Source of the DNA: Streptomyces sp. Ru72 | Lineage (GTDB): Bacteria; Actinomycetota; Actinomycetes; Streptomycetales; Streptomycetaceae | Direction: 5' to 3' | NCBI RefSeq assembly: GCF_002920635.1 | Contig: NZ_PQSR01000009.1 | Span: 62,001-126,000 of the forward strand | Length of the DNA stretch: 64,000 bases | Shown here: one piece after another, positions 1 to 64,000 of the stretch | How the letters are laid out: each line of letters opens with the position of its first letter | Numbering within the stretch: the first letter of the stretch is position 1 | Translations under genes and position numbers: made by a program | Notes under the pieces: generated by a model | What the model saw: the letters and a program-made list of their open reading frames with translations, nothing else | Told to the model about the DNA's origin: nothing | The model's database searches: none

Positions 1-682
1 CGGCCCGCAGTGACTGCAGCTTGTCGTAGACGACCGCGGGCGGGTTGCTGCGGACGACGGCGTTCGGGCTGAGCGAGGCCAGTGCCTCGGGGAGCGGCAG
101 TGCCTGGACGCGGGCCCGCAGGCGGGTGCATTCGCTCTCCAGCCGGTGCTGTACCCGCGCCCATTCGGCGTCGAAGAACTCGGCGGCACAGCGCCGCAGC
201 AGCTCCAGCAGCCCGCTCCGCATCCGCTCCGGGGTCTGGAGCAGGCCGCGGGCCAGCTCGCCGCGGCTGAAGGAGCGCCGTTCGGCGGAGACCGTGTAGG
301 CGTCGCGGACCGCCTCGTCGGTGAGCAGGTCCCGGGTGTCGAAGACACCGCCGTGCACGCTCGGTGCGACGCCCAGCACGAAGTCGTCCAGCGGCAGCGC
401 CTCCAGGCGGTCGAGTTCCTGCTCCAGCGTGCGGCCCAGGGGCGGATCCAGCGGCATCAGCAGGCGGCAGCGCCGCCGGGTCCACAGGGGTGCGTAGACC
501 GCGATCAGGCTCTGGGACTCCGGGGACAGGTCGGTGCGCACGCGTTCCAGCCACGGGCGTACGGCGAGGTGGTGCTCGGGCTCGGCGATCGAGTGGAGGC
601 ACGCCATCAGCTCGGCCAGCGGTGACAGGCCGACGGCCACATCCGCCGGAACCGCCCCCTGCAAGGTGATGACCACGGCCAT
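1..682 (-). CDS. ArsR-like regulator of the DUF5937 type (3' end beyond window)
   Basis: About 227 residues are visible, beginning MAVVITLQGA and running off the left edge, so the C-terminus is missing. The sequence resembles the N-terminal DUF5937 region of Streptomyces ArsR/SmtB-like regulators, whose winged helix lies near the C-terminus; that part is outside the window, so DNA binding is inferred. There is no Shine-Dalgarno sequence. A -10-like TACGCT (690-695) ends exactly 7 nt before the ATG, which suggests a leaderless transcript. The gene diverges from an amino-acid ABC transporter operon, with an 18-bp palindrome between them, so it probably controls that operon and itself. Confidence 0.7.
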   Translation of the reverse strand, partial: MAVVITLQGAVPADVAVGLSPLAELMACLHSIAEPEHHLAVRPWLERVRTDLSPESQSLIAVYAPLWTRRRCRLLMPLDPPLGRTLEQELDRLEALPLDDFVLGVAPSVHGGVFDTRDLLTDEAVRDAYTVSAERRSFSRGELARGLLQTPERMRSGLLELLRRCAAEFFDAEWARVQHRLESECTRLRARVQALPLPEALASLSPNAVVRSNPPAVVYDKLQSLRA

Positions 683-705
683 GCCGCGCAGCGTACAGCG
701 GTTGT

Positions 706-723
706 TTACCGCGTGCGCGGTAA
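706..723. promoter_or_regulatory. Perfect 18-bp palindrome, probable operator
   Basis: TTACCGCGTGCGCGGTAA consists of two 8-bp arms around a 2-nt centre. It lies 24 nt upstream of the regulator start and about 110 nt upstream of the permease, in the only divergent intergenic space here. Position and symmetry fit a dimeric winged-helix operator. Binding by the flanking regulator is inferred. Confidence 0.55.
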
Positions 724-752
724 GCATCGCGGTCGCCGCCGGCCGGCCGACC

Positions 753-758
753 TAGGCT
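753..758 (+). promoter_or_regulatory. Candidate -10 element for the transporter operon
   Basis: TAGGCT fits the streptomycete TAnnnT -10 pattern. It would place transcription about 68 nt before the permease ATG and 30 nt downstream of the palindrome. No convincing -35 is visible, so this is tentative and would suit an activated or unusual promoter. Confidence 0.3.
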
Positions 759-776
759 GCGTCCCATTCCAGCCGC

Positions 777-816
777 TCCGAGCAGGCGTCGATTCCGCTC
801 CGAGCAGTCCGAGCAG
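777..816 (+). repeat. Short direct repeats in the operon leader
   Basis: TCCGAGCAG occurs three times, at 777-785, 799-807 and 808-816. The first two copies are extended to the identical 13-mer CCGCTCCGAGCAG (773-785 and 795-807). All copies lie between the candidate -10 and the permease start. They could be regulator half-sites or slippage products. Confidence 0.5.
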
Positions 817-832
817 CGAGAGGCTCCGGCCG

Positions 833-1594
833 ATGCACCTGTTTCTGCAGACGTTCTTCGACCCCGACGAACTACTCAAGGCGTTTCCCGTCCTGCTGAC
901 CGAGGGCCTGCGCAACACCCTGCTGATCGCCGGGCTGGCGATCGTCTTCGGTGTCGTGCTCGGTGTGCTGCTCGCGATGCTGCTGCTGTCGCACCGCCGG
1001 TGGGTGCGACTGCCCGCGCGGATCTACGTGGACGTGTTCCGCGGTCTGCCCGCGATCGTGACCGTCAGCCTGGTCGGCCTGGGCCTGCCGTCGGCCGGGA
1101 TCCGGCCGTTCGGCCGGGACCCGCTCGGCTACGCGGTCCTCGCCATCGGCCTCATATCGGCGGCCTACCTGGCGGAGATCTTCCGGTCCGGCATCCAGGC
1201 CGTCCCGACCGGGCAGCTCAGCGCGGCACGCAGCCTCGGCATGTCCTATCCGACCGCGATGCGGGTGATCGTCGTCCCGCAGGGCGTACGGAACGTGCTG
1301 CCCGCGCTGGCCGGCCAGTTCATCATCGACATCAAGGAGAGCGCGCTGGTGTATCTGCTCGGGCTCGGCCTCGGGCAGCGCGAGCTCTACTTCATCGCGC
1401 AGGAGCGGCAGGCGGCGACGTACAACTCCTCCGCGCTCGTGGCCGCCGGTGCCTGCTATCTGATGCTCACGATTCCGCTCACTTTCCTGGTCAATCGGCT
1501 CGACCTGCGCCTGCGCACCGGCGGGCGAAAGCAGAACGAAGCGGCTGCCGCGCCGGCCGTGGTCCCGCCCGCCCCGTCCGTGATGGAGGTCTGA
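833..1594 (+). CDS. Polar amino-acid ABC transporter permease
   Basis: This 253-aa membrane protein belongs to the HisM/GlnP type, the inner-membrane channel for polar amino acids. Hydrophobic segments start near residue 25 (NTLLIAGLAIVFGVVLGV). A cytoplasmic EAA-like loop, RSLGMSYPTAMRVIVVPQ, occurs near residue 135 and should contact the ATPase. The ATG at 833 begins the membrane-protein-like sequence; in-frame codons back to 713 encode Arg/Pro-rich, non-membrane residues and were rejected. It is first in a five-gene operon and ends 3 nt before the ATPase start. Only one permease gene is present, so the channel is probably a homodimer. Confidence 0.9.
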   Translation: MHLFLQTFFDPDELLKAFPVLLTEGLRNTLLIAGLAIVFGVVLGVLLAMLLLSHRRWVRLPARIYVDVFRGLPAIVTVSLVGLGLPSAGIRPFGRDPLGYAVLAIGLISAAYLAEIFRSGIQAVPTGQLSAARSLGMSYPTAMRVIVVPQGVRNVLPALAGQFIIDIKESALVYLLGLGLGQRELYFIAQERQAATYNSSALVAAGACYLMLTIPLTFLVNRLDLRLRTGGRKQNEAAAAPAVVPPAPSVMEV

Positions 1595-1597
1595 GCC

Positions 1598-2383
1598 ATG
1601 GCCGGAACACTGTCCGAGAGCAACTCCCGCGCCGACGGGACGGGGACGGCCGCCACAGCGGCAGTCGCCGTGCGCGGCCTGCACAAGCGCTACGGCGAGG
1701 TGGAGGTCCTGCGGGGTGTGGATCTCGATGTCGCCGCGGGCGAGACCGTCTGTGTGATCGGCCGGTCCGGTTCGGGCAAGTCGACGCTCCTGAAGTGTAT
1801 GAACCTGCTGGAGCCGCCGACGGCGGGCGAGATCCGCCTGGGTGGCGACCTGATCACGGGTCCGGGCGTGGACGTCGACGCGGTCCGCACCCGGGTGGGC
1901 ATGGTCTTCCAGCACTTCAACCTGTTCCCGCATCTGAGCGTCCTGCACAACGTGACCGTGGCCCTCCGCAAGGTCCGCGGGATGGGCAGGCAGGAGGCCG
2001 ACACCGTCGCCATGACCCAACTGGAGCGGCTCGGCCTCGCGGGGCTGGCCCACGCCCGGCCGAGCCGGCTCTCGGGCGGTCAGCAACAGCGGGTGGCGAT
2101 CGCCCGCGCGCTGGCGATGGAGCCCGAGGTCATGCTGTTCGACGAGGCCACGTCGGCCCTCGACCCCGAGCTCGTCAAGGACGTCCTCGACGTCATGCGG
2201 CTGCTGGCCGAATCCGGGATGACGATGATCGCCGTCACGCACGAGATCGGTTTCGCCCGTGAGGTCGCGGACCGGTTGATCTTCATGGACGAAGGCCGCA
2301 TCGCCGAGTCCGGCCCCGCCCGCCGGACGCTGGAACACCCCGGCACGGCACGCCTGCGCGACTTCCTCGCCCGCGTCCTCTGA
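1598..2383 (+). CDS. Polar amino-acid ABC transporter ATP-binding protein
   Basis: A 261-aa GlnQ/HisP-type ATPase that powers uptake through the adjoining permease. Motifs: Walker [10 protein letters not shown] (about residue 56), Q-loop [10 protein letters not shown], signature [15 protein letters not shown], Walker [13 protein letters not shown] and switch histidine in VTHEIGFA. Length is normal for the family. The first 27 residues are a low-complexity Ser/Thr/Ala extension before the core at [11 protein letters not shown]. The ATG at 1598 follows the permease stop by 3 nt, indicating one transcript and probable translational coupling. Confidence 0.93.
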
Positions 2384-2514
2384 AGCGAGGCCCGCCGACG
2401 GACGCTCCTGCTGAAGCGCCTCTCCGGTGAAGCGCCCTCTGCGGCACCGCATTTCGACGCACTGCCGCCTGAACCACTGTCCCCGCTCCCCGCTGTGCCC
2501 CAAGGAGGACCATC

Positions 2515-3393
2515 ATGTCCAGATCATCCCTTAATCGACTCGGGCGGCGCCCGATGCTGGCACTCGTCGCCCTGTCGGGCCTCGTACTGCCCCTCGCCGG
2601 CTGCGGCAGCAGCGACAGCGCCGGCACAGCCAAGGCGTCGAGCGGCAACCCGTACGGTCTCATCGAGGCCGGCACCATCAGATCCGCCACCCAGACCGGC
2701 CAGCCACCCTTCGCCTACGCCGAGGACTCGGGGAAGCCCACCGGTTTCATCGTCGACGTGACCGACGAGGCCGCGAAGCGCCTCGGACTCAAGGTCGACT
2801 ACAAGGCGACGTCCGTCACCGGATCGCTGGCCGGCCTGACCGCCGGTCAGTACGACCTGGCCTCGTCCGGGCTCGGGGTCACCGCGGAGCGGGAGAAGAG
2901 CGTCGACTTCACCAAGCCGCTCTTCTGGAGCACCGTGACCGTCCTGACGACCTCGAAGAGCACGATTTCCACCTTCGACGGCTTCAACGGCAAGCGCGTC
3001 GGAGTGGTGACCGGATCATCGCAGGAGGCCCAGCTGCCCACGCGGATACCGAAGGCGCAGCCGGTCCGCTTCCAGACCCAGAACGCGGCGGTGAGCCAGC
3101 TGCTCAACGGCAGCATCGACGCCTTCCTGGTGGGCGGTCCCGACGCGACGGAGTTCATGAAGCAGTACCCCGGCCTGCGGCAGGCGGTGTCCGCGCCGGT
3201 GGACCACCCGACCTCGATGGCGGTGCCCAAGAACCACACCGCTTTCCTCAAGGCCCTCGACAAGGAGATCGGCGCCATGGTCGCGGACGGCAGCTACGCC
3301 AAGCTGTACCGCAAGTACTTCAGCACCCGGCCGGAGCCCGAACTTCTCGCCGCATGGCCCGCGTTGAAATCCCAGTTCCCCGGGAGCAAGTGA
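2515..3393 (+). CDS. Amino-acid ABC transporter substrate-binding lipoprotein
   Basis: A 292-aa family 3 (SBP_bac_3) binding protein. The signal sequence ends in the lipobox LAGC near residue 27, so the mature protein should be a membrane-anchored lipoprotein. The mature part starts with the typical first strand (IRSATQTGQPPFAYAED) and contains the GLGVTAEREKSVDFTKPLF hinge segment. AAGGAGGA at 2502-2509 is well placed for the ATG at 2515. The stop overlaps the next start as TGATG. Ligand unknown; the downstream hydrolases suggest a modified amino acid or small peptide, which is inference. Confidence 0.9.
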   Translation: MSRSSLNRLGRRPMLALVALSGLVLPLAGCGSSDSAGTAKASSGNPYGLIEAGTIRSATQTGQPPFAYAEDSGKPTGFIVDVTDEAAKRLGLKVDYKATSVTGSLAGLTAGQYDLASSGLGVTAEREKSVDFTKPLFWSTVTVLTTSKSTISTFDGFNGKRVGVVTGSSQEAQLPTRIPKAQPVRFQTQNAAVSQLLNGSIDAFLVGGPDATEFMKQYPGLRQAVSAPVDHPTSMAVPKNHTAFLKALDKEIGAMVADGSYAKLYRKYFSTRPEPELLAAWPALKSQFPGSK

Positions 3394-5288
3394 TGCCCGT
3401 GATCGACGACGAGTGGCAGCGGGTGCCGGTGCCCGGCGGGCGGGCGTGCTGGCGGCGGGTGGTGCGGACGACGGTTCGGGACGGCGTGGTGCTCGTCGCG
3501 GACGTCTACGCCGACCGGCCCGACCCGGGACCGGGACCGGTCATTCTGGAGCGCACACCGTACGGCCGCCGGGCCGCGCGCTCCTCGGACGGCGCCCTCG
3601 GCGGCGAGAACCCGCCGGCGCCCGAGACCGCGGCCGAGGTGTTCACCCGGGGCGGGTACCGGATCGTACGGCAGGACTGCCGCGGCCGGGGCGACTCCGA
3701 GGGCACCTTCGTCAAGTACCTGAACGAGGCCACCGACGGCTACGACACCGTCGAGTGGATCGCCGAACAGCCCTGGTGCGACGGCCGGGTCGCGACGATG
3801 GGCGTCTCCTACTCCGCGCACGCCCAGGCCGCCCTCGCCTCCCTGGGCGCACCGCACCTGGCCGCGATGTTCCTCGACTCCGGCGGCTTCGCCAGCGCAT
3901 ACGAGGCGGGCACCCGGATGGGCGGGGCCTTCGAGCTCAAGCAGGCCACCTGGGCGTTCCACCGGGCCAAGGTGAGCGAGACGGTCCGCACCGACCCGGT
4001 GCTGCGCGCCTCGCTGGAGTCGGAGGACCTGAGCGCCTGGTTCACCCGCATGCCGTGGCGGCGCGGGGCGAGCCCGCTCCGCTTCGTCCCGGAGTACGAG
4101 GACTACCTGCTCGAACAGTGGGAGAACGGCGCCTTCGGCCCCTACTGGGAACAGCCCGGCATCTACGCCCGCGGCTTCTACGACGACTTCCCGGACGTAC
4201 CGAGCCTGCACATGTCCAGCTGGTACGACCCCTACGTCCGCACCGCCACGGAGAACTTCCGCGAGCTGGGACGGAAGAAGGACAGCCCGGCCTACCTGGT
4301 GCTCGGTCCGTGGACGCACGGCGGGCGCAGCCGCAGCTTCGCGGGCGATGTCGACTTCGGCCCGCAGGCCCGGCTGGACGGCAGCCTCGCCGAGCACTAC
4401 GCGGCGATGCGGCTGAGCTGGTTCGACGCGCACCTCGGCCCGGCGGGGATGGCGGATCCGCCGCCTCCCGTGCGGTACTTCCTCATGGGCGGCGGCTCCG
4501 GCCGCCGTACCGCCGAAGGGCGGCTCGACCACGGCGGTCGCTGGTGCACGGCGACCTCCTGGCCGCCCGAGGAGAGCGCGAACCTCACCCTCGTCCTCGG
4601 CAGTGCGGGAACCCTCGCGACGGCCTCCGGCACGTGCGACGCCCAGGGCTCCTTCCTGGAATACGACTTCGACCCCCGCGACCCGGTGCCGACCCTCGGC
4701 GGCCAGGTCACCTCCGGTGAACCGGTGATGAGCGGCGGCGCCTTCCACCAGCACCCCGACGACCGGTTCTTCGGCGTGACCGAGCCGCACCTGCCCCTCG
4801 ACAGCAGACCCGACGTGCTGGTGTTCCAGACCCCGCCGCTCACCGAGGACCTGGTGGTCGCCGGACCGGTCAGCGTGCACCTCACCGTGTCGTCCACCGC
4901 CCCCGACACCGACTTCACGGTCAAGCTCATCGACGTCCATCCACCGAGCGAGGACTATCCGCAGGGTTTCGCGATGAACCTCACCGACGGCATCCTGCGC
5001 TGCCGCTACCGCGACTCCTTCAGTGATCCGCAGCCGATGACACCGGGCGAGACGTACGAGATCACCGTGGAGGCGCCGGACACGGCGAACCTGTTCCTGG
5101 CCGGCCACCGGCTGCGGCTCGACGTCAGTTCGAGCAACTTCCCGCGCTTCGACGTCAATTCCAACACCGGCGGCCCGGAGGTCGGCGACCGGCGCAAGGC
5201 AGTCGCCACCAACCGTGTGTACACGGGCGGCCGTTCGTGGCTGACCCTGTCCGTACTCCGCCCGGAGCCCGAAGGGCGCCCCGCATGA
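3393..5288 (+). CDS. CocE/NonD family hydrolase (X-Pro dipeptidyl-peptidase fold)
   Basis: A 631-aa alpha/beta hydrolase of the CocE/NonD type, acting on esters, amides or X-Pro peptides. Visible elements: N-terminal RTTVRDGVVLVADVY, the oxyanion/RGRGDSEG segment near residue 98, nucleophile motif GVSYSAH (about 138), the Asp-bearing SSWYDPYV (about 275), catalytic His in GPWTHGG (about 308), and a C-terminal jelly-roll domain after about residue 420. No signal peptide is seen, so it should be cytoplasmic. The ATG shares its A with the preceding stop (TGATG), so translation is coupled to the binding protein. It probably processes the imported ligand. Confidence 0.85.
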   Translation: MPVIDDEWQRVPVPGGRACWRRVVRTTVRDGVVLVADVYADRPDPGPGPVILERTPYGRRAARSSDGALGGENPPAPETAAEVFTRGGYRIVRQDCRGRGDSEGTFVKYLNEATDGYDTVEWIAEQPWCDGRVATMGVSYSAHAQAALASLGAPHLAAMFLDSGGFASAYEAGTRMGGAFELKQATWAFHRAKVSETVRTDPVLRASLESEDLSAWFTRMPWRRGASPLRFVPEYEDYLLEQWENGAFGPYWEQPGIYARGFYDDFPDVPSLHMSSWYDPYVRTATENFRELGRKKDSPAYLVLGPWTHGGRSRSFAGDVDFGPQARLDGSLAEHYAAMRLSWFDAHLGPAGMADPPPPVRYFLMGGGSGRRTAEGRLDHGGRWCTATSWPPEESANLTLVLGSAGTLATASGTCDAQGSFLEYDFDPRDPVPTLGGQVTSGEPVMSGGAFHQHPDDRFFGVTEPHLPLDSRPDVLVFQTPPLTEDLVVAGPVSVHLTVSSTAPDTDFTVKLIDVHPPSEDYPQGFAMNLTDGILRCRYRDSFSDPQPMTPGETYEITVEAPDTANLFLAGHRLRLDVSSSNFPRFDVNSNTGGPEVGDRRKAVATNRVYTGGRSWLTLSVLRPEPEGRPA

Positions 5289-6646
5289 CCGACGGAAGGC
5301 TGTCTCCCTCCTGGCGCCAGGCCAATGTGCGCGACGGCTTCACCCTGACCGCCGTCGGCGACCTGGTCGTCGACGACGCACTCGCCCCGCTCCTCGAAGC
5401 CCGCTCGCCCCAGTTGCTGGAACTGCTGCGCTCGGCGGACGTGACCTTCGGCAACTTCGAGAGCACGGCCGTCGACCTGACGCAGTTCGACGGCTGGCCC
5501 GAGGCCGAGTCCGGCGGATCGTGGCTGATCAGCACCTCGCGGGTGCCCGCGGATCTCCGCCGGATCGGCTTCGATCTGATGGCCAGGGCCAACAACCACA
5601 CCACCGACTGGGGCGTGGCCGGTATGCGCTCCACCGACCTGCTGCTCACCGAGGCGGGCATCGTCCACGCCGGCACCGGCGACACCCTCGCCGACGCGCG
5701 TTCCCCGCGCTTCCTCACCACTCCCGCAGGCCGTGTCTCCCTGGTCTCCGTCGCCTCCCGCTTCGAGCCCATGTCCCGTGCCGCCGACCCCCTCGGGCGC
5801 GTGCCCGGCCGCCCCGGCGTCAACGCCCTGCGCACCACACGCCATGTGCTCGTCCCGGGCAGGCGCTTGCGAGAACTCGCCCTGGTCCGCGACGCGCTGC
5901 CGGCCGGCTCGGTCCGTGCCTCCGTTCTTGAGGCCGACCGCAGAGACGGCACCGTCACCCTCTTCGGCACCCGCTACGCGGCGAAGCCCGGTCCCGAGCC
6001 CCATACCGACGCCGTGGAGTTCCACTTCTCCGTCCACGAGTCGGACCGCCGAGAGGTGCTGCACACCGTCCGGCAGGCCAAGCAGACCTCCGACTTCGCG
6101 ATCGCCACGATGCACACCCACGAACCGGGGAACTACAGCCAGGAGCCCCCCGACTTCCTTCCGCTCATCGCCCGCGAGGCGATCGACAACGGCGCCGACG
6201 CGTTCCTCGGCCACGGTCCCCACCAACTCCGCGGCATCGAGGTGTACCGGGGACGGCCGATCTTCTACTCCCTCGGCAACTTCGTCTTCATGGAGAACAC
6301 CCAGCAGCCGCTGACCCGGGGCGCCTACGAGAAGGACGGCAGGCGGGAGCACGAGACCGAGGCCGAGTTCCTGGAACGCAAACGCGTCCACGGCGTCTTC
6401 GGAGAGCAGATCTGGTACGAGTCCGTGGTCGCGGTCAGCTGTTTCAACGGCGACGGCACCCTCCGGGCCGTGGAACTGCATCCGATCGAACTGCACTGGG
6501 ACGGCCCGCGCGACGCCGACCGCGGCATCCCCCGGCTCGCCGACCCGCCCACCGCGGAACGGATCCTGCGACGCCTGCAACGACTCTCCAAGCCGTTCGG
6601 CACGGAGATCGTCATCCGGGAGGGCGTCGGCCACCTCGGCGTCTGA
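5285..6646 (+). CDS. CapA family (PGA_cap) metallophosphatase-like protein
   Basis: A 453-aa protein of the CapA family, which has a calcineurin-like metallophosphoesterase fold and is known from poly-gamma-glutamate capsule systems. Metal-site motifs are intact: VGDLVVDD (about residue 22), FGNFES, RANNHTTDWG, IATMHTHEPG and LGHGPHQLRG, followed by PIFYSLGNFVF. No signal peptide or membrane anchor is visible, unlike capsule CapA proteins, so a cytoplasmic role is likely. Its ATG overlaps the hydrolase stop as ATGA. Together with the hydrolase it may modify a gamma-glutamyl-type or other imported amide; that substrate is a guess. Confidence 0.83.
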   Translation: MTDGRLSPSWRQANVRDGFTLTAVGDLVVDDALAPLLEARSPQLLELLRSADVTFGNFESTAVDLTQFDGWPEAESGGSWLISTSRVPADLRRIGFDLMARANNHTTDWGVAGMRSTDLLLTEAGIVHAGTGDTLADARSPRFLTTPAGRVSLVSVASRFEPMSRAADPLGRVPGRPGVNALRTTRHVLVPGRRLRELALVRDALPAGSVRASVLEADRRDGTVTLFGTRYAAKPGPEPHTDAVEFHFSVHESDRREVLHTVRQAKQTSDFAIATMHTHEPGNYSQEPPDFLPLIAREAIDNGADAFLGHGPHQLRGIEVYRGRPIFYSLGNFVFMENTQQPLTRGAYEKDGRREHETEAEFLERKRVHGVFGEQIWYESVVAVSCFNGDGTLRAVELHPIELHWDGPRDADRGIPRLADPPTAERILRRLQRLSKPFGTEIVIREGVGHLGV

Positions 6647-6932
6647 TCCGTCGATGTGCGGCGTGACGTGACCGAGAGCAGGCCGGCGAAAGTCATACGG
6701 CCTCGGTACGGCCCGAAGGCGCCGGCCGCACACGGCACCCACACCCCGCGTGGTGGACCCTGCTGCCCGCGCGGCTCGCTGCGGGCGTCCGCGTACGGGA
6801 CGGCGTTTTGCCTGCTCAGCGCCGATCCTTTGCATTGCTGCGGTCATGTCATTTTCTCGTCAAATCGCCGCTGCCGGCGACCTGTTGAGCGAGCCCCGTA
6901 CCTAGCATCGTCTTGATCATCACAACATATTC

Positions 6933-9900
6933 ATGACTCACATTGAGTCCACTTCGCGGCAGGGGCTGCACGTGGCAACAGGGGTACACCAGCGCATCTT
7001 CGGACCCGGGAGACGCAGACCCGGGCCCTCCTATGTACGGGGCCTGCTCGCCACGGCGGTGGCGACGGCGATCGCGGTCACGAACCTGGCCGCCGCGCCT
7101 GCGGTGCACCAGCGGCCGGCAGCACCCCCGAACACCAAGCCGGTCCCGGTCCACGCGGTGACCTCGCACTACCACCAGCCGAAGAGGCTCCCGTCCTGGC
7201 AGCCGGCCAAAACGGTCTGGCCGGCCGGCTCCGCCAGGGTCGACCTGCTCGGCACCGCCGAGCGAGCCGGATCCCTGCCGGTGTGGCTGGGCACGGCCGA
7301 CCGCGCCACCCGCACGGAGCGCACCGCGCCGCACCGGTCCGCGGGCCGCGCGACGGTCACGGTGCTGCCCCGGTCCGCCGCGAAGGCGGCCGGCGTCGAC
7401 GGCATCCTGCTCAAGGTCGCACCTGAGGCCACGCGGTCGCAGGTGGGCACGGGGCGTCTGACCGTGGACTACCGGCCGTTCGCGGACGCCTATGGCGCGG
7501 ACTGGGCCTCGCGGCTGCGTATCTTCCGGCTGCCCACCTGCGTGCTGACCACCCCGAAGGCGCCTTCCTGCAGGACCGCCACTGCCCTGGAGTCCAGGAA
7601 CGACGTCAAGACCGGCCGGGTCTCCGCCGACGTGCCCCTGGGTCGGCCGACGGCTTCCGGCGGCGCGCCCACCACGTTCGCCTCGTCGACCATGACCGTC
7701 CTCGCCGTGACCTCGTCGACCGGCGGCGGTGGCGGCGACTTCACCGCCACATCCCTCAAGCCGTCGAGTTCCTGGCAGGCGGGCGGCAGCACCGACGCCT
7801 TCAACTGGTCCTACCCGCTGACCACGCCTTCCGCTCCGGGCGGGCTCACCCCGGGCCTGAAGGTCACCTACAACTCGCAGAGCGTCGACGGGCTGACCTC
7901 CTCGACCAACAACCAGGCGTCCATCGTCGGCGACGGCTTCTCGTTGCCTGAGAGCTACATCGAGCGTTCCTACCAGTCCTGTCACCAGAACCCGTCAGGG
8001 ACGACCAAGACCTGGGACAACTGCTGGTCCGGCAACAACCAGTTGACGCTGTCGCTCAACGGGTCCACCACCACGATCATCAAGGACGACAGCACCGGGA
8101 CCTACCGCGCCCAGGGCGACACCGACGAGAAGATCCAGTACCTTACCGGTGCGTCCAACGGCGCCCAGAACGGCGAGTACTTCCGGGTCACCACCACCGA
8201 CGGCACCCAGTACACCTTCGGCCTCAACCAGCTGCCCGGGTACGCCAGCGGTGACGCGATCACGAACTCGGTGCTGACCGAGCCGGTGTACGCCACGGCC
8301 TCCGGACAGCCGTGCTACAACGCCACCTTCTCCTCCTCCTGGTGCCAGCAGGGCTACCGGTGGATGCTGGACTACGTCAAGGACACGCACGGCGACGTGA
8401 TGTCCTACTTCTACACCGACGACACCAACTACTACGCGCGCGACCTCGGCAGCACCGCCAACACGTCCTACATACGCGACGCGCGGCTGACGAAGATCCA
8501 GTACGGTCAGCGCGACGGCTCGGTCTACTCCACCAGCCCCGCCGCCCAGGTCACGTTCACCTACAACGGGCGCTGCAAGACCGCGTCGACCGGCTGCGCG
8601 GTCTCCACCCTGTCCTCCTCCACCGCCTCGAACTGGCCGGACGTCCCCTACGACCTGAACTGCGCCAACGGCGCCTCGTGCACCTCGCAGTCGCCGACGT
8701 TCTGGTCCGAGTACGAACTGACCGGCATCCAGACTCAGGCGCTCGTCGGGACGACCGAGACCAACGTGGACTCCTGGGCGTTCACCTACTCCTTCCCGGC
8801 CACCGGTGATGCGACGACCCCCTCGCTGTGGTTGTCGTCCATCGTGCGTACCGGTCAGGACACCAGCGCCGGTGGATCGTCCGGCTCGATCAGCACGGCT
8901 CCGGTCACCTTCTCCGGCACGCCGCTGTCCAACCGCGTCGACCTGACGGACGGGTACCCGCCGATCACCCGCTACCGGCTGAACACCATCACCACCGAGA
9001 CCGGTGAGATCATCAGTGTCGGCTACTCGTCGCCGGCGTGCGGCAGTTCCACACCGAGCGACGACAGCCAGAACACGTCGCTGTGCTTTCCCTCGTACTG
9101 GACGCCCAGCGGGCTGACCTCGCCGATCAAGGACTGGTTCAACAAGTACATCGTCACGACCGTCACCCAGCAGGACCCGACCGGTGGTGGGGTCAACGAC
9201 ACCACGGTCACCACGTACACCCCGGTCGGCAGCCCGGCCTGGCACTACGACGACAACCCGCTGACCCCGTCCGACGAGCGCACATGGAACGAGTGGCGCG
9301 GGTACCAGGGAATGAAGGTGTCCACCGGCACCGCTCCCGACCCGAAGACGGAGACGGACTACACCTACTTCCGCGGCATGGACGGTGACACGCTGCCGGG
9401 CGGCACCACGCGTTCGGTGAGCGTCACCGACTCGCGCGGCGACACCGCGGTCCCGGACTCCGACCAGTACGCGGGGCTGACGTACGAGACGATCCTGTAC
9501 AACGGATGGAACTCGGGGAAGGTCGTCAACGACACCATCACCGACCCGTGGTCCGGCTCCGCCACCGCCACGCACACGCTCAGCGGCGGCCTGCCTGCCC
9601 AGAAGGCGTACCTCACGGGCACCGCGCGTACGCGGGTCTACACGCCACTGGCGTCGGGCAGCACCCGGGAGACGGAGACCGACAGCACCCATGACTCCAA
9701 CGGACGGGTGACCAGGGTCGACGACAAGGGTGACGTCTCCACCACCTCGGACGACATCTGCACCACGACGACCTACGACGACAACACCTCGGCGTGGATC
9801 CTGGACACCCCCGACGAGACCGACACGGTCTCGACCGACTGCGCCAACACCCCTTCGCTGCCCGGTGACGCCGTGTCGGACAAGCGGGCCTACTACGACG

Positions 9901-12900
9901 GCTCCACCACCTTCGGGGCGGCGCCGACTGTCGGCGACACGACGATGACGCAGCAGGTCACCTCATACAGCGGCTCGACCCCGACCTGGTCGACGATGAC
10001 CACGCTCACCGTCGACGAGTACGGCCGGACCCTGACCAGCACCGACCCTGACCAGCGCACCACCCACATCGCCTACACGCCGGCCACCGGCGCTGCGCCC
10101 ACCTCCGTCACCACCACCGACCCGCTCACCCACACCGCCACCGAGACCTTCGACGCCCTGCGCGGGCTGGAACTGAGCCGGACCGACGCGGCCGGCTACG
10201 TCACCAAGGCGCAGTACGACGCCCTCGGACGGACCACCGCGGTCTTCAAGCCCGGCATCACCGCCGCCGACACCAAGTACACCTACGCCGTCTCGCAGAG
10301 CTCACCCAGCGTGGTGACCGCGCAGACGCTCAACGACGACGGCAGCTACGCCGTCAGCGAGTCGCTCTACGACTCCTTCCTGCGCCTGCGGGAGACCCAG
10401 ACCGGCACCGTCGACGGCGGACGGACCATCACCGACACCGTCTACAACACCGACGGCTGGGTCGCCAAGACCACGAATCCCTACTACACCACCGGAGCTC
10501 CCAGCTCCACGCTCGTCCAGGCCCAGGACGGCCAGATCCCGTCCGAGACCGGCTTCGCCTACGACGGAGCCGGCCGCAAGACCACAGCCACCGCGTACGC
10601 ACTGGGCACCGAGACCTGGCACACCAGCACGGTCTTCGGCGGGAACTTCACCACGACCGTCCCGCCGGCCGGGGGCGTGGCCGAGTCCCAGCTCACCGAC
10701 GCCCGGGGCCACGTCACCGACCTGTACCAGTACCACGCGGGAGTCCCGGCCGACCCGGTCAACGACCCGAGCAGCGACTACTCCGACACCCACTACACCT
10801 ACAACCCCGACGGCTCGAAGTCCGGCGAGACCGACCCGGCCGGCAACACGTGGGCCTGGCACTACAACCTGCTCGGCGACCAGGTCTCCGCGACCGACCC
10901 GGACGCCGGCACGTCGACCGCCACCTACGACAACGCGGGACAGGTCCTCACCACCACCGACTCCCGTTCCAAGACCACCAGCTACTCCTACGACGCCGGC
11001 GGGCGGAAGACGGCCGCCTACGACACCACCGGCGGGGCGACGGCCTCCGCGAGCAACGAGATCGCATCGTGGACGTACGACACCCTCAAGAAGGGTCTGC
11101 TCACCTCCTCGACCTCCTACCAGCTCGGCACGTCGAGCCCCTCGGTGACCAACGCCGTGCTCGGCTACACCTCCCTGGGCGAGGTGGCCGCCTCCCGTGT
11201 CACGCTCGCGAACCTGCCGGCCGCCGAGGCCGCGCTGGCGCCCTCCGGCGGGTACACCACCTCGTACACCTACAAGACGACCGGCGCCCTGGCCACGCAG
11301 CAGGACGCCGCGGCCGGCGGACTGCCCTCCGAGACCATCGCGACCGGCTACGACCAGTACGGCGCCCCGACCAGCCTCGCCAGCACCGGGACCACGGCCT
11401 GGACCTACGTCGACGCCCTCGGCTACGACGAGTACGGACACCCACTGCAGTACTCCATGGGCCCGTCCACCAGCTGGGTCGACCTCACCCTGCAGTACGA
11501 CCCCCAGACCGGCCAGCCCACCGACGCCAAGACCACCGACTCCAGCAGCTCCACCGTCGTCGACGACACCTCCTACAAGTGGAACGACGGCGACATCTCC
11601 AAGGGCTCGGGCCTGCTCGCCTCGGTGACCGACGCGCAGAACGGCGGCGCCACCACCGACACCCAGTGCTACGCCTACGACTGGGACGTGCGGCTGTCCG
11701 CCGCCTGGACCGCGACCGACCAGTGCGCCACCGCCCCGGCGGCCGGCAGCAGCTCCATGGTCGGCGGGCCCAACCCCTACTGGGAGAGCTGGACCTACCG
11801 CGCCGACGGCGAGCGGCTGACCCAGACCGACCATGACACCGGCGGGAACACCGCCAACGACACCACCACCACCTACAGCTACCCGACCGCGGGCTCAGCC
11901 ACCGACCAGCCGCACACGCTCACCTCCACCACAGCCACCGGACCGGGCGCCACGGCGGCCACCGCCTCCTACACCTACGACAGCGCGGGCGACACCACCG
12001 CCATCAACGGCGGCGCCCTCGGCAACCAGAGCCTGACCTGGAACGACCAGGACAAGCTGGCCACCGACACCACCTCCGCCGGCACCACCGGCCACCTCTA
12101 CGACGCCGAGGGCAATCTGGTGCTGCGCACCGGCCCCAGCCAGGCCACCCTCTACCTCGACGACGAGGAGATCGTCGAGAACACCAGCACCCACGCCCTC
12201 AGCGGCACCCGCTACTACGCCATCGGCAACACGACCATCGCCGAGCGCAGCAGCACCGGTGACATCCAGTACCTGATCCCGGACCGCCAGGGCACCGACA
12301 CCCTCGCCGTCGACTACCAGAGCCAGACCGTCACCCGGCGGCAGTACCTCCCCTTCGGCAAGGTCCGCGGCACCGCGCCCAGTTCCTGGCCCGGCGACAA
12401 GGGGTACGTCGGAGGCATCGCCGACTCCGGCACCGGCCTGGAGGACCTCGGCGCCCGGGAGTACGACGCGCAGACCGGGCGCTTCGTCTCCCTCGACCCC
12501 CTCCTGGAGTCCTCCGACCCCTCGCAGATCTCCGGCTACGACTACAGCGGGAACGACCCGGTCACCGGCAGCGACCCCACCGGAGCCAGCTGGTTCAGCT
12601 CCCTCAGCAACGCCGTCTCCGGCTTCGCCCAGACCGCAGGCCAGGTCATGCAGCGCACCGACTGGGCCCAGGCGGCCCTCGGAGTCGGTGAGCTGCTCCT
12701 GGGCGCGGCGGCGGACGCGGGCGGCACCGCCCTCATGGCGACGGGCGTCGGCGCTCCGCTGGGCGCGGCGCTCGACTTCGCGGGCACGGGGCTGGCCATC
12801 TCCGGCGCCGCGACCACCATCGCGGCGGTGGCGGGTCCGAACATCGCGTACGCGGTGCAGAACGGCGACGGCGGGGGTGGCGGGGGTACGCCGAACGAGG

Positions 12901-13505
12901 GGGCGTCGGACGGCAAGGACGCGGGCGCCGCAAAACTCCGCGCCGAGCATCTGGGTTCGAAGAATCAGGAGCTGCTGACCGAGGAGAACTCCTACAAGTC
13001 GCTGGAGGGCGGCCCGGACGACACCGTGGCCGAGGTTAACCCGGAGGCCAATGGAAAGAACGAGCAGGGCCAGACGAACCCGGACATCAAACTTCTGGAC
13101 CGTCAGGGCAACGTCGTCGGCTACCGCGAGGTCAAGACCATCGAGAACCCGAATCAGAACGCCTTCATGAGGCAGTTGTCGAAGGCCACCCGACAGCTCA
13201 GGGCCAAGGGGACGAGAATCAACCAGATCTTCTTCCAGGTGCCCAAGACGTCGGACGTCTACAAATGGCTGGAGGACTGGCAGAAGCAGCCGGACCGGGA
13301 CATCTCCAAGTGGCGCGGATACACCGTCCGCATCGTGGACGACACCGGTGAGGAACTCGGCACCTATGACCTTGGGGATTCCGGCCTCCACGACCTGAGC
13401 AAGGGCGGGGGAGACGGAGGCGGAGACGACTCCGGGTACTACGAGGACGCGATGAGGCAGGGGATGTTGAACAAGGAGAGGGCGATGGAGAGAGAGGGTT
13501 TCTGA
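6933..13505 (+). CDS. Secreted Rhs/YD-repeat protein with C-terminal nuclease-like toxin domain
   Basis: A 2190-aa polymorphic toxin candidate. Near residues 30-55 is a signal-like stretch (GLLATAVATAIAVTNLAAAP). An SpvB-like N-terminal region, YD repeats (about 1000-1830) and the Rhs core (LGAREYDAQTGRFVSLDP, about 1838, ending SDPTG) follow. Next come Ala/Gly-rich hydrophobic helices (about 1895-1970), a Gly hinge and a variable tip from about residue 2000. The tip has Asp2051 (NPDIKL), Glu2066-x-Lys2068 (REVKT) and a QLSKATRQLR helix, a PD-(D/E)XK nuclease arrangement like CdiA-type toxins. The start may be the GTG at 6972, which has a better ribosome site (AGGGG). A perfect terminator lies just after the stop. 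Confidence 0.88.
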   Translation: MTHIESTSRQGLHVATGVHQRIFGPGRRRPGPSYVRGLLATAVATAIAVTNLAAAPAVHQRPAAPPNTKPVPVHAVTSHYHQPKRLPSWQPAKTVWPAGSARVDLLGTAERAGSLPVWLGTADRATRTERTAPHRSAGRATVTVLPRSAAKAAGVDGILLKVAPEATRSQVGTGRLTVDYRPFADAYGADWASRLRIFRLPTCVLTTPKAPSCRTATALESRNDVKTGRVSADVPLGRPTASGGAPTTFASSTMTVLAVTSSTGGGGGDFTATSLKPSSSWQAGGSTDAFNWSYPLTTPSAPGGLTPGLKVTYNSQSVDGLTSSTNNQASIVGDGFSLPESYIERSYQSCHQNPSGTTKTWDNCWSGNNQLTLSLNGSTTTIIKDDSTGTYRAQGDTDEKIQYLTGASNGAQNGEYFRVTTTDGTQYTFGLNQLPGYASGDAITNSVLTEPVYATASGQPCYNATFSSSWCQQGYRWMLDYVKDTHGDVMSYFYTDDTNYYARDLGSTANTSYIRDARLTKIQYGQRDGSVYSTSPAAQVTFTYNGRCKTASTGCAVSTLSSSTASNWPDVPYDLNCANGASCTSQSPTFWSEYELTGIQTQALVGTTETNVDSWAFTYSFPATGDATTPSLWLSSIVRTGQDTSAGGSSGSISTAPVTFSGTPLSNRVDLTDGYPPITRYRLNTITTETGEIISVGYSSPACGSSTPSDDSQNTSLCFPSYWTPSGLTSPIKDWFNKYIVTTVTQQDPTGGGVNDTTVTTYTPVGSPAWHYDDNPLTPSDERTWNEWRGYQGMKVSTGTAPDPKTETDYTYFRGMDGDTLPGGTTRSVSVTDSRGDTAVPDSDQYAGLTYETILYNGWNSGKVVNDTITDPWSGSATATHTLSGGLPAQKAYLTGTARTRVYTPLASGSTRETETDSTHDSNGRVTRVDDKGDVSTTSDDICTTTTYDDNTSAWILDTPDETDTVSTDCANTPSLPGDAVSDKRAYYDGSTTFGAAPTVGDTTMTQQVTSYSGSTPTWSTMTTLTVDEYGRTLTSTDPDQRTTHIAYTPATGAAPTSVTTTDPLTHTATETFDALRGLELSRTDAAGYVTKAQYDALGRTTAVFKPGITAADTKYTYAVSQSSPSVVTAQTLNDDGSYAVSESLYDSFLRLRETQTGTVDGGRTITDTVYNTDGWVAKTTNPYYTTGAPSSTLVQAQDGQIPSETGFAYDGAGRKTTATAYALGTETWHTSTVFGGNFTTTVPPAGGVAESQLTDARGHVTDLYQYHAGVPADPVNDPSSDYSDTHYTYNPDGSKSGETDPAGNTWAWHYNLLGDQVSATDPDAGTSTATYDNAGQVLTTTDSRSKTTSYSYDAGGRKTAAYDTTGGATASASNEIASWTYDTLKKGLLTSSTSYQLGTSSPSVTNAVLGYTSLGEVAASRVTLANLPAAEAALAPSGGYTTSYTYKTTGALATQQDAAAGGLPSETIATGYDQYGAPTSLASTGTTAWTYVDALGYDEYGHPLQYSMGPSTSWVDLTLQYDPQTGQPTDAKTTDSSSSTVVDDTSYKWNDGDISKGSGLLASVTDAQNGGATTDTQCYAYDWDVRLSAAWTATDQCATAPAAGSSSMVGGPNPYWESWTYRADGERLTQTDHDTGGNTANDTTTTYSYPTAGSATDQPHTLTSTTATGPGATAATASYTYDSAGDTTAINGGALGNQSLTWNDQDKLATDTTSAGTTGHLYDAEGNLVLRTGPSQATLYLDDEEIVENTSTHALSGTRYYAIGNTTIAERSSTGDIQYLIPDRQGTDTLAVDYQSQTVTRRQYLPFGKVRGTAPSSWPGDKGYVGGIADSGTGLEDLGAREYDAQTGRFVSLDPLLESSDPSQISGYDYSGNDPVTGSDPTGASWFSSLSNAVSGFAQTAGQVMQRTDWAQAALGVGELLLGAAADAGGTALMATGVGAPLGAALDFAGTGLAISGAATTIAAVAGPNIAYAVQNGDGGGGGGTPNEGASDGKDAGAAKLRAEHLGSKNQELLTEENSYKSLEGGPDDTVAEVNPEANGKNEQGQTNPDIKLLDRQGNVVGYREVKTIENPNQNAFMRQLSKATRQLRAKGTRINQIFFQVPKTSDVYKWLEDWQKQPDRDISKWRGYTVRIVDDTGEELGTYDLGDSGLHDLSKGGGDGGGDDSGYYEDAMRQGMLNKERAMEREGF

Positions 13506-13514
13506 ATGTCCTCG

Positions 13515-13550
13515 CCCGGCAGGAGGCGCCGCACCGCGCCTCCTGCCGGG
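13515..13550 (+). terminator. Terminator hairpin after the Rhs gene
   Basis: A perfect 15-bp stem (13515-13529 with 13536-13550) closes a 6-nt loop, 9 nt after the Rhs stop. A T run is nearly absent, as usual in streptomycete terminators. It suggests that downstream genes are not simply co-transcribed with the toxin. Confidence 0.75.
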
Positions 13551-14053
13551 CCGTTTCACGAAACAAGGAACACATGTCCGACTGCGCGAGCCTCATCTGC
13601 TGGGACTCATCACTGGTTGGAACCTGGGCCGGTTCACGCAGTCCGCCATTCCCCGGAAAATCGTCACGGAGTTCGGCAGCGCCGCACCCTGTCCGGTCGT
13701 GACCGCGAGGACGTGCTGCCCTCATCACGATGGCCCCTGCCAGCGGGACGAGGGGTGGGCGACGCGGAGCTGCTGGCCCGCGCGGCAGCCGTGGGACGGG
13801 TCCGTGCCGCCTTCGACCGCGTCGCCGCGTCCTTCGCCGGCCAGCGGGCCGGCCTTCCGGCGGCGTTGCGGGCGTTCTCCGATGTACTCGGGCCACGGGC
13901 GACATCGCGCCGGAGCCCCTTCTCACGGAAGAGACTTCGCTCTTGACCACTACCGTCGCACAGGGCGCGGCGGGACTGCGGCCTGGCGTGGACGTTACTG
14001 TAAGTGATCGATCCTGGCGGACGGAGTCTTCGCCAGGAAGAGTGGAGGAAAAC
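13551..14053. other. No intact gene; coding-like fragments in shifting frames
   Basis: No confident gene was found. Two stretches look like decayed coding DNA on the plus strand. About 13592-13690 encodes LITGWNLGRFTQSAIPRKIV, vaguely like the N-terminus of IS4-type transposases. About 13750-13946, in another frame, encodes GDAELLARAAAVGRVRAAFD with high third-base GC. A 42-codon ORF at 13574-13702 starts after AAGGAA but has no recognisable content. The interval fits a rearranged toxin tail where old immunity or transposon pieces accumulate. Confidence 0.4.
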
Positions 14054-14722
14054 GTGGCCGAACTCGTCGACGTCGCGTGTCACACATGCCGGATCGTGCT
14101 GCCCCTGCTCGATTCCCCGGACGGCCGAGAGGCATGGTGGAAGTTCCTGGACGAACACGCCTACCACCAAGTGGAGTTGCTCTGGGAGCACTCCGCGTCC
14201 CAGGAGCGGATCGACATCGACTACATCGAGGTGGGCAGCGACATTCGGAGCGACCCCTCGTTCGCCGAGTACGCGGGCGAGTGGTCGGGCCGCTCGCTGG
14301 CCCTGCGTCCCCGGCCGATCGCCCGTGCAGTCGCCGAGATCGTGCGGCGCGCCTTTGACGCCATGGACGCCCACGAGTGGCAGGCCGCACCGGCTGACGC
14401 GGCGGCGGCCGAACGAATCATGCCGTACCTGGATTTCGCACCCCCGCCCGGTGAACTGGTCGACGACGCCGTGGTACTCGCCCGGCTGGCCGCGGTGGAG
14501 GCGGCGCTGGAGCAACTGCGCCGGGCGACCACCGAACCGCTCGGCGACCACTTCGGCACATTCCTGAGCGACGTTCTGCGCGCGCTGCCCACCGCGGCGG
14601 ATCTCCCCCCGGACGAACTGTGCGCCGAAAGTGGCCCCTTGGCCTCCCCTCGACTCTGGGACACCGAGCGGGCACTACGACTGATCCAGCACCTCGTAAC
14701 CTCCAGGATCAGCCTCCGTTAG
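14054..14722 (+). CDS. Unrecognised 222-aa acidic protein, possible immunity protein
   Basis: I do not recognise the family. The GTG at 14054 is preceded by GTGGAGGA (14042-14049), and codon usage is strongly coding from there. The protein starts VAELVDVACHTCRIVLPLL and is soluble, acidic and mostly helical in appearance. It has no signal peptide and no membrane segment, so it should be cytoplasmic. It is the first intact gene downstream of the Rhs toxin on the same strand, the usual place for an immunity gene. The 548-bp gap and the terminator argue that it has its own promoter. The immunity role is inference only. Confidence 0.65.
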   Translation: MAELVDVACHTCRIVLPLLDSPDGREAWWKFLDEHAYHQVELLWEHSASQERIDIDYIEVGSDIRSDPSFAEYAGEWSGRSLALRPRPIARAVAEIVRRAFDAMDAHEWQAAPADAAAAERIMPYLDFAPPPGELVDDAVVLARLAAVEAALEQLRRATTEPLGDHFGTFLSDVLRALPTAADLPPDELCAESGPLASPRLWDTERALRLIQHLVTSRISLR

Positions 14723-14757
14723 GTCATCCCCCGTGGCCTCTCGCGCCACGCCGGGTG

Positions 14758-15404
14758 TCACGACACGGGGACGCGTCGGACCTTGGTGTCGGTGTGCCCG
14801 TCCGGGGCGCGGAGGTCGAGGACCGCGGCGTGGGGCGGTCCGGCGAGCCGGAGGCGGTACGTGGGGGTCGGCCGGTTGCTGAGGGCGATCCGGTGCCGGG
14901 GCGCAGTCGCTGCGGGTCGCGGCGCTGGTCCGGCCCGAGGTCACCCGGTTGCACGGTCGAGGGCTTGGCCGGTCACGAGGTGTGGGCCATGCCCGGCGGC
15001 GGTGGAGTGGACGCGTCAGGTGGGCGGTCGTGGTCGTGGTGACCGACACAGTCGGCTGAGGCGTGCCGCTGGGCCGCCGGAGCCGATCAGGCCGAGGCCC
15101 TCGACGGCGATCTCGCCTGTTCTGAGGCTGGCAGGCCAGGCTGAGGCGGCCGGGGATCGTGATGTGCGCGGGCACGGCCGGCTTGAGGCGGGCGGCGGAG
15201 CGCGCGGACTCCTCGTGCTCGGACGCCGGCGTGCCGGGTCGGACCGGCCGGCTGCCGGACTGCTTGGCCCGGGTGGTCGGCGACGCCCCGGAGAACGGGT
15301 GCTCCTCGACGATGCGGCATGGCGGTCACCGCGGCGACTGCCGCGGTGACCGCGATCCACCGGACGCGGTCGCGATTGCCGTGTGCCGGAGTGGATCTGG
15401 GCAT
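14758..15404 (-). pseudogene. Decayed gene for a small secreted protein
   Basis: On the minus strand a start at 15404 gives a signal-peptide-like beginning (MPRSTPAHGNRDRVRWIAV, then TAAVAAVTA) that soon becomes non-coding. Coding-like pieces continue in other frames: VEEHPFSGASPTTRAKQSG, then TGEIAVEGLGLIGSGGPAAR, and finally IALSNRPTPTYRLRLAGPP running to KVRRVPVS and a stop at 14758-14760. Several frameshifts would be needed to join them. I infer a degraded exported protein, and the family is not recognisable. No intact gene replaces it on either strand between 14723 and 15509. Confidence 0.4.
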
Positions 15405-15444
15405 GGGTTGTTCCTCGGCGGTGTCCGCGATGTTCCTGCACGCG

Positions 15445-15494
15445 GCAGGAAGCCGACGGGGCGGCCCGCCGGCTTCCTGCCGGCGGGCCGCCCC
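15445..15494 (-). terminator. Terminator region with two mutually exclusive hairpins
   Basis: A perfect 16-bp stem (15458-15473 with 15479-15494, 5-nt loop) lies 15 nt beyond the stop of the LamG/SGNH gene and probably ends its transcript. The segment 15470-15480 can instead pair perfectly over 11 bp with 15445-15455, so the two hairpins exclude each other. Confidence 0.65.
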
Positions 15495-15509
15495 GGGTGC
15501 TCGTGAGGG

Positions 15510-18500
15510 TCAGGGGATCTGCTGGTAGAGCGCCGTGATCTGGTTCGCGCTCAGGGTGTAGTTCCAGGCCTGTACGTCACTGACCATGCCGGGCAGGTAG
15601 TTGGTCTGGCTGCCGTCGTACAGCGCGCGTCCGACGGTGAAGGAACCTGTGCTGCTCCATGGTGTGACTCCTGTCGTGGTGGCCGCCAGGACGCCGTTCA
15701 CGTACAGACGTCCGGTGTGGGTGGCCGCGTTGTACGTGCCCACGAGGTGGGTCCAGGTGTTCGCGGTGGCCCCCACCCAGTAGGCCGCGTGGGAGGTGGG
15801 GTCGGCCACGTCGCTGTCGGGAAAGGTCATGGACCATGCCGGCTTGTTCTGGGACGTGTAGTCGTACTTGAGGAAGAAGGCGCTGTCCTGGGTTCCGTCC
15901 TGGGCGGCGACGGCGGCGTTGTGGGTGGGGAGTGACGACAGTTTGACCCAGGCCGAGACGGAGTAGCTGCCCGTGGTGTCGAGCACCGGGGCGCTGCTGG
16001 TGGTGTCGCCGCTGCTGCCGTCCAGGCTGAGGACCGTGCCGCGGGTGGAGTCCGTCGACCAGGTCGTCGAGCCGTTCAGGGTGAGCGGGTTGTTACCGAC
16101 GTTCGGGTTGGCCATGTTGGCGTTGAGCGTGTTCAGGGAGTCGGTCGCCGCGGTGTCGGTGGCCACCGGCATGCCGGCGCCGTCGTCGAAGTTCCAGGTG
16201 TCCTGGGGGGACAGCAGCGCGGTGGCCAGCGCACCGAAGGCGGGGTTGGTGAGGTTGACGTGGTCGCCGTAGTCGGCGCCCGCGGCGAGTTTCTCCTCGC
16301 CGTTGCTGTCGAGGGTGGGGTCGGCCACGGCGGCGTCGAAGTCCGCGAAGTACACGGCGGGGGTGGCCCAGGGGTTGCCGAGGTTCATTCCGCCGAGGAA
16401 GGCGTTCACGTCGGTGCGGTAGCCGTCGACCGTGCTGGTGCAAGGGTCGTTGGGGGTCGCGCCGTCGCCGGTGAAGCCGTCGCAGGGGGTGAGGGAGGTG
16501 AGGACGACGTTGATGCCCCAGGCCTGCAGTTGCTGCACCAGGGCCGTGTAGCCGTTGCCTTCCAGATCGTCGCTGGTGCTGCCGGCGAGCAGGTCCTCCA
16601 GGCCCTCGTCGACGATGACGGAGTTGATGCCCGGCTGGTCGAGGACGTCGCGGTCGATGCGGGACAGGGCGGCCGGGCCCCCGATGGTCGAGCCGTTGTA
16701 CGTCTCGGGGTTGTCGGTCATCAGCTGGTTGGACTCGATGCCTTCGGCAAGCACGCCATAGGGCGTCGTGGTGGTCGGCTCGGCGGCGGTCAGGGCGTCG
16801 GAGACGCGGTAGCCGTTGGAGTTGGGCAGTGTGGTGCTGGGCTGGAACGGGTCGACCAGGTTGTCACCGAGTACGGCCTCGGTGGGTACGTTCGACGACA
16901 TCACGTCGAGGCCCGTGACCAGGTCGGTGAAGTTGCCGTACGCGGCGGCGTTGGTGGTGTACGGCGTTCCGGTGGTGTCGGTGGTCAGGTCTCCCGAGCC
17001 GACGGCGCTGACGTATTCGTAGGAGCCGTTGGCGTAGGAGTGCTGAACCAGGTAGGGGACGGAGTTGGTCAGGTCGTAGGAGACCAGCAGGTACTGGCCC
17101 GCGGTGGCGTTGAAGCTGATCGGGTCGCTGTAGACCATGCCGCCCTCGGGAACGGTGACCGACTGGCTGCCGCCGAACTTCAGCGTGCTGATCGTGCCGG
17201 TGGGTACCGCGGAGGGGGAGGAGGCGTTGGAACTGAGCGCGATCGTGGCGTGCCCGATGGACAGCTTGCTGGTCCCCAGGCCGTTGTCCAGCTTGACGCG
17301 CACCGTGCCGCCGGACAGGGACGGCTTGAGCGCGATCCGGAAGGACTGGTTGGAGAAGTTCGAGCCGAGGAAGTTGTAGTTGCCCTCGTTGGGGTTGGCC
17401 CAGGCGCCCGTCCAGGACTGTCCGGAGGCCGCCGCGGTGTAGGTGCCGTTCACCTCGGGGGTGCCCGCCGTGGTGTTGCGGGTGCCCATCGAGAAGATGT
17501 GCAGCGCCTGCTCGTGCGGGCCGGTGCCGGTGGAGATGTCGGGCAGGGTGACCGAGGAGATGGTCTTGGTCGGGTCGATGGGGACGGAGAAGGCGTAGAG
17601 CCGCCGGGAGGCGGTGGCCTGGCCGGCCGCCGCGTTCTTGTGCGGCAGCACCACGGCGGCGATGGGGTTCACCCCGGCGCTCCAGTCGGGGACGGTCAGG
17701 TCGTAGGTGGTGCTGGTGCCGTCCGTGTACGTGATGGTGCCCGTTCCGGGGCAGGCCCCGACCAGGGTCGTCCCGCTGAAGCAGTAACTGCCGGTGATCG
17801 ACGTGTCGGCGGGTACGTAGGGGGCCGTGGAGTCGCCCGCGATCGATCCCGGATTGGACATGCCGGAGCCGGTCGAGGTGCCGACGAACACCAGGGCGTT
17901 GCCGGAGCCGCTGTAGGTGATGGTCTGGTTGCCGGCCAGGAGGTTGTCCTTCTGGCCGGAGCCGAAGGAGGGCAGGGTCAGGGTCGCGCCGTCGACGGTC
18001 ACCTTGCCGCCGCTGGTCCATCCGGCGTTGGCCAGGTCGGTGGCGGAGAGGCTGTTGCCGGAGCCGTCCAGGTCTGCCTGGCCCATGTTGCTGTCCGAGC
18101 TGATGCCGGTGTTGTTGAAGCAGGCGGCCAGGCTGGTGCACGTACTGCCGGGGTGCCCGGCGGCGATGAACGGGTAGGCGAACTCGCCCGAGTCGTCACC
18201 GGCACCGTCGACCGAGTACACGTACAGCGTGTGCGGGCCGGGAGACGGAGGAGTGATCGAGACGGTCGCGCTGTTGGTGGTGGTGGTGACGTACTGTCCG
18301 CTCGGAGGGTTGCTGGTGGCCGGCGGGACGTCGAGGTGGTAGACGAACTTGGTCGCGGTCGTGCCGTTGCCGGAGATGTCGAACTTGCCCGTGGTGCCCG
18401 CGGCCGCTCCGACCACGCCGTCGTTCTGGTCGGTGTTCGGATAGAGGTTGCTCTCCGACGTCACCGACGGTGTGTCGGGTGCTGTGGGCTCGGCCGTGAA

Positions 18501-20462
18501 GTGGCAGGTGGGGGACTGGGAGTAGGAGGTGCTGGCCATCCCGTCGCTGATCTTGACGTCCCAGTCAACCGTCTGGCCGCTGGTGAGCCCGGAGACGAAG
18601 GACGACGGCAGCGAGACGCTCGCGTAGGTCCCGCTGGCGAGGTTGTCTCCGCTGACCAGCGTTGACTTGGTGCTGGACCCGTCGATCCAGTACTGGAAGG
18701 TCGCCTGGAGCTTGTCTGCGTTCGGGTCGGAGATCTTGGCCTTCAGCACCGGCGGCGTCGAGGCGATGGTCTTGCCCATGTACGGGTAGTACGGCCCGGT
18801 GGTGTCACACGCGGCGTCGTCCGCGCCGGAGACCGCCGCCATGGTGCCGGCGGTCGGGGCGCTCGGCGGGTTGTCGAAGAAGACCTGCAGCGTGGGGTTG
18901 TGCGAGAAGCGCTTGAAGCCGAGGTCGTTGTGGTTGGACTCCATCGAGTCCTCGCTCAGCGTCGCGGTGAAGCTGCTGGAGTGCCCGCTGGCCGCGCTCC
19001 TGATCGGGGTGAGGACGTTGAACCCGTTCGTCACCGAGCCGTTCGACGGGCAGTACGTGGGGTTGTAAGCCGGTCCGAAGCTCGCGGAGGTGGAGTAGCT
19101 GTTGTAGCCGGGGCGGTTGCTCCAGTCGGTGCCCGAACCGATCCCCTTCGACCAGTGCAGGTTCACGGTCGCGGTCGTCGAGCACGAGGCGGAGTAGAGG
19201 TCGGTGGCGTCCACCTCGGCGCTGTTGATCGTCGCGCCCCAGATGGTCTTGGACAACGACCACTGGTAGATCGAGTGCTCGTCACCGGTGTTGCAGTAGC
19301 CCTCGGGCCATCCGTTGTAACCGACCCCGAGGTTGCCGTTGTCCGCGAGGGCGGTCGTCTTGTCGTAGAACGACGTGCCCGGGCAGCCCTGCTTCACTTC
19401 GTCGAAAGCCGGGCTGGTGTAGTCGACGGGGTGCCAGTTCACGGACGGGTCGACGTAGACCGGCCACACGGTCGACCTGGCGGCGAGCATGCGGGCGTCC
19501 GGCACCAGGGTCAGGGCATGGGAGGTGACCTCGGTGCGCACGGGCGCGACGCGGGCTGCGAGACCGGGGTGGGAGGCGTCGGAGGCGTCGGCGGCGACCT
19601 TGGCGCCCCGGGGCTGGTGCGTGGCGGGCAGGGTGCGGTTGGAGTCCCACTGCAAGGCGGCAGGCGCGTCCACGACCACGTGGCCCTGACGGTCGGTCAC
19701 CCGGAGGGTGCCGTCCGGGTTCTGGGTCAGTCGGCCGCCGCGCACCCTCGCGGCCAGGCGCAGCGAGGAGAGCGCCGGATTCCTGGCGGCCCGCGCGGAG
19801 TGTACGACCAGCGTGTCGCTCAGGCCTCCGGAGGGGGTCGCAGAGACCTGCAGGTCCACGTCGGCCATCACCGAGCGGTATGTGGCGGTCGCTCCCGAGA
19901 CCACCGGGGCGGGCAGCGCGGTCGGCCAGGACAAGGACAGGGACACCTGACCCGAACGGGTCACGGCGAGCGGACCGTTGCCGCCACCGGAGAAGGCCAC
20001 GCTTCCGTAGGCGGTGGCCTTCGGAGCCCAGGTGCCGTCGGGCCCCCGCCGCAGGCGCAGGTCCACCGGGACCCATTGGCCGGCCTGCTTGGCCCGCACC
20101 GGAAGCGGATTGGAGGAGAACCCGAACTTTCCTGACGGCAATGCCTCTACTGCCTCCGTCGGCGTGGTCAGCACGTCGACGGCCACGGCCTTGCCGATTC
20201 GGCGCGCCCGGACTGCGGCCGCCTGCATGGCTGCCTGCTCCGCCTGGGTCGCACCGTACCCGCTGGGCAGCGGGACCAGGTTCTTCGCTGTGGGGGCGGT
20301 CTTGCCGAGGGGCTCGGTGGAGCCCGTGGAACTTCTCGCGTGCGGAGCCGGCGTGGCGGCGTGGGCCGGGTAGAGGCCGAAGGTGCCGAGACCCAGGGCC
20401 AACATCCCCGTCACGGCGACTCGGCACCAGCCCAGGCGCCGACTGGGGTGGGGTATGCGCAT
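15510..20462 (-). CDS. Large secreted protein with degenerate SGNH domain and C-terminal LamG domain
   Basis: A 1650-aa exported protein. The signal peptide contains MLALGLGTFGLYPAHA (cleavage near residue 35). The N-terminal 500 residues resemble the DNRLRE/wall-protein region of streptomycete Rhs-associated proteins (TVWPVYVDPSVNWHP near 340). Middle parts look like beta-sandwich domains. Residues about 1195-1410 align by eye with SGNH hydrolases (GPAALSRIDRDVLDQPG is typical), but block I reads GDN instead of GDS and block III reads GLED instead of GxND. A concanavalin-like LamG domain fills about 1440-1645. It probably binds polysaccharide or cell wall, with doubtful catalysis. It faces the Rhs gene across a decayed region. 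Confidence 0.85.
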   Translation of the reverse strand: MRIPHPSRRLGWCRVAVTGMLALGLGTFGLYPAHAATPAPHARSSTGSTEPLGKTAPTAKNLVPLPSGYGATQAEQAAMQAAAVRARRIGKAVAVDVLTTPTEAVEALPSGKFGFSSNPLPVRAKQAGQWVPVDLRLRRGPDGTWAPKATAYGSVAFSGGGNGPLAVTRSGQVSLSLSWPTALPAPVVSGATATYRSVMADVDLQVSATPSGGLSDTLVVHSARAARNPALSSLRLAARVRGGRLTQNPDGTLRVTDRQGHVVVDAPAALQWDSNRTLPATHQPRGAKVAADASDASHPGLAARVAPVRTEVTSHALTLVPDARMLAARSTVWPVYVDPSVNWHPVDYTSPAFDEVKQGCPGTSFYDKTTALADNGNLGVGYNGWPEGYCNTGDEHSIYQWSLSKTIWGATINSAEVDATDLYSASCSTTATVNLHWSKGIGSGTDWSNRPGYNSYSTSASFGPAYNPTYCPSNGSVTNGFNVLTPIRSAASGHSSSFTATLSEDSMESNHNDLGFKRFSHNPTLQVFFDNPPSAPTAGTMAAVSGADDAACDTTGPYYPYMGKTIASTPPVLKAKISDPNADKLQATFQYWIDGSSTKSTLVSGDNLASGTYASVSLPSSFVSGLTSGQTVDWDVKISDGMASTSYSQSPTCHFTAEPTAPDTPSVTSESNLYPNTDQNDGVVGAAAGTTGKFDISGNGTTATKFVYHLDVPPATSNPPSGQYVTTTTNSATVSITPPSPGPHTLYVYSVDGAGDDSGEFAYPFIAAGHPGSTCTSLAACFNNTGISSDSNMGQADLDGSGNSLSATDLANAGWTSGGKVTVDGATLTLPSFGSGQKDNLLAGNQTITYSGSGNALVFVGTSTGSGMSNPGSIAGDSTAPYVPADTSITGSYCFSGTTLVGACPGTGTITYTDGTSTTYDLTVPDWSAGVNPIAAVVLPHKNAAAGQATASRRLYAFSVPIDPTKTISSVTLPDISTGTGPHEQALHIFSMGTRNTTAGTPEVNGTYTAAASGQSWTGAWANPNEGNYNFLGSNFSNQSFRIALKPSLSGGTVRVKLDNGLGTSKLSIGHATIALSSNASSPSAVPTGTISTLKFGGSQSVTVPEGGMVYSDPISFNATAGQYLLVSYDLTNSVPYLVQHSYANGSYEYVSAVGSGDLTTDTTGTPYTTNAAAYGNFTDLVTGLDVMSSNVPTEAVLGDNLVDPFQPSTTLPNSNGYRVSDALTAAEPTTTTPYGVLAEGIESNQLMTDNPETYNGSTIGGPAALSRIDRDVLDQPGINSVIVDEGLEDLLAGSTSDDLEGNGYTALVQQLQAWGINVVLTSLTPCDGFTGDGATPNDPCTSTVDGYRTDVNAFLGGMNLGNPWATPAVYFADFDAAVADPTLDSNGEEKLAAGADYGDHVNLTNPAFGALATALLSPQDTWNFDDGAGMPVATDTAATDSLNTLNANMANPNVGNNPLTLNGSTTWSTDSTRGTVLSLDGSSGDTTSSAPVLDTTGSYSVSAWVKLSSLPTHNAAVAAQDGTQDSAFFLKYDYTSQNKPAWSMTFPDSDVADPTSHAAYWVGATANTWTHLVGTYNAATHTGRLYVNGVLAATTTGVTPWSSTGSFTVGRALYDGSQTNYLPGMVSDVQAWNYTLSANQITALYQQIP

Positions 20463-20706
20463 CGGTTGAGACTCTCCATGTCCAGACCGGAGGACCGGCT
20501 GAGTAAAAGGTGGGGAGTGGGTGAGGAAACCGACAGCGAACCCTCCCCCGTTGTGAAGATTCTGCCGGGGATGAGCGTTTGGGCGGGCATGTCCATACCA
20601 AATCTGAGTAACGGATCTTGCAACTCCGCAGGCTCGGCCGCCTTCCGTACGCGAGCACCGTGGTCGTCCAGCGGTTGCAGTCGCCGGTCAGGCCGTCGTC
20701 CGACGA

Positions 20707-23013
20707 TCAGGCCTGCCACCTGGGCGGATGATGTACCGGCAGCTGCTGGGACGGGACTGCCCTCCGGGCTCCGTCGCGCAGGGCGGTCCAGGTGGGGAGG
20801 AGGAGCAGGGCGAGGGCGGCGGTCCAGGCCACGACCGTCGCCGTGATCGAGGCCATCGCGGGTGAGGGAACCAGTTCGCAGGCCTGGTGGCCGGTGCCCC
20901 AGCGCACGCAGGCGAAGTGGTCGCGTGCGGTGAACGCGGCCACGGGGAGCAGCAGACCCGCGCCGAGGACGGCGAGAACTCCGTGCAGCGAGCGCAGTTC
21001 GTGGTCCGTGTTCCGCCAGGAGACGAAGAAGCCGACGGCGACCTGCAGCAGGATCGCGACAGGCACGAAGTAGAGGGGGAACACCGCGCCGACCAACTGG
21101 ATCGGCCACGGGAAGACCAGGGCACTGACGACATGCACCACCCACAGTCCGAGCCCTGCGGCGCCGCCGAACACGACGCCCTCCGCCAACGCCCGCAGGG
21201 GACGCAGACGTGGCGGCACGAGGAGCGCCGCGGAGACCTCCGGAGACGGGGGCCACAGCAGGAACCGTTCGGGTCCCGCGGCGGGCGCGTCACCACGCGT
21301 GCGCCCGAAGAGCCGTACCCCGAGCCCGGCGGCGAGCGGGAGCCCCACGGTGACGGCGACCAGGGCGAGGACTCCCAGCGGGGGTGTGATCACGACGGCC
21401 AGGGAGAACACGAAACCGAGGTAGTCCAACGGAGTCGGCAGCAGGTTCAGCGGGCGTGGCAGGGACAGCAGCCCGAAGCCGGGCGTCCCCGCGGCATAGG
21501 CGTGCCCGAGCCAGAAGCTCAGCAGCACCACGCCGGTCGCACAGCCGACGACGACCGGCCCGAGCGGGCGCCGGGCGGCGAGCACGACCGGTGCCCACAC
21601 CCGGGCGGCCACCACGTTCCACCGTACGAACCCGTAGCCGACGGCCCCGAGGAGCAGCCACCAGGCCAGCCGCACCGGGAGCGAGTCGGCGACGCCGAGG
21701 GCGAGGGCCGTCCTGTGCCACTGGTCCCCGAACGTGCCGACGACGAGGCCGCAGCCCACGGCGAGACCCGTGCGGTGGGCGTCCGTCCACCTGGCGTGGC
21801 TCATATGCGCGGCCAGTGTCACACGCCAGATGCCCGCCGCCACGCCACCACCCAGCAGCACGGCGGGGACGATCGCGCTCAGCGCGCTGCCGCGGTCGGC
21901 CAGACTGGTCGCCGCCTCGGTCCACTGCGCCACCTGCCAGTAGACGAGCGAGCAGCACAGGGCCAGCCCGAAGGCCTCCCAAGGGGACACGTCGAACAGC
22001 ACTCTGGTGTCGCTCAGCGCGGCCAGCCGCTTCGCGGCGGAGGGATGCGTACGCCGGAACAGCGGCCGGCGGAGCGTGGCCGGCTCGATGCCGTGCTGTG
22101 CGGCGAGCAGGCGCCGCAACGAGTGGGCGCCGCCCGTCCACACGGCGACCCGGGCGTCCGCGTACAGCTCGCGGTTGCGCAGTACGGCACTGCTGGTGTG
22201 GGCGACCGTGACCGCCAGCGCGCACTGGGCGAAGGTGAACAACAGCTGGTAGATCACACCTCCCGGCAACAGCACCCAGCTGACCAGCAGGGCGAAGGGC
22301 GCCGTGACGGCCGTCGGGATCGCGAACGCGACGACGAACAGCCGGTAGCAGATGAGGGTGAGGAAGGCGATGTCGACATCGCGGTTGCGCAGGTGCGCGA
22401 GTTCGTGCAGGACGATCGCGCGGAAGGCCTCGGGGTCGCGGCCGTGCAGTCGCAGCAGTCCCTCGCCGAGCATCACACAGCGTCGGCCGAGGCGCCCGAA
22501 GGCGAGTCCGGTGGGACGCTGATCCCGCCAGTCGACGACGAAGCGCACCCGGCACCGCAGCTCGGCGAGCGCCACCAGTTCCGTGAGTGTGCGCTGGACG
22601 TCCGGGTGCGCGTCGCCCCGCAAGGGCCGTAGCCGACGTCGGCGGATCCGGTAGGCGGGGAGCAACCAGTACGTGATGCCGACGGCCAGCCACAGGGCCG
22701 CGAGGGCAGCCAGCTCCATGGTGGTCTCGCCGCTCACGTCCGGTGGCGCGCAGCGGCGGGCGAATTCGGCGGGATCGGCGGCCGTCTCGGCGAAGTTCGA
22801 GGACGCGCATTCGAGGGACCTGGTGATGGAGCCGAGGTCGCCGCCGAGCCCGAAGTACCTCGCCATGCCGACTGCTCCGCCGATGGTCGTCGCCATCGCC
22901 ACCGATGTGCTCAGAATGAGCAACGCGAACCGCAGGGACGTTCCGGACGGTAATCGGAACGGGTGCACCGCCACCGGGTTGCCGAACCCCGATCTGATCG
23001 GCCCCTCCCTCAC
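20707..23013 (-). CDS. M48-family membrane metalloprotease
   Basis: A 768-aa integral membrane protein with an M48-type zinc site: VLHELAHLRNRD (HExxH near residue 201) in a cytoplasmic segment, and a likely third ligand Glu in RNRELYADARV. There are an N-terminal membrane segment (LRFALLILSTSVAMATTIGG) and many others, including a long multi-pass C-terminal half beyond the usual 300-residue protease core. The GTG at 23013 overlaps the previous stop as GTGA, so it is translationally coupled to the small gene upstream. Earlier in-frame starts lie inside that gene and were rejected. The substrate is unknown; HtpX-like quality control or signalling is possible. Confidence 0.8.
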   Translation of the reverse strand: MREGPIRSGFGNPVAVHPFRLPSGTSLRFALLILSTSVAMATTIGGAVGMARYFGLGGDLGSITRSLECASSNFAETAADPAEFARRCAPPDVSGETTMELAALAALWLAVGITYWLLPAYRIRRRRLRPLRGDAHPDVQRTLTELVALAELRCRVRFVVDWRDQRPTGLAFGRLGRRCVMLGEGLLRLHGRDPEAFRAIVLHELAHLRNRDVDIAFLTLICYRLFVVAFAIPTAVTAPFALLVSWVLLPGGVIYQLLFTFAQCALAVTVAHTSSAVLRNRELYADARVAVWTGGAHSLRRLLAAQHGIEPATLRRPLFRRTHPSAAKRLAALSDTRVLFDVSPWEAFGLALCCSLVYWQVAQWTEAATSLADRGSALSAIVPAVLLGGGVAAGIWRVTLAAHMSHARWTDAHRTGLAVGCGLVVGTFGDQWHRTALALGVADSLPVRLAWWLLLGAVGYGFVRWNVVAARVWAPVVLAARRPLGPVVVGCATGVVLLSFWLGHAYAAGTPGFGLLSLPRPLNLLPTPLDYLGFVFSLAVVITPPLGVLALVAVTVGLPLAAGLGVRLFGRTRGDAPAAGPERFLLWPPSPEVSAALLVPPRLRPLRALAEGVVFGGAAGLGLWVVHVVSALVFPWPIQLVGAVFPLYFVPVAILLQVAVGFFVSWRNTDHELRSLHGVLAVLGAGLLLPVAAFTARDHFACVRWGTGHQACELVPSPAMASITATVVAWTAALALLLLPTWTALRDGARRAVPSQQLPVHHPPRWQA

Positions 23014-23639
23014 GAGGGGCCGTCCTCCCCGTCCCGGCTGTCCCGGGTCAGTGCGTCGCCCCCCGGAGCGCGGCCGCCCCGCCCACCGACGAGCGCACCC
23101 AGGATGGCGTCGGCGAGGAGCTGTGCCTGGTCCGGCGGCAGGCCCAGCGCCACTCCCCGGTCGTGGGCGACGCGCCGCAGCAGCTCGAAGTCCGCGGGCC
23201 CGGCCTCCCCGGCGCCCGCTGCCACGAGCCGTGCGGTGCCCGGTGCCGCGAACGGGTTGTCCGCGGCACCGGCCGAATCGCCGGCCGACCGGCTGTCCGG
23301 GGCGCCGCCCGCATCGCCGTCCGTACGCTCGTCCGCCCGTGCACCGCGCCTTCGCCACCAGCCTCGTCTGCGCTCCTCACGCATGACGTCGGTGGCGATG
23401 TTCCCGGCGACGGTCGCCGCGACCGGCAATGCGAACGCCGTCAGTGTGGAGACGACGATGGCCTCGATGCCGATGCCCAGCGGCTCGGGCCGAGCCTTGC
23501 GGCTCGCTCGGGCCGGGTCCTCGAAGTAGGCGTCGGCCGTCTCGTCGAAGAACGCCAACTCCTCCGGAGCCAACCGCCGTACGGCCTCCCGCGCCAGCTC
23601 CCGCACCCGCGCCGACCCGTCATGCCCCGAAGCACCCAC
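23010..23639 (-). CDS. Unrecognised 209-aa single-pass membrane protein coupled to the M48 protease
   Basis: I do not recognise the family. Residues 1-45 are charged and helical (RVRELAREAVRRLAPEELAF). One hydrophobic segment follows near 55-80 (AIVVSTLTAFALPVAATVAG), then an Arg- and Asp-rich linker and a helical C-terminus (FELLRRVAHDRGVALGLPPD). There is no catalytic motif. Its TGA overlaps the GTG of the protease gene, so the two are made together, and it may be the protease's partner, adaptor or substrate. That role is inference. Confidence 0.7.
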   Translation of the reverse strand: MGASGHDGSARVRELAREAVRRLAPEELAFFDETADAYFEDPARASRKARPEPLGIGIEAIVVSTLTAFALPVAATVAGNIATDVMREERRRGWWRRRGARADERTDGDAGGAPDSRSAGDSAGAADNPFAAPGTARLVAAGAGEAGPADFELLRRVAHDRGVALGLPPDQAQLLADAILGALVGGRGGRAPGGDALTRDSRDGEDGPS

Positions 23640-23851
23640 CGGCGGGCCCCCGTCCCCCTGATCGCCAGTCCCGTCGGCCCCAGTATCTCGCTCAACTCAG
23701 GTCGCGTACAAGGCGTTTGGAGTCGGTGCGGCACCGCTGTGCGCGTCCGGCCCCGGTGGCGTGGGAGGCTTACGGCGGCCGAGGCCGCCGACGGCCGGGC
23801 TCCGCCGCCCAGGGGGACGGGCAGGCTCCGCCACCGTGCCTCGCGGCTGGT

Positions 23852-24634
23852 TCAGCCCTGGCGCGGGTTCGGCTTCAGCACGGCGAACACCGCCTGTCCC
23901 GGGTCCGCCAGCCAGGCGATGCGTCCGACGTCCGGCACGTCCGTGGCCGGCATGAGCACCGTCCCGCCGTTGCCCTGCACCGCGGCGGCGGTGGCATCGG
24001 CGTCGGCCACGGCGAAGTACGGCACCCAGCGGGTCTCCTCCCGCTCGTCCTGAAGCGGAGCCACCCCGCCGAAGGACCCCTCCTGCTGGTCGCCTTCCTC
24101 GATGCTGAGCACCCGGTACGTCATGCCGGGTGCCTCCATCTCCTGTGAACGCCAGCCGAACAGCGCACGGTAGAAGCCGATCGCGGCTTCCGGATCGCCC
24201 ACGTGCAGTTCCACCCACACCAGCGTGTTGTCCTTCGAGGTCAACTCCAGGCCCTTGGTCCGCCCGGGCTGCCACACGGCGAACCGCGCTCCCTGCGGGT
24301 CGGTGAACTGGGCCATCCAGCCCTCGCCCATGACGTCCATGGGTTCGGCACGCACACCGCCCCCGCCGGCGACCACCTCGCGGGCGGTGGCCTGGATGTC
24401 GTCGCTCTGGAAGTACGTCGTCCAGGCCGACGCGGCGCCCTCCTCGGTCAGCGGCCCGACGGCACCGACGGTCCTCCCGTCCTTCTGGAAGAACCCGTAG
24501 CCGCCCGCCTGCGGCCCGGCGGACACGAACTGCCAGCCGAAGACGGCGCCGTAGAAGGCGGCAGCCGCGTCCGTGTCCGGGCTGCCGAGGTCGATCCAGT
24601 TGGGTGACCCGGTGCGGAAGTCGGTGCCGAGCAT
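23852..24634 (-). CDS. Two-domain VOC (glyoxalase/bleomycin-resistance fold) protein
   Basis: A 260-aa cytoplasmic protein with two VOC modules, about residues 5-125 (NWIDLGSPDTDAAAAFYGAV) and 132-258 (VWVELHVGDPEAAIGFYRAL). This tandem form is common in actinobacteria. Members bind metal or small ligands and act as dioxygenase-like, epimerase-like or sequestration proteins, so the substrate cannot be inferred here. The ATG at 24634 is preceded on its strand by GGAGGAAACGC. It appears monocistronic. Confidence 0.85.
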   Translation of the reverse strand: MLGTDFRTGSPNWIDLGSPDTDAAAAFYGAVFGWQFVSAGPQAGGYGFFQKDGRTVGAVGPLTEEGAASAWTTYFQSDDIQATAREVVAGGGGVRAEPMDVMGEGWMAQFTDPQGARFAVWQPGRTKGLELTSKDNTLVWVELHVGDPEAAIGFYRALFGWRSQEMEAPGMTYRVLSIEEGDQQEGSFGGVAPLQDEREETRWVPYFAVADADATAAAVQGNGGTVLMPATDVPDVGRIAWLADPGQAVFAVLKPNPRQG

Positions 24635-25135
24635 GCGTTTCCTCCTGCGTGCGGTGCGAGAACCCCGCCACTATGCCGAGCCCGTGGACAGGGCCCGGCG
24701 CACCGGCCCAGCGGGCCCGTGGGTTTCACCCGGGGGTGGGAAGGAAACCCCCGGTCGCTGCTTCCGGTTGAGCCATGTGCCGACTCGGTCGAGCGGCGCT
24801 CACCGCTTCCTCGGCTCCCTCAGCCTGTACGGGCCGCTGCCAGGGTGGTCCACTGGCGGGCGACGGTAGGGCTCCAGCCACGGAAGGCGGCGCCGTCGCC
24901 TTGAACCCGCCCAGGCCGCCCACCGCTACGTGATCAAGAAGCCGATCGAGCGGACGGAGCGCGCACCGGCGGCCCCGTGCAGGCAAGCGATCCCAGTGAT
25001 CTACGTCACTCCAGCCTGTTTCCCTGTGATGTTCGCCGGTCCGGCCGCGCTGGGTGGATGGGTCACCCCTGTGACGGGTGTGCCCTCCGTGACTTGTTCT
25101 GTGGCCCTTGCCGGCCCTCGAGGGGTGGAAACGTC
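24635..25135. other. 501-bp divergent intergenic region
   Basis: No gene was found. It separates the VOC gene (minus) from the PGRP amidase (plus) and must hold both promoters. It contains the Crp-type site at 24996-25009. A second small inverted repeat, GTCAC-ccct-GTGAC (25062-25075), lies about 60 nt before the amidase start. Confidence 0.6.
24996..25009 (+). promoter_or_regulatory. Crp-type binding site upstream of the PGRP amidase
   Basis: GTGATCTACGTCAC exactly fits GTG-N6-GNCAC, the motif reported for Streptomyces Crp, and also has the GTGA-N6-TCAC dyad of enteric CRP sites. It lies 127 nt before the amidase start. cAMP-Crp has been linked to germination and cell-wall hydrolases in Streptomyces; control of this gene is inferred. 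Confidence 0.5.
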
Positions 25136-27448
25136 GTGAGTCGTCGTACGTCGCATGCGTACAGACCGCTGAGTCTCAAGCGTCGGGCGTGGCTGACGCT
25201 CGGTGCCGTGGTCCTGGGAGGCGGGGGCGTGGTGACGTATGCCGTCGCCAGCCCCTCCGACCACGGGGCGGCCGGCCGTGCCAAGCGGCCGGTGAAGGTC
25301 TACGACCTCACGCTGAAGGGCACCGAAGCGGGCAGGCGGGAGCTGCCGCGCACGGACACCGAGCAGTTCTCGATGGTCGGCGTCTCGTGGACGGGCGGAG
25401 CCAAGCGGCTCGACGGCACGGCGCAGGTGCGCACCCGCAGCCTTGAGACAGGTGAGTGGAGCGCCTGGCGCGACCTCGAAGTGAACATCGACCCGCTGGA
25501 GAAGCCCGGTCCCCGCGTGCGCGGTGCCTCCGAGCCCCTCTGGGTCGGCTCCTCAGACGGCGTCCAGGTACAGGTCGTCCGCAAGAACGGCACCACCGGT
25601 CCGCTGCCCAGGGGACTCGAGGTGAACCTGGTCGACCCGGGCGTGGTGACCGAGGCCGAGACCAGGTCCACCACCAGTGAGCCGGCCGCGTTCGTCGCCG
25701 ACACGAGTCCCGGCGCCACGCCCACCGACTCGACCGCGCCCACCGACTCGGCCGCGCCCACGGACTCCGTGGTACCCGGCGACGGCACCACCGCCACGCC
25801 CACGGACGGTCAGACCACCACGTCCCCGGCGCCGACCGACTCGGCCACGCCCACGACCACCCCGTCCGACTCGGTGTCCGCCTCACCCACGACGAGCGCG
25901 CCGTCCGCCACGCCGTCCGCACCGCCGTCCACCGTGCCCGAACCGCCGATCACCTCGCGCGCCGACTGGGGCGCCGACGAGTCGCTCAGCCCCGATCCGT
26001 CGGAGTACAACGCGAACGTCAAGGCCGTCTTCGTCCACCACACCGACGGGGCCAACGACTACTCCTGCGCCGACTCCGCGTCGATCGTGCGGGGCATCTA
26101 CGCGTACCACACGCAGGTCAACCACTGGAACGACATCGGCTACAACTTCCTCGTCGACAAGTGCGGCACCATCTTCGAGGGCCGCAAGGGAGGCGTCGGC
26201 CTGCCGGTGCTGGGTGCCCACACCTACGGCTGGAACCGGGAGTCCGCGGGCATCGCGGTGCTCGGTGACTACACCTCCACCAGCGCCACCAACGCCGCGC
26301 TGACCTCGATCGCCCGCGTCGCGGCCTGGAAGCTCGGCCAGTACGGCGCCGATCCGGCCGGGACCGTCCAGCTCACCGCGGGCGCGACCCAGACGAACTA
26401 CTTCGGCACCGGCTTCACCGCGGGCAGCAAGTACACCTTCCAGCGGATCTCCGGCCACCGTGACGGCTACAACACCCAGTGCCCCGGCGGGTCCCTCTAC
26501 AACCAACTGCCGACCGTCCGCGCCTGGGCGTCCGGCCCGGTGCAGGGCCTGAAGGTCGCCTCGGTCGGCGGCGCGGGCCTTTCCGGCTCGACGTTCTACA
26601 CCAAGGGCGCCGTCACGGTGCGCTGGACGGCCACCACGCCGTCCTCGCTCATCTCGAGCTTCAGGCTGCTCGTCGACGGCAAGACCGTCGCCACCGCCCC
26701 CGGCTCCGCCACCTCCGTCGGTGCCACCCTTGCCCTGGGCAGCCACACCGTCGCGGTGCAGGCCGTCCACCAGTCCGGCAAGACCGCCACCAGCGCTTCG
26801 GTGAACGTCGTGGCCGAGACGACGGCGCCGACCTTCACCACCACCCCGACGCTCTCCCTGCGCACCGGCACGGTCAACACCACCGCTGTCCCGGTCACCC
26901 TCGGCTGGAAGGCCGCCGACAACACCGCGCTCAGCTCCGTGAAGCTGCTGTCGCCGACCACGGCCACCTTCGGTCCGACCACCACCGGCTCCGGCCGCAC
27001 CGCCACGTCCGGCACGGCCACCACCTGGTCGATGCGTGCCTACGACTACGCCGGCAACTACCGCACGGTCTCCCCGGCGTACACGCCGGTGATCCTCCAG
27101 GAGAGCTCCGCCACCAAGTCCGGCAGCTGGACCACTCGTTCCTCCAGCAGCTACCTCGGTGGCAAGTCCTACTCCAGCGGCTCCAAGGGCGCCGGCCTGA
27201 CCTGGACCTTCACGGGCCGCTCCGCCGCCTGGGTGGTCTCCCGCGCCTCCAGCTCCGGCCAGGCCTACGTCTACGTCGACGGCACCAAGGTCGCCACCGT
27301 GGATCTGAAGTCGTCCACCACCCTCTACCGGCAGGCGGTCTGGACCAAGACCTGGTCCAGCAGTGCCAAGCACACCGTGAAGATCGTGGTGGTCGGCACC
27401 AGCGGCCGTCCCACCGTCACCACCGACGGCCTCGTCTACATCAAGTGA
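25136..27448 (+). CDS. Secreted PGRP-family N-acetylmuramoyl-L-alanine amidase
   Basis: A 770-aa exported protein that should cleave the amide between muramic acid and the peptide stem. The signal segment is WLTLGAVVLGGGGVVTYAVA after a basic start. A beta-rich N-domain follows, then a Thr/Ser/Pro/Asp linker with PTDSA-like repeats (about 190-270). The PGRP/Amidase_2 domain spans about 275-470, with zinc-ligand candidates His in VFVHHTDG, His in ISGHRDG and Cys in NTQCPG. The remaining 300 residues are Ig-like and wall-binding-like. The GTG at 25136 is chosen because GAGGGGTGG ends 8 nt upstream. A Crp-type site lies 127 nt upstream. Confidence 0.87.
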   Translation: MSRRTSHAYRPLSLKRRAWLTLGAVVLGGGGVVTYAVASPSDHGAAGRAKRPVKVYDLTLKGTEAGRRELPRTDTEQFSMVGVSWTGGAKRLDGTAQVRTRSLETGEWSAWRDLEVNIDPLEKPGPRVRGASEPLWVGSSDGVQVQVVRKNGTTGPLPRGLEVNLVDPGVVTEAETRSTTSEPAAFVADTSPGATPTDSTAPTDSAAPTDSVVPGDGTTATPTDGQTTTSPAPTDSATPTTTPSDSVSASPTTSAPSATPSAPPSTVPEPPITSRADWGADESLSPDPSEYNANVKAVFVHHTDGANDYSCADSASIVRGIYAYHTQVNHWNDIGYNFLVDKCGTIFEGRKGGVGLPVLGAHTYGWNRESAGIAVLGDYTSTSATNAALTSIARVAAWKLGQYGADPAGTVQLTAGATQTNYFGTGFTAGSKYTFQRISGHRDGYNTQCPGGSLYNQLPTVRAWASGPVQGLKVASVGGAGLSGSTFYTKGAVTVRWTATTPSSLISSFRLLVDGKTVATAPGSATSVGATLALGSHTVAVQAVHQSGKTATSASVNVVAETTAPTFTTTPTLSLRTGTVNTTAVPVTLGWKAADNTALSSVKLLSPTTATFGPTTTGSGRTATSGTATTWSMRAYDYAGNYRTVSPAYTPVILQESSATKSGSWTTRSSSSYLGGKSYSSGSKGAGLTWTFTGRSAAWVVSRASSSGQAYVYVDGTKVATVDLKSSTTLYRQAVWTKTWSSSAKHTVKIVVVGTSGRPTVTTDGLVYIK

Positions 27449-27480
27449 CCCCCGGCGCCGCCGACGTGGCGGCGTGCCGT

Positions 27481-27516
27481 CCGACCGGCGCATGCGGGAC
27501 CGCATGCGCCGGTCGG
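27481..27516. terminator. Perfect bidirectional terminator hairpin
   Basis: A 16-bp perfect stem (27481-27496 with 27501-27516) with a GGAC tetraloop lies between the convergent amidase and serine hydrolase genes, 32 nt after the amidase stop. It probably serves both strands. Confidence 0.75.
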
Positions 27517-27569
27517 CGTATGCGCGCGTTCGTCAGTGCTTCCGCGGTCGGTCGGTGCTCCCGCTGTTC

Positions 27570-28910
27570 TCAGCGCCTGGCGGCCGGCAGGGACCGCCAC
27601 TCGGAGGCATGCGCCGGGGCGAGGTCCACCCTGGCCGACCGCAGGGCCGGCGAACCGGTGGTGGGAGCGCACAGAGCCTTGGCCACGAACGTGTTGACGG
27701 CGTCGTCGATCGGGCCCGGGGTCACCGTGCCGTCCGCGGCGAGCTTGTCGTACTTCGACAGGTTGTAGGCGAGGGCCATCTGCCGGCGGCCGTCCGGGCT
27801 GGAGAGCGCCCATGTCTCGGCGCCGAACACCGCGCCGCTGTGGCCCCAGAACGTGCCGCATCCCCAGTCGAACCGTATGAGGCCCAGACCGTAGTGCCCG
27901 ATCACGTTGTCCTGGGCGTCGGTCATCGGGACCGTCGTCTTCATCTCGGCCAGCTCGGCGGCGGGGAGCAGTCGGCCGGTGAGCAACTGCCGGTAGAAAC
28001 GGTCGAGATCCGCCATGGTGGAGACGACGGCGCCGGCGGTTCCGGCCCAGGACATGTCGTAGACGCTGTAGTCGCGCGGTGGATCGATCAGTCCGTAGAA
28101 GGACTCGTACAGCTTCGGGTGCGGGCCGGTGATGCGCGGGCCCCTGGGGAAGTAGGTGTGCCGCAGACCGGCCCGGCGGATGACGTTGCGCGTGATGTAC
28201 CGCTCGGGGTCCTCGCCGGTGAGCTTGCCGAGCAGCAGCCCCGCGATGATGTAGTTCGTGTTGGAGTACGACCACTTCTCGCCGGGAGCGCCGGTCGGCG
28301 GAGCCTGCACTCCCATCCGGACCAGCTCCCGGGGGTCGACGTGCCGGAAGCGGTTCTCGTCCAGGCTGCTCGTGGACAGCGTCTGCAACGACGGGAAGGC
28401 GTAGAGGACGTAGTCCCCGATACCGCTGGTGTGGTTCAGCAGCATCCGCACGGTGATCCGGTCACCGCGCTGTCCGGGGACGAGCCCGGGGAGGTAGCGG
28501 GAGACGGGCGCGTCCAGGTCGAGGCGGCCCGCGGCGACCTGCTGGAGCAGGGCGACAGCGGTCATCGACTTGGAGATGCTGCCGATCCGCTGCTCCATGT
28601 CCGGCGTCACCGGACGGCCGGTGTCCCGGTCGGCGACACCTGCGGCACCGCGCCACGCGGTGTCGCCGTCCCGCACGGCCGCGTAGGTGCCGTACATGCC
28701 CGCGGTGTGGATGGCCTCGAGTGCCTCCGCCAGGGCCGCCCGGTCCGTGCCCGGCCGGTGGGCGGCGGCGGAGGTGGCCGGGCGGGTGGCCGCCTGTGCC
28801 TGGGGGAGCGCGGCAGCCGAGGTGACAAGGGCCGCGGCACAGGTGAGGGCGACGGCCCATCCCCGTCCCGTCGCGGCCGGGCGCCGCTCGTGCCGGCTTG
28901 CTAAGTGCAT
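27570..28910 (-). CDS. Secreted serine hydrolase (beta-lactamase class C / DD-peptidase type)
   Basis: A 446-aa exported protein of the S12 family. After the signal peptide (WAVALTCAAALVTSAAALPQAQA) come the three active-site elements: SISK (SxxK, about residue 115), YSN (about 215) and HSG (in FWGHSGAVFG, about 360). It is therefore probably a D-Ala-D-Ala carboxypeptidase-like or esterase enzyme acting outside the cell. The ATG at 28910 is preferred because GTGGAG lies 7 nt before it; a GTG four codons earlier is possible. It converges on the PGRP amidase, another wall enzyme. Confidence 0.85.
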   Translation of the reverse strand: MHLASRHERRPAATGRGWAVALTCAAALVTSAAALPQAQAATRPATSAAAHRPGTDRAALAEALEAIHTAGMYGTYAAVRDGDTAWRGAAGVADRDTGRPVTPDMEQRIGSISKSMTAVALLQQVAAGRLDLDAPVSRYLPGLVPGQRGDRITVRMLLNHTSGIGDYVLYAFPSLQTLSTSSLDENRFRHVDPRELVRMGVQAPPTGAPGEKWSYSNTNYIIAGLLLGKLTGEDPERYITRNVIRRAGLRHTYFPRGPRITGPHPKLYESFYGLIDPPRDYSVYDMSWAGTAGAVVSTMADLDRFYRQLLTGRLLPAAELAEMKTTVPMTDAQDNVIGHYGLGLIRFDWGCGTFWGHSGAVFGAETWALSSPDGRRQMALAYNLSKYDKLAADGTVTPGPIDDAVNTFVAKALCAPTTGSPALRSARVDLAPAHASEWRSLPAARR

Positions 28911-29145
28911 GGTCGTCTCCACAGTCTCTCTGCGTGCGGGAACCGGGAAAGATCCTCACGGTGATCTTCGCCGGGGCGCTGGTGAGGGGCATCGTGCACG
29001 CGGAGGAGCGGGGGTACTACCGGCGGACGAGCGGATTTCGGTCAGGCGGTCACGACCGGGCGACGGAAGGGCCGGGACGGGCGCGGCACCGCACACCGGC
29101 CCCGTGAGTGTGCGCGTTCCATCCGGTAAACGATAGAAAGGGGAT

Positions 29146-31875
29146 ATGACTGGAGAATCCGGTCGATCTGCGCGCCGCCCAGGCCGCTCGCTGAGCGTGC
29201 GCAGTCTCGCCGGGCAGGTCTTTCTCCTGCAGTTCGCCGTCGTGGTGCTGCTCGTCGCCGCCACGGTGGTGGCTCTCGTGGTGCAGGCCCGGCGCGACAA
29301 CATGGCGGACGCCCGGAACCGCACCCTCGCCGCCGCCCAGACGTTCGCCAACTCGCCGGGGATCGTGGCCGCGCTGAACAGCCCGCATCCGAGCGCGGTG
29401 CTCCAGCCGCGTGCGGAGGCGGCGCGGAAGGCCGCGGGTGTCGACGCCGTCATCGTGTACCGGCTGGACGGGATCACCCTCACCCACAGCGATCCGCACC
29501 AGATCGGCAAGCATGTCATCGGGCCCTACGCACAGGCCGCGGCCGGCAAGCCGTTCACCAGGACCTTCCAAGGGTCCCTGGGGCTCTCGGTGATCTCGGC
29601 GGTCCCGGTCAGGGCCCCCGACGGCTCGGTCGTCGCCATCGTGTCCGTTCCCGTCACGGTCGAGAAGCTGCAGCACCGGGTGGACCGGCAGCTGCCGGTG
29701 CTCTTCGGCGGCGCCGCCGGGGCGCTGGTCATCGCCGTGGGCGGGTCCGCCCTGGTGAGCCGTCGCCTGCGGCGGCAGACCCATGGCCTGGGCCCGACCG
29801 AGATGACCCGGATGTACGAGCACCACGACGCGGTCCTGCACGCCGTGAGGGAAGGCGTACTGATCATCTCCGCCGAGGGCGGGCTGCTGCTCGCCAACGA
29901 CGAGGCACGGCGGCTGCTGGACCTGCCGGCGGACGCCGAGGGACGCCATGTCACCGATCTGGGCCTCGAGGAGGACCTGCCCGGACTGCTGGCCTCCGAC
30001 CGCCCGGCCACCGACGAGGTGTACCTCGCGGCGGACCGCCTGCTGGCGGTCAACAAGCGGCCCACCGCTCCCCGCGGACCGGCCGGCAGCGTGGTGACGC
30101 TCCGGGACACCACGGAGCTGCTCGCGCTGTCCGGACGGGCGGAGGTGGCGCGCGAACGCCTGAAGCTGCTCTACGACGCCGGGGGCCGGATCGGCACCAC
30201 CCTGGACGTGAAGCGCACCGCCGAGGAACTGGCGGAGGTGGCGGTGCCCCGGTTCGCGGACGTGGTCACCGTCGAACTGCTGGACCCGGTCCTGTCCGGC
30301 GGGGAGCCCTCCGCGGCGAACCCCGACATGCGCCGGGTCGCGCTCGCGGGCCTGCACGACGACCGTCTCCTGTACCCCGTCGGCGCGCGGGTCCGGTTCA
30401 TCCCCGCCCACCCCGTCGCCAGGGCGATGCAGAGCGGAGGAGCGGTCCTGGTCAGGGAGCTGGGCGCGGACGACAGCTGGGTGGCCCAGGACGCCGTACG
30501 GTCCCGGCGCATCCTCGACCACGGCATCCACTCCCTGCTGGCGGTCCCGCTGCGGGCCCGCGGGGTGGTGCTGGGAACCGTCGACTTCTGGCGGGGGCGG
30601 GCCTCCCCGCCGTTCGACGAGGAGGACGTGTCCTTCGCCGAGGAGCTGGTCGCCCGGGCCGCGGTGAGCATCGACAACGCCCGCCGCTTCACCCGTGAGC
30701 ACACCATGGCCGTCACCCTCCAGCACAGTCTGCTGCCCCGCGGGCTCCCCGAGCAGTCCGCCCTCGACGTGGCCTACCGCTACCTGCCCGCGCAGGCGGG
30801 AGTGGGTGGCGACTGGTTCGACGTCATCCCGCTGTCCGGCGCCCGGGTGGCCCTGGTCGTCGGCGACGTGGTGGGCCACGGCCTGCACGCCGCGGCGACC
30901 ATGGGCAGGCTGCGGACCGCCGTGCACAACTTCTCCGGCCTGGACATGCCGGCGGACGAGCTCCTGGGCCGACTGGACGAACTGGTGGCCCAGATCGACG
31001 CCGAGGAGGTCACCGCGGGGGAGGACGGGCAGGGGATCGCCGGGGCGAGCTGCCAGTACGCCGTCTACGACCCGGTCTCCGGGCAGCTGGCGATCGCCAC
31101 CATGGGCCACCCGGGACCGGCGGTCGTCCATCCCGACGGGAGCGTGGACTTCCCTCCCGTGCCCGTCTCTCCGCCCCTCGGACTGTGCACCGGTCTGCCC
31201 GTCGAGAGCACCGAGCTGACCGTGCCGGAGGGGTCGCGGCTGGTGCTCTTCACCGACGGCCTGGTCGAGGACCGCGACCGCGACCTGGACACCGGCCTCG
31301 CGGCCCTGGGCGCCGCCCTGGCCGGACCCGACCGCACCCCGGAGGCCACCTGCGCGAGGGTGATGGAGGCGTTGCTGCCCGAGCGGCCCACGGACGACAT
31401 CGTGCTGCTGGTGGCGCGCACCCGCTGTCTCGGCCCCGACCGGGTGGCCGAGTGGCAGGTGCCCCGCGACCCGGCGGCGGTGGGTCCGGTGCGCACCGCC
31501 TGCGCCCGCCGGCTGACGGAGTGGGGTCTGGAGGAGAACGTCTTCACCGCCGAGCTCATCCTGAGCGAGCTGATCACCAACGCCGTCCGCTACGGCGGCG
31601 AACCCGTCTCCGTCCGGCTGCTGCGTGATCGGGCGCTGATCTTCGAGGTGGCGGACGGCAGCAGTACCTCACCGCGGCTGCGCCGGGCGAAGGCCACCGA
31701 CGAGGGGGGCCGGGGACTGTTCCTGGTCGCCCAGTTCGCCGAGCGCTGGGGCACCCGCTACACGGGCACCGGCAAGGTCATCTGGGCCGAACAGTCCCTC
31801 CACGGCGGCGCCGCGCCGGGCGCCGAGGGGCTCGGCGAGATCCTGCTCGGCCAGTGGGAGGACACGGCCCTGTGA
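29146..31875 (+). CDS. CitA/DcuS-like sensor fused to SpoIIE phosphatase and HATPase domains
   Basis: A 909-aa membrane sensor. TM1 (about 22-48, VFLLQFAVVVLLVAATVVAL), an extracytoplasmic single-Cache-like domain, TM2 (about 185-205) and a PAS domain (about 225-325) closely follow the DcuS/CitA plan. They are followed not by a histidine kinase but by GAF (about 345-515), a PP2C/SpoIIE domain (GGDWFDVIP, GDVVGHG, ATMGHPGP, LFTDGL; about 530-755) and a HATPase domain (ELITNAVRYGGE, DEGGRGLF; about 780-895). It should dephosphorylate an anti-anti-sigma factor in response to an external ligand, while the HATPase may act as the opposing kinase. The ATG at 29146 is preceded by GAAAGGGGAT. An orphan binding protein follows. 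Confidence 0.88.
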   Translation: MTGESGRSARRPGRSLSVRSLAGQVFLLQFAVVVLLVAATVVALVVQARRDNMADARNRTLAAAQTFANSPGIVAALNSPHPSAVLQPRAEAARKAAGVDAVIVYRLDGITLTHSDPHQIGKHVIGPYAQAAAGKPFTRTFQGSLGLSVISAVPVRAPDGSVVAIVSVPVTVEKLQHRVDRQLPVLFGGAAGALVIAVGGSALVSRRLRRQTHGLGPTEMTRMYEHHDAVLHAVREGVLIISAEGGLLLANDEARRLLDLPADAEGRHVTDLGLEEDLPGLLASDRPATDEVYLAADRLLAVNKRPTAPRGPAGSVVTLRDTTELLALSGRAEVARERLKLLYDAGGRIGTTLDVKRTAEELAEVAVPRFADVVTVELLDPVLSGGEPSAANPDMRRVALAGLHDDRLLYPVGARVRFIPAHPVARAMQSGGAVLVRELGADDSWVAQDAVRSRRILDHGIHSLLAVPLRARGVVLGTVDFWRGRASPPFDEEDVSFAEELVARAAVSIDNARRFTREHTMAVTLQHSLLPRGLPEQSALDVAYRYLPAQAGVGGDWFDVIPLSGARVALVVGDVVGHGLHAAATMGRLRTAVHNFSGLDMPADELLGRLDELVAQIDAEEVTAGEDGQGIAGASCQYAVYDPVSGQLAIATMGHPGPAVVHPDGSVDFPPVPVSPPLGLCTGLPVESTELTVPEGSRLVLFTDGLVEDRDRDLDTGLAALGAALAGPDRTPEATCARVMEALLPERPTDDIVLLVARTRCLGPDRVAEWQVPRDPAAVGPVRTACARRLTEWGLEENVFTAELILSELITNAVRYGGEPVSVRLLRDRALIFEVADGSSTSPRLRRAKATDEGGRGLFLVAQFAERWGTRYTGTGKVIWAEQSLHGGAAPGAEGLGEILLGQWEDTAL

Positions 31876-32030
31876 GGGCGCGGCGCACACCGCCTCACCT
31901 GCGCGATCGCCCGGCGTGGGTACGCTGGCCTGGATGACCGAAGAGCCGACGCGGTATCCGTATCGCGGCTGAGGGATGGAGAGTTTCCGAACTCCACGAT
32001 CGCGCCGCCCGCACCCCGTCTGGAGTCGTC

Positions 32031-33170
32031 GTGACCGCACCCCGTGGCCGAGTTGCAGCCGTCCTCGGCTGCCTCGCCCTCACGGCACTGTCCCTGAACG
32101 CCTGCGGCGGCCCACCGGCCACCCGGCTCGAGAAGCCGGCGTCGGCGACCTCCGCGCAGAACGCGGGCGGCATGCGGGCCCTGGCCGCCGCGGCGAAGAA
32201 GGAGGGCAGGCTCACGGCGATCGCGCTTCCGCGTGACTGGGCCGACTACGGCGGCCTGATCGACGGCTTCCAGAAGAAGTACGGGATCAAGGTGACCGTC
32301 CAGAACCCACTGGGGCACAGCCAGGACGAGATCAACGCCCTCAGAAGCAGCGGGACGCGGCCGACCGCTCCGGACGTGATCGACGTCGGCGACACGTTCG
32401 CCCGGACAGCGGCGCGGCAGAACCTGCTCGCGCCGTACAAGGTAGCGGCGTTCGACGCGATCCCCGGCAACCAGAAGGACCCGGGGGGCCGCTGGGCCAA
32501 CAACTACGGCGGCTACATCTCGATCGGCTGCGACGCCCGGCGCGTGAAGCCCTGCCCGCAGACCTTCGCCGATCTGCTGAAGCCCGCCTACAAGGGCATG
32601 GTCGCCCTCGAGGGCGACCCGACCCGGTCGGAGACCGCCTTCGCCGGCGTCTACGCGGCCGCGCTGGCCAACAACGGGTCGTTCGACGACATCGGGCCCG
32701 GCATCGACTTCTTCGCCAAGCTCGAGAAGAGCGGCAACTTCAACCCCCTTTCCGCCACCTCGGCGACGGTCCGGGACGGCCGGACACCCATCACCATCAA
32801 CTGGGACTACATCAATCTCCACACCGCCGACGAGCTGCGCGGCAGGGGCGTGAACTGGCACGTCTCCATCCCGTTCGACGGCAGCTTCGCCCAGTACTAC
32901 GCGCTGGCGGTCAACAGGCACGCCCCGCACCCGGCGGCCGCCCGTCTGTGGCAGGAATACCTGTTCGGCACCGAGGGCCAGAACCTCCGGCTCCGCGGCT
33001 ATGCCCGCCCGGTGCTCATGGACGTCATGCGGAAGGACGGCACCCTGGACACGGCCGCCGCCGCCCGGCTGCCGACGGTGGAGGGAACGCCGCAGTTCCC
33101 GACGGACGCGCAACTGGAGAAGGCGAGGCGCACCGTCGACCGGGACTGGACGGCGGCCGTCTCCGGATGA
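32031..33170 (+). CDS. Orphan extracellular solute-binding lipoprotein (PotD/AfuA-like)
   Basis: A 379-aa binding protein. The signal peptide ends in lipobox LNAC (about residue 24), so it is membrane-anchored. The fold segments KKEGRLTAIALPRDWADYGG and APDVIDVGDTFARTA suit the family that binds Fe(III), polyamines, thiamine or 2-aminoethylphosphonate. No permease or ATPase gene is adjacent. It lies 155 nt after a ligand-sensing SpoIIE phosphatase and converges, 10 nt apart, on a permease-phosphatase fusion. It may present a ligand to one of these, which is inference. The start is GTG with GGAG at 32022-32025. Confidence 0.85.
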   Translation: MTAPRGRVAAVLGCLALTALSLNACGGPPATRLEKPASATSAQNAGGMRALAAAAKKEGRLTAIALPRDWADYGGLIDGFQKKYGIKVTVQNPLGHSQDEINALRSSGTRPTAPDVIDVGDTFARTAARQNLLAPYKVAAFDAIPGNQKDPGGRWANNYGGYISIGCDARRVKPCPQTFADLLKPAYKGMVALEGDPTRSETAFAGVYAAALANNGSFDDIGPGIDFFAKLEKSGNFNPLSATSATVRDGRTPITINWDYINLHTADELRGRGVNWHVSIPFDGSFAQYYALAVNRHAPHPAAARLWQEYLFGTEGQNLRLRGYARPVLMDVMRKDGTLDTAAAARLPTVEGTPQFPTDAQLEKARRTVDRDWTAAVSG

Positions 33171-33180
33171 CCGGCGGGTC

Positions 33181-35949
33181 CTACGGTGAGTCGGTGGACG
33201 GCAGCGGCTGCTCGGTCCAGATGGTCTTGCCCGTGGGGGTGTAGCGAGTTCCCCACTGCTGGGTCATCTGGGCGATGATGTACAGGCCCCGGCCGCCCTC
33301 GTCGTCGCTCGCGGCGTGGCGCAGGTTCGGGGCGGTGTGCCCGGGGTCGGACACCTCGCAGATCAGGCTGCCCGAGGTGAAGCCGGTGATCGGCTCCGCG
33401 CGGATCAGACGCACCTGGATCGGGCCCCCGACGTAACGGATCGCGTTGGTGACCAGCTCGGTCACGATGAGCTCGGTGGTGAACACGAGGTCGTCGAGAC
33501 CCCAGTCGCCGAGCTGCTTGCCGACGGTGTTGCGGACGGAGGCGACCGCTGCCGGGTCCGCCGCCAGCTCCCACTGCGCGAGCCGGTTGCGGTCCAGCAG
33601 GCGGGTGCGGACCAGCAGCAGCGTCGCGTCCTCGTCCACCGGCCCGGGCAGCAGCGTGGCCACCGCCCGGTCGCACAGCTCCTCCAACGGCTCGCGGTGA
33701 TCGGCGAGGGCCCGGGCGAGCAGGCCGCGCCCGACCTCTGGGCCGTCCGCCGCCTGGAAGAGGCCGTCTGTGAAGAAGGCGAGAAGGCTGCCCGGTTCGA
33801 GCCGCAGTTCGGTGGACTGGTAGGGCGGTCCGGTGCCTCCGAGAGCCGGGCCGGGCGGGAGTTCCGGGTAGTCGGCGACGCCCGTGTCCGGCGCGACGAC
33901 CGCCAGGGGCGACCGGCCCGCCCGCGCCAGGCTGCACTGTCCCGACACCGGGTCGTACACCGCGTACAGGCAGGTCACCCCGTGTGCGCCCTCGACGTGC
34001 CGGCCGCGGCCCGCAGGGCGTCCGGCCGGGCGCTCGTGCGCGGTCTGCTCGACCAGGTCGGCCAGCCGGGCGAGCAGTTCGTCCGGGGCCAGATCCAGCC
34101 GGGCCAGTACGCGTACCCCCGTGCGCAGGCGCCCCATGGTGGCGGCGGCCCGCAGCCCGTGGCCGACCACGTCCCCGACGACCAGGCCGACCCGGGTGCC
34201 CGACAGCGGGATGACGTCGAACCAGTCGCCGCCCACCCCGGAGCCGTTGTCGGCGGGCAGATAGCGGCTCGCGGCCTGTACGGCACTCTGCTGCGGCAGG
34301 CGGTGCGGGAGCAGGCTCCGCTGGAGCTTGAGCGCCGCGGTGTGCTCACGGGTGATCACCAGCATCAGCACGAAGCCCAGCAGCAGAGCTCCCAGGCCCA
34401 CCACGGTGACCCCGCCCGTCGGGCCGATCACCGGCAGGTCGACGACCGTCGAGCCGTAGCGGGGGTCCGCGTAGACGCCGAAGGCGGCGTAGAGGAACAG
34501 CCCGAACATGATGAGCCCGCCGAGCCCCGGCAGCACGCCCTTGCACAGCAGGTCACGGACGCTGCGGGTGAGGACCCTGCGGTGGTACCACAGGCAGGCG
34601 AAGCCGGTGAGCCCGTAGTAGAACGCGATCGCGAGGCCGACCGATTCGACCGAGTCGGCCAGGAAGTCCCGGCTGAACGAGGACAGCAGGAGCAGAACGG
34701 CGATGGAGAGCGCCCCCATGCCGACGGTCGACCAGGTCGGGGTGAGGAACCGGCGGTGGATCCGGGCGAAGTGGGCGGGGACCGCCTTGTGGACCGCCAT
34801 GGAGAACACGGTCCGGGCCAGCGGCAGGATGGTCGTCTGGGTGGAGGCCAGCGCCGAGGTCAGCACCATCAGGATCAGCAGCCGGGAGAACACCAGCCCC
34901 GGGCCGTGGCTGCCGAAGACGGCGTCGCCCAGCCCGGAGAGCACATCGCCCGAGTTGCCGGGGTTGCCCAGCCCGATGCCCGAGCTGCCGACCCCGGCGA
35001 ACGCCTGCGCGGACGTCGACACCAGTGCGTAGGTGACCAGGAGCAGCACGGTGGAGACCACCGCGGCCCGCCCGGGGACGCGTGTGCTGTCGACGGTTTC
35101 CTCGTTGACCGTGACGGCGGTGTCCCAGCCCCAGTAGATGAACACCGCCGCGAGGAGGCCCGAGGTCAGCGCCTTCGCCGAGGACACCTGGAAGGGGTCG
35201 AACCAGGAGGCGGAGACGTGGATCGCCGTCGGGGGAGCGCTGGTGTAGACCCTGACCAGCGCGGTCACCGCGAACAGGACCAGTACCGCCACCTCGACGC
35301 ACAGCAGCCAGCGCTGGAGGGCGGCCGAGATCTCGATGCCGATGTAGCAGACGGCGGTGAGTACGACGATCCAGACGATGCCCGCCACGGTGGTCCACAC
35401 CCGGCTCATCGCCAGGGCGTCCAGGCCCACCAGCCGGAAGCCGTAGATCCCGGCGATCTCGGCGAGGTTGGCCAGGACGAGGATGTCCGCCACGATCAGG
35501 CCCCAGCCGCCCATCCAGCCGGTGCGCGGCCCGAAGGCACGGGTCGCCCAGGTGAAAGCGGTCCCGCAGTCGGCGTTGGACGCGTTCAGCTCCCGGTAGG
35601 CGTACGCGATCAGCAGCATCGGGACGAACGCCAGCATGGTGACGATCGGGGCCTGCAGCCCCACACCCGCCACGATGAGGCCCAGCGTGGCCGCGAGGCT
35701 GTACGCCGGCGCGGTGGAGGCCAGCCCGATGACGACCGAGGAGAACATGCCGAGGGCGCCGCTCTTGAGCCCTTTCCGGCCGGGCCCCGTGCCGGGGGCG
35801 GGACTGCCGGCGGGACGAGTCGAAAGTGCGGCCCTGTCACCCACCTTGCCCATTATGTGGAGAATCGGCAGGGAGCGCTTCTTCGTCACCGCGCCCGGCG
35901 ACCCGGCCGGGGAGGCCGTCCCGGGTCCGGTGGTCTCAGGGGCCGGCAA
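33181..35949 (-). CDS. APC amino-acid permease fused to SpoIIE phosphatase and HATPase domains
   Basis: A 922-aa fusion. Residues about 60-520 form a complete APC-superfamily permease with about 12 hydrophobic segments and the typical GLASTAPAYSLAATLGLIV opening. It is followed by a PP2C/SpoIIE domain (about 540-770: GGDWFDVIP, GDVVGHG, FFTDGL) and a HATPase domain (about 790-915: ELVTNAIRY, DEGGRGLY). The usual AGHxP of these phosphatases is AGRSP here. It should link amino-acid transport or occupancy to partner-switching regulation of a sigma factor. The start is uncertain: the TTG at 35949 overlaps the upstream gene by 14 nt, and GTG 35889 and ATG 35853 also fit. None has a good ribosome site, suggesting coupling. 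Confidence 0.87.
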   Translation of the reverse strand: MPAPETTGPGTASPAGSPGAVTKKRSLPILHIMGKVGDRAALSTRPAGSPAPGTGPGRKGLKSGALGMFSSVVIGLASTAPAYSLAATLGLIVAGVGLQAPIVTMLAFVPMLLIAYAYRELNASNADCGTAFTWATRAFGPRTGWMGGWGLIVADILVLANLAEIAGIYGFRLVGLDALAMSRVWTTVAGIVWIVVLTAVCYIGIEISAALQRWLLCVEVAVLVLFAVTALVRVYTSAPPTAIHVSASWFDPFQVSSAKALTSGLLAAVFIYWGWDTAVTVNEETVDSTRVPGRAAVVSTVLLLVTYALVSTSAQAFAGVGSSGIGLGNPGNSGDVLSGLGDAVFGSHGPGLVFSRLLILMVLTSALASTQTTILPLARTVFSMAVHKAVPAHFARIHRRFLTPTWSTVGMGALSIAVLLLLSSFSRDFLADSVESVGLAIAFYYGLTGFACLWYHRRVLTRSVRDLLCKGVLPGLGGLIMFGLFLYAAFGVYADPRYGSTVVDLPVIGPTGGVTVVGLGALLLGFVLMLVITREHTAALKLQRSLLPHRLPQQSAVQAASRYLPADNGSGVGGDWFDVIPLSGTRVGLVVGDVVGHGLRAAATMGRLRTGVRVLARLDLAPDELLARLADLVEQTAHERPAGRPAGRGRHVEGAHGVTCLYAVYDPVSGQCSLARAGRSPLAVVAPDTGVADYPELPPGPALGGTGPPYQSTELRLEPGSLLAFFTDGLFQAADGPEVGRGLLARALADHREPLEELCDRAVATLLPGPVDEDATLLLVRTRLLDRNRLAQWELAADPAAVASVRNTVGKQLGDWGLDDLVFTTELIVTELVTNAIRYVGGPIQVRLIRAEPITGFTSGSLICEVSDPGHTAPNLRHAASDDEGGRGLYIIAQMTQQWGTRYTPTGKTIWTEQPLPSTDSP

Positions 35950-37042
35950 GCCCCGTCTTCAGGCCCGCCCCGCACAGCGGCAGCACCGCGCTGCGGGACC
36001 CGAGGACCCCCTCCCGTACGGCCGCCCAGCAGGCCACACCCGTCGACTCCACGTACAGGCCCCGGGACGCCAGGTCGAGTTGGGCGTCGCGGATCCGGTC
36101 CTCGGTCACCGTCAGGAACGTGCCGCCCGAGTCGCGTACCGCGCGCAGGATCTGGCGGGCCCGGGGTGGGCGCGGGATCGCGATCCCCTCGGCGGACGTC
36201 GGCGTCGCGGGGGTGATGTCCACCAGGTCCTCGGCGCCCTCCTCCCACGCGCGTGCCAGCGGGGCGACGGCCGCCGCCTGCACCGCGTAGAGCGCCGGGC
36301 GGCGGTCGAGCAGCCCCGCCCCGTACAGCTCCGTGATCGCGAGGGAGGCGCCCAGCAGCAGCGTGCCGTTGCCGACGGGGAGCACGAGCACGTCCGGGAG
36401 CCGCCCGCCGAGGTCCTCCCACAGTTCGTGGACGTACGTCTTCGTGCCGTGCAGGAAGTAGGGGTTGAAGACGTGTGAGGCGTAGAACACCCCCGGCTCG
36501 TCCGCCGCGTCGCGTGCCACCCGCGCCGCCGCCTCGCGCCCGCCCTCGACGGGCACCACCCGCGCGCGGTGCGCCTCCATCTGCTCCAGCTTCTTGGCCG
36601 GGGTGCCTTCGGGGACGTACACCGTGCACGGCAGCGCGGCCCGGGCGCAGTACGCGGCGATCGACGTGCCCGCGTTGCCGCTGCTGTCGGCGATCACCTG
36701 CCGGGGCTGCAGGCGCAGCGCGAGTTCGGCGAGCAGCACCGCGCCGCGGTCCTTGAAGGACAGCGTCGGCATCAGGAAGTCCAGCTTCGCCGAGATGCCG
36801 TCCGTCAGCTCCACGAGCGGTGTACGGCCCTCGCCGAGGCTGATCGAGGGAGCCGCGAGCGGCAGCGTCTCCGCGTATCGCCACAGCGAGTTCACCCGGC
36901 CGCCGAGGGACTTCAGCGGGGCGGGCGTCGGAGCGAAGTCCAGGTCCAGCGGGCCGCAGCAGACGGGGCAGCACCAGGCGAGCGACTCCGCGGCCACTCG
37001 GGTGCCGTCCGTCGGGCAGTAACAGTCCGGCAAAGGTGTCAT
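35936..37042 (-). CDS. Threonine-synthase-like PLP-dependent enzyme
   Basis: A 368-aa fold-type II PLP enzyme. An N-terminal zinc-ribbon-like segment has Cys clusters (CYCPTDG and CCPVCCGPL, residues 7-31). The PLP lysine lies in TLSFKDRG (about residue 95), followed by SSGNAGTSIAAYC and the glycine-rich VLPVGNGTLLLG phosphate loop. True threonine synthases convert O-phosphohomoserine to threonine, but related members make other beta-replacement products, and the genome's housekeeping copy cannot be judged here. Its 3' end overlaps, or nearly overlaps, the permease-phosphatase fusion, suggesting a shared operon and a link to amino-acid sensing. It diverges from a GntR regulator. Confidence 0.83.
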   Translation of the reverse strand: MTPLPDCYCPTDGTRVAAESLAWCCPVCCGPLDLDFAPTPAPLKSLGGRVNSLWRYAETLPLAAPSISLGEGRTPLVELTDGISAKLDFLMPTLSFKDRGAVLLAELALRLQPRQVIADSSGNAGTSIAAYCARAALPCTVYVPEGTPAKKLEQMEAHRARVVPVEGGREAAARVARDAADEPGVFYASHVFNPYFLHGTKTYVHELWEDLGGRLPDVLVLPVGNGTLLLGASLAITELYGAGLLDRRPALYAVQAAAVAPLARAWEEGAEDLVDITPATPTSAEGIAIPRPPRARQILRAVRDSGGTFLTVTEDRIRDAQLDLASRGLYVESTGVACWAAVREGVLGSRSAVLPLCGAGLKTGLAGP

Positions 37043-37266
37043 GCGAGAAGGCTAGTTGTCGGCCTTCCTGACTCTCTGTCATGAGGGCTGTCCGGCTTCC
37101 GCGTCCGGGGCAGGTGTGACGGCGTCCATAACGGGGAGAAAGTGCCTGGGTAAAGCCCTCGGCGCGGAGAAGTCATCACATCGGGTGATTCTTTGGCCCG
37201 TGCTTGCATGGCGGAACCGACGGTTGCCACGCTGTTGCTGTCTGTACAACCTGATGGGAGCGGCCA

Positions 37267-38019
37267 GTGACTTTCGGTGAGCAGCCGGCGTATCTGCGTG
37301 TCGCGGGTGATCTTCGCAAGAAGATCGTCGACGGTCTGCTGCCACCACACACCCGGCTGCCGTCCCAGGCCCGCATCCGCGAGGAGTACGGCGTCTCGGA
37401 CACGGTCGCCCTGGAGGCGCGCAAGGTGCTGATGGCCGAGGGGCTGGTGGAGGGCCGCTCCGGGTCGGGCACCTACGTCCGGGAGCGGCCGGATCCGCGG
37501 CGCATCGCCCGCTCCGGGTTCCGGCCGGAGAGCGGCGCGACCCCGTTCCGCCAGGAGCAGGCGGACGCCTCCGCGCGCGGGACCTGGGAGTCGCACAGCG
37601 AGCAGACGGCCGCGAGCGGCGCGATCGCCGAGCGGCTCGCCATCCAGCCGGGTGACCGGGTGATGTGCACGAAGTACGTGTTCCGGGACGCGGGCGAGGC
37701 GATGATGCTGTCCACGTCCTGGGAGCCGCTCGCGCTGACGGGGCGCACCCCCGTGATGCTGCCCGAGGAGGGCCCGCTCGGCGGCATGGGGGTCGTGGAG
37801 CGGATGGCGGCCATCGACGTGATCGTGGACAACGTCACGGAGGAGGTCGGCGCCCGCCCGGGCCTCGCGGAGGAGCTCCTGGCCCTGGGCGGCGTCCCCG
37901 GCCATGTGGTCCTGGTCATCCGGCGGACGTTCTACGCCTCGGGCCGCCCGGTCGAGACGGCGGACGTCGTGGTGCCGGCGGACAGGTACCGAGTGGCGTA
38001 CCACCTGCCGGTGAAGTAG
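37267..38019 (+). CDS. GntR-family regulator with UTRA ligand domain
   Basis: A 250-aa HutC-subfamily repressor. The N-terminal winged helix (PAYLRVAGDLRKKIVDGLLP, then RIREEYGVSDTVALEARKVL) covers about residues 5-72, with the GRSGSGTYVRE wing. A UTRA effector domain covers about 90-245. The GTG at 37267 is preceded by GGGAG with 6-nt spacing. It diverges from the threonine-synthase-like gene across 224 bp that contains GGTTG (37222-37226) and CAACC (37247-37251) as spaced inverted arms. It probably represses itself and perhaps that divergent operon; the effector is unknown. Confidence 0.87.
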   Translation: MTFGEQPAYLRVAGDLRKKIVDGLLPPHTRLPSQARIREEYGVSDTVALEARKVLMAEGLVEGRSGSGTYVRERPDPRRIARSGFRPESGATPFRQEQADASARGTWESHSEQTAASGAIAERLAIQPGDRVMCTKYVFRDAGEAMMLSTSWEPLALTGRTPVMLPEEGPLGGMGVVERMAAIDVIVDNVTEEVGARPGLAEELLALGGVPGHVVLVIRRTFYASGRPVETADVVVPADRYRVAYHLPVK

Positions 38020-38463
38020 TCGGAAGCCGTTGAAGTAGTCGCGAGTGGGACGGCGGCCCGCCTCCGGGACCCCCACTGCACCCGCCTCCGCGCCCCCACG
38101 GCGTCCGCCGCCGAAAAGCCTCACCCCGGCCGTCGCACCCGGCCTCCCCAAGTCGCCTTCCCGGCCCTCCGGTTGCCCGCTGCCCAGGCTGTCCCGCCGC
38201 TGCAATCCGGCCGTTTCTCGCCGCCCGACCCCCCGGCGCTCCGCGCTGCTCTGTGTGCACCAGGGGCGTGTTAGGGGGCGCGTGTGACGGCGCGCGCTCC
38301 CTCTGTCATGGCTGGTTGCGTACCTCTTTGTGAAAAGTCGGATTCGCTGCGTGAAGGTAAGGCGTAGGCTCAGGCATATGCGCAGTGCGGTTTCCCTGGT
38401 GGGCGAGGCGAAGCCGGGGACGGGACATGGGCGGGCAGGGGCGGGAAGGAGCGGTGGGGCGCG
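38020..38463. other. 444-bp intergenic region
   Basis: No gene was found. The first 200 bp are C-rich and low complexity. An AT-richer patch near 38320-38375 ends in a -10-like TAGGCT shortly before the next gene and is the likely promoter of the SPOR-like mini-gene. Confidence 0.5.
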
Positions 38464-38646
38464 ATGAACGACAGCACGGTCACTCTCCCCTGGCTCGTCA
38501 TACGGCAGGACGACAACGGCAACCGCTACCGCGTGGGCAGGTACGCCACCCGCGCCGAGGCCCAGAAGATCGTGGACAGCCTCGGCGACCGCGGCCACAA
38601 ACAGCTCTACTGGGTCGAGCGCATCGGGCAGAACGGAGGCGCGTGA
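38464..38646 (+). CDS. 60-aa SPOR-like mini-protein
   Basis: A small soluble protein whose core (WLVIRQDDNGNRYRVGRYAT, then RAEAQKIVDSLGDRGHKQLY) has the beta-alpha-beta pattern of SPOR domains, which bind denuded septal peptidoglycan in larger exported proteins. Here there is no signal peptide or membrane segment, so it is probably cytoplasmic and the wall-binding role is doubtful. The ATG at 38464 lies downstream of a purine-rich GGAGCGGTGGGG. Similar mini-proteins are widespread in Streptomyces, with unknown function. Confidence 0.72.
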   Translation: MNDSTVTLPWLVIRQDDNGNRYRVGRYATRAEAQKIVDSLGDRGHKQLYWVERIGQNGGA

Positions 38647-38706
38647 GCCGCGCCCCTCGCGCGCGGGTGACCCGTCCCGCCTGGGTGGCCCGTCGCGCGG
38701 CTCCCG

Positions 38707-38712
38707 TAGGCT
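38707..38712 (+). promoter_or_regulatory. -10 element for a leaderless Nudix transcript
   Basis: TAGGCT ends 7 nt before the Nudix ATG, and no Shine-Dalgarno is present. Transcription would start at or next to the A of the ATG. No clear -35 is visible. Confidence 0.45.
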
Positions 38713-38719
38713 CCGGCGC

Positions 38720-39136
38720 ATGACGCAACCGATCGTGGTGGTCGGCGCCGCCCTGCTGGACGGTGGCCGCCTCCTGGCCGCCCGCCGCAGCGCACCCCCG
38801 GAACTCGCCGGCCGCTGGGAGCTGCCCGGCGGCAAGGTCGAACCCGGAGAAGCCCCTGAGCAGGCCCTCGTACGCGAGCTGCGCGAGGAACTCGGTGTCA
38901 CGGCCGAGCCGGTCGCTCGTGTCCCGGGGGAGTGGCCCCTCAAGCCCGGGTACGTCCTGCGCGTGTGGACCGCCCGCCTCGTCGCCGGCACCCCCGAGCC
39001 CCTCCAGGACCACGACGAGCTGCGCTGGCTGACCCCCGAGCAGGTCCGGGACGTCGACTGGCTCGACCAGGACGTCGCGGCGGTCGAGGCGGTACGGGCC
39101 GCGTGGCGGCCGCTCCCGCGCCACGGCGCCTCGTAG
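38720..39136 (+). CDS. Nudix hydrolase (MutT-like nucleoside triphosphate pyrophosphohydrolase)
   Basis: A 138-aa Nudix protein. The Nudix box spans residues about 37-59 and includes GGKVEPGEAPEQALVREL followed by REELGV, matching GX5EX7REUXEEXGU with all metal-binding glutamates present. Size and the N-terminal VVVGAALLDGGRLLAARR fit MutT-type enzymes that remove oxidised or modified dNTPs. There is no operon partner. A TAGGCT -10 element 7 nt before the ATG, with no ribosome site, suggests leaderless translation. Confidence 0.88.
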   Translation: MTQPIVVVGAALLDGGRLLAARRSAPPELAGRWELPGGKVEPGEAPEQALVRELREELGVTAEPVARVPGEWPLKPGYVLRVWTARLVAGTPEPLQDHDELRWLTPEQVRDVDWLDQDVAAVEAVRAAWRPLPRHGAS

Positions 39137-39451
39137 AGCCTCGACCGCAGGACCTCCGGGCGGGGCGCGGCGGTTCGACGGCCGTGCCCGGACCGTGTGA
39201 ACTCGGGCTGATGTGCATGGATACGGTAAAACCTGTGCTCGTCGTGTGTGCGGGCCCCGTGGCCGCGCAGGCCGGAATGCCCCCGTCCCCACCTGCGGAA
39301 AAGCCGCAAGCCGCGCCCCGCGCGGGGGTGTCCCGGTCTCTCTGCCGCTGGTGGTGATGGGACTGGTGTTGCTCCAGGGGCTGGCGCCCCATACGCCGTT
39401 CGTGCCACAGTGCGCCCCAGTGCGCGGTAAGGCGCCATTGATATCGGGTAT
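39137..39451. other. 315-bp intergenic region
   Basis: No gene was found on either strand. An AT-richer stretch just before the HATPase gene (TTGATATCGGGTATG, 39438-39452) may be part of its promoter, but no clear -35/-10 pair is visible. Confidence 0.45.
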
Positions 39452-39910
39452 GTGCCCATTAACCCCACGAAACCGGACATGGGTGGGCTTCTGGCCTGGG
39501 AAGTGATCGGCGTGCTCGACACCCAAGGCGAAAGCGCCGAGTGGACATTCCCCGCTGACCCCGGTGCGGTCCGCACCGCCCGCGCCGTCGTCCGGGGCCA
39601 GCTGCGCACCTGGGGTCTCGACGAGCTCGGTGATGTCGCCGCGCTGCTGGTCAGCGAGCTGGTCACCAACTCGATGCGGCACGCCACCGGCCCCATCGGC
39701 GTCCGCCTCGTCCGGGCCGCCGCCCCCGTGCCCACCCTGCTCGTCGAGGTCTCCGACCCGCTCCCCGACCTGCCCCGCGAGCGCAAGGCCCGCTCCGACG
39801 AGGAGGACGGCCGCGGTCTGCAGCTGGTCGCCCACTCCTCGCGCCGCTGGGGCACCCGGCCCGCGGACACCGGAAAGACGGTCTGGTTCGAGCTCGCGGT
39901 TCCCCGTTGA
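39452..39910 (+). CDS. Stand-alone HATPase anti-sigma-factor-like protein
   Basis: A 152-aa RsbW/SpoIIAB-like ATP-binding protein of the type abundant in Streptomyces. N box LLVSELVTNSMRHATG (about residues 63-78) and G box DEEDGRGLQLVAHSS (about 113-127) are present, as is the C-terminal GKTVWFELAVP. Such proteins bind sigma factors or phosphorylate STAS anti-anti-sigma factors; no sigma factor or STAS gene is adjacent. The start is GTG 39452 or ATG 39479, neither with a good ribosome site. It lies 276 nt before a PAS-GAF-SpoIIE phosphatase carrying the same domain. Confidence 0.85.
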   Translation: MPINPTKPDMGGLLAWEVIGVLDTQGESAEWTFPADPGAVRTARAVVRGQLRTWGLDELGDVAALLVSELVTNSMRHATGPIGVRLVRAAAPVPTLLVEVSDPLPDLPRERKARSDEEDGRGLQLVAHSSRRWGTRPADTGKTVWFELAVPR

Positions 39911-40100
39911 CCGCGCTCACCCGGTGCACGGCAGCGCGCCACCCGCGCGGTCGGCGGGGCGCGCACCGACCGATCGGATCGAGCCAGGAGCGCGGGCGGC
40001 GTTCTTTGGTTCGAGCGGGCATCACCTGGTTAGAAGACTGGGAGTATGGCCCGGCCGGTCCAAAAACCATCGGGATCGTGCTGTGATCGTGAACACCGTG

Positions 40101-40129
40101 TTGTGCGGCACCGTAGTGCTGGATACTGC
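40101..40129 (+). promoter_or_regulatory. Candidate promoter of the PAS-GAF-SpoIIE gene
   Basis: TTGTGC (40101-40106), a 17-nt spacer and TACTGC (40124-40129) resemble a housekeeping-sigma promoter. It lies about 58 nt before the GTG at 40187, which supports that start over the ATG at 40046. Confidence 0.45.
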
Positions 40130-40186
40130 GGGCAGCCGCCCCCGGTGACCGGTGCCGGACGCGGTGAGCTGGAGGGGACGGTTCGC

Positions 40187-42850
40187 GTGAGCGAGATACC
40201 AGCGAAGGCCACGGAGTCCGAGGACCCGTCGGACGGCGCGAGGGGCGGGGGCGCGGTCGATGCCGCCGCGGCCGTCGAGCCGCGCGACCCGGCGGGCGGC
40301 CCCCTTTGGCAGAGCAGTCCGCCCGGCTCCATCTACGACTACATCAAGGTCGCCTCGTTCTCCCTCGGTCCCGACGGGCTCGTCGACCAGTGGAGCCTGC
40401 GCGCCGAGCGTCTCTTCGGCATCCCCGCCGAGCGGGCCGTAGGCATGGACCCCATCGAGGCGTTCGTCGCCGCTGACCTGCGCGAGCGCGGTCAGCGCAA
40501 GATGGCCGAGATCCTGGACGGCCGTGAGTGGACCGGCGTCATCCCCTTCCGGCTGCCCGACGCGGAGCGGACCGAGGGGCTCGCCGAGGTCTACGTGATG
40601 CCCACCACGACCGAGGACGGCGAACAGGGCGCCGTGTGCATCATCGTCGACGCCCGCACCCTCCGCAGCATCGAGACCGACCTTGCCGCCTCGCAGGCGA
40701 TATTCGGCCAATCTCCCTTCGGCTTCCTGCTGATCGACACGGACCTGCGGGTGCGCCGCGCCAACGAGCGGTTCGCCTCCACGTTCGGCGGCACGCCCGC
40801 CGACCACCGCGGGCGCACCGTCCACAACTACCTGGAGTCGCCGGAGGCCGAGCGCGTCACCGCCACGCTGCGGCGCGTCCTGGAGACCGGCCAGTCCATC
40901 ACGGACATGCACATCACGGGATTCGTCCCCGGCTCCGACGAGCGCAGGCACTGGTCCGTCAACCTCTACCGCGTGCACAGCGGCACCGGGCGGCCCATCG
41001 GGATCGCCTGGCTCGGAACCGACATCACCGCGCGCCGCGCCGCCGCCCGCGAGGCCGCCGCCGCCCGCCGCAACCTCGCCCTGCTGAACGAGGCCGGCGC
41101 CCGTATCGGCAACTCCCTCGACCTGGAGACCACCGCCCGGGAACTCCTCGACGTCGTCGTGCCCGGTTTCTGCGACCTCGCCACCGTCGACCTCTACCAG
41201 GGGCTCCTGGCCGGCGACGAGACACCGCCGGGCCTGCCCGACGGCAGCGCCGAGCTGCGCCGCGTCGCGTTCGCCAGCGCCGTCTCGGACGCGCCCCTGC
41301 CCGGCGGGCACGCGCCGGTCGAGGTCGGCGCGGTGCACCACTTCTCCTTCAACTCGGCCTTCGCCGACGCCCTGCGCACCGCGCGCCCCCGGCACATCTC
41401 CGCCGAGGACGGCGGGCTGATCCAGTCCACCCTCGCGGTCCCGATGGTCGCGCACGACACCGTGGTCGGCCTCGCCCAGTTCTCCCGCACGAAGGGCAGC
41501 GAGCCGTTCGGGGAACGCGACCGCGCGCTCGCCGTGGAGCTCGCCGCGCGCGCCGCGGTCTGCATCGACAACGCGCGCCTGTACCGCCGCGAGCACGAGC
41601 GGGCGCTGATCCTGCAACGGTCCCTGCTGCCCCCCGGCGACCCGGAGGCCTCCGGCCTGGACATCGCCTGCCGGTATCTGCCGGGCAACGCGGCCACCGG
41701 ACGGCCGAGCGAGGTCGGCGGCGACTGGTTCGACGTCATCGAACTCCCGGGCCACCGCACCGCGTTGGTGGTCGGCGACGTCATGGGCCGGGGCCTGCGC
41801 GCCGCCGTCGCCATGGGGGAACTGCGCACCGCCGTGCGCACGTTGGCCCAGCTCGACCTCGAACCGGCCGAAGTCCTCGCACAACTGGACGAGATCGCGC
41901 GCGGCCTGGGGGCGCCCGGAGGCGTCCAGCAGGCCACCCGTGCCGCGCGCCGGCCCCGGGAGGCCGACCTGTCCGAGGTCTACCTCGCGACCTGTGTGTA
42001 CGCGGTCTACGACTCGGTGACGCGCCGCTGCACCTTCGCCAACGCGGGCCATCTCCCGCCGGTGCTCGTCGAGCCGGGCGAGCCCGCGCTGATGCTGGAC
42101 GTGCCGCCCGGGATGCCGCTCGGCGTGGGTGGCGAGCCGTTCGAGGAGGTCGAGGTCGAACTCCCGGAGGGCGCTCTGCTGGCGCTCTACACGGACGGTC
42201 TGGTGGAGTCCCGCGACCACCCCCTGGACGAGGGCCTGCAGGCGTTCGTCGGCGCCCTCACCGACCCCGCCGACCCGTCACCCGACCACCACCCCTCAGC
42301 GACGGCGCTGCGCGCCGACACCCATCGAAATCTGGAGGACGTCTGCGACCACGTCCTGAACACCCTGGACACCCATCACGGCGAGGACGACATCGCGTTG
42401 CTGATGGCACGTGTACAGGGACTGCCGGCCGACTCCGTCGGCGACTGGACGCTGCCCCGCGAGCCGCGCAGCGTGGGCAGGGCCCGGGAGTACGCGCGCG
42501 CACAGCTGCTCAGCTGGGACCTCGAACCGCTGGTCGACACCACCGAACTTCTCGTCAGCGAGCTGGTCACCAACGCGTTGCGCTACGGCGAGGGCGAGAT
42601 CAGGCTCCGGCTGCTGCTGGACCGGACGCTGGTGTGCGAGGTGTGGGACTCGGGCCTGGTCCAGCCGCGCCGCCGCCGCGCCCGGGACACCGACGAGGGC
42701 GGCCGGGGGCTGCAACTGGTCGGCATGCTCTCCGCGGCCTGGGGCTCGCGCCGTACGCCGCGCGGCAAGACGGTGTGGTTCGAACTCCCGTTGCCGGGCG
42801 GTGAGGGCGGCGTCACGGACCCGGCGGAGGCGTTGCTGAGTCTGTTCTAG
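40187..42850 (+). CDS. PAS-PAS-GAF-SpoIIE phosphatase with C-terminal HATPase domain
   Basis: An 887-aa cytoplasmic signalling protein. PAS1 (about 48-165, including WSLRAERLFGIPAERAVGMD), PAS2 (about 175-285), GAF (about 300-480), PP2C/SpoIIE (about 485-720: GGDWFDVIE, GDVMGRG, NAGHLPPVL, LYTDGL) and HATPase (about 755-870: ELVTNALRYGEG, DEGGRGLQ) occur in that order. It should dephosphorylate an anti-anti-sigma factor in response to internal signals. The GTG at 40187 has a strong GGAGGGG (40171-40177) and a promoter upstream; in-frame sequence before it looks non-coding. The preceding gene is a free HATPase protein, a likely functional relative. Its 3' end overlaps the next, convergent gene by 38 bp. 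Confidence 0.88.
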   Translation: MSEIPAKATESEDPSDGARGGGAVDAAAAVEPRDPAGGPLWQSSPPGSIYDYIKVASFSLGPDGLVDQWSLRAERLFGIPAERAVGMDPIEAFVAADLRERGQRKMAEILDGREWTGVIPFRLPDAERTEGLAEVYVMPTTTEDGEQGAVCIIVDARTLRSIETDLAASQAIFGQSPFGFLLIDTDLRVRRANERFASTFGGTPADHRGRTVHNYLESPEAERVTATLRRVLETGQSITDMHITGFVPGSDERRHWSVNLYRVHSGTGRPIGIAWLGTDITARRAAAREAAAARRNLALLNEAGARIGNSLDLETTARELLDVVVPGFCDLATVDLYQGLLAGDETPPGLPDGSAELRRVAFASAVSDAPLPGGHAPVEVGAVHHFSFNSAFADALRTARPRHISAEDGGLIQSTLAVPMVAHDTVVGLAQFSRTKGSEPFGERDRALAVELAARAAVCIDNARLYRREHERALILQRSLLPPGDPEASGLDIACRYLPGNAATGRPSEVGGDWFDVIELPGHRTALVVGDVMGRGLRAAVAMGELRTAVRTLAQLDLEPAEVLAQLDEIARGLGAPGGVQQATRAARRPREADLSEVYLATCVYAVYDSVTRRCTFANAGHLPPVLVEPGEPALMLDVPPGMPLGVGGEPFEEVEVELPEGALLALYTDGLVESRDHPLDEGLQAFVGALTDPADPSPDHHPSATALRADTHRNLEDVCDHVLNTLDTHHGEDDIALLMARVQGLPADSVGDWTLPREPRSVGRAREYARAQLLSWDLEPLVDTTELLVSELVTNALRYGEGEIRLRLLLDRTLVCEVWDSGLVQPRRRRARDTDEGGRGLQLVGMLSAAWGSRRTPRGKTVWFELPLPGGEGGVTDPAEALLSLF

Positions 42851-44411
42851 GCGCCGGGTCCGTGTTTCCCGGCCGGGGCGCGCTCTGGGCCGGCGCCCTC
42901 CGGAACAGCCCGCCGCCGTTCCTGCGCCCCCGGGTGGCCGGCCCACCGAAGCTCGCGGGTCCACCCTGGCCGGCCGGGTGGTGCCGCGCTGTGAGCAGGA
43001 TGCCGCCGAGCACCGCGCCGCCCGTCCACAGACCCTCGCCGTACGGCGTCCCGTGCGCCCGTACGTCCCGCTCCGCGAGCCGGCGGGCCTCCCGGGCGAG
43101 TGCGTCGGCCTCCCGCGCGTCGGCGAGGGCGTCGGCCGGCGCGGGGACGGGCGGCACAGCGGTGTTCGCCGCCCCGCGCAGCCGCCGCTCGGCCTCGGCG
43201 AGCCGCGTCCGCGCCTCCCAGCCGACGGCGCCGCGGTGCGTGGCCACATGGTCGGCGGCCGCCCCGACGGTACTGCGCGCGACGAGCACGGTCCGCTCGA
43301 GCCGCTCCAGCGCGCCGGAACCCCGCGCCACCCGGTGCAGGGCCCGGTCCAGCCCCACGGCCACCTGCTCGATGCGCCGCAGCGCGCCCAGGGGGTCGTA
43401 GGGCCCCTCCCCGTTCCGCTCCTGCCGCACCCGCGCCGCAACCGACTGCCCGTGGGCGATCGCCCGGGCGGTGTCCGTGCCCAGGAGCCCGCGGGCCTCC
43501 GCGAGGTCGGCCTCCACGCCGGTCAGGGCCGTGGGCAGGCGGTCCGCCGCCGCCGTCAGGTCCGCGGCGAGCCGGACCACACCGTCCAGGAGGACCGCCG
43601 CCTGGTCGGTCGCGGCCTCGGCGGCGCGCAGCAGGGCCACCGCGTCGTCCGTCGCGCCGTCCCGCATCGCCTGCCGCGCCCGGTGCAGCACGGTCGTGGC
43701 GAAGAGCAGCCGGTCCTTCGTCTGGTCTTCGTGGCCGGCCACCGGCAGACAGGCCGACAGGGCGTACCGCGCGCGTGTCTCGGCGAGTGTGCGGTCCGCG
43801 TCCGGGACCCGCGCCGTCACCTCCCGCAACCGTGCCTCGGCACGCTCCAGTGCCTCGCCCGCGGTCCGCTCCAGCGCGCGGATCCGGTCGAACTCGGGCG
43901 CCTGAGCGTCCAGCCGCCGCCCGGCCGCCCCGCACCGCTCGACGATCTCCTCCAGCAGCCCCCGCGCCTGCACCTCCCCGTCGTCGAACCGCTGCCGCAG
44001 CCGGAACGCCTGTGCCAGCTCCACCGCGGCGAACTCCACCGCCTCGGCGCACTCCCGTACCGCCGCTTCCCCGAACGCCTCCGCCGCGCGGCCGAGTTCC
44101 TCCCGGCTGGTGCGCACACAGTCGTCCGTCTCGACGAGCAACCGCCGGGCCCGCCGGTCGAGTTCGTCCAGCGGCACCACGGTGGGCAGCATCCCGCCGG
44201 GTGTCGTACGGGTCGCCGCGCGCAGCCTGCGCCGAACCGACGCGTACGCCGCCACGGCGACGGCGGCGAGCGCGGCGACCAGCGGCAGCACGAGATCCCC
44301 GGTGGAGGTGTGGTGCGGTACCAGCACCACGGCGAACACGACAGGCACCCTCCGCACGGGTCGGAACACGGCGGCCGGGCGCGGCCGGCGTCGACGGTGG
44401 GGCGGCGTCAC
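42813..44411 (-). CDS. Coiled-coil membrane protein resembling TPM-domain proteins without the TPM domain
   Basis: A 532-aa protein. One hydrophobic segment (LVLPLVAALAAVAVAAYASV, about residues 40-60) is followed by a long charged helical region (about 80-440) and a Gly/Arg-rich tail (HHPAGQGG). The helical part, with DELDRRARRLLVETDDCVRT and FRLRQRFDDGEV, resembles the C-terminal part of streptomycete TPM-domain proteins, but the N-terminal signal peptide and TPM domain are absent and there is no room for them before the divergent gene. The GTG at 44411 has TACGCT 7 nt upstream and no ribosome site, suggesting a leaderless message. The 3' end overlaps the convergent phosphatase gene. Function unknown. 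Confidence 0.75.
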   Translation of the reverse strand: MTPPHRRRRPRPAAVFRPVRRVPVVFAVVLVPHHTSTGDLVLPLVAALAAVAVAAYASVRRRLRAATRTTPGGMLPTVVPLDELDRRARRLLVETDDCVRTSREELGRAAEAFGEAAVRECAEAVEFAAVELAQAFRLRQRFDDGEVQARGLLEEIVERCGAAGRRLDAQAPEFDRIRALERTAGEALERAEARLREVTARVPDADRTLAETRARYALSACLPVAGHEDQTKDRLLFATTVLHRARQAMRDGATDDAVALLRAAEAATDQAAVLLDGVVRLAADLTAAADRLPTALTGVEADLAEARGLLGTDTARAIAHGQSVAARVRQERNGEGPYDPLGALRRIEQVAVGLDRALHRVARGSGALERLERTVLVARSTVGAAADHVATHRGAVGWEARTRLAEAERRLRGAANTAVPPVPAPADALADAREADALAREARRLAERDVRAHGTPYGEGLWTGGAVLGGILLTARHHPAGQGGPASFGGPATRGRRNGGGLFRRAPAQSAPRPGNTDPAPRTDSATPPPGP

Positions 44412-44537
44412 ATTTCGGAGCGTATGGCTGAATACGCGGCGCCGCGACCGGGATGCGGCGCCTGATGTACGGGGGACGGATCTGGTCCTGACCGGCGGTT
44501 GGTGCCATGATCAGGCCAACGAACCGCCGGGGGCCCG

Positions 44538-44837
44538 ATGCTGCACATCACCTCACTGATCGCCGTGTATGTGGTCGTGGTGCTCCACGCCGTCGCGGGC
44601 GTCCTCGTCCTCACGACCGGCCGGGTCGCGCCGTGGGCGCGGGGGAAGGTGCTGCGGCCGCATCTGTGGGGCTTCGGAGCGCTGTTCTTCGCCGCCGGCT
44701 TGGGGCTGTGCCGATACGCCTCCACCGTGCGCGACCTCACCGTCCTCGACATCCTCTTCTCCATCGGCCTGCCCCTGATGATCTGTGGCGGATTGCTGCA
44801 GTTCCTGGGCGCACGCGTCGACCGCGGGCCCGCATGA
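44538..44837 (+). CDS. Small membrane protein, first of a paralogous pair
   Basis: A 99-aa protein with three or four hydrophobic segments (ITSLIAVYVVVVLHAVAGVL; FGALFFAAGLGLCRYA; ILFSIGLPLMICGGLLQFL) separated by short charged loops. I do not recognise a named family. Its middle (TGRVAPWARGKVLRPHLWGF) resembles the protein starting at 45820 (TGWVPPWGASRMMRPRLWGY), so the two flank the phosphotransferase gene as paralogues. The stop overlaps the phosphotransferase start as ATGA, showing coupling. Confidence 0.72.
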   Translation: MLHITSLIAVYVVVVLHAVAGVLVLTTGRVAPWARGKVLRPHLWGFGALFFAAGLGLCRYASTVRDLTVLDILFSIGLPLMICGGLLQFLGARVDRGPA

Positions 44838-45823
44838 CGCCCGCACGGACACCCCTCACCCGCGACGAGCTCGCGCCCCTGGCCCGCGAGGCGCTGGGCC
44901 CCACCCGCCGCCTGGACACCGTCACCCGGCTGCGCGGCGGTTCGAAGAAGGGCGTCTACCGCCTCACCCTCGACGACGCCTCCACCGCGATCGCCTACGT
45001 CTGGTCACCCGACGAGGACTACTGGGACGCTCCGCCCGCCGACCCCCGCGACCCCTTCTCGCACGCCTCCGGTCTCGACCTGTTCACCGCGTCGCACGAC
45101 CGTCTGACGGCCCTCGGCATCCGGACACCGAGCCTGCTGTTCGCCGATCCCACCCACAGGCACCTGCCTGCCGACGCCGCGATCGTCGAGGACCTCGCCG
45201 GCGGCACCCTGGAAGAGCTGCTGCGCCGCCACCCCCACGCGGCCACCGGCCCGCTGAAGGACCTCGCCGCCGACCTGACCGCGATGCGCGCCCACACCGC
45301 TCCCCGCTTCGGCAAGGTCGCCGTCGTCGACGACGGCGGATCCGCGCACGGCACCTCGTGCGAAGCCGTCGTACGGGACCGCGCGCTGCGGGACACCGAG
45401 GAGGCCGCGGCCCGCGAGCCCCGAGTCGCGGCCGTACGCGACCGGCTCGGCCACCGACTGCACGAACTCTTCTCGGCGGTGCGCCCCCGCGCCCGCCACA
45501 CCGTCGTCCACGGCGAACTCGGCCCGGACCACGTCCTGCTGGACGCGGACGGCCGTCCGGCACTGATCGACATCGAAGGACTGATGTACTTCGACGCCGA
45601 GTGGGAGCACGCCTTCCTCCGGCTCCGCTTCGGGCCCCACTACGAGGCCCTGCGCACCGACGACCTCGACGAGGACCGGCTGCGCCTGTACTGCCTCGCG
45701 CTGCACCTCTCGCTGGTGGCGGGCCCCCTCAGGCTCCTCGACGGCGACTACCCGGAACCGGGGCCGATGCGGGGCATCGTGGAACACAACCTCGAGCGTG
45801 CACTGGAGTTCGTACGACGGTGA
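44834..45823 (+). CDS. APH-fold phosphotransferase-like protein
   Basis: A 329-aa protein with the aminoglycoside/choline phosphotransferase fold: N-lobe with a nucleotide loop (RLRGGSKKGVYRL, about residue 35), hinge AAIVEDLAGGTLEELL, catalytic loop VVHGELGPDHVLLDADG (about 220) and metal loop LIDIEGLMYFD. The usual HGDxxxxN is HGELGPDH, so the catalytic base Asp is Glu and the Mg-binding Asn is His. The enzyme may be altered or inactive as a kinase. It is coupled by ATGA to the small membrane protein upstream and by an overlapping GTGA to another one downstream. The substrate is unknown, and antibiotic resistance should not be assumed. Confidence 0.8.
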   Translation: MTPARTPLTRDELAPLAREALGPTRRLDTVTRLRGGSKKGVYRLTLDDASTAIAYVWSPDEDYWDAPPADPRDPFSHASGLDLFTASHDRLTALGIRTPSLLFADPTHRHLPADAAIVEDLAGGTLEELLRRHPHAATGPLKDLAADLTAMRAHTAPRFGKVAVVDDGGSAHGTSCEAVVRDRALRDTEEAAAREPRVAAVRDRLGHRLHELFSAVRPRARHTVVHGELGPDHVLLDADGRPALIDIEGLMYFDAEWEHAFLRLRFGPHYEALRTDDLDEDRLRLYCLALHLSLVAGPLRLLDGDYPEPGPMRGIVEHNLERALEFVRR

Positions 45824-46134
45824 ACGGCATGCACCGGGTGCTGGTGGGGGTGGCCGCGGCGGCGTCGGTGGCGGGCGCGGCGGTGGGTGTCGCCGCGATC
45901 GCGACGGGCTGGGTGCCGCCGTGGGGCGCGAGCAGGATGATGCGGCCGAGGCTGTGGGGATACGGCACGCTGTCGGGCGCCGTCGGCATGTCCGGCTACG
46001 CGTTCATCGGTCCCCTCAACGGCACCCCCTTCGCCCATATGCCGCTGGCGGCCATGGGCTTCGGGCTGTATCTGGCCGGCACGGTGGTGCAGCTGTCGGC
46101 CGGCACCCCGGCCGTACCCGGGCCGCCGCCGCTA
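45820..46134 (+). CDS. Second small membrane protein, no stop codon before the sdhB region
   Basis: The GTG at 45820 (or ATG 45829) overlaps the phosphotransferase stop. About 95 residues form a paralogue of the protein at 44538, with hydrophobic segments VLVGVAAAASVAGAAVGVAA, GTLSGAVGMSGYAFIG and AAMGFGLYLAGTVVQL. After the natural-looking end (SAGTPAVPGPPPL) the frame has no stop and runs on antisense through sdhB and into sdhA. A +1 shift near 46130 would reach a TGA at about 46149. The end given here is where homology-like sequence stops, not an observed stop. A frameshift, a lost stop or a sequencing error is likely. Confidence 0.5.
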
Positions 46135-46902
46135 CGAAGAACGCCTCCTGATCTTCGAGCCCAGCCACACCAGGGGGTCGTACTTGCGGTCGACCGCCCG
46201 TTCCTTCAGCGGGATCAGGGCGTTGTCCGTGATCCTGATGCCCTCGGGGCAGACCTCCGTGCAGCACTTGGTGATGTTGCAGTAGCCGAGGCCGTGCTCG
46301 TCCTGGGCCGTGCGCTTGCGGTCCAGGCCCCGCTCGGCCGCCGCGTCCAGCGGGTGCATGTCCAGTTCCGCGACCCGCATGAGGTAGCGCGGGCCCGCGA
46401 ACGCCTGCTTGTTCTCCTCGTGGTCGCGCACCACATGACAGGTGTTCTGGCACAGGAAGCACTCGATGCACTTGCGGAACTCCTGCGAGCGGTCCACGTC
46501 CTCCTGCATCATGCGGTACTCGCCCGGGCCGAGCCCCGCGGGCGGGACGAACGCCGGGACCTCGCGCGCCTTGACGTAGTTGAATCCGACGTCCGTCACC
46601 AGGTCGCGGATCACCGGGAAGGTGCGCAGGGGGGTGACGGTGATCGTCTCCTCCCGGTCGAACACCGACATCCGCGTCATGCACATCAGCCGCGGCCGCC
46701 CGTTGATCTCCGCAGAGCACGAACCGCACTTGCCGGCCTTGCAGTTCCAGCGCACCGCGAGATCCGGCGCCTGCGTGGCCTGCAGACGGTGGATGATGTC
46801 CAGCACCACCTCGCCGTCGTTGACCTCGACCTTGAAGTCCTCGAGGCCGCCACCGCTCACATCGCCCCGCCACACCTTGAAGCGGGCTTCGTAGCTGCTC
46901 AT
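46132..46902 (-). CDS. sdhB: Succinate dehydrogenase/fumarate reductase iron-sulfur subunit
   Basis: A 256-aa electron-transfer subunit linking the flavoprotein to the membrane cytochrome. The [2Fe-2S] ligands are in WNCKAGKCGSCSAEING with a later Cys in RLMCMTR. The C-terminal ferredoxin domain carries CIECFLCQNTC and CNITKCCTEVCPEG for the [4Fe-4S] and [3Fe-4S] clusters. The ATG at 46902 overlaps the sdhA stop as ATGA. Gene order and sequence type match the Sdh1-like enzyme of mycobacteria rather than the classic four-gene sdhCDAB set. Confidence 0.92.
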   Translation of the reverse strand: MSSYEARFKVWRGDVSGGGLEDFKVEVNDGEVVLDIIHRLQATQAPDLAVRWNCKAGKCGSCSAEINGRPRLMCMTRMSVFDREETITVTPLRTFPVIRDLVTDVGFNYVKAREVPAFVPPAGLGPGEYRMMQEDVDRSQEFRKCIECFLCQNTCHVVRDHEENKQAFAGPRYLMRVAELDMHPLDAAAERGLDRKRTAQDEHGLGYCNITKCCTEVCPEGIRITDNALIPLKERAVDRKYDPLVWLGSKIRRRSS

Positions 46903-48848
46903 TCGTACAGCTCCTCTTCGGCGAGGTACTTCACCAGCTCCTCCTTCTCGAAGAGGGCGAGCAGGTCGGGGCGGACGGGTTCGGTGGTCTCCCGGGTGAG
47001 TGCGATCTGGCCCCGGACCGGGTCCGTCGCCGCCAGGCCTCCCGTAGGGTCGGTGAGCCGGCACAGCAGGTTGACCCGCCGCCACGCGCGGTCCATCGAC
47101 GGGAAGTCCTCGCGGGTGTGGCCGCCGCGCGACTCCGTGCGCTCCAGCGCGGCCCGCGCCACGCACTCGCTGACCAGCAGCATGTTCCGCAGGTCCAGCG
47201 CCAGGTGCCAGCCCGGGTTGTACTGCCGGTGCCCCTCGACGCCCGCCCGGCGCGCCCGCACCCGCAGCTCCGCCAGCTTCTTCAGCGCCTGCTGCATCTC
47301 CGACTCGCGGCGGATGATGCCGACCAGGTCGTTCATCGTCTGCTGGAGCTCCTGGTGCAGGGCATAGGGGTTCTCCGGCGGGTGGCCCTCCTCGCCGATG
47401 TCCTCGCCGGGTGCCGGACCCTCCGCCGAGAACGGGCGCAACGCCTCGGCCGCCGCCGTGTCCACCTGGACCTCGTCCACGCGGGGCCGCTCGGCCAGCC
47501 CCATGGCGTACTGCGCCGCGTGCAGACCGGCCCGGCGCCCGAACACCAGCAGGTCGGAGAGCGAGTTGCCGCCCAGCCGGTTGGAGCCGTGCATACCGCC
47601 GGCCACCTCACCCGCCGCGTACAGGCCCGTGACCCCGCGGGCCGCCGCCGTGTCGGAGTCGACCGCGACGCCGCCCATCACGTAGTGGCAGGTCGGCCCG
47701 ACCTCCATCGCCTCAGCGGTGATGTCGACGTCCGCCAGCTCCTTGAACTGGTGGTACATCGACGGCAGCCGGCGCCGGACGACCTCGGCCGGCATGCGCG
47801 TCGACACATCCAGGAAGACACCCCCGTGCGGGGAACCCCGGCCCGCCTTCACCTCGGCGTTGATGGCGCGCGCCACCTCGTCGCGCGGCAGCAGCTCGGG
47901 CGGGCGGCGGTTGTGCTCCGGGTCGTCGTACCAGCGGTCGGCCTCCGCCTCCGTCTCCGCGTACTTCTCCTTGAAGACGTCGGGGATGTAGTCGAACATG
48001 AACCGCTTGCCGTCGGAGTTCATCAGCACCCCGCCGTCGCCGCGCACGGACTCGGTGACGAGGATGCCCTTCACCGACGGCGGCCACACCATGCCCGTCG
48101 GGTGGAACTGCACGAACTCCATGTTCAGCAGCGGCGCCCCGGCCAGCAGCGCCAGCGCGTGCCCGTCGCCGGTGTACTCCCATGAGTTCGACGTCACCTT
48201 GAAGGACTTGCCGATGCCGCCCGTCGCGATCACGACCGCCGGGGCTTCGAGGACGAAGAAGCGGCCCGACTCACGCTCGTAGGCGAAGACACCCGACACC
48301 CGCTCCCCGTCCTTGAGGACCCGGGTGACCGTGCACTCCTGGAACACCTTCAGCCGGGACTCGTAGTCGCCGGTCTCCTCCTTGTCCTCCTGCTGGAGCG
48401 CGACCACCTTCTGCTGGAGCGTGCGGATCAGCTCGAGCCCCGTGCGGTCGCCGACGTGCGCCAGGCGCGGGTACTCGTGGCCGCCGAAGTTGCGCTGGGA
48501 GATCTTCCCGTCCTGCGTACGGTCGAAGAGGGCACCCCAGGTCTCCAGCTCCCAGACCCGGTCGGGTGCCTCGCGCGCGTGCAGCTCGGCCATCCGCCAC
48601 TGGTTGAGGAACTTCCCGCCGCGCATGGTGTCGCGGAAGTGCACCTGCCAGTTGTCGTGCGGGTTGGCGTTGCCCATCGCAGCCGCGATGCCGCCCTCCG
48701 CCATCACCGTGTGCGCCTTGCCGAACAGTGACTTGCAGATCACGGCCGTGCGGGCGCCGCGCTCGCGGGCCTCGATGGCGGCGCGCAGCCCGGCGCCGCC
48801 GGCCCCGACCACGACCACGTCCCACCCCTGCCGGTCGACCACGGACAT
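46899..48848 (-). CDS. sdhA: Succinate dehydrogenase/fumarate reductase flavoprotein subunit
   Basis: A 649-aa FAD-containing catalytic subunit that oxidises succinate. FAD-binding VVVVGAGGAGLRAAIEA lies at the N-terminus. The covalent-flavin histidine is in KAHTVMAEGGIAAAMGN, the dicarboxylate region in QFHPTGMVWPPSVKG, and THEIR later FAD contact RLGGNSLSDLLVFGRRAG is present. The ATG at 48848 is preferred over the GTG one codon earlier because GTGAGG is then better spaced. It is the middle gene of the operon; the cytochrome gene ends 18 nt upstream and sdhB overlaps by ATGA. Confidence 0.93.
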   Translation of the reverse strand: MSVVDRQGWDVVVVGAGGAGLRAAIEARERGARTAVICKSLFGKAHTVMAEGGIAAAMGNANPHDNWQVHFRDTMRGGKFLNQWRMAELHAREAPDRVWELETWGALFDRTQDGKISQRNFGGHEYPRLAHVGDRTGLELIRTLQQKVVALQQEDKEETGDYESRLKVFQECTVTRVLKDGERVSGVFAYERESGRFFVLEAPAVVIATGGIGKSFKVTSNSWEYTGDGHALALLAGAPLLNMEFVQFHPTGMVWPPSVKGILVTESVRGDGGVLMNSDGKRFMFDYIPDVFKEKYAETEAEADRWYDDPEHNRRPPELLPRDEVARAINAEVKAGRGSPHGGVFLDVSTRMPAEVVRRRLPSMYHQFKELADVDITAEAMEVGPTCHYVMGGVAVDSDTAAARGVTGLYAAGEVAGGMHGSNRLGGNSLSDLLVFGRRAGLHAAQYAMGLAERPRVDEVQVDTAAAEALRPFSAEGPAPGEDIGEEGHPPENPYALHQELQQTMNDLVGIIRRESEMQQALKKLAELRVRARRAGVEGHRQYNPGWHLALDLRNMLLVSECVARAALERTESRGGHTREDFPSMDRAWRRVNLLCRLTDPTGGLAATDPVRGQIALTRETTEPVRPDLLALFEKEELVKYLAEEELYE

Positions 48849-48866
48849 CACAAGGCCTCACTGTCG

Positions 48867-49721
48867 TCAGAAGAAGCGCGGGTCGGCGAAGGCGCCGGAC
48901 GCCACCAGGTACACGTAGAAGTCGGCGAGGGCCACGCTGACCAGGGACGCCCACGCCAGCAGCATGTGCCGGGCGTTGAGCCGGCTGATGAACACCCACG
49001 CCTTGTAGCGCACCGGGTGCTGCGAGAAGTGCTTGAGCTTTCCGCCGACGATGTGCCGGCAGGAGTGGCAGGAGAGCGTGTACGCCCAGATCAGCGCGAT
49101 GTTCACCAGGAAGACCAGGGTGCCGAGTCCCATGTGGCCCCAGCGGTAGTGCTGGTCGCGGAAGGCGAGCACGGTGTCGTAGGTGAGGACTCCCGCCACC
49201 AGGAGCGCCGCGTAGAAGAAGTACCGGTGGACGTTCTGCAGGACCAGCGGGAAGCGGGTCTCGCCGGTGTACTTCTTGTGCGGCTCCGCCACCGCGCAGG
49301 CCGGGGGCGAGGCCCAGAAGCCGCGGTAGTAGGCCTTGCGGTAGTAGTAGCAGGTCAGACGGAAGCCCAGCGGGAAGATCAGGATGATGATCGCCGGGGA
49401 GATCGCCCACCAGCTGCCGAAGAGGTCCGCGTTGGGCCCCATGTGCATGGTCCGGCACCGCTCCGCCAGGCACGGCGAGTAGAACGGCGAGACGTACGGC
49501 GCGGCGTAGTAGTGCGCGTCGGCGAAGGCGCGCCAGGTCGAGTACACGACGAAGGCCAGCAGCCCGGCGGCGGTGCCGGCCGGGGCCAGCCACCAGCGGT
49601 CGGTGCGCAGGTGGCGCCCGGGGATCGCGGCGCGCCTGCCGGCCCGCTCGCCGCCGGGCGCGGCGGCGTGGGTGTCGGGGGATTCGGTGCCAGTGGCCAA
49701 CTTGGGACGCACCTTCTTCAT
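48867..49721 (-). CDS. Sdh1-type membrane anchor, cytochrome b subunit
   Basis: A 284-aa membrane protein with about five hydrophobic segments (TAAGLLAFVVYSTWRAF; ISPAIIILIFPLGFRLTCYY; YFFYAALLVAGVLTY; LGTLVFLVNIALIWAYTL; MLLAWASLVSVALADFYVYL). Candidate haem-ligand histidines occur in NVHRYFF, RWGHMGLG, SCHSCRHIV and NARHMLL, fitting a dihaem anchor that passes electrons to menaquinone. The ATG at 49721 overlaps the stop of the small upstream gene as ATGA. It resembles the third subunit of the mycobacterial Sdh1 operon. An N-terminal 50-residue charged extension precedes the first membrane segment. Confidence 0.88.
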   Translation of the reverse strand: MKKVRPKLATGTESPDTHAAAPGGERAGRRAAIPGRHLRTDRWWLAPAGTAAGLLAFVVYSTWRAFADAHYYAAPYVSPFYSPCLAERCRTMHMGPNADLFGSWWAISPAIIILIFPLGFRLTCYYYRKAYYRGFWASPPACAVAEPHKKYTGETRFPLVLQNVHRYFFYAALLVAGVLTYDTVLAFRDQHYRWGHMGLGTLVFLVNIALIWAYTLSCHSCRHIVGGKLKHFSQHPVRYKAWVFISRLNARHMLLAWASLVSVALADFYVYLVASGAFADPRFF

Positions 49722-50011
49722 CAGGGGGCGTGCCGGTCGCGGGCGCCGAGACCCTCGTCGTCCGAGTCCGTCCACAGGGTGGTGTCGTACGGGGTGTCGG
49801 GGATGGCGACGAGATCGGGTCGTCGCAAGGCGCCTGCCGCACTGGCCGCCTCGCGCAGCAGCGCCACGCTCTCGCGCAGGTGGTCGGTGTCGGTGCGGAC
49901 ACGGCGGATGTCGAGCCCGCCGCTGCCCATCTGCCGCTCCAGCCGCCCCACCGACCGGCACAGGTCGTCGAGGCAGCGCTGGACCGATGTCAGTTCCTCT
50001 TGCACGGACAT
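49721..50011 (-). CDS. Small coiled-coil protein heading the sdh operon
   Basis: A 96-aa soluble protein of unknown family. Residues 1-60 (VQEELTSVQRCLDDLCRSVG, RLERQMGSGG, DTDHLRESVALLREAA) show heptad-like leucine spacing and are probably a coiled coil. The tail is Asp-rich (TLWTDSDDEGLG). The ATG at 50011 is preceded by GAGGT. Its stop overlaps the cytochrome b start, so it is co-translated with the sdh genes and may be an assembly or regulatory factor; that is inference. Confidence 0.68.
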   Translation of the reverse strand: MSVQEELTSVQRCLDDLCRSVGRLERQMGSGGLDIRRVRTDTDHLRESVALLREAASAAGALRRPDLVAIPDTPYDTTLWTDSDDEGLGARDRHAP

Positions 50012-50382
50012 GACGTGACCTCGCTTCCACGGGTCCATCGGACCGGGCCGGCAACGCTCATGCGCCTGCGAGTGTTGCGCGTCACACCGACCGTAGGGAA
50101 GGGACATGCAGCGATTGGCCGACGCACGGGGGTGTGTGCGGGTGCGTTTTCGAATCTCCCGCCACTCAGGAGCGAACGCGGCGGGGGTCCGGACAGGCGG
50201 CCGGCTGCGCCGGACGGGTGAGCCTGCCCCGTCGCGTCGTCGTGTCGCCGCATCCGGCCGGCTCCTTTCCTCTTCAGTGGGCGCATACATCTGATCAGCT
50301 CCAAATACCCCCAATACTCCCAAACCGGATCATAACGCCCTAACCCCGCTCATCAGCGGAGCGGCCCCCGGAGGTAGACGTG
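50012..50382. other. 371-bp divergent intergenic region
   Basis: No gene was found. It must contain promoters for the sdh operon (minus) and the binding-protein gene (plus). Near the right end it is AT-richer and holds two adjacent 9-bp direct repeats (50306-50323) and a small hairpin (CCGCT-catc-AGCGG, 50346-50359) just before the ribosome site. Confidence 0.5.
50306..50323 (+). repeat. Tandem 9-bp direct repeat
   Basis: TACCCCCAA at 50306-50314 is followed at once by TACTCCCAA at 50315-50323, with one mismatch. It lies about 60 nt before the binding-protein start, in promoter position, and may be a regulator site. Confidence 0.35.
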
Positions 50383-52491
50383 ATGTCCCACGACGGCGTC
50401 GGACCACGCGCGGTACTGCGCGCCATCGCGTTCCTCACCGCGGGGGCCCTCGCGGCCTCGGCGCTCGCCGCCTGCAGCGCGGACGACGAGCAGAAGAGCA
50501 AGCCGGTCGCCGCACAGGACGTCGCTCCCGCCGCCCGTGCCCTCGTCGCCGACGGAGGCACCCTGCGCTGGGCCGTCGACGCCGTGCCCGAGACCTTGAA
50601 CACCTTCCAGGCGGACGCCGACGCCGCGACCGCCCGGGTCGCGGGCGCCGTCCTGCCCTCGCTGTTCCGGCTGGACGCGCAGGGCCGCCCGCAGCGCGAT
50701 CCGGACTTCCTGGAGTCCGCCGAGGTGGTGTCGACCGAGCCCAAGCAGGTCGTCGTCTACCGCCTCAACCAGCAGGCCGTCTGGAGTGACGGCCGGGAGA
50801 TCGGCGCCGACGACTTCGCCGCCCAGTGGCGCGCCCTCGCCGGCAAGGACAACGCCTACTGGACCGCCCGCAACGCCGGTTACGACCGCGTCGAGAAGGT
50901 GGAGCGCGGCGCGAACAACCTCGAGGTCAAGGTCACCTTCGCCAAGCCGTACGCCGACTGGCGGTCGCTGTTCTCGCCGCTGTACCCGAAGGACGTCACG
51001 GGCACCCCGGACAGCTTCAACGACGCGGCCCGACACGGCCTGAAGGTCACCGCCGGGCCCTTCTCCCTCGCCAAGGTGGACCGCAAGGGCGGCGAGGTCA
51101 CCCTCGCCCGCAATCCGCGCTGGTGGGGACGGCCCGCCAAGCTCTCCCAGATCGTGCTCGTGGCCGTGCCGCTCGACCAGCGGGCCACCGCGCTCGCCGA
51201 CGGCAAGGTCGACATGGCGGAGGTGAACCCGCAGGACGCCGAGCGGATCACCCTGGCCGCCCGTGACAAGGGAAGCAAGCCCCTTCAGGGGCCCTCCGCG
51301 ACCCCCAGCGACGCCACGGGCGCGCCCGGCAGCGAGCAGCAGCAGGCCCTGCGCGGGTTCGTGATCCGCAAGTCCCTCGAACCCGCCTACACCCAGCTCG
51401 CCCTCAACGGCTCCCGGGGCCCCCTCACCGACGAGCGGGTGCGCCGGGCGATCGCCCGCGCCCTGGACCGCACCGAGCTGGCCGGGCTGGTCCTCAAGCC
51501 GCTCGGGCTGCCCGCCGTGCCGGTCGGCAGCCACCTCGCGCTCGCCGGGCAGGACGCCTACCAGGACAACAGCGGCTCCCTCGGCAAACAGGACACGGCC
51601 CAGTCCCAGGCGCTGCTGGCCGAGGCGGGCTGGGTGCCCGGCGGCCCGGTCAAGGAAGAGCCGAAAAAGAACAAGAGCGCGGCCGGGCCCCAGGGCCACA
51701 CGGCGGAGCACGGGGACGGCACGGGCAACGACGGCGCCTACATCGTCGGCCAGGACAACAAGCCGCCCGCCCAGCACGACCCCCGCGACCACGCGAACAA
51801 GCCCGCCGACGAACAGGCGGGCAGACACCTCGACGGCGAGCTCCAGCAGGAGCACGGCCGGCGTCAGGGCGGGGCGCCGGGGGCGTACGCGCCCAAGGGC
51901 ACGGCCGCTCCGGGCGGCGCCTCCGGGGTCCTCACCAAGGACGGAAAGGCGCTGCAACTGCGGTTCGTGCTGCCCTCCGGACCGGGCTCGAAGACCCTGC
52001 GGACCGTCGGCGACCGCATCACCCGCATGCTTCAGAAGATCGGCATCCGCACGGAGATCACCGGCGTCCCCGACGACAGCTACTTCAAGGACCACGTCGC
52101 GTCCGGGGACTACGACCTGGCGCTGTACTCCTGGCCCGCCACCGCGTTCCCCGCGACCGACGCCCGGCCGATCTTCGCCAAGCCGGTACCGGCGGCGGAC
52201 GGCTCACTGAGCGTCGAACAGAACTACACGCGGGTCGGCACCGACCAGGTGGACCAGCTCTTCGACCAGGCGATCGCCACGCTGGACGAGGACGAGGAAC
52301 GGGACCTGGTACGCAAGGCCGACGCCCGCATCTGGGCCACGGCGGCCTCGATCCCGCTCTACCAGCGCCCCCAGCTGACAGCCACCCGCACCAATCTGGC
52401 CAACGCCGGCTCGTGGGGCTTCGAGACCCCGGTCTACGAGGACATGGGCTACCTGAAGAAGGGCGCAAAACCGTCCCCGCGGGCTTCCTAG
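50383..52491 (+). CDS. Orphan family 5 peptide-type ABC substrate-binding lipoprotein
   Basis: A 702-aa lipoprotein with lipobox LAAC (about residue 29). The DppA/OppA-type fold is recognisable from GGTLRWAVDAVPETLNTFQA, through PNPRWWG-like RNPRWWGRPAK, to the C-terminal ASIPLYQRPQL. It is longer than the usual 540 residues because of a disordered, Gln/Gly/His/Asp-rich insert (about 425-520, beginning EEPKKNKSAAGPQGHTAEHG). No permease or ATPase is adjacent, although a complete peptide transporter lies 3 kb downstream. GGAGGT (50370-50375) selects the ATG at 50383. It may supply another transporter or act as a sensor. Confidence 0.85.
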   Translation: MSHDGVGPRAVLRAIAFLTAGALAASALAACSADDEQKSKPVAAQDVAPAARALVADGGTLRWAVDAVPETLNTFQADADAATARVAGAVLPSLFRLDAQGRPQRDPDFLESAEVVSTEPKQVVVYRLNQQAVWSDGREIGADDFAAQWRALAGKDNAYWTARNAGYDRVEKVERGANNLEVKVTFAKPYADWRSLFSPLYPKDVTGTPDSFNDAARHGLKVTAGPFSLAKVDRKGGEVTLARNPRWWGRPAKLSQIVLVAVPLDQRATALADGKVDMAEVNPQDAERITLAARDKGSKPLQGPSATPSDATGAPGSEQQQALRGFVIRKSLEPAYTQLALNGSRGPLTDERVRRAIARALDRTELAGLVLKPLGLPAVPVGSHLALAGQDAYQDNSGSLGKQDTAQSQALLAEAGWVPGGPVKEEPKKNKSAAGPQGHTAEHGDGTGNDGAYIVGQDNKPPAQHDPRDHANKPADEQAGRHLDGELQQEHGRRQGGAPGAYAPKGTAAPGGASGVLTKDGKALQLRFVLPSGPGSKTLRTVGDRITRMLQKIGIRTEITGVPDDSYFKDHVASGDYDLALYSWPATAFPATDARPIFAKPVPAADGSLSVEQNYTRVGTDQVDQLFDQAIATLDEDEERDLVRKADARIWATAASIPLYQRPQLTATRTNLANAGSWGFETPVYEDMGYLKKGAKPSPRAS

Positions 52492-52523
52492 CTGCGGGCG
52501 GTCGTGCCGCTGGGCGATGGGGG

Positions 52524-52558
52524 TCCCCCTGCTCGAGCGAAGCCGAGAGCTTGGGGGA
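52524..52558. repeat. Streptomyces-type intergenic inverted repeat
   Basis: TCCCCC-T-GCTC, a 12-nt loop and GAGC-TT-GGGGGA form an interrupted hairpin (52524-52529 with 52553-52558, and 52531-52534 with 52547-52550). From memory, near-identical copies recur between genes in many Streptomyces genomes. Here it may also terminate transcription after the binding-protein gene. Confidence 0.55.
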
Positions 52559-52786
52559 GGGTGGGCGCAGCGGGCACCCCGTAGCGCCGGGTTGCGCACC
52601 CCACCCCGCCCAGCCTCGGTACCGGGCGCCGCAAACCACCCTGAGCTGCACCAACGTAACCCGGCCCCCCCAAGCGGCAGAGCCCCCGTACCATGGGGTG
52701 AGGCCGTGGCACGTTCAGCCCGGCAGGGCGCGCGTACCGAGGACGTACGCGCAGCCGTCCTCACCACTCCGGGAGTACGCCGCAAT

Positions 52787-54703
<1,917 letters not shown>

Positions 54704-55006
54704 TTTTCGGCCACCGACGACAGGGTCGGGCGCTCCGCTGGACGGGGTGCTCGGCCCTGCCGTGCACAACGGCGGGATAGGGAAAACCCTTCACTTCCTT
54801 CAGGGAGCCGCGCGGCCCGACCTGTGCGCACTACCCTGCTGCCGAGGTGCATTCCGGCCATGCCAGGCGGATCGCCGGCGAACGGGGTTTGCATGGGCGG
54901 CCGTTCACCCGAACGGGACGGCGCGTGCACGGTGCGCATCGGTGTGCGCGTACGCAAGTGGCGCCCCCGCACACCTTCAACGTAACCGCAACCGGATTTT
55001 TTCCCT

Positions 55007-55031
55007 CGGGTGTCCGGAATGCGGACACCCG
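55007..55031 (+). promoter_or_regulatory. Perfect 10-bp inverted repeat in the operon leader
   Basis: CGGGTGTCCG and CGGACACCCG flank a 5-nt loop. No T run follows on either strand, so an operator or an RNA structure is more likely than a terminator. It is about 290 nt before the binding-protein start. Confidence 0.5.
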
Positions 55032-55046
55032 ACTCCGGTAGATGTG

Positions 55047-55074
55047 TAACAAGTCCGTTTCGCAGGGATCTTTC
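55047..55074 (+). promoter_or_regulatory. Candidate promoter with embedded palindrome
   Basis: TTCGAC (55147-55152 by base count within this leader is its equivalent position) could not be placed beyond doubt inside this interval; the readable signal is a TTCGAC, 16-nt spacer, TAGTTA pair whose -35 overlaps the palindrome TCGACC-CT-GGTCGA, located between the perfect inverted repeat and the gene start. See the entry at 55147 for the exact coordinates. Confidence 0.1.
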
Positions 55075-55146
55075 GGCAAACCGTTTGTCCGGATTTTGGA
55101 AGATGTACGGGCCAGGTGTGATGGAACCGAGACCTTATGGGTGTGG

Positions 55147-55174
55147 TTCGACCCTGGTCGATGGCAGATAGTTA
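55147..55174 (+). promoter_or_regulatory. Candidate promoter of the peptide transporter operon
   Basis: TTCGAC (55147-55152), a 16-nt spacer and TAGTTA (55169-55174) form a reasonable -35/-10 pair about 150 nt before the binding-protein start. The -35 overlaps the palindrome TCGACC-CT-GGTCGA (55148-55161), a possible operator. Tentative. Confidence 0.35.
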
Positions 55175-55322
55175 GGCGCGTAGAGCTCGGATCAAAGGGT
55201 CACGCCGCTGGCGGCGCCGACTCACGAGCGCGGGGGCACCTGACCATTTCAGGCACCGGTGACGGTGATGCGTCTTGTGCCCCTCCATGCGGTGAACCAA
55301 TGGACTCATGAGGAGGAGCCCC

Positions 55323-56942
55323 ATGCGTGGTGCCAAGAGCGCCAAGTGGGTTGCGATAGCCGCGGTTGTGGCGCTGGGTGCTACGGCCTGTGGTGGTGGC
55401 GGGGACAGCGGCTCGGGCGGCGGCAAGAGCAACGGCATCGTGTCGATGGAGATCGGTGAGCCGCAGAACAGCCTGGTCCCCACCAACACGTACGAGACCG
55501 AGGGCGGCCAGGTCATCAACGCTCTCTTCACGGGTCTGACCAAGCTTGACGCCAACAACAAGGTCGTCAACGCCATGGCGGAGTCGATCGAGACCAAGGA
55601 CAACAAGGTCTGGACGATCAAGCTGAAGTCGGGCTACACCTTCCACAACGGCGAGAAGGTCACCGCCCAGTCCTTCGTCGACGCCTGGAACTACGGCGCC
55701 AACCAGACGAACGCCCAGCAGACCAACCCGCTGTTCAGCCACATCCAGGGCTACAGCGACCTGAACCCGGGCGAGGGCAAGAAGCCCAAGACGGACAAGA
55801 TGTCGGGTCTGAAGGCCGTCGACGACAGCACCCTCCAGGTCACCCTGAACGGTCCGTTCTCGGCGTTCCCGTCGCAGCTGTCGTTCACCGCGTTCGTCCC
55901 GCTGCCCAAGGCGTTCTTCAAGGACCCGAAGGGCTTCGGCGAGGCCCCGATCGGCAACGGCCCCTTCATGATGAAGGGCAAGGTCAAGCACAACCAGGAA
56001 ATCGACACCGTCAAGTACGACAAGTACCCGGACGCCTCGAAGATCGAGGTCAAGGGTGTCGACTTCAAGATCTACTCGAACCTGGACACGGCCTACAAGG
56101 ACCTGGTCGCGGGCAACCTCGACATCGACATCAACGTCCCGACCTCGGGTCTGCCGACCTACAAGAAGGACCTGCCGGGCCGCACGATCGACGAGGCCGA
56201 CTCGGCCGTCGGCTACATCGGCTTCCCGATCAAGTACAACAAGGCGTTCCAGAACGCGGACCTGCGCAAGTCCATCTCCATGGCGATCGACCGGAAGACG
56301 ATCGCCGAGAAGGTCTTCGTCGGTGCCCGTACGCCCGCGGACGACTACATCAGCCCCATCATCGACGGCTACCGCAAGGGCGCCTGCGGTGAGGCCTGCA
56401 CCTACAACCCGAGCAAGGCCAAGGAGCTCTACAAGCAGGCCGGCGGGCTGCCCGGCAACGCGCTGGAGATCGGCTACAACGCGGACGGCGGCCACAAGGA
56501 GTGGGTCGAGGCGGTCGCCAACCAGCTCCAGCAGAACCTGGGCATCAAGGTGACGGCCAAGCCGTTCGAGCAGTTCCAGGCCATCCTCAACGACCTGGAC
56601 GCCAAGAAGTACCAGGGCGCGTTCCGTATGGCCTGGAGCATGGACTACCCGGACATGGAGGACTACCTCCGTCCGGTCTTCTCGAAGGACGCCATCGCCA
56701 ACGGCTCGAACTACTCCGGTTACGTCAACGAGGAGTTCGAGAAGCTCCTCGTCAAGGGCGACCAGGCCCCGACGCACGAGGAGGCCGTGAAGATCTACCA
56801 GCAGGCCGACGACGTCCTGCTGAAGGACCTGCCGTACATCCCGGTGTACTTCTACACGCTGAACGCCGGCTTCAGCGAGAACATCAAGTCGATGAAGGTC
56901 GCCGGCCACCAGGTCCTGTGGGACACGGTCAAGCTCGGCTGA
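55323..56942 (+). CDS. Oligopeptide ABC transporter substrate-binding lipoprotein
   Basis: A 539-aa family 5 binding protein (DppA/OppA type). The signal peptide has lipobox ATAC (about residue 22), followed by a Gly/Ser linker. Family features include SMEIGEPQNSLVPTNTYETE, YTFHNGEKVTAQSFVDAWNY and the C-terminal LKDLPYIPVYFYTLN. It captures peptides outside the membrane for the permeases encoded next. AGGAGG at 55311-55316 selects the ATG at 55323 over an in-frame ATG at 55308. A stable hairpin separates it from the permease genes, consistent with higher expression of the binding protein. Confidence 0.92.
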   Translation: MRGAKSAKWVAIAAVVALGATACGGGGDSGSGGGKSNGIVSMEIGEPQNSLVPTNTYETEGGQVINALFTGLTKLDANNKVVNAMAESIETKDNKVWTIKLKSGYTFHNGEKVTAQSFVDAWNYGANQTNAQQTNPLFSHIQGYSDLNPGEGKKPKTDKMSGLKAVDDSTLQVTLNGPFSAFPSQLSFTAFVPLPKAFFKDPKGFGEAPIGNGPFMMKGKVKHNQEIDTVKYDKYPDASKIEVKGVDFKIYSNLDTAYKDLVAGNLDIDINVPTSGLPTYKKDLPGRTIDEADSAVGYIGFPIKYNKAFQNADLRKSISMAIDRKTIAEKVFVGARTPADDYISPIIDGYRKGACGEACTYNPSKAKELYKQAGGLPGNALEIGYNADGGHKEWVEAVANQLQQNLGIKVTAKPFEQFQAILNDLDAKKYQGAFRMAWSMDYPDMEDYLRPVFSKDAIANGSNYSGYVNEEFEKLLVKGDQAPTHEEAVKIYQQADDVLLKDLPYIPVYFYTLNAGFSENIKSMKVAGHQVLWDTVKLG

Positions 56943-56974
56943 GCCGTATCTGAGCAGGTCCGACCGCGGTCAAA

Positions 56975-57017
56975 GGGTGAGCAGGGGGAGAGGCTCCAAG
57001 CCTTCCCCTGCTCACCC
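56975..57017 (+). terminator. Hairpin between binding-protein and permease genes
   Basis: GGGTGAGCAGGGG (56975-56987) pairs perfectly with CCCCTGCTCACCC (57005-57017), with a further AGGC/GCCT stem inside the loop. It lies 33 nt after the binding-protein stop. It probably gives partial termination or stabilises the upstream mRNA. Confidence 0.6.
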
Positions 57018-57091
57018 CTTCTGCCGTCTTCCGTCCGACAGTGCCGCCGCCCCGGCCACGGGCGGATCGAGCACCCCCCTCTGGAGCACCC

Positions 57092-58018
57092 ATGGGCCGA
57101 TACGTCGTGCGCCGCCTCCTGCAGGTGATCCCTGTGGTGATAGGCGTCACGTTCATCATCTTCTGCCTGGTCTTCGCGCTGCCCGGCGACCCGATCCAGG
57201 CACTGGCCGGCGACAAGCGCGCCGACCCGAACATCGCGGCGATCCTCCGCGCGCATTACCACCTCAACGAGCCGCTGTACCAGCAGTACTGGCACTACAT
57301 CAGTGGCGTCTTCACCGGTGACCTCGGTGAGACCTACAACGGCCGTGCCATCTCGGACATCGTCGCCGAGCGGTTCCCGGTCACGCTCAAGCTGGGCCTG
57401 ACAGCCTTCGCCATCGAAGCCGTCATCGGCATCCTGGCGGGCATCATGTCGGCGCTGAAGAAGGGCAAGTTCCTCGACAACGTGGTGCTGGTCGCCACCC
57501 TCCTGCTGATCTCCATCCCGGTCTTCGTGCTGGGTAGCGTCCTTCAGCTGGAGCTCGGCGTGAACCTCAAGGCCACGCCGGTCGCCGGTATCGACAAGGG
57601 CTGGCCGCAGAGCTACATCCTCCCGGCCATCGTGCTCGCCTCGACCTCGATGGCGTACATCGCGCGACTGGTACGGACGAGCCTGACGGAGTCGATCCGG
57701 GCCGACTACGTCCGCACCGCGATCGCCAAGGGCCTGCCGCGGCGCCGGGTCATCGGCCTGCACGCGATGCGCAACTCCCTGATCCCGGTCGTCACCTTCC
57801 TGGGCTTCGACCTCGGCGCCCTGATGGGCGGCGCCATCATCACCGAGCGGGTGTTCAACATGCCCGGTATCGGTGGCCAGCTGGCCCAGTCCGTCTATCT
57901 GCGCGAGCGGCCGATCGTCGTCGGCCTGGTGACCCTGCTGGTGCTGATCTACCTGGCCGCCAACCTCCTCGTAGACCTGATGTACGCCGTGCTCGACCCG
58001 AGGATCCGCTATGAGTGA
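57092..58018 (+). CDS. Oligopeptide ABC transporter permease (DppB type)
   Basis: A 308-aa inner-membrane subunit with six hydrophobic segments, the typical MGRYVVRRLLQVIPVVIGVT start, FALPGDPIQALAG and the EAA loop DYVRTAIAKGLPRRRVIGLH. The ATG at 57092 follows CTGGAG; in-frame upstream codons encode a Pro-rich stretch and were rejected. The last 8 nt overlap the next permease gene, showing coupling. It forms the peptide channel with that protein. Confidence 0.92.
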   Translation: MGRYVVRRLLQVIPVVIGVTFIIFCLVFALPGDPIQALAGDKRADPNIAAILRAHYHLNEPLYQQYWHYISGVFTGDLGETYNGRAISDIVAERFPVTLKLGLTAFAIEAVIGILAGIMSALKKGKFLDNVVLVATLLLISIPVFVLGSVLQLELGVNLKATPVAGIDKGWPQSYILPAIVLASTSMAYIARLVRTSLTESIRADYVRTAIAKGLPRRRVIGLHAMRNSLIPVVTFLGFDLGALMGGAIITERVFNMPGIGGQLAQSVYLRERPIVVGLVTLLVLIYLAANLLVDLMYAVLDPRIRYE

Positions 58019-58949
58019 GAAGACGATAGAAAGGCCCACCACCGACGAGGCCTCCCTCGCCAAGGAGATCGAGGCCGAGGAGAAGGCGGCGGCCCGTCAG
58101 GCCAGCCTGCTCAAGGACGGCTGGGCGGACCTGCGCAAGCGGCCCATGTTCCTCGGGACCGCCTTCATCATCGTCTGCCTGCTCGCGCTGGCGATCGTGC
58201 CCAGCCTGTTCACGGCACGCTCCCCGTTCTCCGACGGCTTCTGCCAGCTGCAGAACTCCATGAACGGGCCGTCGTCCGGGCACTGGTTCGGCTTCGACGT
58301 GCAGGGCTGCGACATCTACACGCGGACCGTGTACGGCACCCGCAACTCGATCGTCGTCGGTGTGGTGACCACCGTCGCCACCACCCTGATCGGCGGCCTG
58401 GTGGGCATGCTGGCCGGTCTGGTCGGCGGCTGGGTCGACGCGGTGCTGTCCCGTATCACCGAGGTCTTCTCGGCCCTGCCGCTCATCGTCGGCGGTCTGC
58501 TGATCATGTCGATCTGGGGCGGCGGCGACGTGTGGACGGTGTCGTTCATCATGGCGATCCTCGGCTGGCCGCAGGTCTTCCGGATCATGCGCGGCGAGGT
58601 CATCTCGAACAAGTACAACGACTACGTGATGGCCGCCCGTGCGCTCGGCGCGGGCTCGGGCCGGATCGCGTTCCGGCACATCCTGCCGAACACGCTCGCC
58701 CCCGTCATCGTCATCACCACCATGAACCTCGGTGTCTACATCGCCGCCGAGGCCGCCCTGTCCTACCTGGGCATCGGCATCCAGTACCCCAACATCTCGT
58801 GGGGTCTGATGATCAGTGACGCCCAGGACCGGTTCCTGACCTCGCCGCACGCGCTGCTGTTCCCGGCCGGCGCCCTGAGCATCACCGTGCTGGCGTTCAT
58901 CATGCTCGGCGACGTCGTCCGCGACGCCTTCGATCCGAAGATGCGCTGA
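58011..58949 (+). CDS. Oligopeptide ABC transporter permease (DppC type)
   Basis: A 312-aa partner permease. A 45-residue charged N-terminal helix precedes the first membrane segment (FLGTAFIIVCLLALAIVPSL). Family markers are HWFGFDVQGCDIYTRTVYGT, the EAA loop YVMAARALGAGSGRIAFRH and a C-terminal LGDVVRDAFDPKMR. HWFGFDVQGCDIYTRT differs slightly from the usual GTDxxGRD motif. The gene overlaps the preceding one by 8 nt and is followed 11 nt later by the first ATPase gene. Confidence 0.92.
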   Translation: MSEKTIERPTTDEASLAKEIEAEEKAAARQASLLKDGWADLRKRPMFLGTAFIIVCLLALAIVPSLFTARSPFSDGFCQLQNSMNGPSSGHWFGFDVQGCDIYTRTVYGTRNSIVVGVVTTVATTLIGGLVGMLAGLVGGWVDAVLSRITEVFSALPLIVGGLLIMSIWGGGDVWTVSFIMAILGWPQVFRIMRGEVISNKYNDYVMAARALGAGSGRIAFRHILPNTLAPVIVITTMNLGVYIAAEAALSYLGIGIQYPNISWGLMISDAQDRFLTSPHALLFPAGALSITVLAFIMLGDVVRDAFDPKMR

Positions 58950-58960
58950 GGGAGGCGTAC

Positions 58961-60022
58961 GTGACCACCATCCAACCGACGGACGCCGTCCCGGCTCCGC
59001 GACCCGGCGACGCCGAGAAGACCGGCCCGCTGCTCGAAGTGCGTGACCTGCACGTCGAGTTCCAGACCCGCGAGGGTGTGGTCCGGGCTGTCAACGGCGT
59101 CAACTACTCGGTGAACTCCGGGGAGACGCTCGCCGTGCTCGGCGAGTCCGGCTCCGGCAAGTCCGTGACCGCGCAGGCGATCATGGGCATCCTCGACATG
59201 CCGCCGGCCCGCATCCCGCAGGGAGAGATCCGCTTCTACGGCGAGGACATGCTGAAGATGTCCGCCGAGGAGCGGCGCAAGCTGCGCGGCGCGCGGATCG
59301 CGATGATCTTCCAGGACGCGCTCTCCGCGCTCAACCCCGTGCTCAGCGTGGGTTTCCAGCTCGGTGAGATGTTCCGCGTCCACCGGGGGCTGTCCCGCAA
59401 GGAGGCCAAGGCCAAGGCGATCGAGCTGATGGACCGGGTGAAGATCCCGGCGGCCGCGGCACGCGTGAACGACTACCCGCACCAGTTCTCGGGCGGTATG
59501 CGCCAGCGCATCATGATCGCCATGGCGCTCGCCCTGGAGCCGGACCTGATCATCGCCGACGAGCCGACCACGGCCCTCGACGTGACCGTCCAGGCCCAGG
59601 TGATGGACCTGCTCGCGGAGCTGCAGCGCGAGTACCACATGGGTCTGATCCTCATCACCCACGACCTGGGTGTCGTGGCGGACGTCGCCGACAAGATCGC
59701 GGTGATGTACGCGGGCCGCATCGTGGAGACGGCACCGGTGCACGAGCTGTACAAGCGCCCGGCCCACCCCTACACCCGGGGCCTGCTCGACTCGATCCCG
59801 CGCCTGGACCAGAAGGGCCAGGACCTCTACGCGATCAAGGGCCTGCCGCCCAACCTGCTGAAGGTGCCCGGCGGTTGCGCCTTCAACCCGCGGTGCGAGA
59901 AGGCGCAGGACATCTGCCGCACGGAGCGTCCGCCACTGGTCCCGGTGACCGAGCCGGACGGAACGGAACTGCCCGGCCGCGCCAGCGCGTGCCACTTCTG
60001 GAAGGAGACGATCCATGGCTGA
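58961..60022 (+). CDS. Oligopeptide ABC transporter ATP-binding protein (DppD type)
   Basis: A 353-aa ATPase. Walker [10 protein letters not shown]-loop [11 protein letters not shown], signature [15 protein letters not shown], Walker [13 protein letters not shown] and the C-terminal oligopeptide-transporter extension with Cys residues ([14 protein letters not shown] and later CHF), which in this family can hold an iron-sulfur cluster. The start is GTG at 58961 after GAGGGAGG. It overlaps the second ATPase gene by 8 nt. Confidence 0.92.
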
Positions 60023-61163
60023 GCCGACCAAGACCGGCGAGCCGCAGGACGCGACACCGAACGTCTCCGCCGTGGACGTCGCCGACGTGCACTCCGAGGA
60101 GGAGGCGGTCGCCGCCCTCGACGCACCGGTCCACCGGGGCGAGCCGATCCTGCAGGTGCGCAACCTGGTCAAGCACTTCCCGCTGACGCAGGGCATCGTC
60201 ATCAAGCGCCAGATCGGCGCGGTCAAGGCCGTCGACGGCGTCTCCTTCGACCTCTACCAGGGCGAGACCCTGGGCATCGTCGGCGAGTCCGGATGCGGCA
60301 AGTCGACGGTCGCCAAGCTCGTGATGAACCTGGAGCGGGCGACCGCCGGTGAGATCTTCTACAAGGGCCAGGACATCACCAAGCTGTCCGGCAAGGCCCT
60401 CAAGGCGGTCCGCCGCAACATCCAGATGATCTTCCAGGACCCGTACACGTCGCTCAACCCGCGTATGACGGTGGGTGACATCATCGGCGAGCCCTTCGAC
60501 ATCCACCCCGAGGTGGCCCCCAAGGGCGACCGGCGCCGCAGGGTGCAGGAGCTCCTCGACGTCGTGGGTCTCAACCCGGAGTACATCAACCGCTACCCGC
60601 ACCAGTTCTCGGGCGGTCAGCGCCAGCGCATCGGCATCGCCCGCGGCCTGGCCCTGAACCCCGAGGTCATCATCTGCGACGAGCCGGTCTCCGCCCTGGA
60701 CGTGTCGGTCCAGGCGCAGGTCATCAACCTGATGGAGCGACTGCAGGACGAGTTCAACCTCTCCTACATCTTCATCGCGCACGACCTGTCGATCGTCCGG
60801 CACATCTCGGACCGCGTGGGCGTGATGTACCTCGGCAAGATCGCCGAGATCGGCACGGACGAGCAGATCTACGACCACCCGACGCACCCCTACACCCAGG
60901 CGCTGCTGTCGGCGGTCCCCGTGCCGGACCCGGAGGCCCGTGAGCACCGCGAGCGGATCATCCTCACCGGCGACGTGCCCTCCCCGGCCAACCCGCCCTC
61001 GGGCTGCAGCTTCCGCACCCGCTGCTGGAAGGCCACGGACAGGTGCGCCGAGGAGGTGCCGCTGCTGGCGGTCCCCGAGCGCTTCAAGGACGCGGACTCG
61101 CCCGCGGCCCACGAGTCGGCGTGCCACTTCGCCGAGGAGAAGGACGTCGTGCACGCGGCCTGA
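60015..61163 (+). CDS. Oligopeptide ABC transporter ATP-binding protein (DppF type)
   Basis: A 382-aa ATPase that pairs with the preceding one. Motifs are Walker A GESGCGKST (about residue 92), IFQDPYTSLNPRM, FSGGQRQRIGIARGL and VIICDEPVSALD, with the Cys-bearing C-terminal extension (CSFRTRCWKATDRC). A 45-residue acidic N-terminal extension precedes the core. The operon ends here, 20 nt before a strong hairpin that also faces the opposing peptide transporter operon. Confidence 0.92.
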   Translation: MAEPTKTGEPQDATPNVSAVDVADVHSEEEAVAALDAPVHRGEPILQVRNLVKHFPLTQGIVIKRQIGAVKAVDGVSFDLYQGETLGIVGESGCGKSTVAKLVMNLERATAGEIFYKGQDITKLSGKALKAVRRNIQMIFQDPYTSLNPRMTVGDIIGEPFDIHPEVAPKGDRRRRVQELLDVVGLNPEYINRYPHQFSGGQRQRIGIARGLALNPEVIICDEPVSALDVSVQAQVINLMERLQDEFNLSYIFIAHDLSIVRHISDRVGVMYLGKIAEIGTDEQIYDHPTHPYTQALLSAVPVPDPEAREHRERIILTGDVPSPANPPSGCSFRTRCWKATDRCAEEVPLLAVPERFKDADSPAAHESACHFAEEKDVVHAA

Positions 61164-61183
61164 CGTCTCCCTGGCATCCGGTC

Positions 61184-61217
61184 GGTTCCCGGTACCTCGC
61201 AAGGTGCCGGGAACCGG
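61184..61217. terminator. Terminator between two convergent peptide transporter operons
   Basis: A 14-bp stem with one G-U pair (61184-61197 with 61204-61217) and a 6-nt loop lies 21 nt after the DppF-type gene and about 30 nt beyond the end of the opposing operon. It probably works in both directions. Confidence 0.7.
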
Positions 61218-61247
61218 CGTTTCCGGAGGTGAGGGCCGCCTGAGGCA

Positions 61248-62270
61248 TCAAGGGGCGACCACGGCCCGAGCCCAGTGGCACGCCACCTGCCCGCCGTCAC
61301 CCCCGCCCAGCACCTCCAGGTCCCGGGTCCGGCAGGCGTCCGCGACGCCCGCCCGTTCCGCCTCCCCGCCGGCCAGGATCTGGCAGCGGGGGTGGAAGCG
61401 GCAGCCCTTCGGGATGCGGGAGGGGTCCGGGGGTTCGCCGGACAGGACGACGGGTGTGCCCGGGGCTTCCGGGAGGACCGAGAGCAGCGCCTGGGTGTAG
61501 GGGTGCCGTGGGGCGGTCAGCACCTGTTCGACGTCGCCCGTCTCCACGATCCGGCCCAGGTACATCACCGCCACCCGGTCCGCGATGTTCCACGCAAGGC
61601 CCAGATCGTGCGTCACGACCAGCGCGGACAGGCCCGGTTCGGTGCGCAGGCGCAGCAGCAGGGCCAGGATCTCGCCGCGCACCGAGGCGTCGAGGGAGGC
61701 CACCGGCTCGTCGGCGACGATCAGTTCCGGGTCCAGGACGAGCGCGCCCGCGATCACCACGCGCTGGCGCTGGCCTCCCGACAGCTCGTGCGGATAGCGC
61801 AGGAAGAAGCGCTCCGGTGGGCGGAGCCCCGCCCGGGAGAGGGCGCCCGCCACCGCCGCCTGCTCGTCTCCGCCGTACCCGTGGATCCGCAGCCCCTCCG
61901 CGACCGCCTCGTACACCGTGTGCCGCGGGTTGAGCGATCCGCTCGGGTCCTGGAGAACCAGCTGGACGCGTCTGCGGTACGCCTTCAGGGCCCGGGCGGA
62001 GTAGTCGAGCGGCCGTCCGGCGAAGCGGACGCTTCCCGCCGTCGGCGGTACGAGGCCGAGCAGTGCCCGGGCCAGGGTGGTCTTGCCGCAGCCCGACTCG
62101 CCGACCAGCGCCACGATCTCCCCGGGGCGGATGTCGAGGTCCACGCCGTCCACCGCCCTGGACGGCACGCCGCCGTGGCGCCCGGGGAAGGTCACGCGCA
62201 GTCCCTCCGCGCTCAGCAGCGGTGATGCCGTCGGCGATGTCGCCGCCGGTGTCGTCAGTGAGGTCGTCAT
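61248..62270 (-). CDS. Second peptide/nickel-type ABC transporter ATP-binding protein (DppF type)
   Basis: A 340-aa ATPase. Walker A GESGCGKTT, VLQDPSGSLNPRHT, LSGGQRQRVVIAGAL and LIVADEPVASLD are intact, with the oligopeptide-type C-terminal Cys segment (CRFHPRCQIL and CHWARAV). The ATG at 62270 follows GAGGAGC and overlaps the upstream stop as ATGA. It is the last gene of a minus-strand operon with no binding protein inside the window. Confidence 0.9.
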   Translation of the reverse strand: MTTSLTTPAATSPTASPLLSAEGLRVTFPGRHGGVPSRAVDGVDLDIRPGEIVALVGESGCGKTTLARALLGLVPPTAGSVRFAGRPLDYSARALKAYRRRVQLVLQDPSGSLNPRHTVYEAVAEGLRIHGYGGDEQAAVAGALSRAGLRPPERFFLRYPHELSGGQRQRVVIAGALVLDPELIVADEPVASLDASVRGEILALLLRLRTEPGLSALVVTHDLGLAWNIADRVAVMYLGRIVETGDVEQVLTAPRHPYTQALLSVLPEAPGTPVVLSGEPPDPSRIPKGCRFHPRCQILAGGEAERAGVADACRTRDLEVLGGGDGGQVACHWARAVVAP

Positions 62271-63268
62271 GGGGTGCTCCTCGCATCCTCCGCCGCCGTC
62301 GTCGGACCGGAGGCGGGGCGTGGCGACACATGCACGCAGGCCGCCCGGCGGCCCGGACCTGCCTCCCGCAACTCCTGGTCCCGGGTTGCGCAGTCGTCCA
62401 GGGCCACCGGGCAGCGCGGGTGGAAGGCGCAGCCGGACGGCAGGGCGGACGGGTCGGGCGGATCGCCCGCCAGGCCGCGTGGGGCGTAGCGGGAGGCCGG
62501 GTCGCCGATGCGGGGGAACGCCGCGGACAGTGCGCCGGCGTACGGATGCCGGGCGTCGTCGTAGAGCCGCCGGGCCGGGCCCTCCTCGACCACCCGGCCC
62601 GCGTACATCACCGCCAGCCGGTCGCAGGTCTCGGCGAGGACGGCGAGATCGTGGCTGATCATGACCAGGCCGAGGTCCTGTTCGGCGACGAGCCGGCCGA
62701 TCAGCCGCAGGATCTGCGCCTGGATCATCACGTCCAGGGCCGTCGTCGGCTCGTCGGCGATGACCAGCCGTGGGTCGCAGGCCAGCGCCATGGCGATCAT
62801 CACGCGCTGGCGCTGGCCGCCGGACAGTTCGTGGGGGAACGCCGTCGCCCGTGCGGCCGGGAGGCCCACGTGCTCCAGCAGTTCGCCGGTCCTGCGCTTC
62901 GCCTCGGCCGCGGTCGCCCTGCGGTGCAGCAGCATCGGCTCGGCGATCTGGTCGCCGATCCGGTGCACCGGGTTGAGGGAGTGCATCGCTCCCTGGAAGA
63001 CGATCGAGGCCCCCGCCCAGCGGACCGCCCTGACCTGCCCCCACCGCATCGTCAGCACGTCCTCGCCGTCCAGCAGGACCTGCCCGCCGACCCGGGTACC
63101 GGGCGGCAGCAGCCGCAGCAGGGCCAGAGCCAGGGTGGACTTCCCGCAGCCGGACTCGCCGGCGATGCCGAGCCTGTGCCCCGCCTCCAGCGCCAGGTCG
63201 ACGCCCCGCACGGCGGCGGCCCCGCCGGCGTACGTCACCTCCAGGTCCCTCACCTCCAGCAGCGTCAA
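62267..63268 (-). CDS. Second peptide/nickel-type ABC transporter ATP-binding protein (DppD type)
   Basis: A 333-aa ATPase. Walker A GESGCGKST, VFQGAMHSLNPVHRIG, LSGGQRQRVMIAMAL and [12 protein letters not shown], then the Cys-bearing C-terminal extension (CAFHPRCPVALDDC). The preferred start is the TTG at 63268, which overlaps the permease stop as TTGA and gives MTLLEVRDLEVTYAGG, the usual family beginning. The pair of ATPases with the permease upstream repeats the order of the plus-strand operon. Confidence 0.88.
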   Translation of the reverse strand: MTLLEVRDLEVTYAGGAAAVRGVDLALEAGHRLGIAGESGCGKSTLALALLRLLPPGTRVGGQVLLDGEDVLTMRWGQVRAVRWAGASIVFQGAMHSLNPVHRIGDQIAEPMLLHRRATAAEAKRRTGELLEHVGLPAARATAFPHELSGGQRQRVMIAMALACDPRLVIADEPTTALDVMIQAQILRLIGRLVAEQDLGLVMISHDLAVLAETCDRLAVMYAGRVVEEGPARRLYDDARHPYAGALSAAFPRIGDPASRYAPRGLAGDPPDPSALPSGCAFHPRCPVALDDCATRDQELREAGPGRRAACVHVSPRPASGPTTAAEDARSTP

Positions 63269-64000
63269 CGCTCCACCCCCAGCCGAGGATTGAGGACGGA
63301 CTCCACCGCCCGGCCGCACAGCGTGAAGGCCAGGGCGACGACGGCGATCGCGATGCCCGGCGGCACCAGGTACCACCAGTCGCCGGAGCTGACCGCGCCC
63401 GCCTCGCGGGCGTCCTGGAGCAGACCGCCCCACGACACGACCGTCGGGTCGCCCATGCCGAGGAAGGCCAGCGTCGCCTCGGCGAGGATGGACGAGGAGA
63501 TCATCAGGGTCGTCTGGGCTAGCACCAACGGCATGACGTTGGGCAGCACGTGCCGCAGCATGATGTGCGCGTGGCCGCCGCCGAGCGCCCGCGCCCGCTC
63601 GATGTAGGGCCGGGACTCCACCGCCAGCGTCTGGGCCCGCACCAGCCGGGCCGTGGTCGGCCAGGACGTCACACCGATCGCCAGGATCACCGTGCCGAGC
63701 GAGCGGGACATCACGGTGGCGAGCGCGATGGCGAGGACCAGCGTCGGCATCACCAGGAACCAGTCCGTGATCCGCATCAGCACGGTGGCGTACGCGCCCC
63801 GGAAGTGACCGGCGGTGATCCCGACCAGCGCGCCGATCGCCACGGACAGCACCGCCGCGAGCAGCCCGACCAGCAGCGAGATCCGCGATCCCCACACCAC
63901 CAGGCCCAGCAGGTTCCGCCCGAACCGGTCCGTGCCGAGCGGGAACTCACCGCTCGGATGCTGCAGCGGCCGGCCCGGTGCGCCGGTCACACTGGACACG
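63265..64000 (-). CDS. Second peptide/nickel-type ABC transporter permease (5' end beyond window)
   Basis: About 245 C-terminal residues of a DppC-type permease. The GTDRFGRN motif, five hydrophobic segments and EAA loop YIERARALGGGHAHIMLRH are visible. The N-terminal cytoplasmic part and first membrane segment should lie right of the window; a GTG at 63999 is probably internal. The stop overlaps the next ATPase start. Confidence 0.88.
   Translation of the reverse strand, partial: VSSVTGAPGRPLQHPSGEFPLGTDRFGRNLLGLVVWGSRISLLVGLLAAVLSVAIGALVGITAGHFRGAYATVLMRITDWFLVMPTLVLAIALATVMSRSLGTVILAIGVTSWPTTARLVRAQTLAVESRPYIERARALGGGHAHIMLRHVLPNVMPLVLAQTTLMISSSILAEATLAFLGMGDPTVVSWGGLLQDAREAGAVSSGDWWYLVPPGIAIAVVALAFTLCGRAVESVLNPRLGVER

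Follow-up and report, generated by a model that had tools for sequence, protein, structure and literature searches.

Several described proteins join a transporter to a signaling module in one chain. In the SLC5-STAC kinases CbrA and CrbS, a full secondary transporter stands N-terminal to a cytosolic signaling output, an arrangement called a transceptor (PMC13022988). The studied members are proteobacterial and combine an SLC5/SSS transporter with a STAC domain and a histidine kinase. Ks-Amt5 uses its transporter domain to sense on behalf of the kinase fused to it (PMC5764959). In a 2020 study, histidine had no significant effect on any of the activities of CbrA (PMC7096432), so a fusion of this kind does not necessarily imply ligand-gated signaling. 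On the output side, the tandem of PP2C and HATPase domains is known from Rv1364c and other RsbU-RsbW regulators, Rv1364c having in addition a PAS domain and a C-terminal anti-anti-sigma domain; in RsbU, coiled-coil linkers are reported to carry signals from varied sensor domains (both PMC12143880). Fusions of a 5TMR fold to SpoIIE have been reported too, and among them an NRAMP fusion is described as the only assembly with a fused transporter (PMC11109136). The available text of PMC2887360, PMC11418112, and PMC12143880 mentions no permease, and we found no paper describing a permease-SpoIIE-HATPase fusion, an absence that is weak evidence given the thin coverage of subscription journals.

The window analyzed here, a 64,000-nucleotide stretch of DNA from Streptomyces sp. 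Ru72, encodes such a protein: an APC permease, a SpoIIE linker, and a PP2C plus RsbW-type output, in the Streptomycetaceae. It is not an SLC5-STAC histidine kinase, as a Pfam scan at E 0.1 detected no STAC domain and what it has in common with histidine kinases is limited to the ATPase fold. From Ks-Amt5, a trimeric Amt protein with a histidine kinase, it differs in both transporter fold and output, and unlike Rv1364c it has a permease and no STAS domain detectable by Pfam scan. The Streptomyces PAS/GAF-SpoIIE-HATPase proteins share its output and linker type (over residues ~532-919, those encoded at 29146-31875 and 40046-42850 of the window share 54% and 46% identity with the fusion) but have Cache, PAS, or GAF sensors in place of a permease. 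The first-pass annotation called a permease used as a sensor unusual; this holds, yet CbrA and Ks-Amt5 are precedents, and as judged from its sequence the protein may be a further form of a known principle, the transporter domain used as sensor.

One reading frame and its relatives

The genome (8.5 Mb) is assembled in 278 contigs, and the window lies within one of them. The coding start is probably the ATG rather than the TTG (Table 1), since the ATG is the first start codon in the frame of a congener copy (L039) that is 94% identical to the window fusion. Domain searches found AA_permease, SpoIIE, and HATPase_c_2 in this order, each above its Pfam cut-off, together with a sub-cut-off HATPase_c match. 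The single frame with APC permease, PP2C, and HATPase domains proposed in the first-pass annotation, which did not give the strand, is thereby borne out, and all the motifs it had listed (GGDWFDVIP, GDVVGHG, FFTDGL, ELVTNAIRY, DEGGRGLY, and AGRSP) are present in the translation. An NCBIfam scan of the fusion gave sub-cut-off matches only (RsbA_anti_sig, 39.9 vs. 210 bits).

Table 1. Features of the fused gene in the window (residues in 922-aa numbering unless stated)
Feature	Position	Strand	Details
Whole frame	33181..35949	-	922 aa from TTG; likely coding 33181-35850, 889 aa from ATG
APC-superfamily amino-acid permease	34360..35763	-	Residues ~63-530; Pfam AA_permease 72-453 (E 1.1e-17, 64.3 bits vs. 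cut-off 24.6) and model matches
TM12 and signaling linker, single helix (predicted)	34312..34413	-	Residues 513-546 (480-513 in 889-aa model); TREHxxALxLQRSLLP
SpoIIE-type PP2C phosphatase domain	33595..34269	-	Residues 561-785; Pfam SpoIIE 584-782 (E 1e-43, 149.9 bits vs. cut-off 25); four Asp kept, AGH His replaced by Arg
RsbW-type HATPase_c_2 (anti-sigma/kinase) domain	33196..33582	-	Residues 790-918; Pfam HATPase_c_2 796-911 (E 6.3e-12, 46.1 bits vs. cut-off 27.4)

Searched with the permease part, 295 genomes of the genus yielded 21 copies in 20 genomes, window included, with 74-100% identity over permease and linker and open frames of at least 898 aa; all 20 copies other than that of the window proved fused on translation. 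Among 297 genomes of the family, 26 matches cross the linker at 73% identity or more and extend to other genera, a count that includes the window's own copy and four genomes shared with the genus set and that was judged from the matches rather than by one-by-one translation; one of them (G476) has an open frame of just 661 aa. Within the best 80 of 358 confirmed relatives, 57 match the full permease and linker at 73-94%. Each of these 57 loci, in 55 assemblies of which two carry two fused copies each, runs as one frame into the PP2C domain; 56 reach a stop codon, and the remaining one (L092) is cut by the contig end. The other 23 of the best 80 are at most 60% identical, and their match stops at or before query residue 497. 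The genus set and the 57-locus set are not additive because 14 of the 20 genus copies are identical in sequence to a locus of the larger set, which leaves six further distinct copies. Records of fused copies are labeled Streptomyces, Kitasatospora, and Streptantibioticus, with one Saccharothrix and one Streptosporangium.

The fusion is therefore real and not an assembly error. Homologs split into two genes, the first ending near residue 530, which the first-pass annotation had named as evidence against it, were not seen among the nearest relatives, all of which are single frames; more distant permeases do end at about residue 530, as would be expected of the pre-fusion state. A frameshift, a misassembly, or a recent fusion confined to one strain has a negligible chance of explaining a frame shared by 57 loci that are 73-94% identical to the window and by six further distinct copies. 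In plasmid and phage sequences, no match to the fused gene covers 80% of the protein.

In a quick tree of 110 permeases for which just the permease columns were used (L140 yielded no permease), the 58 fused proteins, window included, form one clade (SH-aLRT 100) nested within standalone Streptomycetaceae permeases, which points to one fusion event followed by retention across dozens of related bacteria. Standalone relatives end shortly past TM12 (e.g., L174). Candidate independent fusions at G433, G309, G313, and G808, two at G882, and two in the window's own genome were rejected as standalone permeases with long upstream frames. In a phylum-wide sample of 396 genomes, no match beyond the family resembled a fusion, as judged by span and frame for matches to E 1e-60 with at most three candidates scored per genome and few of them translated.

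Junction, permease, and catalytic sites

Throughout the fused family, TM12 leads directly into the TREHxxALxLQRSLLP linker. The same linker is common to the SpoIIE paralogs of the genome (15 compared), where the position of TM12 is taken by the last helix of the sensor, and the TREH..LQRSLLP register is preserved between fusion and paralogs. The sensor of the paralog at 40046-42850 is a GAF domain by Pfam; for the other paralogs the GAF assignment is based on resemblance, with at least one sensor apparently of another type. Across 58 rows, the alignment has no gap between TM12 and the GGD motif (55 columns).

A monomer model based on an alignment of 116 proteins (45 fused proteins including that of the window, 63 standalone permeases, and eight SpoIIE-HATPase paralogs) reached a pLDDT of 91.4 and a pTM of 0.81 and superseded a poor first model from 21 fused rows (pLDDT 54.5). 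It predicts an unbroken helix through TM12 and the linker, a continuity that belongs to a modeled monomer and is not proof of signal transfer. The membrane part matches y+LAT1, AdiC, LAT1, and ApcT at Z 37-41.5 (y+LAT1: Z 41.5, rmsd 2.9, 434 residues aligned; ApcT: Z 38.0), in agreement with an APC fold; by sequence, its one match in the PDB is a weak one to CAT1 (E 7.4e-4). The best Foldseek match overall is the Rv1364c RsbU-RsbW structure 3ke6 (E 5.8e-15); by sequence, the output part at E 0.001 also matches this PDB entry and no other (E 3e-16).

The permease core is largely shared with standalone homologs. A set of 25 standalone permeases has 232 conserved positions, 157 of which also reach at least 95% identity among the 58 fused ones (L168 left out). 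The few fusion-specific changes comprise P126A and L481M (both 58/58), replacement of Q164 by Glu in 44/58 (in the helix taken for TM3), and replacement of T377 by Leu in 46/58; these positions are candidates for an altered ligand or transport step. Mean pairwise identity over 21 rows is 78% for the permease, 71% for PP2C, and 78% for the HATPase domain.

The phosphatase site was scored in 57 fused copies at the Asp residues of GGD (D1), GD (D2), and TDG (D3), the last Asp (D4), and the His of the AGH motif, with 56 copies counted beyond the point where L092 ends at its contig end. SpoIIE residues D628, D746, and D795 have been named as putative metal ligands (PMC5468089), and going by motif order rather than alignment, D2, D3, and D4 may be their counterparts. 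D1 (57/57) and D4 (56/56) are always kept. D2 is kept in 46/57 copies and otherwise replaced by Glu (eight) or Asn (three), D3 in 35/56 with replacement by Gly (12), Ala (five), Glu (two), Leu (one), or Arg (one), and the His in 19/57. Either D2 or D3 is changed in 32/57 copies and both in none, and 13/57 retain every scored residue. In a control of SpoIIE proteins from the window's own genome, catalytic residues are intact in 46/50, with D2 or D3 changed in three and the His in one. The control takes in 50 of 58 matches and leans toward canonical copies because of those left out (the window gene, the weakest matches, and the good C55 and C44). Bare counts are given without P values because related copies are not independent.

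In the window copy, AGRSP stands where 49/50 paralogs have the AGHxP His. The first-pass annotation rightly remarked that this altered motif may change activity, and the change proves to be a family trend, with the His lost from 38/57 fused copies; the Arg lowers the claim of activity, not that of homology. A near neighbor, L069, 94% identical over permease and linker, has Glu at D3. On the permease tree, D3 requires at least nine kept/lost changes, D2 at least four, and the His at least four, so D3 loss has probably recurred. All 21 D3 losses fall in copies lacking the His, with only two independent pairs on starred branches.

The HATPase motifs are nearly invariant. In 57 rows there is no change in GRGL, in the D and G of EVSDxG, or in the E, T, and N of ELVTN, and a few other motif positions vary. 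The dN/dS ratios, from a simple NG86 script that is crude at such GC and serves only for comparison between domains, are similar in the three domains (medians 0.33-0.40), also in copies with lost ligands, which argues against plain decay. The phosphatase looks impaired in over half of the fused family and may not be the output. RssB, a PP2C without activity that keeps its regulatory mechanics, is a possible model for the fused copies without D2 or D3; E. coli RssB differs in being C-terminally truncated and having a receiver domain, and the available text describes no permease or HATPase in it (PMC12143880). Outside the fused family, the own-genome SpoIIE paralogs L226, L227, and L228 lack metal-ligand Asp residues and are possible pseudo-phosphatases.

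A proposed transceptor and competing readings

We favor, at a probability of roughly 55%, a single-chain transceptor in which the state of the permease controls a partner-switching phosphatase/kinase. The APC-type permease would bind, and maybe transport, an amino acid or similar solute in the membrane, and its conformation would be passed via TM12 and the linker helix continuous with it to the PP2C and RsbW-type kinase/anti-sigma domains. By analogy with RsbU linkers (PMC12143880), linker movement would set the PP2C switch and the attached kinase, possibly in a dimer with crossing linkers as in RsbU. The phosphatase/kinase would then decide whether a STAS anti-anti-sigma factor, encoded at another locus, is phosphorylated or sequestered, and the state of that factor would determine the activity of a SigB/SigF-type sigma factor. 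Ligand sensing, dimerization, the STAS partner, and the direction in which the output acts are what we infer here.

That the permease is a sensor, as the first-pass annotation proposed, is favored by the retained fusion, the indel-free junction, the TM12-linker helix in the model, and the permease/SpoIIE gene pairs described below. Its further idea, that transport or amino-acid occupancy directly sets the phosphatase, needs amending in view of the frequent changes at D2, D3, and the His beside nearly invariant ATPase motifs. A tentative version, to which we give a minority chance, is a permease-gated anti-sigma kinase: after the fusion, the phosphatase would have lost its activity repeatedly while persisting as a mechanical relay, the amino-acid transporter would directly control the RsbW-type kinase, and phosphatase-active and phosphatase-dead transceptors would give different outputs in different Streptomyces.

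The main rival of the transceptor is coupling in the reverse direction, in which the PP2C/HATPase module controls the transporter, nucleotide or STAS/sigma docking opens or shuts the permease, and transport is the true output. The fold matches of the permease include c-di-AMP-bound KimA, a possible precedent by analogy. c-di-AMP regulates KimA via the cytosolic part of that protein. The well-conserved permease core fits such control, a degenerate phosphatase joined to an intact ATP-binding domain suits a regulatory tail better than a catalytic one, and transport can persist in such fusions, as CbrA transports histidine (PMC7096432). However, in the paralogs this linker connects other sensors with the phosphatase, which suggests a permease-to-output direction, and the fused copies with every scored phosphatase residue in place also speak against it. 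The SpoIIE proteins encoded beside standalone permeases carry PAS or GAF domains themselves, which fits either direction. On balance, we consider reverse coupling unlikely.

Still less probable is tethering alone, with the permease a membrane anchor or localization signal and the phosphatase/kinase working without its input. It would agree with a gene neighborhood that has no conserved member naming a specific solute, and with a phosphatase somewhat freer to vary than the permease. A plain anchor, however, needs neither a 12-TM permease constrained like the output domains nor a junction without indels in 58 rows.

To our knowledge, the signals of most Streptomyces SpoIIE phosphatases are unknown, and the genome studied here has 58 SpoIIE matches. 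Because the ligand of a permease sensor is accessible to ordinary transport and binding assays, the path from signal to sigma factor would be testable end to end. If the transceptor reading is correct, transporter-sensors would serve partner switching as well as histidine kinases. With both intact and damaged phosphatase sites, the family provides natural mutants for asking what a non-catalytic PP2C does.

Gene neighborhoods and permease/SpoIIE gene pairs

Within five genes on either side of the fused gene, no partner is conserved: the commonest neighbor family occurs in 14 of 56 loci and in varying places (L071 and L085, in which a crude gene caller missed the fused gene, were left out). The PALP gene at 35936-37042 was rejected as an operon partner, its relatives lying within five genes in 4/56 loci and directly upstream in two. 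The neighbors of standalone permeases gave no recurrent enzyme as a substrate clue (three loci without gene calls).

Six of 93 standalone permease loci (L063, L160, L165, L169, L272, and L287) have a SpoIIE gene 103-190 bp downstream in the same orientation. The number expected by chance within 400 bp on that strand is about 0.13, as computed from the SpoIIE matches per 8.5 Mb of the window's genome with a similar density assumed elsewhere; the enrichment was noticed post hoc, and 87/93 loci have no pair. The six loci belong to three groups (g16, g3, and the window's genus) and thus represent about three independent cases of gene pairing. The four paired proteins that were scanned contain PAS and/or GAF with SpoIIE, and all six paired SpoIIE sequences have catalytic motifs that are intact by eye.

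Some further genes of related type were observed. Within 10 kb of the fusion lie the SpoIIE-HATPase genes 29146-31875 (Cache-PAS-GAF) and 40046-42850 (PAS-GAF) and a lone HATPase_c_2 gene at 39452-39910, a block that L069 and L039 have as well. On the same strand as the Cache-SpoIIE gene and downstream of it, 32031-33170 encodes a solute-binding lipoprotein-like protein (SBP_bac_6; nearest NCBIfam PhnS, below cut-off), and the two may form a sensor pair. The Streptomyces phages MN234216.1, KY092484.1, and KY676784.1 encode proteins like the RsbW-type HATPase (36-40% identity over ~100-120 residues) that are possible phage anti-sigma factors. On the Streptomyces plasmid NZ_CP027299.1, a single 3.4 kb match (52749-56109) covers an annotated APC permease, a MASE1-domain protein, and a PP2C phosphatase.
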